Positions 1 through 64,000 of a stretch of DNA of 64,000 bases are shown here, one piece after another. Each line of letters opens with the position of its first letter. Position 1 is the stretch's first letter. The translations under genes were made by a program, and so were the position numbers. Under the pieces are notes generated by a model, which had not been told where the DNA came from, ran no database searches, and saw only the letters and a program-made list of their open reading frames with translations. The stretch spans positions 7,516,001-7,580,000 of the forward strand of contig NZ_LN831790.1 in assembly GCF_001013905.1 (NCBI RefSeq), written 5' to 3'. The stretch is from Streptomyces leeuwenhoekii. GTDB lineage: Bacteria > Actinomycetota > Actinomycetes > Streptomycetales > Streptomycetaceae.

Positions 1-789
1 GACCTGGAGCGGGTCGCGGACGTCTTCACGCGCGCCGCACAGCTACCGCAGCTACGACTGGCAGGACTCCACGTCCACCTCGGCTCGCCCATCTACTCTC
101 CCGAGCCGTACGTCCGGGCGCTGACCCGTGTCCTGGAGCTGGAGGGGCAGTTGCGCGCCGCCGGTCACCACATCGAACTGATCAACATGGGCGGCGGGTT
201 CGCGGCCGACTACGAGACGGGGCTGGCGCCCGGGTGGAAGGACTACGCGGCGGCCATCGTCCCGGTGCTGCGGCCCTTCGTCGCGGCCGGCGGCCGCGTC
301 ATCATGGAGCCGGGCCGCTCCATCGCCGCCAACGCCGGGGTGCTGCTCACCCGCGTGCGCTATCTCAAGAGCGCCGGCCCGCGCACGGTGGCCATCGTCG
401 ACGCGGGCATGACCAACCTGATCCGCGCGGCGCTGTACGACGCCTTCCACTTCATGTGGCCGGTGCGCCCGGCCGGCGGTCTCGTCCCCCCGAACCGCAC
501 CGAGGACCTGCGCCTGGAACACTCCCAGGAGTACGACGTGGCGGGCCCCATCTGCGAGTCCAGCGACTACCTGGCCCGCGCCCGCTCGCTCCCTCGTCTG
601 GGTGAGGGCGACCTGCTGGCCGTCTTCGGGGCCGGCGCCTACGGCATGGCCATGGCCAGCCAGTACAACTCCTCGCTGCGCCCGGCCGAGGTGCTGGTGG
701 AAGGCGACGGCAGCCGGCTGATCCGCCGGCGGGACACCTACCACGACCTGGTCGCGGCGGAACTGGACCTTCCCGGCGGGAAGTTCTAG
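1..789 (+). CDS. Diaminopimelate-decarboxylase-family PLP enzyme (5' end outside window)
   Basis: This is the C-terminal 262 residues of a fold-type III PLP decarboxylase; the open frame runs from base 1 to TAG. Visible family motifs are HVHLGS (barrel strand), NMGGGF (Gly-rich phosphate loop), EPGRS, DAGMTNLIRAALYDAFH, the catalytic-Cys segment GPICESSD, and GAYGMAMASQYNSSLRPAEV, where the Tyr contacts PLP. The family decarboxylates meso-diaminopimelate, ornithine or related D-centres. It could be the housekeeping lysine enzyme. Its position beside a kinase, PLP enzyme, ATP-grasp and exporter operon also fits a specialised decarboxylase of an amine-containing natural product. The catalytic Lys lies outside the window. 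Family assignment is firm; substrate is unknown. Confidence 0.88.
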   Translation, partial: DLERVADVFTRAAQLPQLRLAGLHVHLGSPIYSPEPYVRALTRVLELEGQLRAAGHHIELINMGGGFAADYETGLAPGWKDYAAAIVPVLRPFVAAGGRVIMEPGRSIAANAGVLLTRVRYLKSAGPRTVAIVDAGMTNLIRAALYDAFHFMWPVRPAGGLVPPNRTEDLRLEHSQEYDVAGPICESSDYLARARSLPRLGEGDLLAVFGAGAYGMAMASQYNSSLRPAEVLVEGDGSRLIRRRDTYHDLVAAELDLPGGKF

Positions 790-810
790 TACGCCGGTCG
801 CGATGGCGGT

Positions 811-845
811 GACGAGGTCACAGCGTTGGAGGCCGTGACCTCGTC
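811..845 (+). terminator. Hairpin downstream of the decarboxylase gene
   Basis: An 11-bp perfect inverted repeat (GACGAGGTCAC / GTGACCTCGTC) with a 13-nt loop begins 21 nt after the decarboxylase stop. No U-tract follows, as is usual in high-GC actinobacteria. Confidence 0.5.
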
Positions 846-913
846 GTTCGCAGTGGCTCCAGCGGGCTCGGCGCCGTCGTCGCCGGCCCGCCAACGACGG
901 AGACGATCCACCC

Positions 914-960
914 GTCCGGCGGTTCCCGTCCGCACGCGGGGCGGACGGGAACCGCCGGAC
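914..960. terminator. Bidirectional terminator between converging genes
   Basis: A perfect 20-bp inverted repeat (arms 914-933 and 941-960) with a 7-nt loop lies between the decarboxylase (+) and the ABC ATPase (-). It would form a very stable stem on either strand. Confidence 0.75.
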
Positions 961-988
961 AGGCCCTGCGCCGGATGCGCGGCGGCCG

Positions 989-1792
989 TCAGGAGATGAC
1001 CGGGCCGGCAGGGGACGGCTCGCCGGGGAGGAAGGTCACCTGGGGCGCGCCCGTGCGTGGATGGATGGCGACCTCGCACTCCACGCCGTAGACCTCCGCC
1101 AGGAGCCGGGGCGTGAGGATGTCGGCGGGCGGCCCCGCGGCGGTGACCTTGCCGTCGCACAGCACGTAGAGGCGGTCGCAGTAGTACGCGGCCAGGTTGA
1201 GGTCGTGCAGGGCCACCAGGACCGTCGCGGGCAGGTGCCGCACGGTGGCCAGGACTTCGAGCTGATGGCGTATGTCGAGGTGGTTGGTCGGCTCGTCCAG
1301 GACCAGGAGGGACGGCTGCTGGGCGAGGGCGCGGGCGATGAGCACGCGTCGGCGTTCGCCGCCGGAGAGCCGGTCGAAGGGACGGTGGGCCAGGGCGGTG
1401 GCGTCCACCGCGGCGAGCGCCGACCGGATCAGGTCGGCGTCCTCCGATGTGTCCCCGTCGAGCAGCCGTTTGTGCGGGGTGCGGCCCATCGCGACCACCT
1501 CGCGCACCGAGAGGTCGGACTCGACGCTCGACTCCTGTACCACCGCCGCCACCGTCCGGGCGAGCTGCCGCACGGGCAGCGACCAGGCGTCGGTGCCGTC
1601 GACACCTATCTGCCCGGCCGCGGGGCGCAGGACGCGGTAGACGGCGCGCAGCAGGCTGGACTTGCCGCTGCCGTTCGGTCCGACCAGGCCGACGACCTCG
1701 CCGGGCCGGGCGGTCAGGGAGACGTCCTCGACCAGGCGGTGCGCGCCGGCGGTGAGGGTGACGCCGTCGATGACGAGTTCCGCGCCGGTCAT
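989..1792 (-). CDS. ABC transporter ATP-binding protein, FecE/BtuD type
   Basis: This 267-aa ATPase energises the adjacent permease. The Walker A motif is GPNGSGKSS, the Q-loop lies in VVQESSVESD, the signature is LSGGERRRVLIARALAQQP, Walker B is LLVLDEPTNHLD and the switch His is in ALHDLNLA. These spacings and the DEPTNHLDI form are typical of siderophore/corrinoid importers. The ATG is preceded by a purine-rich stretch and overlaps the 3' end of the permease gene by 4 nt (ATGA), indicating translational coupling. It is the third gene of the riboswitch-controlled operon. Confidence 0.9.
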   Translation of the reverse strand: MTGAELVIDGVTLTAGAHRLVEDVSLTARPGEVVGLVGPNGSGKSSLLRAVYRVLRPAAGQIGVDGTDAWSLPVRQLARTVAAVVQESSVESDLSVREVVAMGRTPHKRLLDGDTSEDADLIRSALAAVDATALAHRPFDRLSGGERRRVLIARALAQQPSLLVLDEPTNHLDIRHQLEVLATVRHLPATVLVALHDLNLAAYYCDRLYVLCDGKVTAAGPPADILTPRLLAEVYGVECEVAIHPRTGAPQVTFLPGEPSPAGPVIS

Positions 1793-2904
1793 GCCCCTCC
1801 TCGCTCGCCGCTCCGCCGGGCGTCCCGGCGCATCAGCCACAGGAAGAACGGGCCGCCGCACAGTGCCGTGAGCACGCCGACGGGTATCTCCAGCGGCGCG
1901 GCGACGACACGTGCGGCGATGTCGGCCCAGACGAGGAAGACGGCGCCGCCGAGCGCGGCCGTCGGCAGGACGCGGCGGTGGTCGCCGCCGACGACGAGGC
2001 GGACGATGTGCGGCAGCATCAGGCCGACGAAGCCGATCGGCCCGCACGCCGCGACCAGGATGCCTGTGACGAGGGAGAGCAGGACGAACATGCGGGCGCG
2101 GAAGCGGGCCACGTCCAGCCCCATCGTGGTCGCGGCCTCCTCGCCGGCGAGGAGCAGGTTCAGATTGCGGGCCTGGACCATGAGGACGCCGATGCCCAGG
2201 AGCAGGGCGGCGCCGGGAAGCCACAGCGTGTCCCAGTTCACGCCGCCGAGGCCGCCGAGGGTCCAGGCGAGGACCGCGCGGGTCTCGTTGCCCCGGTCGG
2301 TGGTGAGCAGCAGGAGGTCCAGTACGGCGGTGAGTACCGCGGCGATGGCCACACCGGACAGAACCAGCCGTGTGGAGGTGATCCGGCCGCCGGTGCGCGC
2401 GGTGGCGTAGACGAGCAGCAGCGCGCCGAGGGCGCCCGCGAACGCGGCGACCGACAAAGACACCGGCCCGAACAGGGTCACCCCGAACACGATCACCACG
2501 ACGGCGCCCAGGGACGCCCCCGAGGAGACACCGAGCAGATACGGCTCGGCGAGCGGATTGCGGATCAGGGCTTGCATGGCACTGCCCACCACGGCGAGCC
2601 CGGCGCCGGCCACCGCGCCGAGCAGCACCCGCGGCGCCCGTACGTCCAGCACGATGGTCTCCCGGGCGGCGGACCAATCCGGTTCCGCCCAGTCGGCACC
2701 CAGCGCGTGCGCCACGATGCCCCACACCTGGCCGGGCGGCACCCGCACCGAGCCGATGGCCAGGCCCGCCATGGCGGAGACCACCAGCAGGACGGCCAGG
2801 ACGGCGAGTATGACGGCGAGACCGGCCCGGTCCGCCCGCCGGTCGCCCTGTCGTCGCTGTCGCACGGGGTGCCCGGCGCCGGTGTCGGTGACCGGGGCCG
2901 TCAC
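1789..2904 (-). CDS. ABC transporter permease, FecCD/BtuC family
   Basis: This 371-aa permease starts at a GTG that overlaps the stop of the binding-protein gene (GTGA). After a polar N-terminus there are about nine to ten hydrophobic helices. Family hallmarks are the QALIRNPLAEPYLLGVSSGASLGA segment, read here as two adjacent motifs (NPLAEP and LGVSSGA), the coupling-helix region GEEAATTMGLD, and GPIGFVGLMLPHIVR near the C-terminus. It forms the inner-membrane channel for the substrate delivered by the lipoprotein. The family carries ferric siderophores, haem or cobalamin; the cobalamin riboswitch upstream favours a corrinoid. Confidence 0.9.
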   Translation of the reverse strand: MTAPVTDTGAGHPVRQRRQGDRRADRAGLAVILAVLAVLLVVSAMAGLAIGSVRVPPGQVWGIVAHALGADWAEPDWSAARETIVLDVRAPRVLLGAVAGAGLAVVGSAMQALIRNPLAEPYLLGVSSGASLGAVVVIVFGVTLFGPVSLSVAAFAGALGALLLVYATARTGGRITSTRLVLSGVAIAAVLTAVLDLLLLTTDRGNETRAVLAWTLGGLGGVNWDTLWLPGAALLLGIGVLMVQARNLNLLLAGEEAATTMGLDVARFRARMFVLLSLVTGILVAACGPIGFVGLMLPHIVRLVVGGDHRRVLPTAALGGAVFLVWADIAARVVAAPLEIPVGVLTALCGGPFFLWLMRRDARRSGERGGA

Positions 2905-3944
2905 TCGAAGCTCTCGGGGTGGATGCCGCGGGCCAGGTCCCCGACCGCGTAGGCCGAGCGGACGCCGACCAGCGTGGCGGTCAGCGGCAGCACGACGAAC
3001 CGCTTGTTCCTGATCGCGGGCACGTCGGCGAGAGCCGGCTGGGAGAGCAGGAAGTCCTTCTTCTGTTCGACACTTCCGGCACCGGCGTAGTCGTAGATCG
3101 CGATGACCTCCGGCTTGCGTTCGACGACCTGCTCCCAGGAGACGTCGCCGAAGACCTCGTCGAGGCCGGCGAAGACGTTCCTGCCGCCGGCCAGCCGGAT
3201 CAGTTCGGTGCCAAGGCTCTTGCCACCCGCGGTGAAGGCGGTCTTGTCGCCGCTGTCGTAGACGAAGACGGGCACCCGGGGTTCGCCCCTGACTGCGGTG
3301 GCGGCCTTGTCGACCCGCGTCTGGAGGTCGGAGACCAGCTTGTCCGCCCGGTCGGGCACGCCGAAGATCCGGCCGATGGTGCGGACCTCGTCGTAGGTGT
3401 CCTTCATCGTGACCCGCTTCTTGCCGCAGTACTCGCGGTTGAGGTGGGTGTTTATGCCGACGTCGGCGAACGCCTCGCGGGAGCGGCCCTCGTTCTCGGC
3501 GAAGGCACTGCCGTAGCCCCCGTAGACGAGGTCCGGCTCGGCCTCCAGGACCGTCTCGAAGGACGGTTCCTTCTTCGCCAGTGCCGGAATCGACTCGTAG
3601 TCCTTCTTCAGTTCGGGCAGGACGGCGGAATCGCGGAAGGCGGTGCCGACCATGCGGTCCCTCAGGCCGAGGGCGAGCATGAGTTCCGCCGGATGCTGGT
3701 GGATGGTGACGACACGGGAGGGCGGCTCGTCGTACCTCGTCCGCACGCCGCAGTTGTCCACGGTGACGGGGAAGCCGCCGGCCGACGAGGCCGTGGTTTC
3801 CGTGTTCTGGGCGCTGTCCTGCGACGATCCGCAGCCGGCGGTCAGCAGGGCCGCCGACAGGGAGACGACCGCGGCCGTCGCACGCAGGGCGTGGCGCTTG
3901 CGGGCAGGGGTGAACAGCGGGGGACGGAACGTGCCGTCGTACAC
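2901..3944 (-). CDS. Substrate-binding lipoprotein of a FecB/BtuF-type importer
   Basis: This 347-aa protein has a positively charged N-terminus, a hydrophobic segment and the lipobox LLTAGC, so it should be anchored outside the membrane. The mature part has the bilobal class III binding-protein pattern: VVTIHQHPAELMLALGL in lobe 1, EAEPDLVYGGYG before the hinge, and a C-terminal lobe with RKPEVIAIYDY. The GTG start lies 6 nt after a perfect AGGAGG (3951-3956), which decides the start. It is the first gene of the operon and the one directly behind the cobalamin riboswitch, so a corrinoid ligand is the favoured inference. A siderophore or other cofactor cannot be excluded. Confidence 0.88.
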   Translation of the reverse strand: MYDGTFRPPLFTPARKRHALRATAAVVSLSAALLTAGCGSSQDSAQNTETTASSAGGFPVTVDNCGVRTRYDEPPSRVVTIHQHPAELMLALGLRDRMVGTAFRDSAVLPELKKDYESIPALAKKEPSFETVLEAEPDLVYGGYGSAFAENEGRSREAFADVGINTHLNREYCGKKRVTMKDTYDEVRTIGRIFGVPDRADKLVSDLQTRVDKAATAVRGEPRVPVFVYDSGDKTAFTAGGKSLGTELIRLAGGRNVFAGLDEVFGDVSWEQVVERKPEVIAIYDYAGAGSVEQKKDFLLSQPALADVPAIRNKRFVVLPLTATLVGVRSAYAVGDLARGIHPESFE

Positions 3945-3984
3945 GTGAAGCCTCCTGGGGAGTCCGCGCTCCTCGGAACGGGCC

Positions 3985-4155
3985 CGCGACAGGCCAGTGT
4001 CCTGACTCCCGGATCGACGCTCCTCCCCCTCGCCTTCCCGCGCGCTGCGCAGTGGCGTGCCGAAGGGTGTACTCCCCGGTCACAGTGGCGGGACCGTGCC
4101 GGACTCGCACCGGCTTCCTGTTTCCCGTCGCGGTGATGACCCGGTGATACTACGG
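3985..4155 (-). promoter_or_regulatory. Cobalamin (AdoCbl-type) riboswitch
   Basis: On the minus strand the leader carries the conserved core GGGAA, then GCCGGTGCGAGTCCGGCAC, CGGTCCCGCCACTG (4083-4125), and at its 3' side the B12 box AGTCAGGACACTGGCCTG (3991-4008). Spacing and order match the cobalamin riboswitch family. The element ends about 45 nt before the start of the lipoprotein gene, so high cobalamin should shut the ABC importer down, probably at translation because the SD lies just downstream. Outer boundaries are approximate. Confidence 0.92.
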
Positions 4156-4214
4156 TCCGCCGCACCCCGGCCGGAAGGGCGTGCCACCCCGTTCGCGCAT
4201 CCCCGCGCCCTCCG

Positions 4215-4964
4215 TCACACCTCGCGGACCGCGCGCAGCACCAGCCGTTCGGCGTTCTCGTCGTAGGGGCGGCCGTCGAAACCGCCGAAGACCTCCACCC
4301 GGCCGAACCCGGCCTCCTGCGTCATCCGCCGCAGCTCCACCGCGCTGTACACGAACCACACCAGGCCGGCCCGCGTCACCCGCTCACCCCGGACCAGCAC
4401 CCAGTCGCTGCGCAGCCGCGCCCAGTCGTCCAGCACGGTGTCGGTCTGCACCAGCAGGTCGTCACCGCGCCGCACCACCTTGGGCGGGGTCACCTTCCGG
4501 GCCAGGAGTTCCTTGCCGGCGAGGTCCAGGACGAGCGTGCCGCCCGGTGCCAGACAGGTGTACATGGTGCGCAGCACGCGGGCGTTGTCGGCGGGGTCCT
4601 CGAAATAACCGAACGAGGTGAACATGTTGAGGACGACATCGAAGCGGCCGGGCGCCTCGTACGCGCGCGCGTCGGCCCGCACATACGTGACCCGGGCACC
4701 GGCGTCGGCCGTCCGCTTCCGCGCCAGGTCCAGCATGGCCGTACTCAGGTCCACCCCGGTGACGTCGTAGCCGCGCAGGGCGAGCGGCACGGTGAACACG
4801 CCCGGTCCGCAGCACAGGTCCAGCACCCGGGCACCGGCGGGGAAGGCCAGCAGGGGAGAGGCGCCGAGCAGTTCCTCGGCCTGCGTGTGACGCTGCTCGG
4901 AGAAGAGGAAGTCGTAGAACTCGGTCCAGAAGTCATCGTCCTGGAACCCGCCCGTCCGTGTCAT
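4215..4964 (-). CDS. Class I SAM-dependent methyltransferase
   Basis: This 249-aa protein has a Rossmann methyltransferase fold: motif I VLDLCCGPG, acidic motif II VTGVDLS, RADARAYE (adenine-binding Asp), motif IV FDVVLNMFTSFGYF and post-I LAPGGTLVLDL. It most resembles methyltransferase domain 25 (UbiE/small-molecule) enzymes. It is the last gene of the five-gene minus-strand operon and overlaps the preceding transporter gene by 32 nt. Its likely role is tailoring (N- or O-methylation) of the product made by the upstream kinase, PLP enzyme and ligase. The acceptor is unknown. Confidence 0.85.
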   Translation of the reverse strand: MTRTGGFQDDDFWTEFYDFLFSEQRHTQAEELLGASPLLAFPAGARVLDLCCGPGVFTVPLALRGYDVTGVDLSTAMLDLARKRTADAGARVTYVRADARAYEAPGRFDVVLNMFTSFGYFEDPADNARVLRTMYTCLAPGGTLVLDLAGKELLARKVTPPKVVRRGDDLLVQTDTVLDDWARLRSDWVLVRGERVTRAGLVWFVYSAVELRRMTQEAGFGRVEVFGGFDGRPYDENAERLVLRAVREV

Positions 4965-6198
4965 GCGGTCTCAGTGCTCCTTCGTCGTCATCGTGCGGGT
5001 GGGGGTCTCGCGCCGTGGGATCGCGCAACGCCAGCAGCACCGGGGGCAGCAGCAGGCACTGCGCGGCGGCCAGCAGCCAGAACAAGCCGGTGTTCCCGGC
5101 GCGTTCGCCGAGGCCGTACAGTTGCCCGCCCAGCACTCCGCTGGCGCAGGCGCCGAGCCCCGCGGCCAGCCGCTGCCGGCCGAAGACCACGGCGTCGGAG
5201 CACGAGCTGCGGCGCAGAGCCTCCAGGTCGTTCTTCAGGAACAGGACGATGTCGCCCAGGGTGATCAGCGCTCCGCCCGCCAGCAGCGCCGGGCGGGTGC
5301 CGATGGCCAGGACGGCCAGTCCGGCCGCCAGGCCCGTGAAGCCGACCGTGAGGGCGGTCGCGTAGGGCATCCGCCGGATCAGACCGGAGGCGAGCGGCTG
5401 CACGACGATGACCAGCGTGAAGCAGAGCAGCAGGACGAGGCTGTAGAACGCACTGGAGGCCCGTTCGACGGCGTACACCGCCAGGAAGTGCTGGAAGTGG
5501 AAGTACAGGTAGAACGCGAGCGCGTTGGCGGCGAACGGCAGGAGCGCCGTCCCGGCCGTCAGGCCCCGCCCCGCCCCCCGCCCGTCCGGCTCCCGGGACC
5601 CGGCCGCCGCGGGGAGCCGCGCATGGCCCGCGGTGACGAGGACGAACAGCGCCGTGACGGCCACGAACAGCCAGCCGGGCGAGGACAGCACGAACGGCCC
5701 GGCGACCAGTGGCCCCACCGCCATGCCCGCGTTGAGGGCCGCGTTGCCCGCCGACAGGAACGCCGGGCGGCGCTCGTCGTCCACGCCGTGCACGAGGTAC
5801 GCCTTGTTGGCGGGCAGGTACAGCGCGGCGCCGCAGCACGTGAGGACCAGGGCCCCGACGGCCAGGGGCGGCCAGCGCAGAGCCAGGAGCAGGCCGACGA
5901 AGCCGGCCGTGCGGACGATCAGCGCCCACAGCATCGTGCGGCGCAGCCCGATCCGGTCCGCCAGGGCCCCGCCGACGATCCCCCCGGAGAACTGCACGAG
6001 GGACGCCACGGCCAGCACCACACCCACCGTGCCGAGCCCCATCCCGAGCCGTTCGTGCAGGAACACCGACATGAACGGCAGGACCATGAAGCTGCCGAGC
6101 GGGATCAGGAACGAGCTGAGCAGCAGGAAACGCAGCGGGCCGTCGAGTGTGGACAGCGCGGCCCGCAGTCCTTCCGCGCCCGGCGCGCGTTCACCCAC
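4933..6198 (-). CDS. MFS transporter, probable product exporter
   Basis: This 421-aa protein has about 12 hydrophobic helices. Motif A in the first cytoplasmic loop is GGALADRIGLRRTM, as in drug/metabolite exporters of the MdtH/EntS style. The GTG start overlaps the end of the ATP-grasp gene by 8 nt. The acidic/histidine-rich tail (HPHDDDEG) is cytoplasmic. Its position inside the biosynthetic operon suggests it exports the small molecule or metallophore made there. Confidence 0.87.
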   Translation of the reverse strand: MGERAPGAEGLRAALSTLDGPLRFLLLSSFLIPLGSFMVLPFMSVFLHERLGMGLGTVGVVLAVASLVQFSGGIVGGALADRIGLRRTMLWALIVRTAGFVGLLLALRWPPLAVGALVLTCCGAALYLPANKAYLVHGVDDERRPAFLSAGNAALNAGMAVGPLVAGPFVLSSPGWLFVAVTALFVLVTAGHARLPAAAGSREPDGRGAGRGLTAGTALLPFAANALAFYLYFHFQHFLAVYAVERASSAFYSLVLLLCFTLVIVVQPLASGLIRRMPYATALTVGFTGLAAGLAVLAIGTRPALLAGGALITLGDIVLFLKNDLEALRRSSCSDAVVFGRQRLAAGLGACASGVLGGQLYGLGERAGNTGLFWLLAAAQCLLLPPVLLALRDPTARDPHPHDDDEGALRPHDTDGRVPGR

Positions 6199-7444
6199 CG
6201 GACGCCTCGCGGTCGGTGGCCCCGGCCGACGGGAACGGCTCGGTGAGCACCGACAGGGCGTTGGCGGCGGCCACCGCGTGGTGCGTGGCCAGTTCGGCGG
6301 TCTCGGCCTCCGCGTAGACGATGCCCGCGTAACCGCGGCTGTCGGCCAGGTGCTCGACAGGGTCGCCGACGGACCTGACCGGGTACCAGGCCGGCGACCC
6401 CGGCATGTCCGCCAGGCGTTCCAGCCCGGCGACGCCGGTGAACACCCCGGGCCCGGCCGGGTAGCCCAGGACGAAGGCGACCGCGGGCCCGCCGGGCAGG
6501 TCCGCGTCCATGAGGCGGGGACGGCGGCCGAGCGCGGCCTCGATCATCGCCTCGTACACGTTGACACCGAGCGCCCGGCACAGGCCCTCGCCGACCAGTG
6601 CGCCACCGATCCGGGGATTGATCTCGACGACCTCCGGGCCGCCGGCGGTCAGGACGAACTCCACGTGCGCGAAGCGGTCGGTGTAGCCGATCGCCGCGAG
6701 CACGTCACCGAGCCACCGCTCCAGCGAGGCCCGCCGGGCCTCCGGGAAGGCCACGGGGAAGGCGGTGACCTCCTCCCGGAAGTACGGCTCCGGCGACATC
6801 AGCCGGCTGGAGACGCCCAGCAGCCGCGTCCGGCCCGCCCAGGTGAGGGTCTCGGCGCTGTACACCGGCCCGCTGAAGTACGGCTCCGCGAACAGCCGCC
6901 CCTTCAGCTCCCGCCCGGCCGCCTCGTCCAGGGCCCCCGCCAGCTCCGCCTCGTCGCGGACCAGCCAGACGTTCTGGCTTCCGGTACCCGCCGTGTCCTT
7001 CAGGACGGCGGGCAGACCGACCTCCTTGAGCACCACCTCCTCCGTACCGCGCCCGGTGACCTCCACGGCTCGCCCGCGTGTCAGACCGGCACCGTGCAGG
7101 CGGTTGCGTACGGCCGCCTTGTCCCGGGTCAGCCTCAGTACGGCCGGGTCCAGTCCGGGCAGGCCGAGACGTTCCGTGAGGTCCGCACCGGCCGGCGTCC
7201 AGGTGTCGGTGGAGCTGATCAGGCCACGCACCCCGGGGGTCCGGCGCAGCACTTCTGCCACGCGCTCCACGTCGAAGGTGTCGGTCTCCACGACATCGAG
7301 GGCATCCGCCGCGAGCCGCTCCAGTTCGTACGTGTAGCAGGAGGGGTCCCGGGTGAGCAGGACCAGCCGTTCGCCGAGCGTGTCGGCGGCGCGTACCAGG
7401 TGACCGAGTCCGAAGGTGAGGGACTCCAGGCAGACGACGCTCAT
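6191..7444 (-). CDS. ATP-grasp carboxylate-amine ligase
   Basis: This 417-aa protein has a pre-ATP-grasp Rossmann-like N-domain (residues ~1-100), then the ATP-grasp core: a Lys-bearing strand in PAVLKDTAGTGSQNVWLV, EPYFSGPVYSAETL, and the metal-binding end HVEFVLTAGGPEVVEINPRIGGALVGE, which holds the two Mg-binding acidic residues and Asn. These are features of L-amino-acid ligases and related amide-forming enzymes that pass through an acyl phosphate. ATGA overlap with the PLP gene indicates coupled translation. In this operon it probably joins the amino acid made by the kinase and PLP pair to another carboxylate or amine. Substrates are inferred only. Confidence 0.87.
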   Translation of the reverse strand: MSVVCLESLTFGLGHLVRAADTLGERLVLLTRDPSCYTYELERLAADALDVVETDTFDVERVAEVLRRTPGVRGLISSTDTWTPAGADLTERLGLPGLDPAVLRLTRDKAAVRNRLHGAGLTRGRAVEVTGRGTEEVVLKEVGLPAVLKDTAGTGSQNVWLVRDEAELAGALDEAAGRELKGRLFAEPYFSGPVYSAETLTWAGRTRLLGVSSRLMSPEPYFREEVTAFPVAFPEARRASLERWLGDVLAAIGYTDRFAHVEFVLTAGGPEVVEINPRIGGALVGEGLCRALGVNVYEAMIEAALGRRPRLMDADLPGGPAVAFVLGYPAGPGVFTGVAGLERLADMPGSPAWYPVRSVGDPVEHLADSRGYAGIVYAEAETAELATHHAVAAANALSVLTEPFPSAGATDREASGG

Positions 7445-8463
7445 GCCACCCGCTCCTTCCCGTTCGCCGGGCGGGGGGCGCGCCGCCAGGCCATCGTGGA
7501 CCAGGGCATGGACATCTCCTCGGGTGCGGAGACCTCGACCGGTTTCAGCGCGGCAGGGTCCAGGGCTTCCGTGTGGCGGGCGAAGACGCGGTCGACGTAG
7601 CGGTGTCCGGTGTCGGCGCCGATCACCAGATGCAGCCGGTCGGGGTGGCGACGCGCCTCGTACGTCGCGGCCAGGTATCCGGCTCCGGTGGACAGCCCGG
7701 CGAAGACGGCGTGGTCACGCAGCAGCGCGACCGTGCCGGACATGGCGTGCGTGAAGTCCAGCCAGTGGAGGCCGTCGTAGAGGTGGTGGCGGACGTTGTC
7801 GAAGACGATCGACGACCCGATGCCGGCGATGATCGCCTCCGGGTCGTGGTGGTCCTGGCTGCCGAAGGTGACGCTCCCGAAGGGCTGCACGCCGACCAGT
7901 CGCACCGAGGGGTCGGCGGCACGCAGACGTTCCACGATGCCGCCCGTCGAGGCTCCGGAGCCCACCCCTCCGACGAGGGTCAGCGCGGTCGCGGGAAACG
8001 TGGACGCGATGAGGTCGGCGACCTCGTGGTAGCCGAGGTAGTGGACGTCGTCGTGGTACTGGCGCATCCAGTGCCAGTCGGGGTGATCGGCGAGGATCTC
8101 CTTCACCCGCCGCACCCGCAACTCCTGGTCCAGCTTGAGGCTCTTCGAGGGCCTGACCTGCTCCACGACGGCACCGAGGATCTCCAGCTGGGCGCGGGTG
8201 GTGGTGTCCACGGTGGTGGACGCGACGATGTGGCAGCGCATGCCGTAGCGGTGGCAGGCCAGAGCCAGGGCGTAGGCGTAGATGCCGCTGGAGCTGTCGA
8301 CCAGGGTCTGTCCCGGGCGGATCGTGCCCCGCTCCAGGAGATGGCGGACGGCGGAGAGCGCCGAGTAGATCTTCATCGACTCGAACCGGACGAGGACGAC
8401 GCCGTCGGAGAGCCGGACGAGAGCGGGCACCTTCAGGGCGTCGGCGATGTGGGAGTGGATCAC
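7441..8463 (-). CDS. Cysteine-synthase-family PLP enzyme (beta-replacement)
   Basis: This 340-aa fold-type II PLP enzyme has a Lys-containing segment near residue 30 (RFESMKIYSALSAV, where the Lys should form the Schiff base), the SSSGIYAYALALAC substrate loop, and the Gly-rich phosphate loop GGVGSGASTGG. The GTG start overlaps the kinase stop (GTGA). The family eliminates or replaces a beta leaving group; CysM and SbnA use O-phosphoserine. Placement straight after a threonine-kinase-like GHMP protein suggests that the kinase supplies an O-phosphorylated hydroxy amino acid and this enzyme swaps the phosphate for a nitrogen nucleophile, giving a 2,3-diamino acid. This is inference from context. 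Confidence 0.82.
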   Translation of the reverse strand: MIHSHIADALKVPALVRLSDGVVLVRFESMKIYSALSAVRHLLERGTIRPGQTLVDSSSGIYAYALALACHRYGMRCHIVASTTVDTTTRAQLEILGAVVEQVRPSKSLKLDQELRVRRVKEILADHPDWHWMRQYHDDVHYLGYHEVADLIASTFPATALTLVGGVGSGASTGGIVERLRAADPSVRLVGVQPFGSVTFGSQDHHDPEAIIAGIGSSIVFDNVRHHLYDGLHWLDFTHAMSGTVALLRDHAVFAGLSTGAGYLAATYEARRHPDRLHLVIGADTGHRYVDRVFARHTEALDPAALKPVEVSAPEEMSMPWSTMAWRRAPRPANGKERVA

Positions 8464-9401
8464 CCGTAGCCTCCTTGGGCGAAGGAACACTGGTGGCCGA
8501 GCGAGCGGAAGAAGGCGGAGAGGTCCGACTTGACGCCGGCGTCGAGGCGGCCGGGGAAGAGATAGCCGATCAGGCAGCCCGTGTGGGCGACGAAGACGCC
8601 GTCGGCACCGAACCGCCCCCGGTGGGCGAGCATGCTGTCGAACGCCGCTTTGGGCAGCACCCTCTGGGACAGGGCGGCGCTGGCGGTGGCCGCCCGTGCG
8701 ACGGCCGCCGGGTCGCCCGAGGCGAACCCCTTCAGCAGATCGGTCAGGCAGCGCTCGTACTCCTCTCCGTGCCGCCGGTAGTGCTCCAGCAGCAGCCCGG
8801 TGACGGCGGCGGTGTCCACCGTCCCGGGCTCGGTGATGTATGCGGTGTGGAAGCCGATGTGCGTCCCCAGGCGCCGGATCACCCGGTGCCGGCCGCTGAG
8901 GTACAGCGCGAACTCGTCGAGGAAGACACTGTCGGCCCGCTCGATCGCCGCCAGGACACCGAGGACCACGTCCGTGTCGTAGGGCAGGGCGAAGAGCCGG
9001 AACAGGCACCGCAGGGTCGCCACGATGTCGGCGGTCGAACTCGCCATCCCCACGCCCACCCGCAGGTCGGAGTGGGCGCTCCAGCGGCCCGGCGGCAGCG
9101 TGAGCCGGTAGTGCTCCAGGAAGAGCCGGGCCGCCGTCGCGGACTTCTCCCCTAGGGGCGGCGGGCTCGGCGGATCCGTTCCGTGGGTGAAGTACACCCA
9201 GGAATGGCGGTCCACGGGAAAGGACACCACGGCGATGTCCGGCTCGTGACCCGCCCGCAGCGGTCCCTGGTACAGCTCGCCCAGGGTGCCGTGGCAGACA
9301 CCGGCCACCGTGCGGCGCGGCGGGTGCCGCACCCCGTGTGTCTCCCCGGCGGGTGTCAGCACCGTCCGGCCCGGTTCGTCGAAGAGCAGGCCGGCCGGCA
9401 T
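8460..9401 (-). CDS. PduX-like GHMP kinase (L-threonine kinase type)
   Basis: This 313-aa GHMP kinase has the N-terminal CHGTLGELYQGPL segment and the ATP-binding motif GVGMASSTADI, which closely resembles the GKGMASSTAD motif of PduX L-threonine kinases. A C-terminal motif-3-like region contains AHTGCLIGYLF. It is the first gene of the operon. PduX makes O-phospho-L-threonine for adenosylcobalamin, but here the partner is a beta-replacement PLP enzyme, so a diamino-acid route is more likely. The start at 9401 lacks a strong SD; an in-frame GTG about 23 codons later is an alternative. Confidence 0.8.
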   Translation of the reverse strand: MPAGLLFDEPGRTVLTPAGETHGVRHPPRRTVAGVCHGTLGELYQGPLRAGHEPDIAVVSFPVDRHSWVYFTHGTDPPSPPPLGEKSATAARLFLEHYRLTLPPGRWSAHSDLRVGVGMASSTADIVATLRCLFRLFALPYDTDVVLGVLAAIERADSVFLDEFALYLSGRHRVIRRLGTHIGFHTAYITEPGTVDTAAVTGLLLEHYRRHGEEYERCLTDLLKGFASGDPAAVARAATASAALSQRVLPKAAFDSMLAHRGRFGADGVFVAHTGCLIGYLFPGRLDAGVKSDLSAFFRSLGHQCSFAQGGYG

Positions 9402-9906
9402 CCGGCGCGGATGACGGCGACTCGCGCGGTCACGGACACACGTCCTCCTCCTCGTTCGGGCCCCGGGTCAGGACCGGGGAGGAGGCGCAGCGTACGTTGG
9501 TACGGCCGTCCGTACCGCCGACCCGGTCTTCGAGGTCACCGTGCACAGCCCGCACGTCAGGTGCGGACACAGGGGCAGATCTTCGGACTTGCGGGCTCGC
9601 TCACCGGGGAACCGGCGGGCGCCTGCCGGCCGTCTCGCCGCCGAAGGTCCGGTCGGACAGGAGGCACGAACCGACTGCGCGCATCAGCGTAGGGTGGCTC
9701 GCGCCCCCGCGGCAGGGGGCGCGTCGCCAGTTGTCCGAAAACCATCGGTTGACGGGGCAGGCGCCGGAATCCCTCGCGGCTCACAGGGCTCGGAAGCCAC
9801 TCTGACCGGATACCGCCTCTGTATTCCCGGCCACCTCCGCCACACTGGTGCCTCCCACCCCACGCGTACACCGCATGCCGGTGTCCCGCGCCCTGGAAGG
9901 CACAGG
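9402..9906. other. Divergent intergenic region with an 18-bp palindrome
   Basis: This 505-bp region separates the kinase operon (-) from the ferric-reductase-like gene (+) and holds no convincing gene. At 9499-9516 the sequence GGTACGGCCGTCCGTACC has 7-nt inverted arms around CCGT and could be an operator for the minus-strand operon. No sequence resembling the actinobacterial DmdR/IdeR iron box was seen. Confidence 0.4.
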
Positions 9907-10893
9907 ATGCTGCCAGAGACGACGCCTGAGGACGACGGCACGACTCCGCCGCCCGCTCGTGACCGGGGTCCGGCCGATCGGGTCGTCCTCCGTGCCGACC
10001 TGCGGGCCGCGCTGCCCGACGCGAGCGCGGCGGTCGTGGTCACGGCGGCCGTCTTCGCGTTCCTGTACGCGCGCATGGAGTCGGGCGACTCGGCGACGGT
10101 CGCGGTCATGCCGTTCATGGACGATCCCGGCACGTACTGGATGTACCTGCTCAGCCAGGCCTTCGGCTGGTCGGGCCTGCTGTGGGCCTGGGGCACGGTC
10201 ATGCTCGGTCTGCTGCTGTCGGGGCCGCGCCCCGCCCGGCTGCCGGTCTCCCGGCAGGTGCTGGAACGCTGGCACCGCACCACGAGCCTGACCACGATGG
10301 CCCTGATGTTCGCCCACGCGCTGATGTTCGCGGCCGAACTCGTACGCTACGAGGCCCAGTTGGCCTGGGCCGAACGGCTGTGGGCCGGCTTCGCGGACAC
10401 GTTCGTGCCCGGCTGGTACGACTCCGGAACCGGCCGGATCGCCATCCCGCTGGGGCAGGGGGCGTTGTATCTGGCCGTTCCGCTCGGGCTGCTCTTCTAC
10501 GTCCGGCACCGCATCGGGGCGAACACCTGGCGGCGCCTGCACCGCTTCGTGATCGTCGTCTACGTGCTGAGCGTGTGGCACACCCTGCTGTACGGCACCA
10601 ACGTCTGGTACGGCGAGTGGCCGCGCACCGTGCTGTGGCTGCTGCAGCTCCCGGTCGCCGCCTTGTTGCTGGTGCGACTGCTGGCGCCCGCCCGGCGGGC
10701 GGAGCGGCTGGGCGCACCGAGACGGGGCGGGGGCGGGTCGTTGCCGGGCTGGGTGGTGCGGGCCGCCGGCCGTGCGGCAGCCGGGGCCGTTGTGGTGGGT
10801 CTGCTCATCGTGGTGGCGTCCGGCCATGACGGTGGCCGGGACCGCCCCGCCGAGCCGCCCTCGACGAGCCCGCACGCTCCCGAGCCCGAGTGA
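9907..10893 (+). CDS. Ferric-reductase-like transmembrane protein
   Basis: This 328-aa membrane protein has about six hydrophobic helices. Two helices carry His pairs spaced about 14 residues apart: HRTTSLTTMALMFAH around residues 122-136, and a second helix running from HRF to WHTLL around 212-226. This is the bis-haem ligand arrangement of the ferric reductase-like/YedZ superfamily. No C-terminal FAD/NAD domain follows; the protein ends in a further helix and a Pro/Glu-rich tail. It may pass electrons across the membrane to iron chelates or a periplasmic partner. Its place next to a transport and possible metallophore region fits iron handling, but that is inference. Confidence 0.8.
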   Translation: MLPETTPEDDGTTPPPARDRGPADRVVLRADLRAALPDASAAVVVTAAVFAFLYARMESGDSATVAVMPFMDDPGTYWMYLLSQAFGWSGLLWAWGTVMLGLLLSGPRPARLPVSRQVLERWHRTTSLTTMALMFAHALMFAAELVRYEAQLAWAERLWAGFADTFVPGWYDSGTGRIAIPLGQGALYLAVPLGLLFYVRHRIGANTWRRLHRFVIVVYVLSVWHTLLYGTNVWYGEWPRTVLWLLQLPVAALLLVRLLAPARRAERLGAPRRGGGGSLPGWVVRAAGRAAAGAVVVGLLIVVASGHDGGRDRPAEPPSTSPHAPEPE

Positions 10894-10945
10894 CCCGAGC
10901 CCGAGTGACCCGCTCCTGGGTGATCCGGGGGGCGAGGTCACCACC

Positions 10946-11443
10946 TCACGGTCGCATGGGAGCCGCGGGACTCTCACGTACCGGGTGCTTGCTCATGACC
11001 GAGACCCGGTTGAAGGCGTTGATGGTGATGGCGACCCAGATCACCGCGGAGATCTCCTCGTCGGACAGCGCGGACCGGGCCTCGGCGTACGCGGTGGTCT
11101 GTGCACCGGCGTCCGCGGGGCGCGTGGTGGCCTCCGCCAGGGCGAGCGCCGTTCGTTCCCGGGGGCTGAACAGCTCGGTGTCCCGCCAGGCCGCCAGGAC
11201 GCCCAGCCGCCGGGTGGTCTCCCCGGCCCGCAGGGCCGCTCGCGTGTGCAGATCGAGGCAGTACGCGCAGGCGTTGAGCTGGGAGACGCGCAGGTTGACC
11301 AGTTCGACGAGGATGCGGTCCAGCCCGGCCGCGGCCGCCACGGCCTTCACGGTCTCGGCGGTCGCGGCCAGAGCGCGGTAGGCGTCGGGGCTCTGCTTGT
11401 CGATGTAGACCCGGTCTCCCGCTCTCGCCGCCGTGTCCGTCAT
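10946..11443 (-). CDS. Carboxymuconolactone decarboxylase/AhpD-family protein
   Basis: This 165-aa alpha-helical AhpD-like protein carries the redox motif CAYC followed by LDLHTR (an E/D-x-x-x-x-CxxC-x-x-x-H pattern). The family reduces hydroperoxides via the Cys pair. The start ATG at 11443 has a good SD (AAGGAG). It is divergent from the pirin gene across a short shared promoter region. Streptomyces AhpD-like proteins of this size are common, and the physiological substrate is unknown. Confidence 0.85.
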   Translation of the reverse strand: MTDTAARAGDRVYIDKQSPDAYRALAATAETVKAVAAAAGLDRILVELVNLRVSQLNACAYCLDLHTRAALRAGETTRRLGVLAAWRDTELFSPRERTALALAEATTRPADAGAQTTAYAEARSALSDEEISAVIWVAITINAFNRVSVMSKHPVRESPAAPMRP

Positions 11444-11536
11444 GTGGTCTCCTTCATCGGGCGATCAAGTGTGGTGAGGCATATCATCGACCAGTAGATG
11501 TTGAAAGTCGAACATTTCCGGGGAGAGGGCCGACTC
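11444..11536. promoter_or_regulatory. Shared promoter region with imperfect dyad
   Basis: The 93-bp divergent region between the AhpD-like and pirin genes contains ATGTTGAAAGTCGAACAT (11498-11515), an imperfect dyad with ATGTT/AACAT arms, a plausible site for a redox-responsive regulator. It also covers an upstream in-frame ATG of pirin that I reject as start. Confidence 0.35.
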
Positions 11537-12511
11537 GTGAGCAACACCGAAGCACATCCCGCCCAACTGCGATGCGGGGGAGAGCCCGGCGACGACGGTT
11601 TCCGTGCCGTCGAGGTCCTCACGGCCCGGCAGGTCCCGCTCGGCGGCCCCCGGGCGATGGCGGTGCGGCGCACCCTGCCCCAGCGGGCCCGGACACTGAT
11701 CGGCGCCTGGTGCTTCGCCGACCACTACGGCCCCGACGACGTCTCCGTGACGGGCGGGATGGACGTCCCCCCGCATCCGCACACCGGACTGCAGACGGTG
11801 AGCTGGCTCTTCAGCGGTGAGATCGAGCACCGGGACAGCCTGGGCAGCCACGCCTTCGTCCGGCCCGGTGAACTCAACCTCATGACAGGCGGTCACGGGA
11901 TCAGCCACAGCGAGGTGTCGACTCCCGGGACGACGATCCTGCACGGCGTCCAGCTCTGGGTGGCGCTGCCCGACGAGCACCGCGATGCCCCGCGGGACTT
12001 CCAGCACCACGTACCGGCTCCCGTGCCGCTGAAGGGCGGCAGCGCCCGGGTCTTCCTCGGCACGCTCGCCGGCGACACCTCCCCGGTCCGCACCTTCACA
12101 CCCCTGCTCGGCGCCGAACTGTCGGTGGATCCCGGTGCCACGCTGAGCCTCGACGTCGACCCCGACTTCGAGCACGGGCTGCTCGTGGACACCGGCGACG
12201 TCCGTCTGAACGGCACCGCCCTGGAACCGGCCCAGATGGGCTACGCCGCCCCCGGGCGCGCGGTGCTGACCGTCGTGAACGAGGGGCCGCGAACCGCACG
12301 GCTGGTACTGCTGGGCGGGCCTCCCTTCGGGGAGGAGATCGTCATGTGGTGGAACTTCATCGCCCGGTCGACGGAAGAGATCGCCCAGGCGCGTCAGGAC
12401 TGGATGGAAGGGCGGCGGCGATTCGGCGAGGTGAAGGGGTACGACGGCGATCCGCTGCCCGCTCCGGTGCTGCCGAACGTGCCGTTGAAGCCGCGCGGAA
12501 ACAGAAGCTGA
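11537..12511 (+). CDS. Pirin family protein
   Basis: This 324-aa bicupin protein shows the metal-binding residues of pirins: HPHTGL (two His) and GGHGISHSE (His and Glu) in the N-terminal cupin, with PPFGEEIVMWWNFIA in the C-terminal domain. Some pirins are quercetinases and others act as redox-sensing cofactors. I chose the GTG at 11537 because GGGGAGAGGG lies about 7 nt upstream; an in-frame ATG at 11498 has no SD. Divergence from an AhpD-like gene suggests a shared oxidative-stress role. Confidence 0.88.
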   Translation: MSNTEAHPAQLRCGGEPGDDGFRAVEVLTARQVPLGGPRAMAVRRTLPQRARTLIGAWCFADHYGPDDVSVTGGMDVPPHPHTGLQTVSWLFSGEIEHRDSLGSHAFVRPGELNLMTGGHGISHSEVSTPGTTILHGVQLWVALPDEHRDAPRDFQHHVPAPVPLKGGSARVFLGTLAGDTSPVRTFTPLLGAELSVDPGATLSLDVDPDFEHGLLVDTGDVRLNGTALEPAQMGYAAPGRAVLTVVNEGPRTARLVLLGGPPFGEEIVMWWNFIARSTEEIAQARQDWMEGRRRFGEVKGYDGDPLPAPVLPNVPLKPRGNRS

Positions 12512-12700
12512 CCTGCATCAACGCCCATACGTCCCAGAAGGGCTCGGGCGCGCTCGCAATGGCGCCTCGCCGGTGCCTCGAGGCGACTTCGTCGATGGCC
12601 CGTCACCGGCAGGCGGACCGTACGGACGGGTCCATCGACCTGCGCGAGCGGGTGCGGCCGGCAGCGAACGGCTCGATGACGACGACTTCGCGCATCTCGC
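12512..12700. other. Convergent intergenic region, no gene seen
   Basis: The 189 bp between pirin (+) and arsC (-) contain no convincing coding sequence or strong hairpin. Confidence 0.4.
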
Positions 12701-13123
12701 TCACGCCGTCGCTTCCGGCTCGGCCGGGGCGATCTCCGCGATCAGACCCTCCACCAGGGTCTTGATCTCGTCGCGGATCGGGCGGACGGCTTCGACGCCC
12801 TGGCCGGCCGGGTCCTCGAGCTCCCAGTCCAGGTAGCGCTTGCCGGGGAAGACGGGGCAGGTGTCGCCGCAGCCCATGGTGATGCAGACGTCCGACTCGC
12901 GGACCGCGTCGACGGTGAGCATCTTCGGCGTCTCCTGGGAGATGTCGATGCCGACCTCGGCCATGGCCCGGACGGCGGCCGGGTTGACCTCGGCGCCCGG
13001 GTCGGAGCCGGCGGAGCGGACCTCGACGCGGTCTCCGGCCAGGTGGGTCAGCCACGCGGCGGCCATCTGGGAGCGGCCGGCGTTGTGGACGCAGACGAAC
13101 AGGACGGACGGCTTGTCGGCCAT
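12701..13123 (-). CDS. arsC: Arsenate reductase, low-molecular-weight phosphatase type
   Basis: This 140-aa protein has the P-loop-like active site CVHNAGRSQMAAAW near the N-terminus and a resolving-Cys region ITMGCGDTCPVFPGKRYLDWELEDPAGQ. It reduces arsenate to arsenite for export by the Acr3 gene on the other side of the divergent promoter. The reductant in actinobacteria is thioredoxin or mycothiol; the sequence alone does not decide which. Confidence 0.93.
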   Translation of the reverse strand: MADKPSVLFVCVHNAGRSQMAAAWLTHLAGDRVEVRSAGSDPGAEVNPAAVRAMAEVGIDISQETPKMLTVDAVRESDVCITMGCGDTCPVFPGKRYLDWELEDPAGQGVEAVRPIRDEIKTLVEGLIAEIAPAEPEATA

Positions 13124-13220
13124 GGTGATCGCTCTCTCCCGGGTCGCGCGGCGGAACCCGGCCGCCGATGACTTCAGTCCCCGCTGGTATCAGCGAGTGA
13201 TGATGTGAGACTATCAGTGC
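13124..13220. promoter_or_regulatory. ars divergent promoter/operator region
   Basis: This 97-bp gap lies between arsC (-) and arsR (+). It contains repeated TATCAG words (TATCAGCGAG, TATCAGTGCA) and a TGAT/ATCA pair near the arsR start, plausibly the ArsR binding site controlling both directions. The exact operator was not resolved. Confidence 0.4.
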
Positions 13221-13529
13221 ATGCTGACTTCAGTCGATCCTGATGTGATCCGGGTGCTGGGCGATCCGCTCCGCCTGAAGATCGTGACCTTGCTGGCGCG
13301 CGAGACGCTCTGCACGACGCATCTGGTCGAGGAGACCGGAGCCAAGCAGACCAACCTGTCCAACCACATGAAGGTGTTGCGCGAGGCCGGGGTCGTGGAG
13401 ACCGAGCCGTGCGGCCGCTTCACCTACTACAGGCTCAAGCCCGAGGTCCTGGCCGGCCTGTCCGAGCGGTTCGCCGAACTCGCCGCCTCCGCCCGCACCG
13501 CCGCCGAGAACAAGAGGGCCTGCCCGTGA
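13221..13529 (+). CDS. arsR: ArsR-family arsenite-responsive repressor
   Basis: This 102-aa winged-helix protein contains VLGDPLRLKIVTLLA, the recognition helix AKQTNLSNHMKVLREAGVV, and a wing with GRFTYYRL. A Cys in ETLCTTHLVEE and a C-terminal Cys (RACP) are candidate As(III) ligands; the ELCVC motif of the E. coli type is absent. It is first in an operon with acr3 and arsO and divergent from arsC, so it should repress both directions until arsenite binds. Confidence 0.92.
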   Translation: MLTSVDPDVIRVLGDPLRLKIVTLLARETLCTTHLVEETGAKQTNLSNHMKVLREAGVVETEPCGRFTYYRLKPEVLAGLSERFAELAASARTAAENKRACP

Positions 13530-14644
13530 CCTCCACCGAGCCCACCACCGCCCGCGCCCGGAGCGCCGACGCGGCCGGTGACGACTCGATCGTCAGGAAG
13601 CTCTCCACCCTGGACCGCTATCTAGCGGTGTGGATCCTGCTCGCCATGGCCGTCGGTCTCGGCCTGGGCCGTCTGATCCCGGGGATGAACGACGCGCTCG
13701 CGAAGATCGAGATCGGCGGAATCTCGCTGCCGATCGCGCTCGGCCTGCTGGTCATGATGTACCCGGTCCTCGCCAAGGTCCGCTACGACCGGCTCGACCG
13801 CGTAACCGGCGACAGGAAGCTGATGATCTCCTCGCTGGTCGTCAACTGGATCGTCGGTCCGGCGGTGATGTTCGCCCTCGCGTGGATCTTCCTGCCGGAC
13901 CTGCCGGAGTACCGCACCGGCCTGATCGTCGTCGGCCTGGCCCGCTGCATCGCCATGGTCATCATCTGGAACGACCTCGCCTGCGGCGACCGCGAGGCCG
14001 CCGCCGTGCTCGTCGCCCTGAACTCGGTGTTCCAGGTCCTCGCATTCGGCCTGCTGGGCTGGTTCTACCTCGACCTGCTGCCCCGGTGGCTGAGCCTCGG
14101 CGACGGCCAGGGCCTGGACGTGTCCGTGTGGCACATCGCGCTGAACGTCGTCATCTTCCTCGGCATCCCGCTGCTGGCCGGCTTCCTCACCCGCCGCCTC
14201 GGCGAGCAGAAGCTGGGCCGCGCCGACTACGAGGCGACGTTCCTGCCGAAGATCGGGCCGTGGGCGCTGTACGGGCTGCTGTTCACGATCGTCGTCCTCT
14301 TCGCCCTGCAGGGCAGGACGATCACCTCCCAGCCGCTGGACGTCGCCCGGATCGCGCTGCCGCTGCTGGTGTACTTCGCCGTCATGTTCTTCGGCACGTT
14401 CCTGCTCGGCAAGGGCCTGGGCCTGGCCTACGACCGCACCGCGACGCTGGCGTTCACGGCGGCGGGCAACAACTTCGAGCTGGCCATCGCGGTCGCCATC
14501 GCCACCTTCGGCGTCACCTCCGGGCAGGCGCTGTCCGGCGTCGTCGGCCCGCTCATCGAGGTCCCGGTGCTGATCGGCCTGGTCTACGTCGCGCTCGCCT
14601 GGCGCAGGAAGTTCGCGGCCGACGCGGTGACGACTGCCCCGTGA
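13526..14644 (+). CDS. acr3: Arsenite efflux permease Acr3
   Basis: This 372-aa protein has about ten transmembrane helices (BASS fold). The Acr3 landmark [17 protein letters not shown] holds the conserved Cys, and [17 protein letters not shown] and [13 protein letters not shown] lie near the C-terminus. The GTG start overlaps the arsR stop (GTGA). It exports arsenite using the proton motive force. Confidence 0.93.
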
Positions 14645-15702
14645 CGCAGCACACGGACGTGGTGGTGGTCGGCGGCGGCCAGGCAGGGCTCGCCGCCGGC
14701 TACCACCTGCGCCGCCAGGGCCTCGACTTCGTGATCCTGGACGCCGGGGCGACGCCGGGCGGGTCCTGGCAGCACATGTGGGACTCGCTGCGCCTGTTCT
14801 CCCCGGCCGGGCACTCCTCCCTGCCCGGCCGCCTCATGCCCGTCCAGGGAGGCGAGACCTACCCCGGTGCCGGACACGTGGTGGACTACCTCGCCGACTA
14901 CGAGAAGCGCTACGCCCTGCCCGTCCAGCACGGCACCCGCGTACGGGCCGTACGCCGCGACGGCGAGCGGCTCCTGGTCGAGGCGGACTGCGGCACCTGG
15001 CGGACCCAGGCGGTCATCAGCGCCACCGGCACGTGGTCGCGGCCCTTCCTCCCCGCCGTTCCCGGCCGCGGCGTCTTCACCGGCCGGGAGCTGCACACGG
15101 TGCACTACCGCTCGCCGGCCGACTTCGCCGGACAGCGCGTCATCGTGGTCGGCGGCGGGAACTCCGGCGCGCAGATCGCCGCCGACCTCGCCCTGGACGG
15201 CCGTGTGACGGTGACGTGGGTGACCCAGCGCCCGCCCCGGTTCCTGCCCGACGACGTCGACGGCCGTGTCCTGTTCGATGTCGCCACCGCCCGCCGCCGC
15301 GCCCTCGACGCCGGCCGCAGCGACAGCGGCGGGGTCGCCTCGCTCGGCGACATCGTCGCCGTGCCGCCCGTACGGGCCGCCCGTGACGCCGGACTTCTCT
15401 CTGCGCAGCAGATGTTCACCGGGCTCACCGCCACCGGCGTGCGGTGGCCGGACGGAACCCGGGAAGCGGTCGACACGGTGATCTGGTGCACCGGGTTCAG
15501 GCCGGCCCTGGCCCACCTCGCTCCGCTCGGGCTGCGCGGCCGGCGCGGCCGCATCGCCACCGACGGCACCCGGGCCGTCGCCGAGCCGCGGCTGCACCTG
15601 ATCGGCTACGGCGACTGGACCGGGCCGGCCTCCGCCACCCTCATCGGCGTCGGCCGGACGGCCCGCGACGCCTCCCAGCGGATCCGTGACCTCCTGCGCT
15701 GA
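14641..15702 (+). CDS. arsO: ArsO-type flavin-binding monooxygenase
   Basis: This 353-aa FAD/NADPH protein has [17 protein letters not shown] (FAD GxGxxG), [16 protein letters not shown], a second Rossmann motif [17 protein letters not shown] (NADPH), and [11 protein letters not shown] near the C-terminus. The GTG start overlaps the acr3 stop. Genes of this type accompany arsR and acr3/arsB in Streptomyces ars clusters under the name arsO. The flavoprotein helps arsenic resistance there, but its chemistry is less certain than that of the other ars genes. Confidence 0.85.
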
Positions 15703-15748
15703 AGCACCGAAGGGAAGAGAACGCCCAGGCGCGTGTGTGTTCGCGATG

Positions 15749-15775
15749 CCGGAAGCGTCTCGCCCGTGCTTCCGG
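15749..15775 (+). terminator. Hairpin after the ars operon
   Basis: An 8-bp inverted repeat CCGGAAGC / GCTTCCGG with an 11-nt loop lies 47 nt past the arsO stop. Confidence 0.5.
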
Positions 15776-15809
15776 AGCGACCTTCCGAACGGGGTAGCCC
15801 CGGGTGCAC

Positions 15810-15842
15810 CATGCCGGCTCAGGTTCGAGTCTGGGGGGCATG
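15810..15842 (+). other. tRNA T-arm-like hairpin overlapping a start codon
   Basis: CATGCC (15810-15815) pairs with GGCATG (15837-15842). Inside it, CTCAG and CTGGG pair around a loop reading GTTCGAGT, which mimics a tRNA T-arm. The remaining arms of a tRNA are absent. The right arm includes the ATG proposed for the next gene. It may be a tRNA-derived attachment-site remnant or a translational control hairpin. Confidence 0.35.
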
Positions 15843-17297
15843 AGCATCCGTCCATGGGTCATCGTGGGGCCGCCCGACAGTCGTGGCCTTCGCCGAGTCA
15901 CCATGGGCGGCGAGACGGCCGGTGACGTCTGGTCGAAGGCCGAGCTGCGAAAAATACTCGGCCGTTCCGGCTACCCGGAAAACATGGATCTGGAGGACCG
16001 GACGGTCGTCTGCTGGCACGGGGGTGACAGCGGGACCTGGCCGGACCGAGCCTGGACAAGGCGCTCGATCATGTTACTCATGATGGCCGGGCTGCTCGCA
16101 TCCACGGTTTTCAGCGCGGTCATCGGATGGCCGGACGCCTCGGGGGCCCTGACTTTTGCGCAACGGATCACCGGGGTTCTTTTTGTCTTTTCGGGTGTGG
16201 TGCAGGGGGCGGCGGCGATCGCGGCGCTCGACTACTGGGGGAAGCGACAGGCCAGGGCCTCCGGTGCGCTTGTGCTGCTGGGTGTGCTCATTGCACTGAC
16301 CACCGACAGCATTCTTCTTTCTCTCTGGCTCGAGGAGAGGGAGTACACACTCTACTTGCTGGTGTATGCGCCCCTGTGGTGCTGGTCCGTATGGGCGCTG
16401 TTCATTCTTGTGCGCGAAAAATCATGGAAGGGAATCCCGCAGCCCAAGACGTTCGCGGCCGGGGTGGTCGCCACGGCACTTCTGACGGCACTCAGTCTCG
16501 CGTACTCGACCATGTATCAGCCTGCGGCGGCCCCCATGCACTTCACCCTGAAAGCGGAATTCGGGAAGGCCTGGAAGGATCGCAGTCTCCCCTTCGTTCA
16601 TGTGCCGCTCACGCTGTATATGAAGAACACCGGCGGGGTCCCTGTGTACATCATCAACGACATTTACACGGTCCGCGGAAGGGCTTCCTTGTATTCCGAG
16701 GGGGAGGAGGATCTGACGACGGAGTGGCGGAAGAGTGTGGAGCGGGAGGGGGGGAGGAGCGAGGGGGAGGCGGAACTCTACGTCGACCGGCTCAGATACA
16801 CCACCATCAGCAGTGGACGCTTCTCTGGCTCCGGTAACTCGCTCGACGTCGGGCAGGAGTACTCGTTGGAACGTGTATTCCAGCTCCCCAGTGATGCCGG
16901 GTACGACACCGTGAGTGTCGAATTCCAGATCTCATACATGAGGAAAGACCGGGGAAAACTCGCGGTGGATGAATTCAGAATCCCTCATCCTTCATGGAGC
17001 GAACGACACAGCCGCTACTACTGCCAGCCGGAGATCTGCGGCGAGCAGCTCATATACCACGGAAGAGTGCGACACAACAACAATCTCATCAACATGACGC
17101 GCAAACCGCGTTATGTGACGGCTGTCTGGTCTCCGGAAGGCCGGTTCATCTCCTCCATCTCTTCCTTCCGTTTCGATTCCTCCGGGACGGGTGACTACCG
17201 GGAAGAAAGGAGGGAGCTGGAAAGATACGGAGCGACGAGGTCGCGGGCTGGTTCAGAGGTCTCCGTGGCCGAACTGCTCGGCTCCGCGGGGATCTGA
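15840..17297 (+). CDS. Unrecognised membrane protein with extracytoplasmic C-domain
   Basis: This 485-aa protein is not recognised. Residues ~1-75 are soluble and contain WSKAELRKILGRSGYPENMDLED. About five hydrophobic helices follow (residues ~78-225), then a largely beta-type domain of about 250 residues with two Cys in YYCQPEICGEQ. Codon use is less GC-biased than in the neighbours, with A/T at many third positions, and a TTA codon occurs at 16074-16076, so translation should need the bldA tRNA in Streptomyces. The start is uncertain: ATG 15840 follows a G-run, and ATG 15903 is possible. It converges on the next gene with only 5 nt between stops. Confidence 0.6.
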   Translation: MSIRPWVIVGPPDSRGLRRVTMGGETAGDVWSKAELRKILGRSGYPENMDLEDRTVVCWHGGDSGTWPDRAWTRRSIMLLMMAGLLASTVFSAVIGWPDASGALTFAQRITGVLFVFSGVVQGAAAIAALDYWGKRQARASGALVLLGVLIALTTDSILLSLWLEEREYTLYLLVYAPLWCWSVWALFILVREKSWKGIPQPKTFAAGVVATALLTALSLAYSTMYQPAAAPMHFTLKAEFGKAWKDRSLPFVHVPLTLYMKNTGGVPVYIINDIYTVRGRASLYSEGEEDLTTEWRKSVEREGGRSEGEAELYVDRLRYTTISSGRFSGSGNSLDVGQEYSLERVFQLPSDAGYDTVSVEFQISYMRKDRGKLAVDEFRIPHPSWSERHSRYYCQPEICGEQLIYHGRVRHNNNLINMTRKPRYVTAVWSPEGRFISSISSFRFDSSGTGDYREERRELERYGATRSRAGSEVSVAELLGSAGI

Positions 17298-17302
17298 TCC
17301 GG

Positions 17303-18787
17303 TCACTCGCCGGCCTTCGTGAGCCAGGTGCCCACCGTGATCCCGAACTCCTCGTCGAGATACGAGGCGGTCTGCTGGCAGGACAGAGCGGAGGGACCCA
17401 GGCTTCCGAACAGTTTGTCGTGCGGTACGAGCTCGGCGAGTTCGGTGATCAGCGGCGCGACTTCGAACGGAGCGTGGGAGTGCTCGTTGTTCCGTAGCTG
17501 GGCGAGGACGTCGAGCTGGTCGTTGCTCTTCTCCTGCGCCTTCCAGAAGTCCTTGACTCCCTCGTCCTCCCACTCCGCGGGGACCAGCCTCTTCATCCCT
17601 CGCATGAGGGCCGACTCCGGGGTGGACTCGAATATGGCGCTGGTGCAGACGGCGGCCGCCTTGCCGAGCGATTCTTCCGGACGTTCCTGGGCGGAGGCGG
17701 ATTGCTCCTGCTGGTCCTTCATGCGAGCGGTTCGTTCATCCAGTTCTTTCCTGGCCTCGGACCGCTCTTCCTGCGATGTGCCGGGGTCGGTTGCCTTCCT
17801 GAGCAGCGAGCTCACCTGCTGTGTGACGTCCGCCAGCTTTTCTTGCTCTCCGGGCGGTGTCTTCCGGTCGCTCACTATGGCCGAGGAGGAGCCCAGCAGC
17901 ATCCTGATCTCGGCGTCCTGCGCCGGGGCCCTGCTTTCATTCGAGTCCGGGCTTCGCGTCGAACCGGTCCGGGCCCCCTCCGGGCTCCTCTCCAAGGCGT
18001 AGTTCGTATCCTTCACTATCCCGATCAGCATCCCGCGCAGCTTCTGCGGAGTCTTGGTGTCGCAGATCAGGTCCAGGGTGGATGTGGTCCGTTTGACGAC
18101 CAGGATGAGCATGGACCGTGATTCGGACGGCACCCGGGGGCCGTGGACGACCTCGAACGTGGAGGTCACCTGCTGCACGATCGCCGTCAACTCTTCCTTC
18201 AGCTCGCGCGGTGTATTCGGGTCACTGAGCACGGCCAGCGCCACGGAAAGGTTCTCCGCGCTCTCGATGACTGCCTGCCTGTCCTGCGCCAACGTCTCCG
18301 GGCTTTCCACGGCGCTCACGACGCTGATCAATGTGTCCACGGCCGACTCGAGTTCTTCGGGGGCGCGTTCCTTCTCCTCCTCCAGAGCGGTCGTCACCTC
18401 TTCGATTTCTGTAGTCTGCTCAGTCGGGGTGTCGGTGGCCTGTTCGTCCGTGTAGCCGGGGTCCGGTGGCGGAGAGCCGTCAGGCGTCTCGTCAGGCGTG
18501 GAGGGAGGCGGCGGCGGGGATTCCACGGAATCGCTCGGTGTAGTGACCGGTTGCGAGGGGTCAGGCGTCGTTGGATCCGCCGGTTCGCTCGGAGGAGGGG
18601 GAGGGGGTGGAGGCGGCGGAGGGGGTGGCGGAGGTTCTGTGGTCTGAGCGGGCACTTCGGGCATGCCCCTTTCCCCGCCCGGGGACTCCGCCGCTGCGAT
18701 CGTCAGACCGGCCGGCAACGCGAGAGCCCCGGCCAGAAGGGATGCGTTCACCGCGCGCAGGACGTATCGCCGGGAGATTCTGGCCAT
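17303..18787 (-). CDS. Tat-exported Pro-rich helical protein, unknown function
   Basis: This 494-aa protein begins with ISRRYVLRAVNASLLAGALA, a twin-arginine signal peptide that decides the ATG at 18787. A run of more than a dozen prolines and a Pro/Ser/Thr/Asp-rich spacer (to residue ~120) suggest a wall-spanning linker. The rest is predicted mostly helical and charged, with two repeats of about 45 residues: TPRELKEELTAIVQQVTSTFE and TPQKLRGMLIGIVKDTNYALE, each aligned on a TP-x-x-LR/K core. I do not recognise a catalytic motif. It may be an extracellular partner of the converging membrane protein. Confidence 0.65.
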   Translation of the reverse strand: MARISRRYVLRAVNASLLAGALALPAGLTIAAAESPGGERGMPEVPAQTTEPPPPPPPPPPPPPPPSEPADPTTPDPSQPVTTPSDSVESPPPPPSTPDETPDGSPPPDPGYTDEQATDTPTEQTTEIEEVTTALEEEKERAPEELESAVDTLISVVSAVESPETLAQDRQAVIESAENLSVALAVLSDPNTPRELKEELTAIVQQVTSTFEVVHGPRVPSESRSMLILVVKRTTSTLDLICDTKTPQKLRGMLIGIVKDTNYALERSPEGARTGSTRSPDSNESRAPAQDAEIRMLLGSSSAIVSDRKTPPGEQEKLADVTQQVSSLLRKATDPGTSQEERSEARKELDERTARMKDQQEQSASAQERPEESLGKAAAVCTSAIFESTPESALMRGMKRLVPAEWEDEGVKDFWKAQEKSNDQLDVLAQLRNNEHSHAPFEVAPLITELAELVPHDKLFGSLGPSALSCQQTASYLDEEFGITVGTWLTKAGE

Positions 18788-18806
18788 GATGGTTCCAGAT
18801 GCGCTT

Positions 18807-18826
18807 TGTGCTGTGCTGTGCTGTGC
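18807..18826. repeat. Pentanucleotide tandem repeat (TGTGC)4
   Basis: Four exact TGTGC copies lie about 20 nt upstream of the Tat-protein start, in its leader. Such a short tandem could vary by slippage. Confidence 0.8.
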
Positions 18827-19077
18827 CGAGCCGTGCTGTTTCCGCCCGTTGCGGATTCTTCCCTCCGGCGACGGCGGCTTCAGGATATTTGAATCCGGAA
18901 GAGTGCAGGCTCGATATAAATCCACTCTTCTCCTGTCCGCCGCATCCCGCAAACGGGAAGATCACGCCGCGGCTGCTACCGCAGCGCTCGCAGGAGAACC
19001 CGCAGGAAAAACCGGCATGCGCGCAAGGGAAAGGAGCGCCGCACGGCCGGCGCCGGCCTTTCTGCCACGCCACGGCG

Positions 19078-20286
19078 TCATGTGGCGCGGCCGAGTCCCT
19101 CCTGTGCGTCGGCCGCCGCTCCCGGGCCGGACGCAACGGGGGGCATGGGCGGCAGGCCGGCGGCGAGGCCGGGCAGCAGGACGGGCTCCAGGCGGATGCG
19201 CTGCCGCCTGCCCAGGCAGCGTTCCAGCGCCGGCGGCCGGTAGTCCGTGTTCCGGTCGTAGCGCTCCTTCGCGGGCACCGCCAGGAACTCGTTGCCGTCG
19301 GGCTCACCGGCGTCGTTCACCGCCTCCAGGAGCGGCCGGTGCAGCGGCTTGGCCAGCCGGTACATGCCCGTCCGTGAGACGTGCAGTGCGCATGCAGCGT
19401 CCGGCCGTACACGGAAGTCGACGCATTCCTCGGGCTTCATCACCCGGGGCCCCTCGGCGCTGAGCGCGTCGGCGTCGAACTCGAGCCCGTGCCTGCGGGC
19501 CTGGTCGACCATCCACAACAGGGCGATGTCGGACAGCCCCGTCTCCTTGTAGCCGCCGCCTACATCGCTGTGGACCCCGGCGAACCACACCTGCTTCAAC
19601 TCCTGGCCCTGCGCGGCGGCGCCGGGCTGCTGGTGCCACAGTGCCGGCCGGAACGCCGAGCGCTGCTCGTCGAGGGCGAGCGCGTGGAAGGCCGCCTTGA
19701 TCCAGCGGCTCAGATCGGTGTTGTGGAACGACCAGCGGTGGTTGAAACGGTTCGCCGCCGGCCGCAGCAAGGGTGCGTCCGGGACCGGGATGCCCAGGGC
19801 GCCGACCGTGTCCCACACCCCGACGAAGCCGATCTCCGTCTCGTACGCGTACGAGCGGCGGAACAAGGTGGCGGCCGCGCCGTTCGGCCGCTCGATCCGG
19901 TCCCGGTACAGGGCCCAAGCCTCCGGGATCCGGTCGGCGTGGTCCCGGCGCAGGATGCCGCTGTTGCGCACCAGTCCCGCCAGGCTGCGGGCGGTGAACG
20001 CACCGCGGCTGAAGCCGAAGAGGAACAACTCGTCGTCGGGTTCGTACGTCTCGACGAGGAACCGGTAGGCGTCCACGACGTTCCGGGACAGCCCCACACC
20101 GAACGCGCCGCCGCGCAGTCGCTCCCGCCGGTGGGTGCCGACACCGCTGTTGTAGTAGACGCGCTGTTCCTTCCCGGCGGCGGACCCCCGGCGCACGGAC
20201 AGGGCGACCTTGGCGACATTCGTCTTGCTCGGCTGGTCGGCGTAATTCCATGTGCCGTCGCAGCAGACGACCAGACGCTTGGTCAT
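19078..20286 (-). CDS. DUF2235 alpha/beta-hydrolase (phospholipase-like)
   Basis: This 402-aa protein has the DUF2235 start RLVVCCDGTWNYADQPSKTNV and the nucleophile elbow FGFSRGAFTARSLAGLV (G-x-S-x-G), plus VGVWDTVGALGIP and a His in VHSDVGGGY. DUF2235 includes Tle1-type phospholipase effectors, but many actinobacterial members stand alone and have no known substrate. The ATG at 20286 has AGGAGG 7 nt upstream, better placed than the in-frame ATG at 20292. No signal peptide is visible. It is divergent from the giant-protein operon and may be its lipase component (inference). Confidence 0.82.
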   Translation of the reverse strand: MTKRLVVCCDGTWNYADQPSKTNVAKVALSVRRGSAAGKEQRVYYNSGVGTHRRERLRGGAFGVGLSRNVVDAYRFLVETYEPDDELFLFGFSRGAFTARSLAGLVRNSGILRRDHADRIPEAWALYRDRIERPNGAAATLFRRSYAYETEIGFVGVWDTVGALGIPVPDAPLLRPAANRFNHRWSFHNTDLSRWIKAAFHALALDEQRSAFRPALWHQQPGAAAQGQELKQVWFAGVHSDVGGGYKETGLSDIALLWMVDQARRHGLEFDADALSAEGPRVMKPEECVDFRVRPDAACALHVSRTGMYRLAKPLHRPLLEAVNDAGEPDGNEFLAVPAKERYDRNTDYRPPALERCLGRRQRIRLEPVLLPGLAAGLPPMPPVASGPGAAADAQEGLGRAT

Positions 20287-20511
20287 GATCATCCCTCCTC
20301 GCGAGAGCGTGGAGCGGCGTACAGCCACAGCACCTCCAGCCTCGCACCGGCCGCCGCAGCGCGCCAGGCTCCACGGCCCCACGCCGGCGGCCCACGGGAA
20401 GATGATCAGCAGGGTCGGGGCTCACTGGTGATGTTCCGCCCCGCGGAGCACCATGGGAAGGGAGAGGCGAGCGGCCTCGGACGGGGGCTTCCTTCCCTTT
20501 CTTTCCCTCGT

Positions 20512-20529
20512 ATGAGGGGGTTCCCTCAT
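20512..20529 (+). promoter_or_regulatory. Hairpin pairing SD and start codon of the giant-protein operon
   Basis: ATGAGGG (20512-20518) and CCCTCAT (20523-20529) form a perfect 7-bp stem with loop GGTT. The left arm contains the SD purines and the right arm contains the first two bases of the ATG at 20528. In the mRNA this could mask ribosome entry. The rest of the 241-bp divergent gap (20287-20527) shows no gene. Confidence 0.5.
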
Positions 20530-23500
20530 GGCTTCCCACAGCCGCCCTCCCGCCAGGCTGACACTGTGGCAGGAGGTGCGACACCATCACCGAGGGGGAC
20601 GTCCCGGGGGTGGGGGCCGTCCGGACCGCCCTGGGGGCGGCGGCCGTCCCGACCACCCCGGCGGTGGTGGTCGTCCGGACCGTCCTGGAGGTGGCGGCCG
20701 TCCGGACCGTCCCGGCGACGGTCGTCCCGACCGCCCCGACCACCCCGGCGGTGGTGGTCACCCCGACCGTCCCGGGGGAGGGGGCGGCCCTGACCATCCC
20801 GGCGGCGGTCGTCCCGACCGTCCTGGCGGCGACGGCGCGGTGGGACCGTTCCGGGTCGTGCGCCCGGCGGACATGCTCGTGGTCGACATCGGACTGGTGA
20901 ACCTCCGGTTCGACGGTCACCGCCTGGTGCGGCGGGACCCGGCCGCGCCGACGCTGATCCTGGTCGGGCTGCCCCCGCAGCACGTCCTGGAGGAAGTCCC
21001 GCAGCTCGGTGACATGGCCACCCCACCCCGCTCCGTGAAGGCGTTCACCTCGGGCGGCTCCCAGCTCGTCTTCTCGGTGCCGCCCGAGGTACAGAGCCTG
21101 GACCTGTCCCTGGAATCCCTGCTCGACTGGGAACGGCTGGTGCCGCTGACCGTGCCGCTCCTTCAGCCGGGCGGCACCGCCACCGGGCTCCCCGGAAGCG
21201 TCCTGGAGTTCCCCACCCGGCTCCTCCTCACCTACGACGAACCCGTCACCTGGGCGTGCCGGTCGGAGCTCCACCGCGCCGACGGACGCACGGAGCTGTG
21301 GCACGCCCGGCTGAGCGGCCAAGGGGGCGGTGAGGCACTGCTGCGCGCCCTGCGGACGGCCGAGGGCCGGGCCCCCGTTCCCGTACGCGTCCCCCTGAGC
21401 GCGGCGAACCTGGCGGACCTGGTCACCCTCACCAGCCGGGCAGAGCTGATCGACGCCACCGGCGCGCCCATCGTGCTGCCCACTGCCCCGCTGCGTGCCG
21501 AGCAGTTCATCGTGACGCCCCTGGGCGCCTCCGCCCACCTGCAGGGCGCCTGGGACGACGTGTCCCGGGGTGCCACCACGCAGCTCGCGGCGATCGGCAG
21601 GCGCCGCCCGGACCTGGCGGCATACGACCACGTGACCGGGCTGGGACGTGACCAGTTCGTCCGAGTCGTCACCCGTGGTTTCCTCTCCACCGGACACCCA
21701 GCCCTGCTGGTGAGCGAGTTCAAGCGGCTGTTCGTCGCCCACCGGGACGACGGCATCGTGGCCTACCTGCAACGGGAGGACCGCATCGTCCTGCGTGAAC
21801 CGGAGGTACGCTACGGGGAGAACACCGGCTTCCCGCATCAGGGCCGCGAAATGCCCTTCCGCCTGTTGCGCGTCACCGACCGGGTCACTCCGCCGCTCAA
21901 GCCCGCCTGGCCCCCGCGCACCGCGGAACGGGAACATCCGGAGGCCCCGCAGCCGTTCTGGGTCGAACTCCAGGGCGGCGAGCACGACCACCGGTTCACA
22001 GTCCTCGGGACCGACCACGAGGGGCGGAAGGTCAGCTTCACCATGCCGCTGGTGTTCGTGCCCGCCTCATGGGCCGGTGAATGGGAAGAGCTGAGACTCC
22101 GGTACTCGCCGGACGAGGCGAACCTCAGGGACCGGGTCCGAAGGCCGCTGGACGGGCAGGTGATGGCGATGGCGGAGCCACCCGCCGGCGCTCCCGGCAG
22201 CACCAGTCACGCGGTCGGCAAGCTGGTCTTCGCGATGAGCCGCAAGGCGGCCGGAGGCGAACATCCGCTCGCCGGTACGCTCGTCGTGTCCGAGGCCGAG
22301 GTACGGGTCCCGGCCCTCGAACAGTTCACCCCGACGACGGGCGACAGACTCGTCACGTTCAACGACGTCTATCGCACCCGCGGCATGGCGGCACACCCCG
22401 CACGCGCCTACCTCGACCTGGTCCATCCGGTCGCCCTCGAGTTCGCCGCGGAGGAGGCCGGCGGTCTGGCCCGGCCCAATGCCGCCGTCAAGGTGATCAC
22501 GAGCCAGGCGGGTGTCGTGCCGGACATGTTCAGGCCCGAGCCCACGGGAGAGATCGGCGCGGCACCCATCGAGGAGATCCGGAACGCCTTCGGAGCCGCC
22601 AAGCTGCTCGGCTTCATCGACCTGGGCCCCCTGGTGGCGCCCATCGGCAGGCAGGATCTCGACCGTCTGAAGCAGCTCGGGGACAGCGAGATCCAGTCCA
22701 TCCTGGACGACCCGCGCGCCGTGATCCCGGCCCCGGTGCTGCGCATCCGCGACCTCGCGGGCGGGGTGGGCAAGGAGCTGCGCTACGTCTGGAAGACCGG
22801 GCTGACCCCGCCGGACCCGGGTCCAGAGGGGAAGGCATTCCCCCTGGACGTGTCCGACGCGGTGCTGACGCTGGACGCACGGACGACCGTCTCGAAGGAC
22901 GCCGGGCGGAAGACGTCGATCGAGGGCCGCCTGCGCGATGTCGCGCTGAAGGTCGCCGGCGTCGCCCGCGTGAGCATCGCCGACCTGAGGTTCAAGGCCG
23001 TCCCCGGCAACAAGCCGGAGGTGTCGGCGTCCGGCCTGGAACTGGCCTTTCTGGGGGAGCTGCGGTTCATCGACACGCTGCGCAGCGCCCTGCCCGCGGA
23101 CGCCTTCGGCTCCGGCGCGTTCGTCGATGTCCAGCCCTGGGGCATCCGCACGGGTTACGCGCTGGCTCTCCCGGCCATCGGGGTCGGTGTCTTCTCACTG
23201 GCGAACGTCTCCTTGAGCACGGAACTGACCATCCCCTTCGAAGCCGACAAGGCCGTCTCCTTCCGCTTCTCCGTCTCCGAGCGACAGCGCCCCTTCAACG
23301 TCACCGTCTCCCTCTTCGGTGGCGGTGGCTACTTCTCCCTGCTGGTCGACGCGGAGGAGGGAATCAGGGAGGCCGAGGGCGCCATCGAGTTCGGTGGCGG
23401 CGCGGCGCTGAACCTGGGCGTGGCGAGCGGCGGAGTGACGGTCATGGCCGGTGTCCGCTTCGAAATCAGGGACGGTGACGTGAAGGTGGGCGGCTACCTG

Positions 23501-23773
23501 CGCTGCAACGGCTTCCTGTGCGTGCTGGGCATCGTCACCGTCTCCGTCGAGTTCTATCTCGAGCTCACCTACGAGAAGCGCGGCAACGAGTCGGTGGTCC
23601 GGGGGAGGGGCACCCTCACGGTGAGCGTGAAGATCGCCTTCTTCAGCAAGTCCGTGTCCCTCAGTCTCGAGCGGAGTTTCTCGGGTGCGCCGGGCGATCC
23701 CGCTTTCGTCGACTGCTTCGACAAGGAGACGCACTGGGAGGACTACTGCCTGGGCTTCGACGGTGACCCGTAG
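20528..23773 (+). CDS. Giant protein 1 of an uncharacterised locus (1081 aa)
   Basis: I do not recognise this 1081-aa protein. Residues 23-103 are a low-complexity repeat of GGGGRPDRP-like units. Residues ~105-700 appear globular and beta-rich, with W-containing segments such as FWVELQGGEHDHRFTVLG. The last ~300 residues alternate hydrophobic and polar residues in Gly-rich strands (for example GGGGYFSLLVDAEEGI and GGGAALNLGVASGGV), a pattern suggesting a beta-sheet or beta-solenoid shell, ending with Cys-containing DCFDKETHWEDYC. There is no signal peptide or clear membrane anchor. GAGGGGG precedes the ATG. Only 16 nt separate it from the next giant gene, so they should work together. It could be a structural or surface protein. 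Confidence 0.75.
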   Translation: MASHSRPPARLTLWQEVRHHHRGGRPGGGGRPDRPGGGGRPDHPGGGGRPDRPGGGGRPDRPGDGRPDRPDHPGGGGHPDRPGGGGGPDHPGGGRPDRPGGDGAVGPFRVVRPADMLVVDIGLVNLRFDGHRLVRRDPAAPTLILVGLPPQHVLEEVPQLGDMATPPRSVKAFTSGGSQLVFSVPPEVQSLDLSLESLLDWERLVPLTVPLLQPGGTATGLPGSVLEFPTRLLLTYDEPVTWACRSELHRADGRTELWHARLSGQGGGEALLRALRTAEGRAPVPVRVPLSAANLADLVTLTSRAELIDATGAPIVLPTAPLRAEQFIVTPLGASAHLQGAWDDVSRGATTQLAAIGRRRPDLAAYDHVTGLGRDQFVRVVTRGFLSTGHPALLVSEFKRLFVAHRDDGIVAYLQREDRIVLREPEVRYGENTGFPHQGREMPFRLLRVTDRVTPPLKPAWPPRTAEREHPEAPQPFWVELQGGEHDHRFTVLGTDHEGRKVSFTMPLVFVPASWAGEWEELRLRYSPDEANLRDRVRRPLDGQVMAMAEPPAGAPGSTSHAVGKLVFAMSRKAAGGEHPLAGTLVVSEAEVRVPALEQFTPTTGDRLVTFNDVYRTRGMAAHPARAYLDLVHPVALEFAAEEAGGLARPNAAVKVITSQAGVVPDMFRPEPTGEIGAAPIEEIRNAFGAAKLLGFIDLGPLVAPIGRQDLDRLKQLGDSEIQSILDDPRAVIPAPVLRIRDLAGGVGKELRYVWKTGLTPPDPGPEGKAFPLDVSDAVLTLDARTTVSKDAGRKTSIEGRLRDVALKVAGVARVSIADLRFKAVPGNKPEVSASGLELAFLGELRFIDTLRSALPADAFGSGAFVDVQPWGIRTGYALALPAIGVGVFSLANVSLSTELTIPFEADKAVSFRFSVSERQRPFNVTVSLFGGGGYFSLLVDAEEGIREAEGAIEFGGGAALNLGVASGGVTVMAGVRFEIRDGDVKVGGYLRCNGFLCVLGIVTVSVEFYLELTYEKRGNESVVRGRGTLTVSVKIAFFSKSVSLSLERSFSGAPGDPAFVDCFDKETHWEDYCLGFDGDP
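20594..20836 (+). repeat. 27-nt coding repeats for (GGGGRPDRP)n
   Basis: About nine imperfect copies of a 27-nt unit encode GGGGRP-D-R/H-P at residues 23-103 of giant protein 1. The sequence is prone to slippage, and copy number may vary between strains. Confidence 0.85.
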
Positions 23774-23789
23774 AGCGGGTGGAGAGATC

Positions 23790-26700
23790 ATGAAGTTCGA
23801 ACAGAGTGTGCTGTGGACGGTACTCCCGGCGGGGCTGTCGGAGGACGGCAGCCAGGTGAAGGTCTCGGTCTTCGTCACTCCCCGGCTGGGAGTCCCCGAC
23901 ACGGACCCGGCGGCCCAGCCGCCACAGGAACCGGAACGCGGCACCTTGCAGCCGTTCCGTGACTTCCTCTCCTGGCCCGGCAGAGTCAAGGACGCCACCT
24001 TCGAGTTCGGGCCGGGAGACGGCGTCTCGCCCTCGTTCAGCGGTCCGGTCCGACCGTCCGGCCCGGCTCCCGACACCGCATCGTGGGAAAAGCTCTTCCA
24101 CAAGGACATCCCGCTGGAGCCCTACGCCTTCGACAGCATGGCCGGGCGGGCAGAGACGGCCCACACCTACTCGGCCAAGGACGTCAGCGACACGACCCGG
24201 GCCTTCTACCGGCAGGCGGCGACGGAGGATCCCGAACGGCCGCCCGAGATGCGCTCCCTCAGGCAGCGGATGATGAGTTCCGAGGGAGAATCCGAGGGAG
24301 AGGGAGCCGCCTCCCTGGCCATCCGCATGCGCCAGAGTTTCGCCGAACTGGAGGACTTCCACCGGCCACCCCTCAGGAGCACTCCGACGATCGGGAGCGG
24401 GGAGGCACCGCCACCCCCGCCACCGGAGCCGCCGGACCCGGACTTCCACCAAATGCTCACGTCACTGGGCGACCATCCGGTCCTGCTCCGACACCTCGGA
24501 CTGATCCTGGACTTCCTCCTGCCGGCCGAGCGCATCCCCGTCTCCTCGGGCGAGCACCTCCTGAGCGTGATCCCCCACTGGGTGTCCGAACTCGGGCCGC
24601 GTTCCCAGGACCTGTGCCCGCGCACACGGTACGTCTTCCTTCCCGACCGCAAGGTGTTCGTCCCCGCACCCCGTGCCTTCGCAACCGATCCGCTGGCCTC
24701 GCCCGCGCTCGGCGTGGTGGCGCTGCCCGAGGCGGACTTCTCCCTGGAGCAGGCCGACATCGACAGCGCCGCGCTGAAGCTGGCCCAGCTCGCCCGGGAT
24801 CCGGCCGGGGCCGATGACGCCGCACCGGATCCGACCACGCAGCCCCCCAGGAGCAAGGGGCTTGCTCCGGTCCGCACCCAGGGGATCTCCTTGGTCCGCG
24901 ACGGCCGCAAAGGGGACCTTGCGACCGGCTTCGAGAAGACGGTCAAGGACAACGACGCGGCCGTCGCCGTACTGGAGGAGAGGAAGCGGGCGGGGGAACA
25001 AGCTCCGAGCCGGCCGGACTCGGCCGCCATGCCCCAGCTCTTCGCCGAGGACCTGATCCGCGGCCACCGGATGGACATCTGGGACAGCACCCGGGAACGC
25101 TGGTACTCGCTGCACGCACGCACGGTCGCATACCGTCCCCCCGGTGGCGGCGAGCCGCTTCTCACCGCCACCGACGAAGGTTTCTTCCAGGTCAACCTGG
25201 CGTCTCCGCCGGCCGATGCCGACAGCGACGACCTCTACGTGCCCGAACGGCTCATGACCTGGGAAGGCTGGTCCCTTTCCGCACCCCGTCCCGGCCGGGT
25301 CCTGGGAATCGGCGAGGGAGCGCCCGACGAGGTCGTCGAACCCGCCAACGAGGCCAGGACCCGGCTTCCGCTGGAGATCGACATCAAGGTGCAGAAGGGC
25401 TCGCTGCCCCGGCTGAGGTTCGGCCATGGCTACCGGATACGGCTGCGCACCGTCGACCTGGCGGGCAACGGCCTCACGCTGGGGGCAGCCGACGACCTGG
25501 TGGACCAGGACGACCACGGCGACCGGGTCCTGCCCGGGGACGGGCCACTGGTGTTCCGGCGCTTCGAGTCCGTCCCGGCTCCCGTCGTCGTACCCAGGAC
25601 GCCCCTGGCCGAGGGCGCCTCGGTGACCCGGATGGTCATCAGGAGCACCCCGGGCAGCGAGCCCGGCCCGGCCGGCGGCGAGACCCCCGGCACGCAGCCG
25701 CGGATCGTCGTACTGGCCAACGTCCAGCCCGGGCGGACCAACGACGACGTACGCCTCGTCCAGCAGGCCCTGATCGCGCGCAACCACCCCATCCCCGCCG
25801 GTGCGACCGGGCACTTCGGCCGGCAGACCCAGGACGCGTACGCCGCCGAGCAGCGCGAACAAGGCTTCCGCGGCGGGGACGCCGACGGCGTCCCCGGCTG
25901 CCGGTCCCTCACCGAGCTCGGCCGCAAGAGCGGCTTCGCCGTCGATTGCGACGCCGCTGCCGGCACTCCCGGGACGGCGGGCGAGGTGCCTCGGGACGGG
26001 GAACCGGCCCGGACCGCCGAACAGTACGCCGCCGACCGCAACAGCTCGCCGCCGGTCACGACAGGCCGGCACCCGCCCTTCAGCGGGGTCGACGAACGGC
26101 ATCTGGTGGCACCCAAGGCATCGCTGCAGTGCGTCGAGCGGCACGGGCTGCTCGACGGGGCCATCGGGTCGCGTGACCGCGCGGCCAGGGAAGCCGGTTA
26201 CGCGCTGGCATCCCGCGAGAACGGCTCGCTCGACGATCCGGCACAGCCGGACGTGGAGGTGGAACCGGTCGACTCGCCCGCCGCCGACCCCGAGCACCCT
26301 GTGACAACCGTCCGGCACACAGGGGAACACATCGAGCCGCCCTATCTCCGTGACCCTCTCGGCGACGGGGCCCTGCTGCTCGACCTGCCGGGCATGCGGG
26401 AAGGCGAGGCGTTCGAGGTGCCGTGGGGAGGCAGTGTCTGGCACCGGCCCCGCTCGTTCCGGCTGAGACTGGCGGAAGGGGACGCCCCGCCCCGGTTCGA
26501 CGAGTCGTCGAGAGTGCTGACCGTCTCCCTCCCCAAGGGCCGGGCGGCCACGATACGGGTGTGTTCCGCGATCCGGTTCGACGAGACGCTGATGGGGATG
26601 GCCTCCTGGTGCCGGGAGCGGCCCGCCCCGCGGCCGGCACCGGCAGTCGCGCCGGAGGACCGGGAAAGGGCGGCACGGCAGGAAGAGGAGGACCGGCAGC

Positions 26701-28280
26701 GGGCGTCCAGCGCGCTGGAACTGGCCGCCGCCGGACGCCACTGGATGTTCACGCCCTGGCAGGAACTCACCCTCGTGCACGCGGTGCAACGGCCCCTGAA
26801 GCAACCCGTCCTGGAGCTGCTGCCCGAGGCGCCCCGCCCCGCCGGAGCCACGGCCGAACACCTGGCCGGGACGATCAGACTCGACCAGGGCAGCACAGAC
26901 CGGATCGAACTGGTCGCGCGGTGGACGGAAGTGGTCGACGAAGGGGACGAAGGCCGCAACGAGCGCCCGATGACCACACCGGTCTTCGATCTCCTCACGG
27001 CGAAGCTGCTCCTGCAGGGCGAGCCCGGTACCGCACCCGCCACCCTCCAGGACGGCACCCTGACCTTCAGTACCCGCAGGGCCGAGGCGGCGGGCGCGAC
27101 GCAGCCGGAGAAACAGGAGTTCGGCGACACCAGACACCGTCGGGTGTTCTACCACCCGGTGGCCGGAACCGCCTTCGGTGACTGCTTCCCGCCGCAGCTC
27201 GCCGAGCACGACCCGAGCGCGCTGACCGTCGCGGGCGCGGCCGTCGAGCACTCGGTGCCCAGCAGTGCGAGGCCCACCGCACCCAGGGTGCTGTACTGCG
27301 TACCCACCCTGTCCTTCGAGACCGCCGAGGGGCCGCCCGGCACCGTCGTCCGGCGCCGCCGTGGCCGCGGCATCCGGGTGTTCCTGCAGCGCCCCTGGTT
27401 CTCCTCCGGGGACGGCGAACTCCTCGGCGTGATCCTCGGACCGGTGACGGGCGCCGGCGTACCCGCCGCGGATGCTCCGGGGGTGACACTGATGGGCCGC
27501 GACCCCATCCACCGTTCCGCGGAGGTCGTCGCGCCGACCGTGTCGATGTTCACCAACGCGGTGCGGCCTGCCGAGGAACTCACCCCGGTGGCACCCGAGG
27601 GGGCGCACTCCACCGTCACCGTCGTGGGCTTCGCCCCGCGGTTCGACCCGCAGGGGGACCGCTGGTTCTGCGACCTGGACCTGGACACCGGGAACGCCTG
27701 TCTGCCGTTCCTGCGCCTGGCCCTGGTCCGCTGGCAACCGAACTCGATAGCGGGATGCGAGATCTCACCGGTCGTGGTCACCGATCTGGTACAAACCCTG
27801 CCCGACCGCGAACTGCGGGTGAAGCTGGACGGCACGCCGACCGTCAGCGTCACCGGCCCGTCGTACGACCCGGTCGACTCACCGCCGCCCCGGATCACGG
27901 CCACGGTGCAACGCCGCAGCGAGGACATCAGCGACGAGGACCTCGCCTGGGTGACGCTCCACGACACGACCGTGACGCTGACCTCGGTCGACGCGGCGTC
28001 CACCAGGACCCCGTCGTACATCGGCCAGGTCCCGCTGCCTCCGGGCGCGCGGCGAGACCGACTGCGTCTGCTGATCATGGAGACCGACGGCATACCTCCC
28101 GACGCGGGGACCCCGCCCACCACGCCGGGCCCGGTGGTGTACTGCGACACCGTTCCCCTGGGCGAAGGCCAGCGGCGCCGTGACGACCACGACGGAGCGG
28201 ATGACCACCGGGGCGATCACCATCGGGATGATCACCACCGGCATGACCACCGCCGGGGTGATCACGACCGTCATCGCTGA
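23790..28280 (+). CDS. Giant protein 2 with embedded peptidoglycan-binding-like domain (1496 aa)
   Basis: This 1496-aa protein is unassigned overall. I chose ATG 23790 because GGTGGAGAG lies just upstream and the gene then starts 16 nt after giant gene 1. A region near residues 640-715 reads NDDVRLVQQALIARN, GHFGRQTQDAYAAEQRE and DGVPGCRSLTELG, the pattern of a PG_binding_1 three-helix domain. Around it are beta-rich segments (YRIRLRTVDLAGNGLTLG) and a Pro-rich spacer near residue 210. The C-terminus is a His/Asp/Arg-rich tail (DDHRGDHHRDDHHRHDHRRG) that could bind metal. No signal peptide was seen. Function is unknown; the PG-binding-like module hints at contact with the cell wall. Confidence 0.75.
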   Translation: MKFEQSVLWTVLPAGLSEDGSQVKVSVFVTPRLGVPDTDPAAQPPQEPERGTLQPFRDFLSWPGRVKDATFEFGPGDGVSPSFSGPVRPSGPAPDTASWEKLFHKDIPLEPYAFDSMAGRAETAHTYSAKDVSDTTRAFYRQAATEDPERPPEMRSLRQRMMSSEGESEGEGAASLAIRMRQSFAELEDFHRPPLRSTPTIGSGEAPPPPPPEPPDPDFHQMLTSLGDHPVLLRHLGLILDFLLPAERIPVSSGEHLLSVIPHWVSELGPRSQDLCPRTRYVFLPDRKVFVPAPRAFATDPLASPALGVVALPEADFSLEQADIDSAALKLAQLARDPAGADDAAPDPTTQPPRSKGLAPVRTQGISLVRDGRKGDLATGFEKTVKDNDAAVAVLEERKRAGEQAPSRPDSAAMPQLFAEDLIRGHRMDIWDSTRERWYSLHARTVAYRPPGGGEPLLTATDEGFFQVNLASPPADADSDDLYVPERLMTWEGWSLSAPRPGRVLGIGEGAPDEVVEPANEARTRLPLEIDIKVQKGSLPRLRFGHGYRIRLRTVDLAGNGLTLGAADDLVDQDDHGDRVLPGDGPLVFRRFESVPAPVVVPRTPLAEGASVTRMVIRSTPGSEPGPAGGETPGTQPRIVVLANVQPGRTNDDVRLVQQALIARNHPIPAGATGHFGRQTQDAYAAEQREQGFRGGDADGVPGCRSLTELGRKSGFAVDCDAAAGTPGTAGEVPRDGEPARTAEQYAADRNSSPPVTTGRHPPFSGVDERHLVAPKASLQCVERHGLLDGAIGSRDRAAREAGYALASRENGSLDDPAQPDVEVEPVDSPAADPEHPVTTVRHTGEHIEPPYLRDPLGDGALLLDLPGMREGEAFEVPWGGSVWHRPRSFRLRLAEGDAPPRFDESSRVLTVSLPKGRAATIRVCSAIRFDETLMGMASWCRERPAPRPAPAVAPEDRERAARQEEEDRQRASSALELAAAGRHWMFTPWQELTLVHAVQRPLKQPVLELLPEAPRPAGATAEHLAGTIRLDQGSTDRIELVARWTEVVDEGDEGRNERPMTTPVFDLLTAKLLLQGEPGTAPATLQDGTLTFSTRRAEAAGATQPEKQEFGDTRHRRVFYHPVAGTAFGDCFPPQLAEHDPSALTVAGAAVEHSVPSSARPTAPRVLYCVPTLSFETAEGPPGTVVRRRRGRGIRVFLQRPWFSSGDGELLGVILGPVTGAGVPAADAPGVTLMGRDPIHRSAEVVAPTVSMFTNAVRPAEELTPVAPEGAHSTVTVVGFAPRFDPQGDRWFCDLDLDTGNACLPFLRLALVRWQPNSIAGCEISPVVVTDLVQTLPDRELRVKLDGTPTVSVTGPSYDPVDSPPPRITATVQRRSEDISDEDLAWVTLHDTTVTLTSVDAASTRTPSYIGQVPLPPGARRDRLRLLIMETDGIPPDAGTPPTTPGPVVYCDTVPLGEGQRRRDDHDGADDHRGDHHRDDHHRHDHRRGDHDRHR

Positions 28281-28352
28281 CCCGGCGATCCCCTCGCCCC
28301 GCTGGCACGGCCGCTTCCCGGGATTCCCGGCCACCAGGGCTGCGACCGGGGG

Positions 28353-31300
28353 CTAGGTGTATTGATCACGCGCGTCCGGGCCGTCCCCGAAGCGGCAGCA
28401 GGAACCCCGCTGGAAGGCGCGGGCGATGTGGAGCCAGGTGGTGCCCTGCGGCGGGCGGTGGTCGCGGGCCCGGTGGACGCCGACGAGGTCGCTCGGCCGG
28501 TGGGCGACGCCGTCGCGCAGGACCAGTGCGGTGTCGACGAGGGCGGTGAAGTCGGTGAAGGGGTCGCCGTCGACGACCGTGAGGTCGGCGATCTTGCCCG
28601 CCCGGACGGTGCCGAGGTCGGCGTCGAGTCCGAAGAGCCGGGCGGGGACGGTGGTGGCGCAGCGCAGTGCCTGTGCGGGGGAGAAGCCGTGGGCGTGCAG
28701 GGCGCGCAGGGCCAGGTGGAGTGAGAGGCCGGCCGGGACGAGCGGGGTGTCGGTGCCCAGCGCGAGCCGGGCGCCCTGGGCGGCCAGACGCCGGTAGTTG
28801 GCCATCTCGGTGGTCAGCGCCTTCCGCTGTGCCGCCGTGGGCGGGTTCTTGGCGCGGTCCTGGACCGCCGCGACGTCCCAGGGCGGCAGCAGGTTCCGCA
28901 CGCGCGGGTCCTCGGCCAGACCGGGGTCGCCACCGAGGAGGTACTGGGCCGTGAACGGTGTGATGATCAGGCTGAAGAGGCCGTCGGCGTACTGTTCGAT
29001 CAGGTCCTGGTGGATGTGCCCCAGCGGCGTGGTGGCGTGCCCGTACGGCAGGCGCTGAGTGGCTTGCAGGTGGGTGGTCAGGTCCTGGCCCGCCGCGCGC
29101 CCGGGGGAGCAAAGATGACTGCCGCAGGGCACGCCCAGGCGGTGGGCGGTTTCGGCGGCCTGCGCCATCACGCGGCCCGAGGCGCGCACATAGGTCTTGA
29201 CGAAGTCGACGTCGAGGGCGGTCGCCCGTCGCAGGGTGCGCTCGACGCCCGCCCGGGTGCGGTGGGCGCGGCCCATGCTGTAGGCGGTGCGGGAGCCGTC
29301 GATGAGTTCCGCGCAGGCCAGGTGGCGCGGGCCGAGGCTGTGTCCGGTCGCGGCCGACTCCCGCAGCCGGACGGCCTCGTACAGGGGGCCGCCCAGGCAG
29401 ACGGCGGTGGTGACGCCGTAGGCGAGCGCGGCGAGGTTCTGCCGGGCGCCGTAGGTGGCGGTGTAGGGGTGGGTGTGGCTGTCGATCAGGCCGGGGACGA
29501 CGGTCTGGCCGGAGGCGTCGATGCCGTGATGGGCGGGACGGCGTGCCCGGTGCGGTTCGACGGCGGTGATCCGGTTGCCGTGGACGAGGATGTCCACGTC
29601 CTGGCGCGGGCTGTCGCCGGTGCCGTCCCAGAGCTGCCCGGCGTGGATCCGCAGTCTCTCGGCGGGGCCGCCGGCCGGGCGCCGCGCGATCAGGTGAGGC
29701 CCGGGCAGGCGGCGGGTCCGGACCGGCACGGCGGCCGAGTCGAGGTCGAGCAGGCGCAGCCGTCCGCAGGACAGGTACAGCAGCGTGCGCGAGTCGCCGG
29801 ACCAGCCGGGGTGGTCGGCGGGTTCGTCGGTGAGGCGCCTGGCCGGTCCCGCGGGCGCGCCCTCGGCGGTGACGGGCAGGAGCCACAGGGCCGACTCGGC
29901 GACCAGGGCCATCCACCGGCCGTCGGGCGACCAGGCGGGCCCGGCGGCGACGCGGTCGGACAGCGACTGGTGCTCGGCGGGCAGATGGCGCCGTTCGCCG
30001 CCGGTGAGGGTGTCGACGACACGGATCAGGTGGTAGCCCTCGCGGAACCGGCGGTTGAGGCGGTTGCGGTCGCAGAAGGCGACGTACCGGCCGTCCGGCG
30101 ACCAGGAGGGCGCGCCGGGCGGCCCGTCGGTGGCCAGCGGGCGGACCAGGACTCGCTCCCGTCCGGTCGCCAGGTCCCGCTCCAGCAGGTTTCCCGCGAT
30201 GTCCTGGCAGGCCAGACGGGAGCCGTCCGGCGACAGCGCCGGGTACAGCCGGCCGTCCCCGGCGACCAGCTCGTCGCCGCCGTCCGCCAGGCGCAGCCGG
30301 CGCACCGCGACCAGCCCGTCCCGGTCGGTGCAGTACAGCAGGCTGCGCCCGTCCGGTGCCCAGGAGGGCATCTGCACGTCGTGCACCGGGGCGGCCTGGA
30401 GCAGCTTGCGGGGCGCACCGCCGAGGGGCATCAGCCACAGCGCGTTGAGGGCCACGAACGCGACGTGCCGGCCGTCCGGCGACAGGGCGGGCAGGTGAAT
30501 GCCCTTGACGGGGGCGCGGTTGTCGGCGACGACGCGGGCCCTGGGCCGCCAGGGGCGCCGCGGCGAGGACATGCGGGCGGTGAACGGGACGTCCCGCGTG
30601 GCGCCGGTGGCGATCGTACGGATGCGGACGCGGCCGTCGGCCACGTACAGCAGCTCGTCCTCGCCGAGCCAGCACGGCGGGGCCGCCGCCAGGTCCTCGT
30701 CCCGCGACACGGCCTGGCCGTCCACCATCAGTGTGGCCCGAGCGGCGGGGAGCGAGGGGGAGCTGCTGGTGCCGGACAGGTGCAGGTACGCGATCCGGCC
30801 CCCCGGTGACACGGACGGGCAGAGCAGTCGCCCCTCCGTCACCGTGCGCAGCACGGTCGCCTCGCCACCGGCCAGGGCGACGCGGACCAGCGCCAGGCCG
30901 CCGTCACCGGTGCCGTCCGCCCGGTGGGCGGCCCGTACGCAGACCAGCGAGCGCCCGTCCGGCCACCACACCGGATCGATGTCGTCGAACGCCCCACCCG
31001 TCACCCGTGTCCGGTGACCGCTGCCGACGTCCAGGGTCCACAGGCCGTAGGCACTGCCGCCCACGGAGCTGCCGCCCCGCTCGGAGGAGAAGGCCAGCCG
31101 GGACCCGTCCGGCGACCAGGCGACCGCGCGGTCGTCCCACGGACCGTCGGTCAGTTGCCGCAGCCCGCCGCCGTCGCTGCGCAGCGACCACAGGTGGAAG
31201 CCACCGCCGCGATACCCGCAGACGGCGACCGTCCCGCCGTCCGGAGACAGCGCCGGGCGCGTCGCCTCCAGCGACCAGCCCGTCAGCTGCCGGGCCGCCC

Positions 31301-31535
31301 CGCCGTCACGCGGAACACTCCACAGCACGCCCTGCACCTCGGCGATCAGCGTCCGGCCGCCCGGGCGGGCCGTGACCGATCCTCCGGTGAGCTCGTGGTA
31401 CGTCAGAACCGGTGCCTCCTCCTCGGCGTCCGATACGGCGCCGCCCCCGGCGTGCACGGCGGCCGGGGCGGGTCCGACCGTCATGCCGGCGGCCGAGTTG
31501 AGGAAACCGCGACGGCTGAAGAAGCCGGAACTCAT
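28353..31535 (-). CDS. Tat-exported TolB-type beta-propeller/amidohydrolase fusion
   Basis: This 1060-aa protein has a Tat signal FFSRRGFLNSAAG. Residues ~60-620 hold repeated PD40/WD-like motifs of the form LSPDGxxxAF (for example LSPDGGTVAVCGY, WSPDGSRLAFSSE, LSPDGRHVAFVAL). The C-terminal ~380 residues are a metal-dependent amidohydrolase: VVPGLIDSHTHPY (HxH), a Lys in DVDFVKTYVRA, GSHLCSP, GHIHQD, and the metal Asp in LALGTDTPLVPAG. This architecture occurs in secreted imidazolonepropionase-like/TolB hydrolases. Substrate is unknown. ATG 31535 was chosen for the signal peptide; the longer frame upstream is non-coding in character. Confidence 0.85.
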   Translation of the reverse strand: MSSGFFSRRGFLNSAAGMTVGPAPAAVHAGGGAVSDAEEEAPVLTYHELTGGSVTARPGGRTLIAEVQGVLWSVPRDGGAARQLTGWSLEATRPALSPDGGTVAVCGYRGGGFHLWSLRSDGGGLRQLTDGPWDDRAVAWSPDGSRLAFSSERGGSSVGGSAYGLWTLDVGSGHRTRVTGGAFDDIDPVWWPDGRSLVCVRAAHRADGTGDGGLALVRVALAGGEATVLRTVTEGRLLCPSVSPGGRIAYLHLSGTSSSPSLPAARATLMVDGQAVSRDEDLAAAPPCWLGEDELLYVADGRVRIRTIATGATRDVPFTARMSSPRRPWRPRARVVADNRAPVKGIHLPALSPDGRHVAFVALNALWLMPLGGAPRKLLQAAPVHDVQMPSWAPDGRSLLYCTDRDGLVAVRRLRLADGGDELVAGDGRLYPALSPDGSRLACQDIAGNLLERDLATGRERVLVRPLATDGPPGAPSWSPDGRYVAFCDRNRLNRRFREGYHLIRVVDTLTGGERRHLPAEHQSLSDRVAAGPAWSPDGRWMALVAESALWLLPVTAEGAPAGPARRLTDEPADHPGWSGDSRTLLYLSCGRLRLLDLDSAAVPVRTRRLPGPHLIARRPAGGPAERLRIHAGQLWDGTGDSPRQDVDILVHGNRITAVEPHRARRPAHHGIDASGQTVVPGLIDSHTHPYTATYGARQNLAALAYGVTTAVCLGGPLYEAVRLRESAATGHSLGPRHLACAELIDGSRTAYSMGRAHRTRAGVERTLRRATALDVDFVKTYVRASGRVMAQAAETAHRLGVPCGSHLCSPGRAAGQDLTTHLQATQRLPYGHATTPLGHIHQDLIEQYADGLFSLIITPFTAQYLLGGDPGLAEDPRVRNLLPPWDVAAVQDRAKNPPTAAQRKALTTEMANYRRLAAQGARLALGTDTPLVPAGLSLHLALRALHAHGFSPAQALRCATTVPARLFGLDADLGTVRAGKIADLTVVDGDPFTDFTALVDTALVLRDGVAHRPSDLVGVHRARDHRPPQGTTWLHIARAFQRGSCCRFGDGPDARDQYT

Positions 31536-31927
31536 GGCAGTCCGCCTTCCTGCGGTCATGTCCTGCGGGCGTGGCACCGGACCCTCATGCTGGCCTGCCG
31601 CCGTCCCGGCAGGGCGCTGACGCGCCGAGAGCACACGCGCAGGAGCGCACTTGCGGATTCCTGTTCTACGGGGAGCAGGACGCAGGGGGCCGACCGGTGG
31701 GCGACGTTCGCGGAGGCTCCCTTGTGCGCCGCCGACGGGCCGGTTCCGCCGATCCGCCGTCTGCCGGCCCTGTCACCTGAGTGAGCGATCCAGCGCGCGG
31801 ACACGGGCCGGAGTACCGGAGGCTGTCGCCGTGCGACACGGTCCGCGCGAGGACGGTGCGGAGCCCGTTGTCCGGCACACGGCACACGCACACGGCACAC
31901 GGCGACGGTCGAGATCGAGAGGGTGCG
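31536..31927. other. Divergent gap with GGCACAC repeats
   Basis: This 392-bp region lies between two divergent hydrolase genes. At 31872-31903 the word GGCACAC recurs in tandem (cggcacac, ggcacacg, cacacggc), about 25-55 nt before the proposed GTG of the serine hydrolase. No gene was seen. Confidence 0.5.
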
Positions 31928-33319
31928 GTGGACGGTGAGCACGCGCAAGCGGACCGGCCGCGGGGCCGCGGCGGCCGGGGAGGCGCCGGTCGGACACGCC
32001 CGTCACCGCGTCCGCGAGGCGACCTCCCAGAGCACCGGGGACGTACGTCACCGCCGGGCACGGCGCGGACCGGGGGCGGTTCTCGGCGGCCCTCCGGCCG
32101 ATGGGCCCGCTCGCTCCGGGGCACCGGTGCCCTCGACCACCCGGCCCCCCGCCGTGCGCCCGCCGCAGGACGCGGCGCGTTGCTGGTGACGCTGGTGGCC
32201 CTCGCCGTCCTGTGCGGGTGTACGGGTGGCAGTCGGGTGTCCTCGACGCGGGAGCCGCCCGGCAGCGGGACGGAAGAAGAGGTCGAGCGCGCTGTCGAGC
32301 GGTTGGTGCGCACCGATGGCTTCCCCGCCGCCCTGGCCGCGGTCACCGACGGCGACGGCCGGGTCCGCGACTACACCGCGGGCGCCGCGGACCTGGCCAC
32401 CGGCGCCCCGGTGCCGGTGAACGGGCGGGTGCGCGCGGCGAGCAACACCAAGACCTTCACCGCCGTGGTCGTACTGCAGCTGGTCGGCGAGGGGCGGGTC
32501 CGCCTGGACGGCCCGGTGGAGACCTACCTGCCCGGGCTTCTGCGCGGAGACGGCATCGACGGCCGTCGCGTCACCGTACGCCACCTGCTGCAGCACACCA
32601 GCGGACTGCCCGACTACACCGAGTCCCTGTCCGAGGACCCCTTTCCCCGCCGGGACCGCTACACCCCGCCGCGCGAACTGCTGGACCTGGCGCTCGCACA
32701 CCCGGCACGCTTTCCTCCCGGGGCCCGGTGGGAGTACAGCAACACCAACTACGTCCTCGCCGGGCTGCTGGCTCAGGCGGTCACCGGCCGCCCGCTGGCG
32801 GAGCTCGTCACCCGCCGGATCATCGAACCGGCCCGGCTCCGGCACACGTACTTCCCCACCGCCGGGGACCGGCACATCCGCGGCCCGCATCCCAAGGGCT
32901 ACCACGCCACCCGGCCCGGCCGGGAACTGAAGGACATCACCGTGATGGACCCCTCCTGGGGATGGGCGGCCGGCCAGCTCATCACCACCCCGCGCGACCT
33001 CAGCCGCTTCTACACCGCCCTGCTGAAGGGGGACCTGCTCGAACCCGCCCAACTACGGCAGATGCGCACCACCGTCGGCGCCGAGGACCTGTGGCCCGGC
33101 GCCCGGTACGGGCTCGGCCTGGTCAGCACCCCGCTGAGCTGTGGCGGCCTTGCGTGGGGACACGGCGGCGACATCCCCGGATTCCACACCCGCGGCGGCG
33201 CCACCGACGACGGGCGCTCCGCCACTCTCGCGTTGACCGCCCTGCCGACCGCCCTGCCCGACGCCAAGGCCGCGGCCCGGCACGTCCTGTCCGCGGTCGA
33301 CGCCGCGCTGTGCGACTGA
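31928..33319 (+). CDS. Serine hydrolase, beta-lactamase/DD-peptidase family
   Basis: The penicillin-binding fold motifs are clear: SNTK (SxxK nucleophile) in AASNTKTFTAVV, YSN in WEYSNTNYVLAG, and HGGDIPGFH in place of KTG. Before them a hydrophobic stretch, ALLVTLVALAVLCGC, looks like a lipoprotein signal ending at CGC. The GTG at 31928 (with GAGAGGG upstream) is a guess: it gives a 463-aa protein with about 80 Arg/Pro-rich residues before the signal, so the true start may be later. It probably acts outside the membrane as a D-alanyl-D-alanine carboxypeptidase or esterase. Confidence 0.8.
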   Translation: MDGEHAQADRPRGRGGRGGAGRTRPSPRPRGDLPEHRGRTSPPGTARTGGGSRRPSGRWARSLRGTGALDHPAPRRAPAAGRGALLVTLVALAVLCGCTGGSRVSSTREPPGSGTEEEVERAVERLVRTDGFPAALAAVTDGDGRVRDYTAGAADLATGAPVPVNGRVRAASNTKTFTAVVVLQLVGEGRVRLDGPVETYLPGLLRGDGIDGRRVTVRHLLQHTSGLPDYTESLSEDPFPRRDRYTPPRELLDLALAHPARFPPGARWEYSNTNYVLAGLLAQAVTGRPLAELVTRRIIEPARLRHTYFPTAGDRHIRGPHPKGYHATRPGRELKDITVMDPSWGWAAGQLITTPRDLSRFYTALLKGDLLEPAQLRQMRTTVGAEDLWPGARYGLGLVSTPLSCGGLAWGHGGDIPGFHTRGGATDDGRSATLALTALPTALPDAKAAARHVLSAVDAALCD

Positions 33320-33485
33320 CCTGCCGTGGACAGGACGCCCCGGTCGTCCGACGGCCGGCGCACGGAGCCGCCCACCCACCGACGACCACCCCCCGGCGCA
33401 GGCCAGGCCCCGAGCGGCAACCCCGGCGAACCGGTCGAGGCGGCGGGCGCGAGCATTTCCCGGCCGGGGCGACCGGGGCGGCGGG

Positions 33486-33990
33486 GGTGCCTCTATGTCT
33501 TTCGTCAAGCCTTCCGTGGGGTTCTGGGTTCGTAGAAGGATCCGTCGCGGAGCATGGCGAAGAGGACGCTGGTGCGGTGGCGGGCGAGGCGGAGGAGGGC
33601 CTGGGTGTGGGTTTGCCTCTGGCTCGGCAGCGGTCGTTGTAGGTGCGGGAGGCGGGATCGTGCAGGGTGGCGAACGCGGAGAGGAACATCGCGCGTTCGA
33701 GCTGCCGGTTCCCGCCTCGCGGGGCGTACTCGCCGTGGATCGAGGATCCCGACTGCCTGGTGGCCGGTGCGAGGCCGGCGTAGGAGGCCAGGTGGGCGGC
33801 GCTGGGGCCGACGGTGGCCAGGAGGACTCCGGCGGTCCTGACGCCGATGCCGGGCATCGAGGTCAGGACCTTCGGAAGAGGGTGGGCCTCCAGCAGGGCT
33901 TCGATGTGGGCTTCCAGGGCCCGGCGTTTTTCGTGGACAGCGGCCAGCGACTTGGCCAGCGACGGCACGATGACGTCCAGTGTGCCGGTG
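33486..33990 (-). pseudogene. IS110-family transposase remnant, truncated and frameshifted
   Basis: Only the C-terminal part remains: LPKVLTSMPGIGVRTAGVLLA (helix-hairpin-helix), HLASYAGLAPATRQSGSS and GNRQLERAMFLSAFATL. Near 33611-33618 the frame shifts by one base, because KPTPRP should read KTHTQA, and the neighbouring frame continues THTQALLRLARHR and AMLRDGSFYEPRTPRKA to a stop. The N-terminal DEDD catalytic half is missing. The sequence after the stop (CTTGACGAAAGACATAGAGG) looks like the right end of such an element. It sits just upstream of the cyclodipeptide synthase cluster. Confidence 0.8.
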
Positions 33991-34161
33991 CCTGCCCGGG
34001 AACAAGCCGAACCGGCAAAACTGGTGATGTCCGATTATATCACGCATTTTGCGATATGGGAACAACCTGCTACCGTGATTTGATCCGGGCCGGGGGGGAG
34101 ACACGGCTGCCTCCTTCGCTTTGCCGGCAAGGACCTCGTCGCGGCAGAGCAGGAGGAACTC
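33991..34161 (+). promoter_or_regulatory. AT-rich leader and candidate promoter of the CDPS cluster
   Basis: This gap is markedly AT-richer than its surroundings. Candidate elements are TTGCGA (34049-34054) and TACCGT (34071-34076), 16 bp apart, and an imperfect dyad with ATATC/GATAT arms at about 34035-34055 that could be an operator. Confidence 0.35.
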
Positions 34162-34920
34162 ATGCCGTACGTCTCTTCCTTCACGCTGGAGCCCTTCAAC
34201 GAGAACTGCCGGATCGTCTGCGACGAAAGAGAGCACGTGGTCCTCGGCGTCAGCCCGGGGAATAGTTATTTCCGGGTGAGCAGACTCGCCGACCTGCTGC
34301 GATGGCTGTGCGGGGAATTCCGTCGAGTGGACGTGGTAATCCCGGACTCGGGCCTGCACCACACGTATCTGGCCCTCGGTTACTCGCCCGAGCGGGCGGC
34401 CAAAAAGGTGCGGGGCGAGACGAGCGTCCTGCGCAACCGCGTGCTGCGGGGCTGGGAGTTGAGCGGCTGTCCGCAGGACGGCAACGGGCTGTATCTCATG
34501 TCGGCACTCACGGCGCGGCCGAGTTACCAGCGGCTGCTGGCGCACGTCCGGTCCGCCCTGGACGCGGACGAGGACCTGCGCGCGGTCGCGCTGAGGATGA
34601 CCCGGGAGGCGCTGATCGCCCGGGGGCACATCGCGGAGCCCAGCCGCGAGCAACTGGAGTGCGGACTGCAGTACTTGGTGGCGGAACTGCCGTTCTTCAT
34701 CGGCTCGGCGGACATCTTCGACGTGCCGTCGTCCGTGTGCTTCTACCACCGGCCGATTCCCCTGGCGGACCTCATCTTCGACTACCGGTCCCGGCTGCTC
34801 CCGTCCCCCCGGCAGGGATACGCACTGGTCTCGCCCACGGAACTCCAGACAGACGTGACCGCCCCGGCGGATGACGGCGGCCGGTATCAGCGAGACACGA
34901 AGGAAGTCGGCCGCACATGA
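34162..34920 (+). CDS. Cyclodipeptide synthase (NYH type)
   Basis: This 252-aa protein matches tRNA-dependent cyclodipeptide synthases. VVLGVSPGNSYF holds the catalytic Ser and the Asn of the NYH signature. CGLQYLVAELPFFIGS holds the conserved Tyr and Glu (AlbC Y178/E182 equivalents). SVCFYHRPIPL holds the Tyr-His of NYH. The enzyme couples two aminoacyl-tRNAs into a diketopiperazine. A strong SD (AGGAGG) sets ATG 34162. Its stop overlaps the start of the prenyltransferase/methyltransferase gene (ATGA). Because the neighbours resemble indole-C3 tailoring enzymes, a Trp-containing cyclodipeptide is the best guess. The amino-acid specificity pockets were not analysed. Confidence 0.93.
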   Translation: MPYVSSFTLEPFNENCRIVCDEREHVVLGVSPGNSYFRVSRLADLLRWLCGEFRRVDVVIPDSGLHHTYLALGYSPERAAKKVRGETSVLRNRVLRGWELSGCPQDGNGLYLMSALTARPSYQRLLAHVRSALDADEDLRAVALRMTREALIARGHIAEPSREQLECGLQYLVAELPFFIGSADIFDVPSSVCFYHRPIPLADLIFDYRSRLLPSPRQGYALVSPTELQTDVTAPADDGGRYQRDTKEVGRT

Positions 34921-36878
34921 GCCAGCGAGAACTCACCGCGGCGGGGCTGACGTCCCCCCGCCTGCGCCGGGCCTACGCCGCCTGCAACGCCTATCTGCAC
35001 CAGCGGAACTCGGCCGCGTTCCCCGCGATCCGCGTCCTGCTGCCACCGGGCAAACGGCCCTACTGGGACGCCGCGTTGGCGTTCTGCACCCACGTCGACG
35101 ACATCCTGGACGATCCGGCGACGACCGTCGAGCGGAGGCTGGCCCGCTACAGCGCGTACGAGCAGGACCTGTACCGCCTGATGGCGGGGGAGGAACCGGT
35201 GGCCGCCGGGCAGCCGGGCGGGATGGGGGGGCAACTGGCCCTCGCCTTCCAGCACTTCGTACGGACCTGGGGCATCCCCGAGTCCTCCGTACGCCGGTTC
35301 ATGACCACGATTCGCACGGATCTGGAGGTGACCGAGTATCCGCGCTACGTGGACCTGGCGGAGTACATCGAGGGCGTCTGCGTGCAGGGCACGCTGTGGG
35401 GCAACACGCTGCTGGAGCCACGGGACGAGGAGGCGGCGGCCCGCGCGGCCGGCGCCGCCAGCTTCGCCCTCCAGCTCACCGACTACCTCCAGGACCTGGG
35501 GGAGGACCTGGGGGACGGGCGGCTCTACCTTCCGCTGGAGGAGCTGGAGGCGTTCGGCCTCGGCCGTGCGGACATCGAACAGGCGGCCCGCGACCGGCGG
35601 ATGACCCCCGCGCTGCGGGAACTGGTGGAGTACCAGGTCCGCAGGGCGCGACGGTACTTCGACGAGGCGGCCGACTGGTGGCGGCTCGTGGACCCGTCCG
35701 GGTGCGAACTGCCCCGGCAGTGCGTGCGGCTCGGGCGGATCAGCCTCGACCGGATCGAGCGCTCGCGGTACGACATCTTCCGGTTGCCCCGGCGGGTGGC
35801 CCTGGCCTGTTCCGCCGCGTCCTGCGCCGAGTTCGCCGCCGGATACCTGCGGAAGACCGCCGCCGCAGGCCGGGCCCGGGGGGCGGCGGGGAGGGCTCGT
35901 CGCGACGGCTGTCCGGCCCCCGGCGCGCGCCGCCGCGGAGACGGACCGGTGACGGCCCCGGGCGTCGTCGGCACCCCACGGTATGACCCGCCCCTCGGCG
36001 AAAGCCGTGAACGCGGTCAACTCGGCGAACTCGATCAAGGAAATGCCATGTACCAGTCCGGCATCCGCTCCCAGGAAGACGTACAGGAGCTGTACGACAG
36101 GGCGTCGGAGAGGTTCGCGGCCCTGTACGACGACAATCTGCACTTCGGGTACTGGGACGACGACGCCGACGACTCCCTCGCCGCCGCCACCGACCGGATG
36201 ACGGACCTGTACATCGAAGCCCTCGCCACCACCCCCGGGCGGCGGGTGCTGGACGTCGGATGCGGGACCGGCAGGCCCGCTCTGCGCCTGGCCGGGGCCA
36301 GTGGGGCGGAGATCGTCGGCATCTCCCTCAGCGACGGGGAGGTGAAACGGGCCAACGAGCGCAGCCTGCGCGAGGGGCGGGAGCGGCAGGTGCGATTCGA
36401 GCGGGCCGACGCGATGGCGCTGCCGTACGGGCCCGGCTCCTTCGACGACGCGTGGGCGCTGGAGTCCCTGGGTCACATGCCGGACCGCGCGCAGGCGCTG
36501 CGGGAGATCGCCCGCGTCCTGCGGCCCGGCGGACGGCTGGTGATCGCCGACGGCTACTGCTACGAGGGCCCCGTCGACGCCGCCGGCGTCGCGCTCATGG
36601 ACCGCCTGTGCGCGGCCTTCCGGATGGTTCCCCCGCCCACCCTGGACGGGTATGCCGACCTGCTGGCCGCCGCCGGGTTCACTGTCGTGGAGCGCAGGGA
36701 TCTCTCCCCGCACGCCCGGCGTTCGATGACCCGGCTGATCGAGATCATGGAGGAGAAGTCCGGGGAGATGGCCCCGCTCCTGGAGGAAGAGGCCTTCGCG
36801 CGGCTGCTGGAGACCCTGCAGGCGGCCGCGCCCTCAGACCTGATGGGGTACGTCCTGCTGACCGCCCAACGTCACTGA
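34917..36878 (+). CDS. Phytoene-synthase-like prenyltransferase fused to SAM methyltransferase
   Basis: One uninterrupted 653-aa frame encodes two enzymes. Residues ~1-315 are a squalene/phytoene-synthase-type domain with THVDDILDDP (first Asp motif) and QDLGEDLGDGRLYLP (second Asp motif), as in the indole C3 prenyltransferases of drimentine and nocardioazine clusters. Residues ~315-377 are a Gly/Arg/Pro-rich linker. From residue 378 (ATG 36048, preceded by AAGGAA) comes a class I methyltransferase: YDRASERFAALYDDNLHFGYW, LDVGCGTGRPALRLA and VLRPGGRLVIADGY. It overlaps the CDPS gene by 4 nt. It probably prenylates and methylates the cyclodipeptide. The internal start could also give a free methyltransferase. 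A sequencing error joining two genes cannot be excluded. Confidence 0.85.
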   Translation: MSQRELTAAGLTSPRLRRAYAACNAYLHQRNSAAFPAIRVLLPPGKRPYWDAALAFCTHVDDILDDPATTVERRLARYSAYEQDLYRLMAGEEPVAAGQPGGMGGQLALAFQHFVRTWGIPESSVRRFMTTIRTDLEVTEYPRYVDLAEYIEGVCVQGTLWGNTLLEPRDEEAAARAAGAASFALQLTDYLQDLGEDLGDGRLYLPLEELEAFGLGRADIEQAARDRRMTPALRELVEYQVRRARRYFDEAADWWRLVDPSGCELPRQCVRLGRISLDRIERSRYDIFRLPRRVALACSAASCAEFAAGYLRKTAAAGRARGAAGRARRDGCPAPGARRRGDGPVTAPGVVGTPRYDPPLGESRERGQLGELDQGNAMYQSGIRSQEDVQELYDRASERFAALYDDNLHFGYWDDDADDSLAAATDRMTDLYIEALATTPGRRVLDVGCGTGRPALRLAGASGAEIVGISLSDGEVKRANERSLREGRERQVRFERADAMALPYGPGSFDDAWALESLGHMPDRAQALREIARVLRPGGRLVIADGYCYEGPVDAAGVALMDRLCAAFRMVPPPTLDGYADLLAAAGFTVVERRDLSPHARRSMTRLIEIMEEKSGEMAPLLEEEAFARLLETLQAAAPSDLMGYVLLTAQRH

Positions 36879-36890
36879 CCGGTGGAAACA

Positions 36891-36934
36891 CCCGAAGGCG
36901 GCGGCCCAGGGGATCGGGGGCCGCCGCCTTCGGG
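36891..36934 (+). terminator. Strong terminator of the CDPS cluster
   Basis: A perfect 17-bp stem (arms 36891-36907 and 36918-36934) with a 10-nt loop starts 12 nt after the stop of the fused gene. Confidence 0.8.
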
Positions 36935-37022
36935 CGTGCTCGGGGGGTGGGTTGGACCGGCTCGGTACCAGCCGTTGGCCTGCCAGAAGTCCACGCGCCG
37001 GCCGGGCTGCCGTAGCGCGAGT

Positions 37023-37380
37023 TCAGTCCAGACCCCACTTGATCTGGGTCTTGGCGTTGGTTCTCCAGTCGGCGCCGGCGGCGGCCATCTCGGAGCCGGG
37101 CAGGGCCTGGACCAGGCCGTAGGCGCCGGAGGAGGGGGTGGTCGCGTCGACGCCCTTCTGCTGGACGCGGCCGTCGAGGCGGGTGAGCATGCCCAACCGC
37201 ACCGTGACGCGGGGCATCACCCGCAGGCGCCTGTGCTCGGGCTGGGGCACCCGGTCCGGTGCCCCGTCGAACCAGTAGATCCGCAGCAGTGGCTGCCCGG
37301 TCTCGCTCTGCGCTCGTGCGCGGATCTGCTGGATCAGCCCTGAGTAGTCGACGGACAGACGCGAGCGCGCGGCGTCGTCT
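37023..37380 (-). pseudogene. Chimeric remnant: NYN-domain fragment joined to a transglycosylase tail
   Basis: The minus-strand frame is open from an upstream TAA (37381-37383) to 37023. Its first part (LSVDYSGLIQQIRARAQ, PLLRIYWFDGAPDRVPQPE, RVTVRLGMLTRLDGRVQQKG) matches the N-terminal half of NYN/PIN-like nuclease-fold proteins. After GVDA the text becomes SSGAYGLVQALPGSEMAA and DWRTNAKTQIKWGLD, the C-terminal end of a Streptomyces SLT lytic transglycosylase. Neither family is complete and no start codon suits the front part. The join at about 37138 looks like an illegitimate recombination point. Confidence 0.7.
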
Positions 37381-37412
37381 TAAACGGCCCTTAAGCGCCG
37401 GTTAAGCGGTCC
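37380..37412 (+). promoter_or_regulatory. Three 11-bp direct repeats upstream of the glucanase
   Basis: TTAAACGGCCC, TTAAGCGCCGG and TTAAGCGGTCC follow each other without gaps at exactly 11-bp spacing, one helical turn, as in binding sites of OmpR/PhoP-family response regulators. They lie about 125 nt upstream of the GH64 start. Confidence 0.5.
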
Positions 37413-37535
37413 CGGCACGAGGCCCGAAACGGCTCCCCGTGCGTACCATCGGGCCCTGACGGAGCGCTCCCACGCCTCTCGTCTGTCATGTTCCCGTCAG
37501 TAGAGCATCGGCAAGCCCATCAGGAGGCCCCCCAC

Positions 37536-38744
37536 ATGACTCCTCGACACCAGCGCAGCCTCGGCCGCCGCACCCTGCTCGTCGCCCTCGGCGGCGCCGC
37601 GGTGGCCGCTCCCGCCGTCGCCGCTCTGGCACCGCACGCCCTCGCCGGCCCCGGCCAGGACCGTGACGGGGAAAGGACCGCGGCGGGAGCCCTGCCGCTG
37701 ACGGTCGTCAACGACACCGGCGCCTTCGGCAACGGCGACGTCCACATCTACGTCGTGGGCAACCAGGACGGCCGGCAGGTACGGCTCACACCCGACGGCA
37801 CCCTCGCGCCCGTCGCCCTGTCGGACAACGGCCCCGACGGCTTCACGGACTACGCGATCACACTGGCCGGCAGCGGCGAGACCCGGCTCTCCCTGCCGTA
37901 CATGTCCGGCCGGATCTATGTCGCGCTCGGACAGAAACTCAAGTTCAAGGCGGTCACGGACGGAGCCGGGAACGCCGCGCTGCAGTACCCGGCCGGCTGG
38001 GTCGCGTCCGATCCGAACTACCGGGTGCTGCACGACTGCGCCGAGTTCACCTACAACCCCTCCGGCATGTTCTGCAACACGACCATGGTGGACATGTTCA
38101 GCGTGCCGCTCAGTATCCGGCTGACGGGCGCGAAGGACCAGACGACCGGCACCGTGCGGGCCGGCGGCCGGGCGGCGGCGTTCGAAGCGGTCCGCCGCGT
38201 CGGGGAGTTCGCGCCGCTGGTCCTGGACGACCTCCGTGTGATCGCCCCCGGGCACGGGCTGGACGCCGGCCTGTTCCCGAAGGACTACCTCGCTCCGTAC
38301 ATCGACGAGGTGTGGAGCACCTACACCGCCAGGGACCTCAGGGTCACCACCAACGCCGGGAGCTTCACCGGCCGGGTGCGCGGCGAGCGGCTGACCTTCG
38401 ACGGGCCGGCCCAGGTGTCCTTCGCCAAGCCCTCCACGCGGGACGTGCTCTTCTGCCACGGTGCCCTCGCCGCGCCGAACGACGGCACCACCGGTCCCGT
38501 CGCCGCGGTCCTCGGCGCCGGTTTCAACCGCTCCACCCTGCTCACCTCCGCCGCCCAGCCCACGACCGACCCCGCGACCTTCTACAGGACCGCGCTGACC
38601 AACCACTACGCCAAGGCGATGCACGCGATCACGGAGGACGGCCGGGCCTACGGCTTCGCCTTCGACGACGTGGCCGACTTCGCCTCCTACATCCAGGACA
38701 CCGCTCCCACCGGGATCCGGCTGACGCTCACGCGGTTCCAGTAA
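37536..38744 (+). CDS. Secreted GH64 beta-1,3-glucanase
   Basis: This 402-aa protein has a Tat-like signal (LGRRTLLVALGGAAVAAPAVA). The mature domain begins LPLTVVNDTGAFGNGDVHIYVVG, as in laminaripentaose-producing beta-1,3-glucanases of family 64. The catalytic pair appears as Glu in HDCAEFTYN and Asp in TTMVDMFSVP, spaced 16 residues apart as in the characterised enzyme (E154/D170). A thaumatin-like barrel follows. AGGAGG lies 9 nt upstream of ATG 37536. It should hydrolyse fungal cell-wall glucan outside the cell. Confidence 0.9.
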   Translation: MTPRHQRSLGRRTLLVALGGAAVAAPAVAALAPHALAGPGQDRDGERTAAGALPLTVVNDTGAFGNGDVHIYVVGNQDGRQVRLTPDGTLAPVALSDNGPDGFTDYAITLAGSGETRLSLPYMSGRIYVALGQKLKFKAVTDGAGNAALQYPAGWVASDPNYRVLHDCAEFTYNPSGMFCNTTMVDMFSVPLSIRLTGAKDQTTGTVRAGGRAAAFEAVRRVGEFAPLVLDDLRVIAPGHGLDAGLFPKDYLAPYIDEVWSTYTARDLRVTTNAGSFTGRVRGERLTFDGPAQVSFAKPSTRDVLFCHGALAAPNDGTTGPVAAVLGAGFNRSTLLTSAAQPTTDPATFYRTALTNHYAKAMHAITEDGRAYGFAFDDVADFASYIQDTAPTGIRLTLTRFQ

Positions 38745-38791
38745 CGGACCGCCAGCTCCGGGCCACCCGCCCGGACCGCCTCGTCCCGCGC

Positions 38792-38823
38792 CACCGCCCG
38801 GAGCGCCACAGCTCCGGGCGGTG
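38792..38823 (+). terminator. Terminator after the glucanase gene
   Basis: A 13-bp perfect stem (CACCGCCCGGAGC / GCTCCGGGCGGTG) with a 6-nt loop lies 47 nt past the stop. Confidence 0.75.
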
Positions 38824-38878
38824 ACACCGGGCGCCGCGGCCGGTGGCCGGAACCGGACGCCCGCCGCCCGTGCGGGCC

Positions 38879-39625
38879 CTACGGGTCCAGCCGGGCCACG
38901 ACGGCGCGGAGGCGGGGCGCGAAGCGGCTCATCAGGCGGACGGCGCGGGCATCGGGGGTGACGGCGACCACCGCCGTGTTGCGGACGATCGCGCGCAGGA
39001 CGGCGTCCGCGACCTTCTCCGGCGGGCAGCCACGGCCCGCGAAGTGCCGGGCGGAGGCCTCACGCAGCCGGGTGTGCTCGTCGGGGGACGCGCCGGCGAA
39101 GTACATCGCGGACGCGAACGGCGTACGGACCAGGCCCGGGCAGACCACGCTCACACCGATGCCGAACTCCGCCAACTCCGCGCGCGGACACTCGCTCAGC
39201 ATGAGGGCCGCGGCCTTGCTGGTGGCGTACGCCGGAACGACCCGGGTCGGCTGGAACGCGGCCGCCGAGGCCACCGTCACGATGTGACCGCCCCGCCGGC
39301 GCTCGGCCATGCCCCGGCCGAGGAGCCGGCACCCGTGGATGACGCCCCACAAGTTCACACCCAGGGTGCGGCGCCAGTCCTCGGCCGACGTGTCGAGAAA
39401 CCTCCCCGACATGCCGATACCGGCATCGTTCACCAGCACGTCCAGCACACCGTGCGCGGCCGTGACGCGCGCGGCGAGCCGCTCACGAACGTCCGGTGTC
39501 CGTCGGCGAGCAGACCGCGGGCGGCGAGGTCGACGGCGACCCGGCGCGTCCGCATCCCCGCCGCGGCAAGGCCCGCGGCCAGCGCGGCGATCGCGTCGAG
39601 GTCCCCGCGACGACTGTGCTGCCGG
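38879..39625 (-). pseudogene. 5'-truncated short-chain dehydrogenase fragment
   Basis: The C-terminal two-thirds of an SDR remain: VLVNDAGIGMSGRF (NAG region, altered to NDAG), TVASAAAF, the catalytic YATSK, and VVCPGLVRTPF. The cofactor loop TGxxxGxG is missing. Upstream, in another frame, weak SDR-like text (AIAALAAGLAAAGMRTRR, near 39560-39620) suggests at least one frameshift before it runs into a polyketide synthase fragment. A functional oxidoreductase is unlikely. Confidence 0.7.
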
Positions 39626-40253
39626 GCCGTTGACGCCGGCGGTCGCGAGCCGGGTGCGGTCCCGGCCGTCGCCGTTCCACCGCTCCAGGTGCGGTGCCAG
39701 TTCCTCGGGTACGGTCTTGGCCGCGAGAAGTGTGCCGGTGCCCGACAGTGTGGCCTGGGCCCGGCTCCACAGGGCTGTCACCCGGGCGGCGTCGGCCAGG
39801 GTCAGGGCGCCGGCCACATGCGCGGCGGCGATCTCACCGAGGCGGTGCCCGAGGACGGCGCAGGGCTCGATTCCGTGCGAGCGCCAGAGCTATGCCAGCG
39901 ACACCATGAGGGTGAACATGGTCGGTTGCGTGACGTCGGTGCGATCGAGCGCCAGGCCGACCGAGGCGTCCGGGGCACCCCGCAGTACGCCTTCGACGGA
40001 CCAGTCGAGGTTACGGGGCGAGCGCGTCGGCGCAGACGCGCACGCTCTCGCGGAACACCGGGGAGCCGGCCCACAGTTCCGCCCCCATACCCGGCCACTG
40101 AGCCCCCTGGCCGGGGAAGACGAAGACCCCCGCGTCCGCGGACCCATCGGCCGACCCTTCTTCGCCGTGCGGTGTGTCTCGTGCACTTGTCGTCTCCTCA
40201 CCGCTCGGCAGGGATGGGCGGCCGCATCGCAGGGCGAAAGTCGCCGAAGGCAT
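39626..40253 (-). pseudogene. Broken type I PKS acyltransferase domain
   Basis: Three pieces of one acyltransferase domain follow each other on the minus strand: [19 protein letters not shown], then (after a one-base frameshift near 40015) [13 protein letters not shown] and DVTQPTMFTLMVSLA, then an in-frame TAG at 39890-39892, then LWRSHGIEPCAVLGH and GEIAAAHVAGALTLADAARV. The nucleophile motif GHSxG reads GHRLG, so the active Ser is lost. No ketosynthase or ACP is nearby. It is a decayed fragment of a modular PKS that ends abruptly at the SDR remnant. Confidence 0.8.
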
Positions 40254-40524
40254 TCCGAGGCAGGGGAGAGCCCGGCATGGAGAATACTTTCGCCGTCGGC
40301 CGCGCGCCGGAGTCGTCTCCTCAGAACAGTGATCGCCGGACGACCCTGGTAACCCCTATCGACCCCAGACGTATTCGGCTATCTTCCTGCTCACCCCTAC
40401 GAGTTCCGGGTCCGGGCATCGATCACATTCCCGTCCCCCGTGTGTCGCCTGGACCCTGGCACAGTAATCGGTGACGTCGCGACCTCACGCGTGGCCGGAA
40501 TGCGGATCTGGCCTCGGGCCTGGC

Positions 40525-40835
40525 CCCATGCATCAAGAGCACCACCACCGGCCGCGCACCGAGGTGATGCTGCACGGTCTGGAACAGATCCCGCGCAAGG
40601 AGATCGAGTACCGGGACACGGCCTTCACCGGGATGGACGTCGACGCGGTGCTGGCCCGCCGTCCGCAGGTGGCGCTGGTGGACGAGCTCGCCCACACCAA
40701 CGTGCCCGGCTCCCGCAACGCCAAGCGCCGGCAGGACGTGGAGGAACTGCTGGCCGCCGGCATCGACGTGATCTCGACGGTCAACATCCAGCATCCGGAG
40801 TCGCTGGGCGACGTCGTGGAGTCGATCACCTACGG
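40525..40835 (+). pseudogene. KdpD sensor-domain fragment
   Basis: About 95 residues match the N-terminal universal sensor domain of the potassium sensor kinase KdpD: EVMLHGLEQIPRKEIEYRDT, FTGMDVDAVLARRPQVALVD, ELAHTNVPGSRNAKRRQDVE and AGIDVISTVNIQH. The Walker A motif before it and the whole kinase part are missing. The text ends at VVESITYG, where an IS481-type transposase tail begins. Confidence 0.8.
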
Positions 40836-40973
40836 CCCTACACCAGCAACACCGAACGAACAGCAGCCCTGGCGGACCTCCTGCACACCTACAACCACCA
40901 CCGCTGCCACACCGCACTCGGCGGCCACCCACCGATCAGCCGCGTGAACAACCCTGCGGGACAATACACCTAG
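40832..40973 (+). pseudogene. IS481-type transposase C-terminal fragment
   Basis: In a different frame from the KdpD fragment, PYTSNTERTAALADLLHTYN, HHRCHTALGGHPPISR and VNNPAGQYT-stop form the C-terminal 45 residues of an IS481-family DDE transposase (conserved YNxxRxHxAL). Its stop overlaps the end of the esterase gene on the other strand. The rest of the element is absent. Confidence 0.8.
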
Positions 40974-42187
40974 CGCTGCGGGACGTCCTTGACGAACACC
41001 AGCCCGTCGCTGTCCGCCAGGTGAGCCGGGTCGAACGGGGCGTAGCCGAACCAGGGCGACACACGGGGCGCGGGCCGCGCGTCGCCGAGGGCGGCGGCCA
41101 GCCGCCGGGTGTCGACGAGGCAGTGGTCCCGGGGGAGCGCGTACAGGAGTCCTTCGACGGTGTCCGGCGGCGGCGTGTCCACTCCCCGGTGGCGGATCGT
41201 GCCGAGGGCGGTGGCCAGGAAGGCGTACTCCTCGCCGAGCCGGGCGCCGACCAGCGCGCCGGCGCTCCACCACGCCAGGGGCGCCCCGCCCATCCGCATC
41301 GTGCTCTTCTCCCGCTGGAGATGGGAGTTGTGGGCGTGCACGAGCGCCGGGCCCCGAGCGGCGACGGCGAGGAGGGTGTCGGCCATCATCTGGTCCCGCA
41401 CGGTCACCAGCCGGGTCAGGCGGGCGGGCGAGGTGTCGGCCATCCAGTGGTGGTAGCGCAGCAGGCCGGTCGCGGTGCGCCCGTACAGGCACGCCCGGTC
41501 CCACTCCTCCCGCGACGTCGCCGCTAGCAGGTGCGGCGCCTGCGCGTCGAGCAACGCCACCAGATCGTCGGCGAGCAGCCGCAGTCGATCGGCCTCGGCC
41601 GACCGCCCCACGGACCGGGCCGGGTCCCTCATCGCGGCGGGCTCGGTCCACCGTTCGTCGGCGCCGATCAGACGGTCGAGTGTGTCCGCGGTGCAGGGGA
41701 GGAGGTCGGCGTCCACCTCGGCCGCGAGGTAGGCGTGGAGCGCGGTGAGGACCTGCCGGGGGCTCGCGGCGCCGGTGATCTCCAACGGGCCGTCGAAGCC
41801 GGCGAAGCGGACCCGCTCCGACGCGGGCCGGCCCTCGTGCCCGGCGCGGACGTTGTAGGCGCGCATCCATCGCACGAGCTCCCGGTTGCCTGCCTGTGAG
41901 CCCCAGCCGTGGCTGAACCCGTGCTCCATGACCTCGTCGAGAGTGCCCGTGCCCGTGGTGACGTAGGCGTCCACGATCAGGCCCCGCACGCAGTCGCTCT
42001 CGACCGCGATCGTCCGGTAGCCCTCTTCCTCGACGAGCTGCCGGAAGAGCTCGTTGCGCAGATCGAGCAGAGCGTCCTCGCCGTGGGTGGGCTCGCCCAG
42101 GGCGAGCAGCCGGGGCCGGGCCGGGAGCAGCCTCATGACGGCGGCGGCGTCGACTGCATGGGTGGTGTCCCTGATGTCATTAGCCAT
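40970..42187 (-). CDS. Erythromycin-esterase-family protein
   Basis: This 405-aa protein has the family motifs LGEPTHGEDAL (conserved Glu and His), YRTIAVESDC, GFSHGWGSQ and the catalytic-His region LVHAHNSHLQREKS. Ere enzymes open the macrolide lactone, but most homologues in actinobacteria are untested and may act on other esters. ATG 42187 faces a MerR-type promoter shared with the divergent TioE-like regulator, which suggests drug-inducible expression. The 3' end abuts an IS481 remnant. Confidence 0.85.
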   Translation of the reverse strand: MANDIRDTTHAVDAAAVMRLLPARPRLLALGEPTHGEDALLDLRNELFRQLVEEEGYRTIAVESDCVRGLIVDAYVTTGTGTLDEVMEHGFSHGWGSQAGNRELVRWMRAYNVRAGHEGRPASERVRFAGFDGPLEITGAASPRQVLTALHAYLAAEVDADLLPCTADTLDRLIGADERWTEPAAMRDPARSVGRSAEADRLRLLADDLVALLDAQAPHLLAATSREEWDRACLYGRTATGLLRYHHWMADTSPARLTRLVTVRDQMMADTLLAVAARGPALVHAHNSHLQREKSTMRMGGAPLAWWSAGALVGARLGEEYAFLATALGTIRHRGVDTPPPDTVEGLLYALPRDHCLVDTRRLAAALGDARPAPRVSPWFGYAPFDPAHLADSDGLVFVKDVPQR

Positions 42188-42191
42188 GCCC

Positions 42192-42236
42192 TCAACGCTA
42201 TCGTTGAACTTTCGGTGGAAACTTTTCCGCGATATT
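42192..42236. promoter_or_regulatory. MerR-style promoter with two dyads
   Basis: Between the divergent genes, TCAACG-CTAT-CGTTGA (42192-42207) is a perfect dyad. TTGAAC (42204-42209) and GATATT (42231-42236) could be -35 and -10 boxes with an over-long 21-bp spacer (20 if CGATAT is used), and that spacer contains a second dyad GGAAA-CT-TTTCC (42217-42228). A long spacer carrying a dyad is characteristic of MerR-activated promoters. Confidence 0.6.
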
Positions 42237-42248
42237 GGCAGGAAGACG

Positions 42249-43034
42249 GTGCGAAACCTTCAAAGCGGCGAGCGGCTCAGGCCGGTGGATCTGGCGCGCG
42301 GGCACGGTCTGTCCACACAGGCGGTCAGGAACTACGAGGCGGCCGGCATCCTTCCGGCCGCCGAGCGCACTCCTCACGGCTACCGCACCTACACCGCGCT
42401 GCACGCGGGCGCCCTGCGCGCCTTTCTCGCCCTGGTGCCCGGCCATGGCCACCAGACGGCGACGGCGATCATGCGGGCCGTGAACCAAGCCGCGCTCGAT
42501 GAGGCGTTCCGCCTCGTCGACGAGAGCCACGCCCAACTCCTCGACGACCGGCGGACCCTCCAGGCCGTGGAGAGCGCCCTGCGCGACCTGAGACCCGCCA
42601 TGGCGTCCGGGTCCGGTGCGGCGTCCGAGCCGGCCGGGGTGGCCGGGCCCGGCGACACGTCCATCGGGACGCTGGCGGGCAGGCTCGGGATCCGGCCCGC
42701 GACGCTGCGCGCATGGGAGCGCGCCGGGCTGGTGAGCCCGCGCCGCGACCCGCGGACCGGGTACCGCGTCTACGACGAGGCCGACGTACGGGACGCCCGG
42801 CTGACCCACCAGCTCAGGCGGGGCGGTTACCTGCTGGAGCAGATCGCCCCGCTGATCGCCCGGGTACGGGCGGCGGGCGGACTGGAGCCGCTGGAGGGCG
42901 CACTGCGCGACTGGCACGGCCGGCTCTCCGCCCGCGGCCGGGCGATGCTGACCGGCGCCGCGGAGCTGGAGGCGTACCTCCGTCGGCGCGAGGGCGGCGC
43001 GGCGGGCGGCGCGCGCGCAGCGGGCCGCGAGTGA
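42249..43034 (+). CDS. Tandem MerR-domain regulator, TioE-like
   Basis: This 261-aa protein has two MerR DNA-binding modules: residues ~10-50 (LARGHGLSTQAVRNYEAAGI, then HGYRTY) and ~138-180 (LAGRLGIRPATLRAWERAGL, then TGYRVYDEADVRDARL). A middle helical region and a C-terminal helical domain follow. This layout is that of the TioE family. GTG 42249 has GGAAG just upstream. It is divergent from the esterase gene and probably activates it or represses itself from the intervening dyads. The effector is unknown. Confidence 0.8.
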   Translation: MRNLQSGERLRPVDLARGHGLSTQAVRNYEAAGILPAAERTPHGYRTYTALHAGALRAFLALVPGHGHQTATAIMRAVNQAALDEAFRLVDESHAQLLDDRRTLQAVESALRDLRPAMASGSGAASEPAGVAGPGDTSIGTLAGRLGIRPATLRAWERAGLVSPRRDPRTGYRVYDEADVRDARLTHQLRRGGYLLEQIAPLIARVRAAGGLEPLEGALRDWHGRLSARGRAMLTGAAELEAYLRRREGGAAGGARAAGRE

Positions 43035-43601
43035 ACCCGGCCGAAGGCGCCGGAGAGCGGCGGATCGGCCCAGGCACTGGAGGGACGGCGTCGCCTTCGC
43101 CGGCGGTCGGCGACGGCCGCGCGCTGGGCCGTGACCGGGGCCCGGTGGCGGCGGGGGCGAGGCCACCCGGCCGGGGCACGTCACCGACGACCGGGACGAA
43201 GGGGCCGGGCACGCGGGGGCCACCGGCACGGCGTACGGCACCCGCCGGCTCGCCGCCTTCACCCGCCCGCAGGGCCCGCTGCCCGGCCCTCCTCCCCAGG
43301 GCAGCGCACTGCCCCGCGCCCGGGGGGCGCGCCGCAACGCCGATGAGCTGCGGCGACGTTGATAGGGTCCCTGACGTGGGGGGACTGACCGGCCGCAGCC
43401 GGACGCGTCGTCCGGGTCACGACACCGGACAGGCCGCCGGGTCGCGCCACCGGACAGGTGGCCGGGCCGCGACATCGACAGGCCGCGTCGGCCCGTTGCG
43501 GCCGGGCCGGGGCTACCCGACCGGGTGACCGCCTCCCGCCCCGCGCTGTTGGAAGCCACCCCCACCACAGGGCAGCCCGCTCCGGACGCGAAGGACGCGC
43601 G
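43035..43601. other. Non-coding region with a 25-nt tandem repeat
   Basis: No convincing gene was seen in 567 bp. At 43414-43487 three imperfect 25-nt units occur (consensus GGGTCGCGACACCGGACAGG plus CCGCC), the third with a deletion. TTGATA near 43361 may be a -35 box for the following gene. Confidence 0.5.
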
Positions 43602-43940
43602 ATGACAGACCACACCTCCCCGACCGTCCGGCACACACCGGACCGGTCCCGCTACGAGATCGAGGTCGACGGCGGGACCGCCGGCTTCACCGCCTACCGC
43701 GACCGCGGTGAGCAGCAGCGGGTCTTCTACCACACCAAGATCTACGACGCGTTCTCCGGACAGGGGCTGGCGTCCCGGCTCGTGCGCGAGGCCCTGAACG
43801 ACGTACGGGAGACGGGCAGGCGGATCGTGCCCCTCTGCCCCTACGTCAAGGGCTTCCTGGACAAGCACCAGGAGTTCGCGGACATCGCCGACCCGGTGAC
43901 ACCCGACGTGGTCCGGTGGATCGAGGCGGAGCTCAAGTAA
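43602..43940 (+). CDS. YidJ/COG2388-type GNAT acetyltransferase
   Basis: This 112-aa minimal GNAT fold has YEIEVDGGTAGFTAYRDRG and RVFYHTKIYDAFSGQGLASRLVREAL; the QGLASRLV segment is the acetyl-CoA pyrophosphate loop. CPYVKGFLDKHQEF matches the conserved C-terminal CxYVxxxxxxHPE-like motif with a Cys. The family is widespread, small and of unknown substrate. Confidence 0.88.
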   Translation: MTDHTSPTVRHTPDRSRYEIEVDGGTAGFTAYRDRGEQQRVFYHTKIYDAFSGQGLASRLVREALNDVRETGRRIVPLCPYVKGFLDKHQEFADIADPVTPDVVRWIEAELK

Positions 43941-44645
43941 CCGGCTGACACCGTCGGCGAGTTGACCCGCCGAAGGCGCCCGCCCGGAGGTGTCCCCCGA
44001 GGCATGCCGCCGAACGGCGCCACGCCGACGGGAAGGAATGCCGGTCCGCCCCCACGGGGGACGGGCGCACCGGCCCCGACGCGCTCCTCCCGGGCCCGGC
44101 CGACGTCGACGTGCGGGGCCCGCCCGCCAGGAGGGCGGGCCGGGCTGCGCGTAGCACCGGAGGGCGTCGGTGATGCCGCTCGTCCGCCCCGGCGCCCGGC
44201 CGGGTGCCGAGCGGCTCCCCGCCGCCGACCGGCCGCTCGCTCCCCGGTGACGCCCCCGCCCGGCCGATCGCGGGGAGGCCGGTCCCCGGCGGCCCGGGCG
44301 ACCGGACCGAGTGCCCTCGCGGGGAACCCGCCGAACGGCCTACCGGGCGGCTGTCACCTTCCGGGCCGGTGCCGCCGGGCCGAGCCGGGGGCGGGCCACG
44401 GACAGGCCGTGCGGGGGGCCACGGCGGACCCGGCACTCGAACTGACGCCCACGCAGGCGCGGCGTGCGGTGCGCCCCCTCGGCACGGTGCGCCCGGGACG
44501 GCCGGCCGGGTCCGGCCCGCCGACACGGCGATCCGCGCGGGTTAAGCGGGTGAAGACTGGGCCGTCGTCCCCCTCACCGGGCATGCATGGTGGTCCCGGC
44601 CGTATCCGGCCGCATCCTCGGACCCGACACGCCTGGAGGCGAGTG
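43941..44645. other. Long GC-rich intergenic region
   Basis: 705 bp show no gene I can support; open frames here are low-complexity Gly/Arg/Pro text. A hairpin GGCCCGCCC / GGGCGGGCC (44117-44141, 7-nt loop) may terminate transcription from the GNAT gene. Confidence 0.45.
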
Positions 44646-46301
44646 ATGAACCAAAAAGCCGATCAAGCGAACCCCACGATCCATCAGGTACCGGTCCTCA
44701 TCGTCGGCGGCTCCCTGGTCGGCCTGTCCACTTCGTTGTTCCTGGGACGGCTGGGGGTGCGGCACACGCTGGTGGAGCGCCATGCGGGCACCTCCATCCA
44801 CCCCCGGGGCCGCGGCAACAACGTCCGCACCATGGAGCTGTTCCGGGTGGCCGGTGCCGAGCCCATGATCCGGCAGGCCGCTGCCACGCTGGCCGGCAAC
44901 CACGGCATCCTGCAGACCCCCAGCCTGGTCGGCGACGCGGGGGAGTGGCTGTTCAGGGAGATCGACCCCGGCGGCGGCCTCTCCCGCTTCAGCCCCAGCT
45001 CATGGTGTCTGTGCAGTCAGAACGACCTGGAACCGGTCCTGCTCGACGAGGCCGCACGGCTCGGCGGCGACCTGCGCTACGGCACCGAACTGATCTCCTT
45101 CGACCCCGACCCCACCGGCGTCACCGCGGTGGTCAAGAGCCGTGAGACGGGCGAGCACACCACCGTGCGCGCGGACTACCTCGTCGCCGCCGACGGCCCC
45201 CGCAGCCCCGTCCGTGAGCAGCTCGGCATCGGCCAGAGCGGCCCGGGCGAGCTGTTCCACAACATCAGCCTCACCTTCCGCTCCCGCCGTCTCGCCGATG
45301 TCGTGGGCGACCGCCGCTTCATCGTCTGCTACCTGACCGCCCCGGAGGGCGACGGCGCGCTGCTGCCCGTGGACAACCGCGAGAACTGGGTGTTCCACGC
45401 CCCCTGGCACCCCGAACGCGGCGAGACCCTGGAGGATTTCACCGAGGAGCGGTGCGTCGAGCACATCCGCCGCGCGGTCGGGGTCGCCGACCTGGACGTC
45501 CAGATCACCGGCAAGGCGCCCTGGCACGCGGCCCAGCGGGTCGCCCGCAGCTACCGGGAGGGACGCGTGTTCCTGGCCGGTGACTCGGCCCACGAGATGT
45601 CCCCCACCGGGGCCTTCGGCTCAAACACCGGTATCCAGGACGCCCACAACCTCGCGTGGAAGCTGGCCGCGGTGCTCGGCGGCTGGGCGGGTGACGGACT
45701 GCTGGACACCTACGACGCCGAGCGCCGCCCGGTCGCGGAGGCGACCAGTTCCCGGGCCGCCGCACGGTCGGTCGAGCACAGCCACCCCGGCTTCACCCCG
45801 CCGCCGGGAGCCGGCGGCGCTCCGCAGCGCGGCATCCTCAACGTGGCTCTCGGGTACCGCTATCCGCGGGGCGCCGTGATCGGCGCCGATCCGGCGATCC
45901 CGGTGGTCCCGGAGGGCCTCGACCTGACCGGCGCGCCCGGCAGCAGGGCGCCCCACATGTGGCTGCGGCACCAGGGGGAACGTGTCTCCACCCTCGACCT
46001 CTACGAGAAGTCGTTCGTCCTGCTCAGCGACGCCGACGCCGGGAGCGGATGGCACGAGGCCGCCCAGCGCGTCGCGGAAGAGATGTCCGTGCCGCTGACC
46101 TCGTACCGGGTGGGCGCCGGCCCCGACGCCGAGCTGGTGCCCGAGGACGGTGCGGAGTGGAGCGCCTGCCACGGCACGGAGCCCGGCGGCGCCGTGCTCG
46201 TCCGCCCCGACGGGTTCGTCGCCTGGCGGGCACCCGCCCCGGTCCGTGACGCCGCCCCGGAGCTGCGCCGGGTCCTGACCGAGGTGCTGGCCGTGGGCTG
46301 A
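44646..46301 (+). CDS. whiE-ORFVIII: FAD-dependent polyketide hydroxylase, WhiE ORFVIII-like
   Basis: This 551-aa class A flavin monooxygenase has VLIVGGSLVGLSTSLFLGRL (FAD Rossmann), the DG motif YLVAADGPRSPVREQL, and GRVFLAGDSAHEMSPTGAFG (FAD ribityl GD), with a thioredoxin-like C-terminal domain. It resembles TetX/RdmE-type aromatic polyketide hydroxylases and fits the spore-pigment hydroxylase. Unlike the divergent arrangement in S. coelicolor whiE, it lies upstream in the same direction as the core, separated by two sortase-related genes. It probably hydroxylates the aromatic pigment late in the pathway. Confidence 0.82.
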   Translation: MNQKADQANPTIHQVPVLIVGGSLVGLSTSLFLGRLGVRHTLVERHAGTSIHPRGRGNNVRTMELFRVAGAEPMIRQAAATLAGNHGILQTPSLVGDAGEWLFREIDPGGGLSRFSPSSWCLCSQNDLEPVLLDEAARLGGDLRYGTELISFDPDPTGVTAVVKSRETGEHTTVRADYLVAADGPRSPVREQLGIGQSGPGELFHNISLTFRSRRLADVVGDRRFIVCYLTAPEGDGALLPVDNRENWVFHAPWHPERGETLEDFTEERCVEHIRRAVGVADLDVQITGKAPWHAAQRVARSYREGRVFLAGDSAHEMSPTGAFGSNTGIQDAHNLAWKLAAVLGGWAGDGLLDTYDAERRPVAEATSSRAAARSVEHSHPGFTPPPGAGGAPQRGILNVALGYRYPRGAVIGADPAIPVVPEGLDLTGAPGSRAPHMWLRHQGERVSTLDLYEKSFVLLSDADAGSGWHEAAQRVAEEMSVPLTSYRVGAGPDAELVPEDGAEWSACHGTEPGGAVLVRPDGFVAWRAPAPVRDAAPELRRVLTEVLAVG

Positions 46302-46346
46302 CCTCCGAACGCGCCGGGGCGCGTCCCACCGGCCACCGGCCACCGA

Positions 46347-46389
46347 CGGCGAGGCGCCGATCCGCACAGCGCGGGTCGGCGCCTCGCCG
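46347..46389 (+). terminator. Terminator after the hydroxylase gene
   Basis: A perfect 14-bp stem (CGGCGAGGCGCCGA / TCGGCGCCTCGCCG) with a 15-nt loop lies 46 nt past the stop, so the hydroxylase is probably transcribed separately from the core. Confidence 0.75.
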
Positions 46390-46615
46390 TGCGCGGGCGC
46401 CCTCAGCGGGGAGCGGGCCTCACGGAGTTGACGAGCCGACGCCTGCGGGGGTCCCGCGCCCGCGGTCGCGTCATCCGGTGGGGGGACGGGTTCACCCGAG
46501 TGATCGCCAGGAGTAGCGGACAGGGGGCGTCTGACTGACCGTTGATCACGTCGAGGCCGAGTTAGGCCAGCTGACCAAGTGACAGCTGCTCGGCCGTCGG
46601 CGGAAGGAATGTCAG

Positions 46616-47251
46616 ATGCGCTCTGCTCGCATGCTGCTGGCCGCTGGAGCGGCTTCGGCCGCCCTCGCTCTCGGTGCTACCGGCGCCTACGCCTCCGGCT
46701 CCGACCACGAGGACACCTCCTACAGCCAGGAACACGACAAGGGACAGGACAAGGAGGGCGCCGAGTACGGCAAGGACAACGGCGACGAGAACAGCAAGGA
46801 GTACGGCAAGGACAACGGCGACGAGAACAGCAAGGAGTACGGCAAGGACAACGGCGACGAGAACGACAAGGAGTACGGCAAGGACAACGGCAAGGACGAC
46901 TCGTACGACTCCCCGCGCGGCGGCATGCGCACCGGTGGCGGAGCGCTGGCCGCGGTGAACGAGGGCGACTGGGGCTCCGGACGGGACTCCGGGCAGCACG
47001 ACTCGGGCTCCCACAAGGACAGCGACCGCTCCTCGGGCTACAAGGACAGCGAGCGCGACGGCGGCAAGGACAGCGAGCACGGCTCGGGCTCCTGGAGCGG
47101 TGGCCACGAGAAGCCCCGCGGTGGGATGCACACCGGTGGCGGCGCCCTGGCCGCACCGTCGGTGACCGCGGGCGGGATGGCTGCCCTGGCCGTCGCCGGA
47201 GCCGGTCTGTACGCGGTGCGCCGTAGGAAGACGGCCGAGAGCGCGGGCTGA
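46616..47251 (+). CDS. Repeat-rich surface protein, candidate class F sortase substrate
   Basis: This 211-aa protein has a Sec signal (MLLAAGAASAALALGATGAYA), three and a half 12-residue repeats EYGKDNGDENSK, and a second Gly/Ser/Asp/Lys-rich part. PRGGMRTGGGALAA and PRGGMHTGGGALAA occur once in mid-protein and once before the C-terminal helix MAALAVAGAGLYAV and tail RRRK. The layout (motif, hydrophobic helix, basic tail) is that of a sortase substrate, but LPxTG is absent and GGMxTGG may take its place. The class F sortase gene follows 121 nt downstream. Confidence 0.7.
   Translation: MRSARMLLAAGAASAALALGATGAYASGSDHEDTSYSQEHDKGQDKEGAEYGKDNGDENSKEYGKDNGDENSKEYGKDNGDENDKEYGKDNGKDDSYDSPRGGMRTGGGALAAVNEGDWGSGRDSGQHDSGSHKDSDRSSGYKDSERDGGKDSEHGSGSWSGGHEKPRGGMHTGGGALAAPSVTAGGMAALAVAGAGLYAVRRRKTAESAG
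46763..46894 (+). repeat. 36-nt coding minisatellite
   Basis: Units at 46763-46798 and 46799-46834 are identical, the third (46835-46870) differs at the SK codons, and a partial fourth follows. They encode the hydrophilic 12-residue repeat of the surface protein. Confidence 0.9.
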
Positions 47252-47371
47252 CCGATGCCGGATGCGATAGCCGCTGCGGCCGCCACGCGCGCGTGCCGCG
47301 TGGCGGCCCCGGCCGGCACCCCCGGCGCTCCGCTCGCCTTGTCCGCCGTGCACCAGTGAGGTGGTTCCCCG

Positions 47372-48049
47372 ATGGCAGCCGATCCGTCTTCGCCCGCCGG
47401 CCTCGAAGCAGCTCCGACCGAGGAGAAGTACCCGGCCGGCATGCTGGTGGCGGGGGCCGTGGCCTTCCTGGTCCTCGTCATGAGCCTGGTCGGCGGCAGC
47501 GGCACCCCGACCTACGCGCCCCGTCCGCCGCAGGCCGCGCCGACCGGCATGGCCGCCCCGTCGGCCGAGAAGCCGGGCCGGTCGCCGCGGAAGGCTCTGC
47601 CGCGGTCGAAGCCGGTGCGGCTGCTCATCCCGAAGATCTCGGTGGACGCCCCCTTCACGGATCTGGCCATCGGACCATCGGGACAGCTCGAGGCCCCGCC
47701 CGCAGGCGACGTCAACCTCGTCGGCTGGCACGCCCGGGGACCCTCGCCGGGGGAGCTCGGCACCTCGATCATCGCCGGGCACCTGGACACCAAGACGTCC
47801 CCCGCCGTGTTCGCGGGCCTCGGCGAACTGACCAGGGGCGACGTCTTCCACGTCGTACGAGCCGACGGCCGCAAGGCGTCCTTCGTGGTCGACGACATGG
47901 AGACGTTCGAGAAGGACGACTTCCCCGACGAGCGGGTGTACGGGGACACCGGCCGGGCCGAGGTCCGGCTGATCACCTGCGCGGGTGACTACGACTCCGC
48001 GGCGAAGGACTACACGGACAACCTCGTGGTCTTCGCCCACCTCACCTGA
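47372..48049 (+). CDS. Class F sortase
   Basis: This 225-aa protein has one N-terminal membrane helix (MLVAGAVAFLVLVMSLVGG), a Pro-rich linker and a sortase domain. The catalytic His is in SIIAGHLDT and the Cys in RLITCAGDYD. The end YTDNLVVFAHL matches the class F YxDNVVVxA pattern; the catalytic Arg is not obvious in the usual place. GAGGTGG before ATG 47372 is a good SD. It probably anchors the preceding repeat protein to the wall. Confidence 0.85.
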   Translation: MAADPSSPAGLEAAPTEEKYPAGMLVAGAVAFLVLVMSLVGGSGTPTYAPRPPQAAPTGMAAPSAEKPGRSPRKALPRSKPVRLLIPKISVDAPFTDLAIGPSGQLEAPPAGDVNLVGWHARGPSPGELGTSIIAGHLDTKTSPAVFAGLGELTRGDVFHVVRADGRKASFVVDDMETFEKDDFPDERVYGDTGRAEVRLITCAGDYDSAAKDYTDNLVVFAHLT

Positions 48050-48203
48050 GGCCGTCCCGCCCTCCGGGTCCGGTGGGGCCGGCCGGTCACCCGCCTAGTT
48101 CACGCAAGTCGCGCTCCTCGGGTGACGGCCACAGGATCGAGGAACGCCGATAACGCTCACCGGACCCGATGTCCACCCCGTGCCTCAAGGAGATGTGCGC
48201 AGG
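48050..48203 (+). promoter_or_regulatory. Upstream region of the spore-pigment core
   Basis: This 154-bp gap precedes the seven-gene core operon and should hold its developmental promoter. I did not recognise a confident -35/-10 pair. Confidence 0.3.
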
Positions 48204-49361
48204 ATGACCACCACGCCCGAACGTGTTTCCGGACCGCTGACCCGACAGGTGTCGCAGCGTGTCTCCCAGTCCGTGTTCGACGGCTCCAGGCTCCGTGTCG
48301 TCCTGCTGGTGGACGTCCACGACGGTGCCCAGCAGCAGTTCCTGGAGGCGTACGAGCAACTGTGCAACCAGGTCGCCTCCGTCCCCGGACACGTCAGCGA
48401 CCAGTTGTGCCAGTCGATCGAGAACCCCTCCCAATGGCTCATCACCAGTGAGTGGGAGAGTGCCCCGCCGTTCCTGACCTGGGTCAACAGCGAGGAGCAC
48501 GTGCAGATGGTGGAACCGCTGCACAGTTGCGTCCGGGACACCAGGTCCCTTCGCTTCCACATCGTCCGCGAGACGGGCGGCCCGGCGGCGGGCGCCGATC
48601 CCGCGGAGCGCCGGCTCCAGGCGTCGCCGAGGATCGGTGACGGCGTCATCCGCCACGCGCTCACCTTCACCGTCAAGCCGGGCCATGAGAAGGCCGTCGC
48701 CGAGATCCTCGCCGGATACGCCTCCCCCGAGTCCCGGGTCGACGCCACCACCCGGCTGTGCCGCACCTCCCTGTTCATGCACGGCAACCGCGTCGTGCGC
48801 GCCATCGAGGTACGGGGCGACCTGCTCGCCGCGCTGCGCCACGTCGCCCGGCAGCCCGAGGTACGGGCCGTCGAAGAGGCCATCAACCCTCACCTGGAGC
48901 AGGACCGGGACCTGGACGACCCCGAGTCCGCCCGCGCCTTCTTCACCCGGGCGGCGCTGCCCGCCGTCCACCACGTGGACGCCGGCCGGGAGGCCGCGGA
49001 CGCCGTGCGGCACGCGCTGTACTACCCGGCCCGCGAGGGCTGCGGCATGCGTCTGGCCGAGCTGCTCGCCCGGCAGGACGAGGCGGCGGCCGGCGACCCG
49101 AAGGGCCCGGTCCTGCGCAGCACCATCTTCCAGCGCGACGACATCGTGATGCGGCTCGTCGACGTGCGCGACGGGCGCGGAGCCGACCCCGGCACCGTGC
49201 TCGGCCTCGGCGACCGCGACCACGCGCAGGAGCTGACGGCACTCCTGGACGCCGAGGTACTGGGCGCGGACGGCGCCGCGCTGCGGGACGGCGACCCCGA
49301 CCGCCTGTTCACGCTCGCCCGTATGGACCTCGTCACCGACCGCCGCGCGCCCGAAGCCTGA
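48204..49361 (+). CDS. whiE-ORFI: SchA/CurD-domain spore-pigment protein, WhiE ORFI-like
   Basis: This 385-aa protein has two related ferredoxin-like halves of the SchA/CurD type: residues ~25-120 ([20 protein letters not shown] to [17 protein letters not shown]) and ~150-260 ([20 protein letters not shown]). It is the first gene of the core operon, as whiE-ORFI, schA and curD are in other spore-pigment clusters. Its biochemical role is unsettled. ATG 48204 lies about 10 nt after AAGGAG; a GTG at 48195 is too close to that SD. Confidence 0.85.
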
Positions 49362-49428
49362 TGCGTCGGCGCACGTGCCGCCCCAGCCACGCCGCCGCGT
49401 CCCAGCGGCACCAGATCGGAGGAAAGCC

Positions 49429-49890
49429 GTGATCAAAGCCAGTCCCAGAATCGTGCATCTCAGCGAGGTCGAGCCCAACACCCGGCGCGGTGGCGATCTG
49501 CGTGCCATGCTCACCCCGGCCACGGTCGGCTCCACCAGTGGCTTCATGGGTGTGGCCATCGTGCAGCCCGGCGACCGCATCGCCGAGCACTACCACCCGT
49601 ACTCCGAGGAGTTCGTCTACGTCGTGTGCGGGCAGCTCGAGGTGGACCTCGACGGCGAGCCCCACCCGCTCCAGCCCGAGCAGGGGCTGATGATCCCGGC
49701 GCACATGCGGCACCGCTTCCGCAACGTCGGCAAGGTGGAGGCCCGGATCGTCTTCCACCTCGGCCCGCTCGCCCCCAGCCCGCCGCTCGGCCACGTCGAC
49801 ACCGAGGAGACCGACGCCGTCCCGGCCGGCGCGGCCCCGCTCCACGTCGGTGAGGCGCCGACGGCCGAACGACGGCAGGTCCGGTCATGA
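49429..49890 (+). CDS. whiE-ORFII: Cupin protein, WhiE ORFII-like
   Basis: This 153-aa single cupin has [20 protein letters not shown] (His and Glu metal ligands) and [12 protein letters not shown] (motif 2 His). It is conserved as the second spore-pigment gene, and may be an oxygenase or cyclisation helper. GGAGGAAAG precedes GTG 49429, and the stop overlaps the ketosynthase ATG (ATGA). Confidence 0.87.
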
Positions 49891-51155
49891 CCAGGCGCGT
49901 GGCCGTCACCGGTATAGGCATTGTCGCGCCGGGCGGCATCGGCGTACCGGCCTTCTGGGACCTGCTGTCCCACGGGCGCACCGCGACGCGGGGCATCACC
50001 TTCTTCGACCCGTCCGGCCTGCGCTCGCGGATCGCCGCCGAATGCGACTTCGACCCGGGGGCCCACGGCCTGGACGCCGAAGAGATCGAACGGTGCGACC
50101 GGTACATCCAGTTCGCCCTGGTCGCCGGGGACGAAGCGGTACGGGACTCCGGCCTCGACCTCGCCCGGGAGAACCCCTGGCGGGTCGGGGTCTCCCTGGG
50201 CACCGCGGTAGGCGGCACCACCCGGCTGGAGCACGACTACGTGCTGGTCAGCCACGGAGGCCGGCGCTGGGACGTGGACCACGGGGAGGCGGAGCCGCAC
50301 CTGCACCGCGCATTCTCGCCGAGCACGCTCGCCTCGACGGTGGCGGAGCGGTTCGGGGCGCGCGGGCCGGTGCAGACCGTCTCCACCGGGTGCACCTCCG
50401 GACTCGACTCGATCGGCTACGCGTTCCACACGATCGAGGAGAACCGGGCCGACGTGTGCATCGTCGGCGCCTCGGACTCGCCGATCTCGCCGATCACCAT
50501 GGCCTGCTTCGACGCGATCAAGGCCACGTCCTCCAACAACGACGACCCCGCCCACGCCTCGCGTCCCTTCGACGCCGACCGTGACGGGTTCGTGATGGGG
50601 GAGGGCGGTGCCGTACTCGTCCTGGAGGAGCTGGAGCACGCGCGGGCCCGCGGGGCGCGCGTGTACTGCGAGATCGGCGGCTACGCCACCTTCGGCAACG
50701 CCTACCACATGACCGGTCTGACCAAGGAGGGGCTGGAGATGGCCCGGGCCATCGAGTCCGCGCTCGACCACGCCCGGCTCGACGGCACGGCGATCGACTA
50801 CGTCAACGCGCACGGCTCGGGCACCCAGCAGAACGACCGCCACGAGACGGCCGCGGTCAAACGGGCCCTGGGCCGGCACGCCTACGACACACCCATGAGC
50901 TCCATCAAGTCCATGGTGGGCCACTCGCTCGGCGCGATCGGATCGATCGAGGTCGTCGCCTGTGTGCTGGCCCTCGCCCACCAGGTGGTACCGCCCACCG
51001 CGAACTACGAGACCCCTGACCCGGAGTGCGACCTGGACTACGTCCCGCGCGTCGCCCGCGAGCGAAGACTGAACAGCGTGCTCTCCGTGGGCAGCGGGTT
51101 CGGCGGCTTCCAGTCCGCGGTGGTCCTGACCCGGCCTAGGGAGAAGACACCATGA
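49887..51155 (+). CDS. whiE-ORFIII: Type II PKS ketosynthase alpha
   Basis: This 422-aa KS-alpha has the nucleophile Cys in [13 protein letters not shown], catalytic His residues in [12 protein letters not shown] and [12 protein letters not shown], and Lys in MSSIKSM. It condenses malonyl units on the ACP to build the aromatic chain with its KS-beta partner. It overlaps both flanking genes by 4 nt. Confidence 0.96.
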
Positions 51156-52405
51156 GCGAACCGCATCCACGGCGCGCGGCCATCACCGGAATCGGCGTGG
51201 TCGCGCCCAACGGAACCACCACCGAGACCTTCTGGAAGTCCACCAAGGAGGGGCTCAGCGTCCTGGACCGGGTCACCCGGGAGGGGTGCGAGCACCTGCC
51301 GCTGCGGGTCGCCGGCCAGATCCGGGAGTTCGACCCGTCGGCGGCGGTCGAGGAGCGTTTCCTCGTCCAGACCGACCGGTTCACGCACTTCGCGATGACC
51401 GCCGCCGACCTCGCGCTCGACGACGCCCGCCTGCCCCGGAGCGACACCGAGGGCGCGCCGTTCTCCGTCGGTGTCGTCACCGCGGCGGGCTCGGGCGGCG
51501 GCGAGTTCGGGCAGCGGGAGCTGCAGCAGCTCTGGGGGAAGGGCAGCCGCTTCGTCGGCCCCTACCAGTCGATCGCCTGGTTCTACGCCGCCAGCACCGG
51601 CCAGATCTCCATCCGCCGGGGCTTCAAGGGCCCCTGCGGTGTGGTCGCCGCCGACGAGGCCGGCGGCCTGGACGCCCTCGCGCACGCCGCGCGGGCGGTC
51701 CGGCGCGGCACCGAGGTGATCGTGACCGGGTCGACCGAGGCCCCGCTGGCCCCCTACTCGGTGGTCTGCCAGCTCGGCTACGGGGAACTGAGCACAGCCG
51801 ACGACCCGGCGCGTGCCTACCGCCCCTTCACCTCGGCGGCCTGCGGGTTCGTGCCCGCCGAGGGCGGCGCCATGCTCGTCGTGGAAGACGAGGACTCGGC
51901 GCTGGACCGGGGCGCGCAGGTGCGGGCCGTTCTCGCCGGACACGCGGCGACCTTCACCGGGGCCTCCCGCTGGGAGGAGTCCAGGCACGGGCTCGCGCAG
52001 GCCGTCCGGGGCGCCCTGGACGAGGCCGGCCTGGCCCCCGAGGAGATCGACGTGGTCTTCGCGGACGCGCTCGGCGTGCCCGAGGCGGACCGTGCCGAGG
52101 CACTGGCCATCGCGGACGCCCTCGGCGCGCACGGCCGGCGGGTACCCGTCACCGCCCCCAAGACCGGCATCGGCCGGGGCTACTGCGCCGCGCCGGTGCT
52201 GGACGCCGCGGCGGCGGTGCTCGCGATGGAACAGGGAGTCGTCCCGCCCACCCCCAACGTGTTCGACATCTGCCACGACCTCGACCTGGTGACCGGCCCG
52301 GCCCGTGCCGCCGAGCTGCGCACGGCGCTGGTCCTCAGCCGAGGGCTGATGGGGTCGAACTCGGCGCTGGTGCTGCGACGCGGCACCGCCGGCGCCGTGC
52401 AGTGA
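51152..52405 (+). CDS. whiE-ORFIV: Type II PKS chain-length factor (KS-beta)
   Basis: This 417-aa KS homologue lacks the active Cys. In [19 protein letters not shown] a Glu aligns where most chain-length factors have Gln (AEQAGG). The equivalents of the KS-alpha His motifs are also degenerate. It forms the heterodimer that sets chain length. ATGA overlap with KS-alpha supports 1:1 expression. Confidence 0.95.
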
Positions 52406-52432
52406 GACGGCACAGAGCAAAGGAGAAAGCAC

Positions 52433-53171
<739 letters not shown>

Positions 53172-53190
53172 GCGGGACGGAGCAACCACC

Positions 53191-53523
53191 ATGCACCACA
53201 CGTTGATCGTCGCCCGGATGGCCCCGGGTTCGGCCCAGGACATCGCCAAGGTGTTCGCGGAGTCGGACCGGGGAGAACTCCCGCACCTCATCGGTGTCTC
53301 CGGGCGCAGTCTGTTCCAGTTCGGTGACGTGTACCTGCACCTCATCGAGTCCGAGCAGGACCCGGGACCCGCCATCGCCAAGATGGCCGGGCACCCGGAG
53401 TTCAAGGACGTCAGCGAGCGTCTGTCGGCCTACGTCACCGCCTACGACCCGGCCACCTGGCGCTCGCCGAAGGACGCGATGGCGAACTGCTTCTACCGCT
53501 GGGACCGGGACGCCATCACCTGA
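53191..53523 (+). CDS. whiE-ORFVII: TcmI-family polyketide cyclase, WhiE ORFVII-like
   Basis: This 110-aa ferredoxin-like cyclase has RMAPGSAQDIAKVFAESDRG, GVSGRSLFQFGDVYLHLIE and the conserved end RSPKDAMANCFYRWD. It closes later rings. It is the last gene of the core operon before a bidirectional terminator. Confidence 0.93.
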   Translation: MHHTLIVARMAPGSAQDIAKVFAESDRGELPHLIGVSGRSLFQFGDVYLHLIESEQDPGPAIAKMAGHPEFKDVSERLSAYVTAYDPATWRSPKDAMANCFYRWDRDAIT

Positions 53524-53540
53524 ACCGCCCCCTCCCCCCA

Positions 53541-53583
53541 GCCGATCGCCGGGCACGCGCCACGCGCGTGCCCGGCGATCGGC
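53541..53583. terminator. Bidirectional terminator at the end of the pigment core
   Basis: Perfect 19-bp arms (53541-53559 and 53565-53583) with a 5-nt loop CCACG lie between the converging cyclase (+) and O-methyltransferase (-) genes. Confidence 0.85.
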
Positions 53584-53598
53584 GTCCGCCGCCGTCTC

Positions 53599-54639
53599 TC
53601 AGCCGGCGCGGTGGTCCGGGACCGTGCAGTCGAAGGCGTGCAGATACGGATTGACCGGGCGCACGTCGTCGATGACCAGGCCCGCACCGGTGAGCCGGCC
53701 GACCATGCTCTCGGTGGTGTGCTTGGCACCGCCGACGTTGAGGAGGAGCAGCAGGTCCATGGCGGTGCTGAACCGCATCGAGGGTGTGTCGTCGACGAGG
53801 TTCTCGATGACCACCACCCGCGTTCCCGGGCCGCCCGCCTCGATGACGTTGCGCAGCGTCCGGGAGGTGCTGTCGTCGTCCCACTCCAGGATGTTCTTGA
53901 TGATGTACACATCGGCCTTGACGGGGACGGCCGCCCGGCAGTCGCCGGGCACGATCCGAACCCGGTCCGCGAGCGCGCCTCCCGCCCGCAGCCGCGCATC
54001 GGCGTTCTCCACCACGCGCGGCAGGTCGAGCAGGGTCCCTTGGAGCGAGGGGTACTTCTCCAGCAGGCTCGCCACCACATGACCCTGGCCGCCCCCGATG
54101 TCGGCGACCGAGGAGGCCCCCGACAGGTCGAGGAACCGCGCGACGTCCCGTGCGGACTGCACGCTGGAGGTCGTCATGGCCCGGTTGAAGACGTCGGCCG
54201 ACTCCGGGGCGTCCTCGTTGAGGTAGGTGAAGAACTCCTTCCCGTACAGGTCCTCCACCACGTTGCGGCCGGTGCGCACCGCCTCGTCCAGCCTCGGCCA
54301 CGCGTCCCAGGTCCACGGCTCCGTGCACCACAGGGTGATGGCGCGCAGACTGTGCGGGTCGTCCTCGCGCAGCAGCCGGGACATGTCGGTGTGCGCGAAC
54401 GTCCCGTCCGGCTGCTCGGCGAAGACGCCGTGACAGGACAGGGCCCGCAGCAGCCGTCGCAGCGGCTGCGGCTCGGTCTTCACCGCCGCCGCCAGGTCCT
54501 CCACCGCCCGCGGGCTGTCGTCCAGGGCGTCGGCGACCCCGAGCCGGGCCGCCGCGCGGAGGGCGGCGGCGCACGCCGCCCCGAACACGAGCTCCCGCAG
54601 CCGCATGGACGGCGCCGGAGCGGTCTGTACGGTCGTCAT
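53599..54639 (-). CDS. Acetylserotonin/TcmO-type O-methyltransferase
   Basis: This 346-aa protein has an N-terminal winged-helix dimerisation domain (LRELVFGAACAAALRAAARL, PQPLRRLLRALSCHGVF) and a SAM domain with VADIGGGQGHVVASLLE. The usual HDW segment of plant-type enzymes reads ILEWDDD, so the general-base His is missing, as in DnrK-like family members. It converges on the pigment core and may methylate the pigment or a related phenol. The association is by position only. Confidence 0.87.
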   Translation of the reverse strand: MTTVQTAPAPSMRLRELVFGAACAAALRAAARLGVADALDDSPRAVEDLAAAVKTEPQPLRRLLRALSCHGVFAEQPDGTFAHTDMSRLLREDDPHSLRAITLWCTEPWTWDAWPRLDEAVRTGRNVVEDLYGKEFFTYLNEDAPESADVFNRAMTTSSVQSARDVARFLDLSGASSVADIGGGQGHVVASLLEKYPSLQGTLLDLPRVVENADARLRAGGALADRVRIVPGDCRAAVPVKADVYIIKNILEWDDDSTSRTLRNVIEAGGPGTRVVVIENLVDDTPSMRFSTAMDLLLLLNVGGAKHTTESMVGRLTGAGLVIDDVRPVNPYLHAFDCTVPDHRAG

Positions 54640-54686
54640 GTGCCGCCTTTCCTCCGTGGGTCCCGCGGACGGCTCGGGCCGGCCGG

Positions 54687-55745
54687 TCAGCACAGGCCCG
54701 CGGGCTTCGAGGCCCGGCAGGTGTTGCCGTCGAAGGTGTTGCCCTGGCCGGTGTCCGCGTTGACGAGATCGGCCGGGGAGTTGTTCGCCAGCGTGTTGCC
54801 GGTGATCCGGTTCCGCTCGCTGGTGGCGCCCACCATGCTCTTGGACAGGACGATGCCGCCCGACATGGAGAAGGCGCCGGCGTTGTCCCTGACCACGTTC
54901 TGCGTCACCACGGAGTCCTCGACGCCGGTGATGACGATGCCGGATCCCTGGAGGGCGTCCAGGCGGGCGGTCTTGGGGCAGGACTTGTTGTTCTGCACGA
55001 CGCGGTTGCTGTGCACGGTGAGGGCGCCGGCCCGGGGCTTGTTCTCGTCGCCGACGAGGAACATCCCCGCGCAGTTGCCGGCCACGTGGTTGTCCGCGAC
55101 GGTGAGGTTGCGCAGGCGCCGGACGGTGAGCCCGATCCGGTTGTCCTCCAGCCGGTTCTCCGCGACCACCGCGCCCCGGCTGTCCACGGCACCCTGCTCG
55201 GCGCTGACCGTGTTGGCGAGGAACAGCCCCGCGTCGCCGTTGGCCTGAGCGGTGTTGTCGCGGAACACGCCGCGCACCGACTGTTCCTGGGCGATGCCCC
55301 ACACCCCGTTCTTCACCGCCGTCACGTTCCGGACGGTCAGCCGGTCCGTCGCGACGGCGTACACCCCGTGCTTGGTGAAGCCGGTGACGGTCAGGGAGGC
55401 GATGGTGACGTCCGCGAGCTGGCGGTCCTTCGTGCCCGTCACACAGATTCCGTTGCCGGCCTCGGCGCAGGTGCCCGCGGCCTTGTCCGTGCCCGGCTTG
55501 ATCACGGTGCTGCGGCCCGCGCCGCGCAGGGTCAGCCCGGGCGTGCTCACCTTGACGCTCTCGTGGTAGGTGCCGGCGGTCACGAGGACGGTGTCTCCCG
55601 GCGCGGCCGCGTCGACGGCCTTCTGGATCGATTCGCCGGGGGACACCACGTGGGTCCGGTGGTCGGAGGCCTGCGGAGCGGCGCCGATCCCCACCCCGAT
55701 GAGCGTGGCAGTGCACGCCAGGTACGTGATATGGCATTTGTTCAT
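54687..55745 (-). CDS. Secreted right-handed beta-helix protein
   Basis: This 352-aa protein has a short signal (YLACTATLIGVGIGAAPQAS) and opens with HVVSPGESIQKAVDAAAPGDTVLV, the start of NosD/pectate-lyase-like parallel beta-helices. Many coils of the form L-T-V-x-N-N-x-x follow (LTVRNVTAVKNG, LTVADNHVAGN, NRITGNTLANNSP). No catalytic residues are certain; it may be a wall or polysaccharide-binding protein. ATG 55745 gives the best signal peptide, though the SD is weak. Confidence 0.8.
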   Translation of the reverse strand: MNKCHITYLACTATLIGVGIGAAPQASDHRTHVVSPGESIQKAVDAAAPGDTVLVTAGTYHESVKVSTPGLTLRGAGRSTVIKPGTDKAAGTCAEAGNGICVTGTKDRQLADVTIASLTVTGFTKHGVYAVATDRLTVRNVTAVKNGVWGIAQEQSVRGVFRDNTAQANGDAGLFLANTVSAEQGAVDSRGAVVAENRLEDNRIGLTVRRLRNLTVADNHVAGNCAGMFLVGDENKPRAGALTVHSNRVVQNNKSCPKTARLDALQGSGIVITGVEDSVVTQNVVRDNAGAFSMSGGIVLSKSMVGATSERNRITGNTLANNSPADLVNADTGQGNTFDGNTCRASKPAGLC

Positions 55746-55947
55746 ATTGCGCACGGTATGATCGAGATACCTGGAACGGGGCGAATGGTCCATCCGATGG
55801 CGTGTCCCGCGCCGGAGCTCCTCCCGCGCCCGTCCTTGCGGGCCCGGTCGCCGCGCGCTCCGTGCCGCGGGGCCGCCGGGTACGCCCGGACGGCCGTGCC
55901 CGGCGCCCGCGGCGGTGCCCACCGGAGCCGGGAGCCGGGCGGCGCGG

Positions 55948-57315
55948 TCAGGACCGGGCGTCCGCCGGATGAGCCAGGTCGTACGGCCGCGGGTAGGGCG
56001 CGGGCCGGTAGGCGGCATAGCGGGCGCCGCCCGCCGGATCCGCCTGCCGGGCCCGGGCGTTGAGCGCGGCCGGTGCGGTGTCCCAGCGGCCCGAGTCCAG
56101 CCGGTGCTCCAGGGTGTGCAGGGCCGCGACCATCTCGCCGGTGGTGAAGGTGCAGTGGCCGGGGGCGCGGACGTACGCCTGGCCGAGGAGCGGGCCGGCG
56201 CCGGCGGCGTCGGCGGCCCGCCGGTAGGCGCTCTCGGCGGCCACCGGGATCAGGGCGTCCCCCGTGGTGTGGACGGCCAGTTGGGGGTCGGTGAGCCGGC
56301 CGGTCAGGACGCTGGTCCGGCGCATCCACCGTACGGCGGCGGGGTCGGCGGAGACGCGGGGTGCGCGGTTCAGGGCCGTGAGGTCCGCCCGGAGCGAGGC
56401 TCCCGCCTCCTTGTAGAGCTCGGTCACGTCCTTGTGGAGGGGGGAGGCGTGGAGCAGGGCGGTGTAGTCGACGCCCGTGTTCCACGACGGGTTGCCCCCG
56501 GCCCGGCTCTCCGCCTCGTGGCGCCAGCCGAAGGCGGGGTGCTGCACCAGGCCGCGTACGGCCGCGTACTGGTTGGCCTGCCGGCTGGCCCGGTCGTCGG
56601 GGGTCGGTTCGCTCTGGGCGGGACTGTTGTGGCCGGGGATGTGGTGCAGGGCGGCGGCGAGCGCGATGCGGGCGCGGCCCTGCGGGCTCCGCTGGGCGGC
56701 GTCGACCTCGGCGGTCAGCTCGCTCGCGGCACTCCGTGCCGCCGCCTCGTCGGCGAATCCGGTGAGCGGGATGTCCGAGTCCGGGGCCAGCAGGGTCTTG
56801 AGGGCGAACACGGGGTCGAGGGTGCTGTTCCAGTTGGCGACGCCGCCCTGCACCAGCCCGCACATGGCCAGCGAGCCGTCGAAGCGCTCGGCGTGCCGTT
56901 CGGCGAGCACGGTCGTGACGAGCCCGCCGTAGGAGGTGCCCCAGGCCAGCGTCCGCCGGGCCGGGCCGAATCTGCCGGTGAACGTCTCCAGTGTCGCGAG
57001 TTGGTCGGGCACGGCCTCGGTGACGGCCCAGCCGGTCGTCGCGTAGGAGGAGCCGATCAGTGCGTAACCCTCCTGGAGCAGCTCGTCCCGGGTGTGCGCG
57101 TCCGGCGCGCTCCGGGCCGGGTTGGCCTGCCCGGCGGGGGTGTAGCCGTGGCTGTACAGCAGCACGGTCCCGTTCCACGCGGCGGGGACGTCCATCATGT
57201 AGGCCGCGCCGGAGGGGAGCCGGCCTTCGAGGTGGGTGTCCTCGGCCACGGCCTGCGCGGGAAGCGCGGTCGCGGCGCACAGGGACACGGTCAGCAGGGC
57301 GAGGCGGCGCTTCAA
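55948..57315 (-). CDS. Secreted alpha/beta hydrolase (tripeptidyl/prolyl-peptidase or esterase-like)
   Basis: This 455-aa protein has a Sec signal (LALLTVSLCAATALPAQAVA). The oxyanion region is VLLYSHGYTP, the nucleophile elbow LAWGTSYGGLVTTVLA (G-x-S-x-G), the acid side near AVHTTGDALIPVAAES, and the His in RAPGHCTFTTGE. The TTG start overlaps the stop of the transporter gene (TTGA) and has GGAAGGAA upstream. It may release a substrate that the coupled importer takes up. Confidence 0.82.
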   Translation of the reverse strand: MKRRLALLTVSLCAATALPAQAVAEDTHLEGRLPSGAAYMMDVPAAWNGTVLLYSHGYTPAGQANPARSAPDAHTRDELLQEGYALIGSSYATTGWAVTEAVPDQLATLETFTGRFGPARRTLAWGTSYGGLVTTVLAERHAERFDGSLAMCGLVQGGVANWNSTLDPVFALKTLLAPDSDIPLTGFADEAAARSAASELTAEVDAAQRSPQGRARIALAAALHHIPGHNSPAQSEPTPDDRASRQANQYAAVRGLVQHPAFGWRHEAESRAGGNPSWNTGVDYTALLHASPLHKDVTELYKEAGASLRADLTALNRAPRVSADPAAVRWMRRTSVLTGRLTDPQLAVHTTGDALIPVAAESAYRRAADAAGAGPLLGQAYVRAPGHCTFTTGEMVAALHTLEHRLDSGRWDTAPAALNARARQADPAGGARYAAYRPAPYPRPYDLAHPADARS

Positions 57316-58670
57316 CGTGGGGTTCCTTCCGGGGTGGGGGCGGTGGCCCGGGGCGCGGGGGAGTCGAGCGGGTCGGTGTGCGTCTCGCGCATGCGCCACA
57401 CGGTGAGCGCCGTGACGGCGGCACCGGCACACAGCAGCAGCGCGACGGGCGTGCCGCCACCGCCGTACGAGGCGAGCAGCCCACTGGCGATCAGCGGCGA
57501 GAAACCGGCGCCGATCAGCGTGGCCGCCTGGTAGCCGAGGGAGGCGCCGGTGTAGCGCACCGCGGTGCCGAACAGTTCGGTGAGCAGGGCACCGAGCGGC
57601 CCGTACATCGTGGACTGGGCGAGGCCGTGGCCGAGGGCGAGGGCGAGGATCAGCAGGCCGGGGGAGCCGGAGTCGACCAGGGCGAGGACGGGGAAGGCGA
57701 GGGCGGCACAGGCGACGGCGCCGGCCAGGACGACGGGGCGGCGCCCGACCCGGTCGGACAGCGCCGAGGCGGCGGGCAGCACCGCGAGCGCGACGCAGGA
57801 GGCGACGGTCACGGCGGTGAGTACCTGCGGGCGGCTGTAGCCCCGGTCCACGGCGTACGAGATCATGAAACCGGTCAGCAGCGACTGCGCGGTGAACGCG
57901 CCGATGCCGACGCACGCGGCCAGCAGGACGGGCTTGGGCCGGCGCACCACCTCCAGCAGCGGCGCCTTGCGCGCCGGCTCCTGCCGTGCCTGGGCGAACA
58001 GCGGGCTCTCGGCGACCCTCAGGCGTACGAACAGGCCGACGGCCAGCAGCACGATGCTGAGCAGGAACGGGACGCGCCAGCCCCAGGCGCGGAAGTCGTC
58101 GTCGGGGAGGGCGGAGACGAGGGTGACCACCCCGGCCGAGAGGACCGAGCCGAGCGGGGCGCCGAGCTGGGTGAAGCCGGACCACAGGCCGCGCCGGTCG
58201 CCCTGGGCGCGTTCGGCGTGCTCGACGACCATCAGGGTGGCACCGCCCCACTCGCCGCCGATGGCCACGCCCTGGACGACGCGCAGGGCGATGAGCAGGA
58301 CCGGGGCCCACACGCCGATGGCCTCGTAGGTCGGCAGCAGGCCGATGAGGAAGCTGCCGCAGCCCATCAGGGCCATGGTCAGCAGCATCATCGACTTGCG
58401 GCCGACCCGGTCGCCGAAGTGGCCGAAGACGATGCCGCCGAGCGGGCGGGCCGCATAGCCCGCGGCGAAGGTGCCGAAGGCGGCGATGGTGCCGACCGCG
58501 GGATCGGCCTCGGGGAAGAACAGGTCGCCGAAGACCAGGGCGGCGACGGTGCCGTAGACCAGGAAGTCGTAGAACTCTACGGCGGTTCCGACCAGCCCGG
58601 ACAGGGCGACCCGGCGCAGTTGCCGGGTGTCCGGGGAGGGATGACGAAGGGACGTGCGGGATGGCTGCAC
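57312..58670 (-). CDS. MFS metabolite:H+ symporter (aromatic acid importer type)
   Basis: This 452-aa protein with 12 helices has the metabolite:H+ symporter hallmark VGTAVEFYDFLVYGT at helix 1, motif A GHFGDRVGRKSMM, and VQGVAIGGEWGGATLMVVEHA. GTG 58670 has GGGAG 7 nt upstream; a farther GTG (58700) is less likely. It is divergent from a CoA-dependent aromatic degradation operon, so hydroxycinnamate or a related acid is the inferred cargo (like CouT). Confidence 0.85.
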   Translation of the reverse strand: MQPSRTSLRHPSPDTRQLRRVALSGLVGTAVEFYDFLVYGTVAALVFGDLFFPEADPAVGTIAAFGTFAAGYAARPLGGIVFGHFGDRVGRKSMMLLTMALMGCGSFLIGLLPTYEAIGVWAPVLLIALRVVQGVAIGGEWGGATLMVVEHAERAQGDRRGLWSGFTQLGAPLGSVLSAGVVTLVSALPDDDFRAWGWRVPFLLSIVLLAVGLFVRLRVAESPLFAQARQEPARKAPLLEVVRRPKPVLLAACVGIGAFTAQSLLTGFMISYAVDRGYSRPQVLTAVTVASCVALAVLPAASALSDRVGRRPVVLAGAVACAALAFPVLALVDSGSPGLLILALALGHGLAQSTMYGPLGALLTELFGTAVRYTGASLGYQAATLIGAGFSPLIASGLLASYGGGGTPVALLLCAGAAVTALTVWRMRETHTDPLDSPAPRATAPTPEGTPR

Positions 58671-58729
58671 GGTGAGCTCCCTGATGCCGTGGGGCGCCAC
58701 CGGTGGGGGACCGCACCGGTGCCCCGGTG

Positions 58730-58758
58730 AAGTTAGGCACTGATCGTGCAGCCGTCAA
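58730..58758 (-). promoter_or_regulatory. Promoter of the MFS importer
   Basis: On the minus strand TTGACG (58753-58758) and TAACTT (58730-58735) are 17 bp apart, close to the vegetative consensus. GCAC-TGATC-GTGC (58737-58749) in the spacer could be an operator. Confidence 0.6.
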
Positions 58759-58812
58759 TCAGATGCGCAACATCGACCCGGGTTCCGGCCAACTTCCGGT
58801 GGAACGCAACTA

Positions 58813-58841
58813 TTGACGTCAGCAATCATTGCTCTTAGCTT
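58813..58841 (+). promoter_or_regulatory. Promoter of the cou-type operon with embedded operator
   Basis: TTGACG (58813-58818) and TAGCTT (58836-58841) are 17 bp apart. The spacer holds the perfect palindrome AGCAAT-C-ATTGCT (58821-58833), an ideal repressor site that would block RNA polymerase. No regulator gene is adjacent in this window. Confidence 0.65.
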
Positions 58842-58985
58842 CGACTTCGTGACGCCCCTTCGCCGTCTCGTCGCCCGGGGACGGAGCGCCACCGCCCGAG
58901 CGCATCCGCGCACTTCGCACCCGACCCACCCGACTCACCCGACGCCCGCAACGCATCCCGTGTCACCGCCCGAGAGGACTCGCAC

Positions 58986-59906
58986 GTGTCCAGCATCGAT
59001 CTCACCGGCAAGGCCGCCGTCGTCACCGGCAGCGGCCGGGGCCTCGGACTCGCCTACGCCCACGCGCTCGCCGCCCACGGCGCGTCCGTCGTCGTCAACG
59101 ACGTCGACGAGGCGGTGGCCGAGGCCGCCGTGAAGTCCCTCACCGAGGCGGGCGGCACCGCCGTGGCCGAGGTCGTCCCGGTCGGTACCGGCGAGGCGGC
59201 CGACCGGCTGGTGAATCGCGCCGTCACCGAGTTCGGCCGGCTCGACGTCCTGGTCACCAACGCCGGCATCCTGCGCGACAAGGTCCTGTGGAAGATGACC
59301 GACGACGACTTCGACGCGGTCGTCACCACCCACCTCAGGGGCACGTTCACCTGCGCCCGCGCCGCCGCCGTCCGCATGCGCGAACAGGGGGAGGGCGGCA
59401 CGCTGATCCTGGTCGGCTCCCCGGCCGGGCAGCGCGGCAACTTCGGGCAGACCAACTACGCCGCCGCCAAGGCCGGTATCGCCGCCATGGCCCGTACCTG
59501 GTCCATGGAACTGGCCCGCGCCGGTGTCACCGTCAACGCGATCGTCCCCGTCGCGGCGACCGCGATGACCGAGACCATCCCCGCCTTCGCCCCGTACGTC
59601 CAGGCCATGAAGAACGGCGAGCCGCTCCCCGGCTTCCTGCGCAAGGGCGAAGGCTTCGGCACCCCCGAGGACTGCGCGGCCCTCGTCCCCTTCCTCGCCT
59701 CCGACGCCGCACGGGGCATCACCGGCCAGTGCATCGGCATCGGCGGCGACAAGGTGGCCCTGTGGTCCCACCCGCAGGAGATCCGTACCGCCTACGCCGA
59801 CGAGGGCTGGACCCCCGACGCGCTGGCAGCCGTCTGGCCCGTCTCGGTCGGCGCCGAATCCCAGACGGTCGGCATCCCCGCCCCGAAGCTGCCGGAGGCA
59901 CGGTGA
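58986..59906 (+). CDS. Short-chain dehydrogenase, 3-hydroxyacyl-CoA type
   Basis: This 306-aa SDR has the cofactor loop VVTGSGRGLGLAYA, NAG in VLVTNAGILRD, and the catalytic NYAAAKAG with a Ser in LILVGSPAG. GTG 58986 follows GAGGAC. It should oxidise the 3-hydroxy-3-aryl-propionyl-CoA formed by the MaoC hydratase to the beta-keto thioester. The neighbours and GTGA overlap with the amidohydrolase gene support that role; direct substrate evidence is lacking. Confidence 0.85.
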   Translation: MSSIDLTGKAAVVTGSGRGLGLAYAHALAAHGASVVVNDVDEAVAEAAVKSLTEAGGTAVAEVVPVGTGEAADRLVNRAVTEFGRLDVLVTNAGILRDKVLWKMTDDDFDAVVTTHLRGTFTCARAAAVRMREQGEGGTLILVGSPAGQRGNFGQTNYAAAKAGIAAMARTWSMELARAGVTVNAIVPVAATAMTETIPAFAPYVQAMKNGEPLPGFLRKGEGFGTPEDCAALVPFLASDAARGITGQCIGIGGDKVALWSHPQEIRTAYADEGWTPDALAAVWPVSVGAESQTVGIPAPKLPEAR

Positions 59907-60778
59907 ACACCGACGACCTGACCGCCATCGACGTCCACACCCACGCCGAGGTGTCGTCCAAGGGCCACTCCTCCCTCGACGACGACCTGCACGACGCCTC
60001 CTCCGCCTACTTCAAGGTCGAGGGCAAGCGCAAGCCGACCCTGGAGGAGACCGCCGCCTACTACCGCGAGCGGAAGATGGCCGCCGTCATCTTCACCGTG
60101 GACGCCGAGTCCGCCACCGGCACCGCGCCGGTCCCCAACGAAGAGGTCGCCGAGGCCGCCGCCGCCAACGCGGACGTCCTCATCCCCTTCGCCTCCATCG
60201 ACCCGTTCCGGGGCAGGGCAGGCGTGCGGCAGGCCCGCCGCCTGGTCGAGGAGTACGGCGTCAGAGGCTTCAAGTTCCACCCCAGCATCCAGGGCTTCTT
60301 CCCCAACGACCGCTCCGTGGCGTACGGCCTGTACGAGGTGATCGAGGAGACCGGCACCATCGCCCTGTTCCACACCGGCCAGACCGGCATCGGCGCCGGA
60401 GTGCCCGGCGGGGGCGGCATCCGCCTGAAGTACTCCAACCCCCTCCATGTCGACGACGTCGCCGCCGACTTCCCCCACCTGAAGATCATCTTGGCGCACC
60501 CGTCGTTCCCCTGGCAGGACGAGGCCCTCGCCGTCGCCACCCACAAGCCGGGTGTGCACATCGATCTGTCCGGCTGGTCCCCGAAGTACTTCCCGCCGCA
60601 GTTGGTGCAGTACGCCAACACGCTGCTGGAGGACAAGGTCCTCTTCGGCTCCGACTTCCCCGTCCTCACCCCGGACCGCTGGCTCGCCGACTTCGGAAAG
60701 CTGCCGATCAAGGACGAGGTGAGGCCGAAGATCCTCAAGGAGAACGCCGCCCGCCTGCTCGGGCTGACGAAACCCTGA
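59903..60778 (+). CDS. Amidohydrolase-2 family, CouO-like beta-ketoacyl-CoA hydrolase
   Basis: This 291-aa TIM-barrel metalloenzyme has IDVHTHAEV (HxH), GFKFHPSIQGFF (His), KIILAHPSFPWQDEA (His) and LFGSDFPVLTPDRW (metal Asp). In Rhodococcus the family member CouO cleaves 4-hydroxyphenyl-beta-ketopropionyl-CoA in a retro-Claisen step. Co-localisation with ligase, hydratase and dehydrogenase genes makes the same role likely here. Confidence 0.85.
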   Translation: MNTDDLTAIDVHTHAEVSSKGHSSLDDDLHDASSAYFKVEGKRKPTLEETAAYYRERKMAAVIFTVDAESATGTAPVPNEEVAEAAAANADVLIPFASIDPFRGRAGVRQARRLVEEYGVRGFKFHPSIQGFFPNDRSVAYGLYEVIEETGTIALFHTGQTGIGAGVPGGGGIRLKYSNPLHVDDVAADFPHLKIILAHPSFPWQDEALAVATHKPGVHIDLSGWSPKYFPPQLVQYANTLLEDKVLFGSDFPVLTPDRWLADFGKLPIKDEVRPKILKENAARLLGLTKP

Positions 60779-60790
60779 AGGGGCGTGACG

Positions 60791-62302
60791 ATGCGCAACG
60801 AGGGACTGGGGTCGTGGCCCGCACGCCGGGCCCGCAAAACCCCCCACCGCACCGCCCTGATCCACGGTGACACCACCGTCACCTACGCGCAGTTGTACGC
60901 ACGCACCACCCGCCTCGCCCACGCCCTGCGCGCCCGGGGCGTCCGGCGCGGCGACCGCGTCGCCTATCTCGGCCCCAACCACCCCTCCTACCTGGAGACG
61001 CTGTTCGCGGCCGGCATGCTCGGCGCCGTCTTCGTCCCGCTCAACACCCGGCTGGCCGGCCCCGAGATCGCCTACCAGCTCGCCGACTCCGGCGCGAAGG
61101 CGCTGCTCTACGGCCCCGCGCACGCCGGGCTCGTCGCCGGACTGCCGGGCGGCACCGACGTGCGGACCTACGTCCGGATCGGCGACGAGTACGAGGAGAT
61201 GACGGCCGGCGCCGCCGGCGAACCGATCGACGAACCCGTCGCCGCCGACGACACCTGTCTCATCATGTACACCTCGGGGACGACCGGCCGCCCCAAGGGC
61301 GCGATGCTCACCCACGCCAACCTGACCTGGAACGCGGTCAACGTCCTCGTCGACACCGACCTGACCGCCGGCGAGCGTGCCCTGGTCTGCGCGCCGCTGT
61401 TCCACACCGCCGGGCTGAACATGCTCACGCTTCCGGTGCTGCTGAAGGGCGGCGCCTGCGTGCTGGTGGAGGCGTTCGACCCGGCCGGCACCCTCGACCT
61501 GATCGAACGGCACCGGATCACCTTCATGTTCGGGGTGCCGGCCATGTTCGACCGGATGGCCCGCCATCCCCGCTTCCCCGACGCGGACCTGTCCTCCCTG
61601 CACATCCTCACCTGCGGCGGCTCCCCGGTGCCGACCTCGCTCATCGCCGTCTACCAGGAGCGCGGCCTCACCTTCCTCCAGGGCTACGGCATGACCGAGG
61701 CGGCGCCCGGCACCCTCTTCCTCGACGCCGAGCACGCCGTCACCAAGGCAGGCTCGGCGGGCGTGCCGCACTTCTTCAGCGACGTACGGGTGGTGCGGCC
61801 GGACCTGTCGCCCGCCGGCGTCGGCGAGACCGGCGAGGTGGTCGTGCGCGGTCCGCACGTCATGCCCGGGTACTGGGGGCTGCCCGAGGCGACGGCCGCC
61901 TCCTTCACGGACGGCTGGTTCCGCACCGGGGACGCCGCCCGGACCGACGAGGACGGATACGTCTACATCGTCGACCGCATCAAGGACATGATCATCTCGG
62001 GGGGCGAGAACGTCTACCCCGCCGAGATCGAGGACCTCCTCCTCGCTCACCCGGACGTGGTTGAGTGCGCGGTCATCGGCGTGCCCGACGACCGGTGGGG
62101 CGAAGTGCCGCGCGCGGTCGTCGTACCCCGCCGGGGTGCCCGCCCCGACCCCGGCGAGATCCTCGCCTCGCTGGCCGGGCGCCTCGCCAAGTACAAGATC
62201 CCCAAAACGGTGGTGATCGCGGACGAACTCCCGCGTACCGCCTCCGGAAAACTCGTGAAATCCCAGGTGCGCCGACGTTACGGCGGCCAACTCTCACCCT
62301 AA
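60791..62302 (+). CDS. Acyl-CoA synthetase, hydroxycinnamate-CoA ligase type
   Basis: This 503-aa ANL enzyme has the P-loop YTSGTTGRPKGAMLTH, GYGMTEAAPG, the hinge YIVDRIKDMIISGGENVYPAE and the catalytic Lys in PRTASGKLVKSQ. ATG 60791 is 7 nt behind AAGGGG; the GTG at 60785 is too close. It should activate the aromatic acid brought in by the divergent MFS protein. Confidence 0.9.
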   Translation: MRNEGLGSWPARRARKTPHRTALIHGDTTVTYAQLYARTTRLAHALRARGVRRGDRVAYLGPNHPSYLETLFAAGMLGAVFVPLNTRLAGPEIAYQLADSGAKALLYGPAHAGLVAGLPGGTDVRTYVRIGDEYEEMTAGAAGEPIDEPVAADDTCLIMYTSGTTGRPKGAMLTHANLTWNAVNVLVDTDLTAGERALVCAPLFHTAGLNMLTLPVLLKGGACVLVEAFDPAGTLDLIERHRITFMFGVPAMFDRMARHPRFPDADLSSLHILTCGGSPVPTSLIAVYQERGLTFLQGYGMTEAAPGTLFLDAEHAVTKAGSAGVPHFFSDVRVVRPDLSPAGVGETGEVVVRGPHVMPGYWGLPEATAASFTDGWFRTGDAARTDEDGYVYIVDRIKDMIISGGENVYPAEIEDLLLAHPDVVECAVIGVPDDRWGEVPRAVVVPRRGARPDPGEILASLAGRLAKYKIPKTVVIADELPRTASGKLVKSQVRRRYGGQLSP

Positions 62303-62317
62303 ACGAAAGGTTTAGAC

Positions 62318-62773
62318 ATGGGTATCACCGTCAACGGCCTCGACGAGCTGAGGAAGCTGGCCGGCAGCGACCTGGGCACCAGCGAGTGGATCGAGGTCAC
62401 CCAGGAGCGCATCGACACCTTCGCCGACGCCACCGGCGACCACCAGTGGATCCACGTCGACCCCGAGCGCGCCGGAAGCGGCCCCTTCGGTGCCCCCATC
62501 GCCCACGGCTACCTCACCCTCTCCCTCTTCATCCCCCTGTTCACCGAGCTGCTGGACGTCCAGGGCGTCACCACGAAGGTCAACTACGGCCTGAACAAGG
62601 TGCGTTTCCCCGCACCGGTGAAGGTGGGTTCCCGGATCCGGCTGGCCGGCCGGCTCGCGGCCGTCGAGGACGTGAGCGCGGGCGTGCAGATCACCGTGGA
62701 CGGCACCATCGAGATCGAGGGCGGCGCCAAGCCCGCGGCCGTCCTGCAGAGCCTGTCCCGGTTCTACGCCTGA
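62318..62773 (+). CDS. MaoC-type enoyl-CoA hydratase
   Basis: This 151-aa hotdog-fold protein has the hydratase-2 motif FADATGDHQWIHVDPERA followed by APIAHGYLTLSL, with catalytic Asp and His. It follows the CoA ligase gene after 15 nt and should hydrate the cinnamoyl-CoA double bond. It is the last gene of the operon. Confidence 0.92.
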   Translation: MGITVNGLDELRKLAGSDLGTSEWIEVTQERIDTFADATGDHQWIHVDPERAGSGPFGAPIAHGYLTLSLFIPLFTELLDVQGVTTKVNYGLNKVRFPAPVKVGSRIRLAGRLAAVEDVSAGVQITVDGTIEIEGGAKPAAVLQSLSRFYA

Positions 62774-62791
62774 TCCCCGGAGCTGTCCTGG

Positions 62792-62843
62792 CCGTCCCGG
62801 GCGGCCCGGGACGGTCGCACGGGAGCGGCACCCGCCGCTCCCG
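62792..62843. terminator. Two tandem hairpins between converging operons
   Basis: CCGTCCCGGG / CCCGGGACGG (62792-62814, 3-nt loop) and CGGGAGCGGC / GCCGCTCCCG (62820-62843, 4-nt loop) lie between the MaoC and 2Fe-2S genes and can act on both strands. Confidence 0.75.
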
Positions 62844-62859
62844 CGCCGTCGTCGCGGGC

Positions 62860-63336
62860 TCACATGTTCTCGGCGCCCGCCCTGATCGCCTCGCGGATGC
62901 GGACGTACGTGCCGCAGCGGCAGATGTTGCGGATGCCGTCGAGGTCGGCGTCGGTGATCTCGCGGCCCTCCGCCGCCACCCGGCGGACCAGTGCGACGGC
63001 GGCCATGATCTGGCCGGGCTGGCAGTAGCCGCACTGGGCGACGTCCCGGTCGATCCACGCCTGCTGCATCGGATGCAGGTCCGCCCCCACCGTGGCCGGG
63101 AGCCCCTCGATGGTGGTGACCTCGTCGGTCGGCCGGAGGGCTGCCACGGGGACCGCGCACGGGTTGACGGCCTTGCCGTTGAGGTGGCTCGTGCACGCTT
63201 TGCAGACGTTGATGCCGCATCCGTACTTCGGGCCGGTGACGCCCAGGATGTCGCGCAGCACCCACAGAAGGCGCACATCGCCGGGGACGTCGACGGTCAC
63301 CTGCTCGCCGTTGAGGCGGAAAGTGTGCTCGGGCAC
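62860..63336 (-). CDS. 2Fe-2S subunit of a molybdenum hydroxylase
   Basis: This 158-aa xanthine-oxidase-family small subunit has a plant-ferredoxin cluster, with Cys residues in KYGCGINVCKACTSHL and NPC, and a second helical cluster with CGYCQPGQIM and CRCGTY. GTG 63336 has GGAGA upstream. It shuttles electrons from the Mo centre of the subunit encoded just upstream. It is IorA-like (isoquinoline or aldehyde oxidoreductase). Confidence 0.92.
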   Translation of the reverse strand: MPEHTFRLNGEQVTVDVPGDVRLLWVLRDILGVTGPKYGCGINVCKACTSHLNGKAVNPCAVPVAALRPTDEVTTIEGLPATVGADLHPMQQAWIDRDVAQCGYCQPGQIMAAVALVRRVAAEGREITDADLDGIRNICRCGTYVRIREAIRAGAENM

Positions 63337-63352
63337 GGGTTCTCCAAGGGGG

Positions 63353-64000
63353 TCAGCGGACGTGGTCCAGGCCGTCGGTGGGGGACTCGGGTACGGGCGG
63401 GACGGTCGGTTTCGGTGCGAAGGAGAGCGTGCCGTGATTGACCGGGAAACTGGTCGGCATGGTTCCGGTGGCGCGGCCGTACGCACAGGCGACCGCGGCC
63501 GCCGACGCGGCGACGCCCAGCTCTCCGGCGCCACCGGGCTTCCCGGTGGTGGGCGGCATGACGATGACGTCCAGCTCGGGCGGTGTGTTCCACTGCCGGG
63601 TGTAGAAGTAGTTGTCCCAGCTCGCCTCCAGGAAGTGCCCGTCGCGCAGGTGCAGGCTGGAGGTCAGGGTCAGGGCGATGCCGTCCATGACGCAGCCCAT
63701 CATCTGCGCCTGAAGACCGCGCGGGTTGACGGCGAGGCCGACGTCCACGGCGCACACGGCCTTGGTGACGCGGGGCCCGGCCACACCGTCGCGGACGGGG
63801 CGGTGCACGGTCTCGGGGCGGCAGTCGATCTCCACCAGGACCGCGCTGACGGCGTGGTACTCGGAGTGGAACGCGATGCCCTGGGCCGTGCCGGCCGGCA
63901 TGGACCGGCCCCAGTTCCCGGCCTCGGCCGCCTTCTCCAGCACCGCCCGGAACCGGTCGTCCCGCAGGAAGTCGCGGCGGAATGCGAAGGGGTCCTTGCC
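63353..64000 (-). CDS. Molybdopterin-binding large subunit, IorB-like (5' end outside window)
   Basis: The C-terminal 215 residues of a xanthine-oxidase-family large subunit are present. GTAQGIAFHSEYHAVSAVLVEI, VDVGLAVNPRGLQAQMMGCVMDGI and GGAGELGVAASAAAVACAYG match the isoquinoline 1-oxidoreductase/aldehyde dehydrogenase beta subunit, the last with the catalytic Glu of GxGE type. It is probably used for an aromatic aldehyde or N-heterocycle; the next-door cou-type pathway yields aromatic products. The substrate is not readable from this part. Confidence 0.88.
   Translation of the reverse strand, partial: GKDPFAFRRDFLRDDRFRAVLEKAAEAGNWGRSMPAGTAQGIAFHSEYHAVSAVLVEIDCRPETVHRPVRDGVAGPRVTKAVCAVDVGLAVNPRGLQAQMMGCVMDGIALTLTSSLHLRDGHFLEASWDNYFYTRQWNTPPELDVIVMPPTTGKPGGAGELGVAASAAAVACAYGRATGTMPTSFPVNHGTLSFAPKPTVPPVPESPTDGLDHVR

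What the first reader, a model, noticed from the sequence alone, without database searches (positions are those of the whole stretch)
34162..36878. Compact cyclodipeptide synthase cluster with prenyltransferase and methyltransferase
Seen: an NYH-type CDPS overlaps by 4 nt a gene encoding a phytoene-synthase-like prenyltransferase and a SAM methyltransferase, framed by an AT-rich leader and a 17-bp terminator. Known: CDPS plus phytoene-synthase-like indole C3-prenyltransferases occur in drimentine clusters, and with methyltransferases in nocardioazine-type clusters. Inferred: this locus makes a prenylated and methylated (probably Trp-based, hexahydropyrroloindole) diketopiperazine. No membrane terpene cyclase or P450 is present, so the product should differ from drimentines.
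Basis: partly seen in the sequence, partly recalled or inferred. Interest (0 to 1): 0.8.

Follow-up and report, generated by a model that had tools for sequence, protein, structure and literature searches.

The report
Known streptoazine gene pair, fused enzyme
Two overlapping soil-bacterium genes make a ring from two tryptophans and then add prenyl and methyl groups; this is the already published streptoazine pathway of Streptomyces leeuwenhoekii, with one small clue about how its double enzyme arose.

Summary
An NYH cyclodipeptide synthase (34162-34920) overlaps by 4 nt a 653-aa gene (34917-36878) holding a phytoene-synthase-like prenyltransferase and a SAM methyltransferase; a strong stem-loop follows. 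The window is the Streptomyces leeuwenhoekii C34T chromosome: the genome's length equals the sum of the three published replicons, and one CDPS gene was found in it. The pathway is in print: Zhang et al. 2021 (title only seen), and a later paper describes SazB-PT and SazB-MT, cited under one accession, which prenylate cyclo(L-Trp-L-Trp) at C3/C3' and methylate indole N1 (streptoazines). Another paper (title only) covers S. aurantiacus; I found a locus of that species at 81-85% protein identity. One detail absent from the text I could read: in S. aurantiacus the two enzymes are separate genes. An 8-nt difference shifts the frame here, so translation passes the old prenyltransferase stop (kept out of frame at 35950) and runs through the former intergenic stretch into the methyltransferase, whose ribosome site and ATG remain. 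The fusion is a recent frameshift fusion or, less likely, an assembly error.

The parts
34000..34099 (+). AT-rich leader, likely promoter region of the gene pair (inferred)
   Evidence: 60-base windows with GC 0.45-0.57, against 0.65-0.73 per 60 bases at 33900-34019. In the scan of 33400-37400 the only sigma-70-like site lies on the minus strand, 34062-34034. Part of the stretch can be aligned with the S. aurantiacus leader.
34151..34156 (+). ribosome-binding site AGGAGG of the CDPS gene
   Evidence: read from sequence
34162..34920 (+). cyclodipeptide synthase, NYH subfamily; would use two Trp-tRNAs to make cyclo(L-Trp-L-Trp)
   Evidence: PF16715 E 5.3e-72, TIGR04539 E 6.7e-72; solved relatives 2x9q, YvmC, AlbC; cyclo-Trp-Trp from PMC10156859; one CDPS match in the genome
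34917..36878 (+). SazB: prenyltransferase-methyltransferase fusion gene (653 aa)
   Evidence: PMC10156859 gives accession CQR65853 for both SazB-PT and SazB-MT
34917..35845 (+). phytoene-synthase-like (PSL) indole C3 prenyltransferase domain
   Evidence: SQS_PSY; best solved relatives LvqB4 (1.7e-38) and CqsB4 (1.8e-37), then HpnC (1.1e-19), CrtM (3.8e-10); tree place
35878..35883 (+). run of six G inside the stretch where the frame is shifted relative to S. aurantiacus
35950..35952 (+). old prenyltransferase stop codon (TGA), now out of frame
   Evidence: in its own frame the preceding DNA still reads ...VRPPARAAAETDR*, against ...VRPAARPAAETDR* in S. aurantiacus
35953..36047 (+). former intergenic stretch, now translated as linker
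   Evidence: codon-position GC 0.85/0.55/0.64 over 33 codons, against 0.73/0.49/0.93 in the prenyltransferase core and 0.74/0.49/0.93 in the methyltransferase
36037..36050 (+). old ribosome-binding site (AAGGA) and ATG of the methyltransferase, kept inside the fusion
   Evidence: aligns with GAGGA...ATG of the separate S. aurantiacus gene
36048..36878 (+). class I SAM methyltransferase domain (indole N1 methylation according to the literature)
36888..36937 (+). stem-loop, probable terminator without T-run
33639..33869 (-). remnant of an IS116/IS110/IS902-type transposase upstream of the leader; not part of the pathway
   Evidence: PF02371 E 1.9e-15, residues 54-130 of the stretch 33505-34028 given

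Best explanation
This is the saz (streptoazine) locus of Streptomyces leeuwenhoekii C34T. The CDPS takes two Trp-tRNAs and makes cyclo(L-Trp-L-Trp). The N-terminal half of SazB prenylates indole C3 and C3', which closes the pyrroloindoline ring; the C-terminal half N-methylates the indole. The enzyme activities are from the literature, not shown here. Inferred here: SazB arose from two separate genes, still separate in S. aurantiacus, through an 8-nt indel that moved the reading frame past the prenyltransferase stop and through the intergenic stretch into the methyltransferase frame.
For: The locus, at 7,550,162-7,552,878, lies in that paper's antiSMASH cluster 30, 'Terpene-t2pks' 7,530,162-7,588,405. 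One CDPS match in the genome. Published CDPS pathway of this species and streptoazines: (title and passages). Domains. Frameshift: alignment with S. aurantiacus, conserved out-of-frame C-terminus, no stop in the fusion frame at 35800-36047 where the other two frames have one and two. Prenyltransferase and methyltransferase lie in separate ORFs in 6 of the 6 loci holding both matches, among 12 loci examined.
Against: The primary paper (PMC8208138) is not held, so gene coordinates and the SazB sequence could not be compared letter by letter. That CQR accessions belong to this assembly is recalled. The CDPS pocket motif alone does not single out Trp. The stretch causing the frameshift is G-rich, and the assembly needed correction at G/C runs (PMC4487206), so the fusion could be an assembly error. 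In three of the six split loci the methyltransferase is only 29-33% identical and probably no orthologue, and one of the six is S. aurantiacus itself. Codon-position GC of the tail before the old stop is no proof of a frameshift: the S. aurantiacus tail, in its true frame, departs too (0.78/0.76/0.86).
Confidence: 0.95

Rival explanations
1. The pathway is as above, but the fusion is an artefact of the assembly: the real chromosome has separate prenyltransferase and methyltransferase genes, as in S. aurantiacus.
For: The old prenyltransferase C-terminus and stop are still readable one frame away, and the methyltransferase ribosome site and ATG are intact. The frame change lies in a G/C-rich stretch with a run of six G, the error type named by the genome paper.
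Against: The genome paper corrected such runs with Illumina reads. The difference from S. aurantiacus is 8 nt, so a wrong base count would have to fall on top of a real indel. Both domains are cited under one accession, and methyltransferases fused to a phytoene synthase in Streptomyces CDPS clusters were reported by Skinnider et al. 2018 (section 11 read; strains not named there, possibly the same record).
Confidence: 0.15
2. The prenyltransferase half is a carotenoid or squalene synthase and the locus is a mixed terpene cluster.
For: antiSMASH 2 called the region Terpene-t2pks; Pfam SQS_PSY; HpnC (112.7 bits), HpnD and CrtB models match weakly; the solved HpnC 4hd1 matches at E 1.1e-19.
Against: All five NCBIfam matches of the domain are far below their cut-offs, e.g. 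HpnC 112.7 against 250.45. LvqB4 and CqsB4 (E 1.7e-38, 1.8e-37) rank above HpnC and CrtM (that they prenylate carbazoles is recalled). It groups with the 10 other PSL rows, 7 of them with a CDPS match in the same fetched locus, apart from this genome's four other SQS_PSY proteins; support 86/91, drawn open by the program, two long branches.
Confidence: 0.02
3. The product is not Trp-based (for example a Tyr or Phe cyclodipeptide).
For: P1 motif VGVPMFFC matches the Tyr motif VGVTMLFN and the Phe motif VGITMFFV at 5 of 8 places, but the Trp motifs LGIPLFFV and LGVALFFA at only 4 of 8.
Against: PMC10156859 states that SazB acts on LL-cWW. The NCBIfam cyclodityrosine synthase model scores 150.9 against a cut-off of 300. 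Phe at 186 and Pro at 207, contrasted with DmtB1-3 as cWW-type by Yao et al. (PMC6173783), are present, though other specificities share them. A C3 indole prenyltransferase is coupled to the gene.
Confidence: 0.02

Closest known systems
saz / streptoazine pathway, Streptomyces leeuwenhoekii (Zhang et al. 2021, AEM 87:e02525-20; title and citations seen only)
   Same: same species, the one CDPS found in the genome, PSL prenyltransferase and methyltransferase under one accession
streptoazine pathway of Streptomyces aurantiacus (Liu et al. 2021, J Nat Prod 84:3100; title seen only); my locus L002 is strain NRRL ISP-5412, the strain of the paper was not seen
   Same: same gene order, 4-nt CDPS/prenyltransferase overlap, 81% (CDPS), 85% (prenyltransferase) and 84% (methyltransferase) protein identity
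   Different: prenyltransferase and methyltransferase are separate genes, 121 nt apart
nocardioazine B pathway (noz, ncd, noz2; PMC10156859, abstract and passages)
   Same: cyclo-Trp-Trp, PSL prenyltransferase, methyltransferase
   Different: spread over several loci, D-configured substrate made by an isomerase; that paper finds no significant similarity between SazB-MT and NozMT
drimentine pathway (dmt; PMC6173783, passages)
   Same: CDPS and PSL prenyltransferase attacking the indole
   Different: cyclo(Trp-Xaa) substrate, farnesyl group, membrane terpene cyclase; none seen here
griseocazine pathway (gcz; as described in PMC10156859)
   Same: PSL prenyltransferases on LL-cWW
   Different: exo prenylation, two prenyltransferases (GczB, GczC), according to that paper

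Membership tests
Cyclodipeptide synthase, NYH subfamily | CDPS family by sequence, above curated cut-off | tested here: met
   PF16715 242.5 bits against cut-off 27; TIGR04539 241.6 against 45
Cyclodipeptide synthase, NYH subfamily | catalytic Ser37, Tyr178, Glu182 and N40/Y202/H203 | tested here: met
   all six identical to AlbC (roles recalled)
Cyclodipeptide synthase, NYH subfamily | makes cyclo(L-Trp-L-Trp) | tested here: inconclusive
   pocket motif VGVPMFFC / MEAARIP equals none of the motifs in Table 2 of PMC5816076; LL-cWW as SazB substrate from literature
PSL indole prenyltransferase | two Asp-rich motifs of the SQS_PSY fold | tested here: met
   DDILDD and DYLQDLGED read in the translation; that these are the motifs is recalled
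PSL indole prenyltransferase | groups with CDPS-linked PSL enzymes, not carotenoid/squalene synthases | tested here: met
   15-row tree, 86/91 support, 84% of 200 bootstrap trees (branch drawn open, few rows, chosen by me); PDB ranking
Streptoazine (saz) locus | lies in the S. leeuwenhoekii chromosome and is its CDPS locus | tested here: met
Streptoazine (saz) locus | one protein carrying both prenyltransferase and methyltransferase | tested here: met
   open frame 34917-36878
Streptoazine (saz) locus | same sequence as CQR65853 | not testable with these tools
   primary paper not held; no tool used here gives that record
Streptoazine (saz) locus | makes streptoazines | not testable with these tools
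   literature only
Drimentine (dmt) locus | membrane terpene cyclase next to CDPS and prenyltransferase | tested here: not met
   none among the 6 neighbouring proteins scanned at 28-42 kb

The most novel reading that the evidence does not exclude
SazB is a very young gene fusion made by one frame-shifting indel. Its transcript still carries the old prenyltransferase end (one frame away, after a run of six G) and the old methyltransferase ribosome site and start, so the cell may make the fused enzyme, free methyltransferase and, by slippage, free prenyltransferase from one message.
Probability: 0.25. Interest if true: 0.4.

Novelty: already known. Interest (0 to 1): 0.15.

Why it matters
The pathway itself adds nothing new: organism, enzymes and product class are in print. 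What may be useful is that the S. leeuwenhoekii / S. aurantiacus pair looks like a clean before-and-after example of how two neighbouring biosynthetic genes fuse by a frameshift, with the old stop and start signals still legible, and that the fusion deserves a sequence check before it is used as a bifunctional biocatalyst.

Tried and rejected
Carotenoid/squalene synthase reading: rejected by family cut-offs, PDB ranking and the tree. RNA element at 33000-37500: none in Rfam at gathering threshold. Defence system: one PADLOC hit, mad2, E 2.1e-21, over the methyltransferase part only; taken as generic methyltransferase similarity. Pocket-based prediction of the amino acid: left undecided. The eight P1 and seven P2 positions are recalled; Gondry et al. 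call position 119 the fourth P1 residue, whereas in my list it is the fifth. Search for further fused copies: none found. The scan of genome contigs gave 2 loci from 14 candidate stretches, only the S. aurantiacus one over residues 1-653. Plasmids: 503 records with a match, 0 covering 80% of the query. One search looked at the loci L001-L064, most with about 1.5 kb flanks, and listed no further locus with prenyltransferase and methyltransferase matches in one frame. Papers looked into without use: PMC10727000 (reference list passages), PMC10092475 (one passage).

Full report
What is there. The gene pair exists as described. The CDPS ORF runs 34162-34920 with AGGAGG before its ATG, and the second ORF starts inside the CDPS stop (ATGA at 34917) and ends at 36878. 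Pfam and NCBIfam place the first in the tRNA-dependent cyclodipeptide synthases over the full profile; the best solved relatives are 2x9q, YvmC and AlbC. The six catalytic or NYH residues that I checked are kept (roles recalled). The second ORF is a prenyltransferase of the squalene/phytoene synthase family followed by a class I methyltransferase. The methyltransferase half is closest among solved structures to 3bus, 6uv6 and MitM. The stem-loop after the pair is strong (-45 kcal/mol, z -6.57). The AT-rich leader is 60-100 bases long; an IS110-type transposase remnant (Pfam match at about 33639-33869, minus strand) lies some 130 bases upstream of it.

Where it is from. The genome that holds the window has 8,122,491 bases in 3 contigs. 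The S. leeuwenhoekii C34T genome paper gives 7,903,895, 86,370 and 132,226 bases for chromosome, pSLE1 and pSLE2 (PMC4487206, passages); the sum is exactly 8,122,491. The pair lies at 7,550,162-7,552,878, inside that paper's antiSMASH cluster 30, 'Terpene-t2pks', for which its table gives no product. A family search finds one CDPS gene in the whole genome. For comparison, 64 of 199 genomes of the genus have a CDPS match.

What is in print. PMC10156859 (abstract, passages, first part of the reference list) cites SazB-PT and SazB-MT under one accession, CQR65853. It says that SazB-PT prenylates LL-cWW at C3 and C3' in streptoazine assembly and that SazB-MT methylates indole N1 of LL-cWW; its source is Zhang et al. 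[quoted passage not shown] A review cites the same paper for streptoazines A to C (PMC11610984, passages). I could not read the paper itself. A second paper, by title, covers the streptoazine pathway of S. aurantiacus (reference-list passages of PMC12394179 and PMC11055893; not held). Skinnider et al. 2018 mention methyltransferases fused to a phytoene synthase, or to the CDPS, in two families of Streptomyces CDPS clusters (PMC5767969, section 11). With one CDPS in the genome, the identification with saz is close to certain, though it was not checked letter by letter.

How it works. Reported in the literature: LL-cWW as substrate, C3/C3' prenylation, N1 methylation. From sequence here: the CDPS pockets do not exclude Trp, but they do not prove it either. 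The P1 motif VGVPMFFC agrees with the Trp motifs LGIPLFFV and LGVALFFA at 4 of 8 places, and with a Tyr and a Phe motif at 5 of 8 (motifs from section 11 of PMC5816076). Phe at AlbC position 186 and Pro at 207 agree with what the dmt study calls cWW-type (PMC6173783, passages), but other specificities share them. The prenyltransferase groups with 10 other PSL rows, 7 of which have a CDPS match in the same fetched locus, apart from this genome's four other SQS_PSY proteins (support 86/91, a branch that the program draws as open; 84% of 200 bootstrap trees; two of the four have long branches). The names CrtB-like, HpnC and HpnD for those rows are my guesses.

The fusion. Searching for relatives gave one full-length orthologous locus, in S. 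aurantiacus NRRL ISP-5412 (L002; the same contig, judged by its length of 20,329, as G048). There the prenyltransferase stops at 7042-7044 and the methyltransferase starts at 7166 in another frame. In the window 8 nt are missing relative to S. aurantiacus; MAFFT puts the gap after 35865, its exact place in the G/C-rich stretch is uncertain. In the shifted frame the old tail is still legible, VRPPARAAAETDR followed by TGA at 35950, against VRPAARPAAETDR* in S. aurantiacus. The fusion frame has no stop at 35800-36047. Codon-position GC is 0.73/0.49/0.93 in the prenyltransferase core and 0.74/0.49/0.93 in the methyltransferase. For the 33 codons after the old stop it is 0.85/0.55/0.64, similar to the S. 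aurantiacus intergenic stretch read in the methyltransferase frame, 0.75/0.68/0.60, so that stretch looks non-coding in origin. The 28 codons before the old stop (0.93/0.93/0.79 in the fusion frame, 0.93/0.79/0.93 in the old frame) are less telling, because the S. aurantiacus tail in its true frame also departs (0.78/0.76/0.86). The former ribosome site and ATG remain (AAGGA, 6 nt, ATG). Among 12 loci examined, 6 hold both a prenyltransferase and a methyltransferase match, and in 6 of 6 they are separate ORFs. In three of these (L066, L071, L072) the methyltransferase is only 29-33% identical; in L068 and L074 it is 53-55%; L065 is S. aurantiacus itself. The ten free PSL enzymes in the set run 311-348 aa from the start of the match to the stop, near the 344 aa that the old stop would give here. 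I take the split form as ancestral and the fusion as derived and recent.

Doubt about the fusion. The genome paper reports that most differences between PacBio and Illumina sequence were missing C or G in runs, and that these were corrected with Illumina data. A residual error in the G-rich stretch could turn two genes into one frame, but the 8-nt difference as a whole cannot be a single miscount. I give the artefact about 15%. The primary papers may already discuss this; I could not read them.

Verdict.

Noticed in passing
L074 5064-8117 (genome G200), compare L068: A methyltransferase 55% identical to SazB-MT, a tryptophan-dimethylallyltransferase-family gene (PF11991, E 7.7e-18) and a PSL prenyltransferase (45% to SazB-PT) stand in a row with no match to the window's CDPS within the 14 kb fetched; the same genome has a CDPS plus PSL pair elsewhere (L067). 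Possibly a tailoring locus split from its CDPS, as in the nocardioazine pathway.
   Followed up: partly
window 33639-33869, minus strand: IS110-type transposase remnant (PF02371) about 130 bases upstream of the AT-rich leader.
   Followed up: partly
window 40440-40970: A KdpD sensor-domain fragment (PF02702) overlaps a frame with a weak integrase-core tail (PF13683, 19.8 bits, below the cut-off of 26.5), and an acyltransferase-domain fragment (PF00698) lies at 40011-40253 on the minus strand: it looks like a patch of broken genes.
   Followed up: no
L070 6128-6868 and 6865 onward (genome G047): The more distant CDPS/PSL pair there shows the same 4-nt overlap (CDPS frame ends at 6868, prenyltransferase match starts at 6865), so translational coupling of the two genes may be general.
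   Followed up: no
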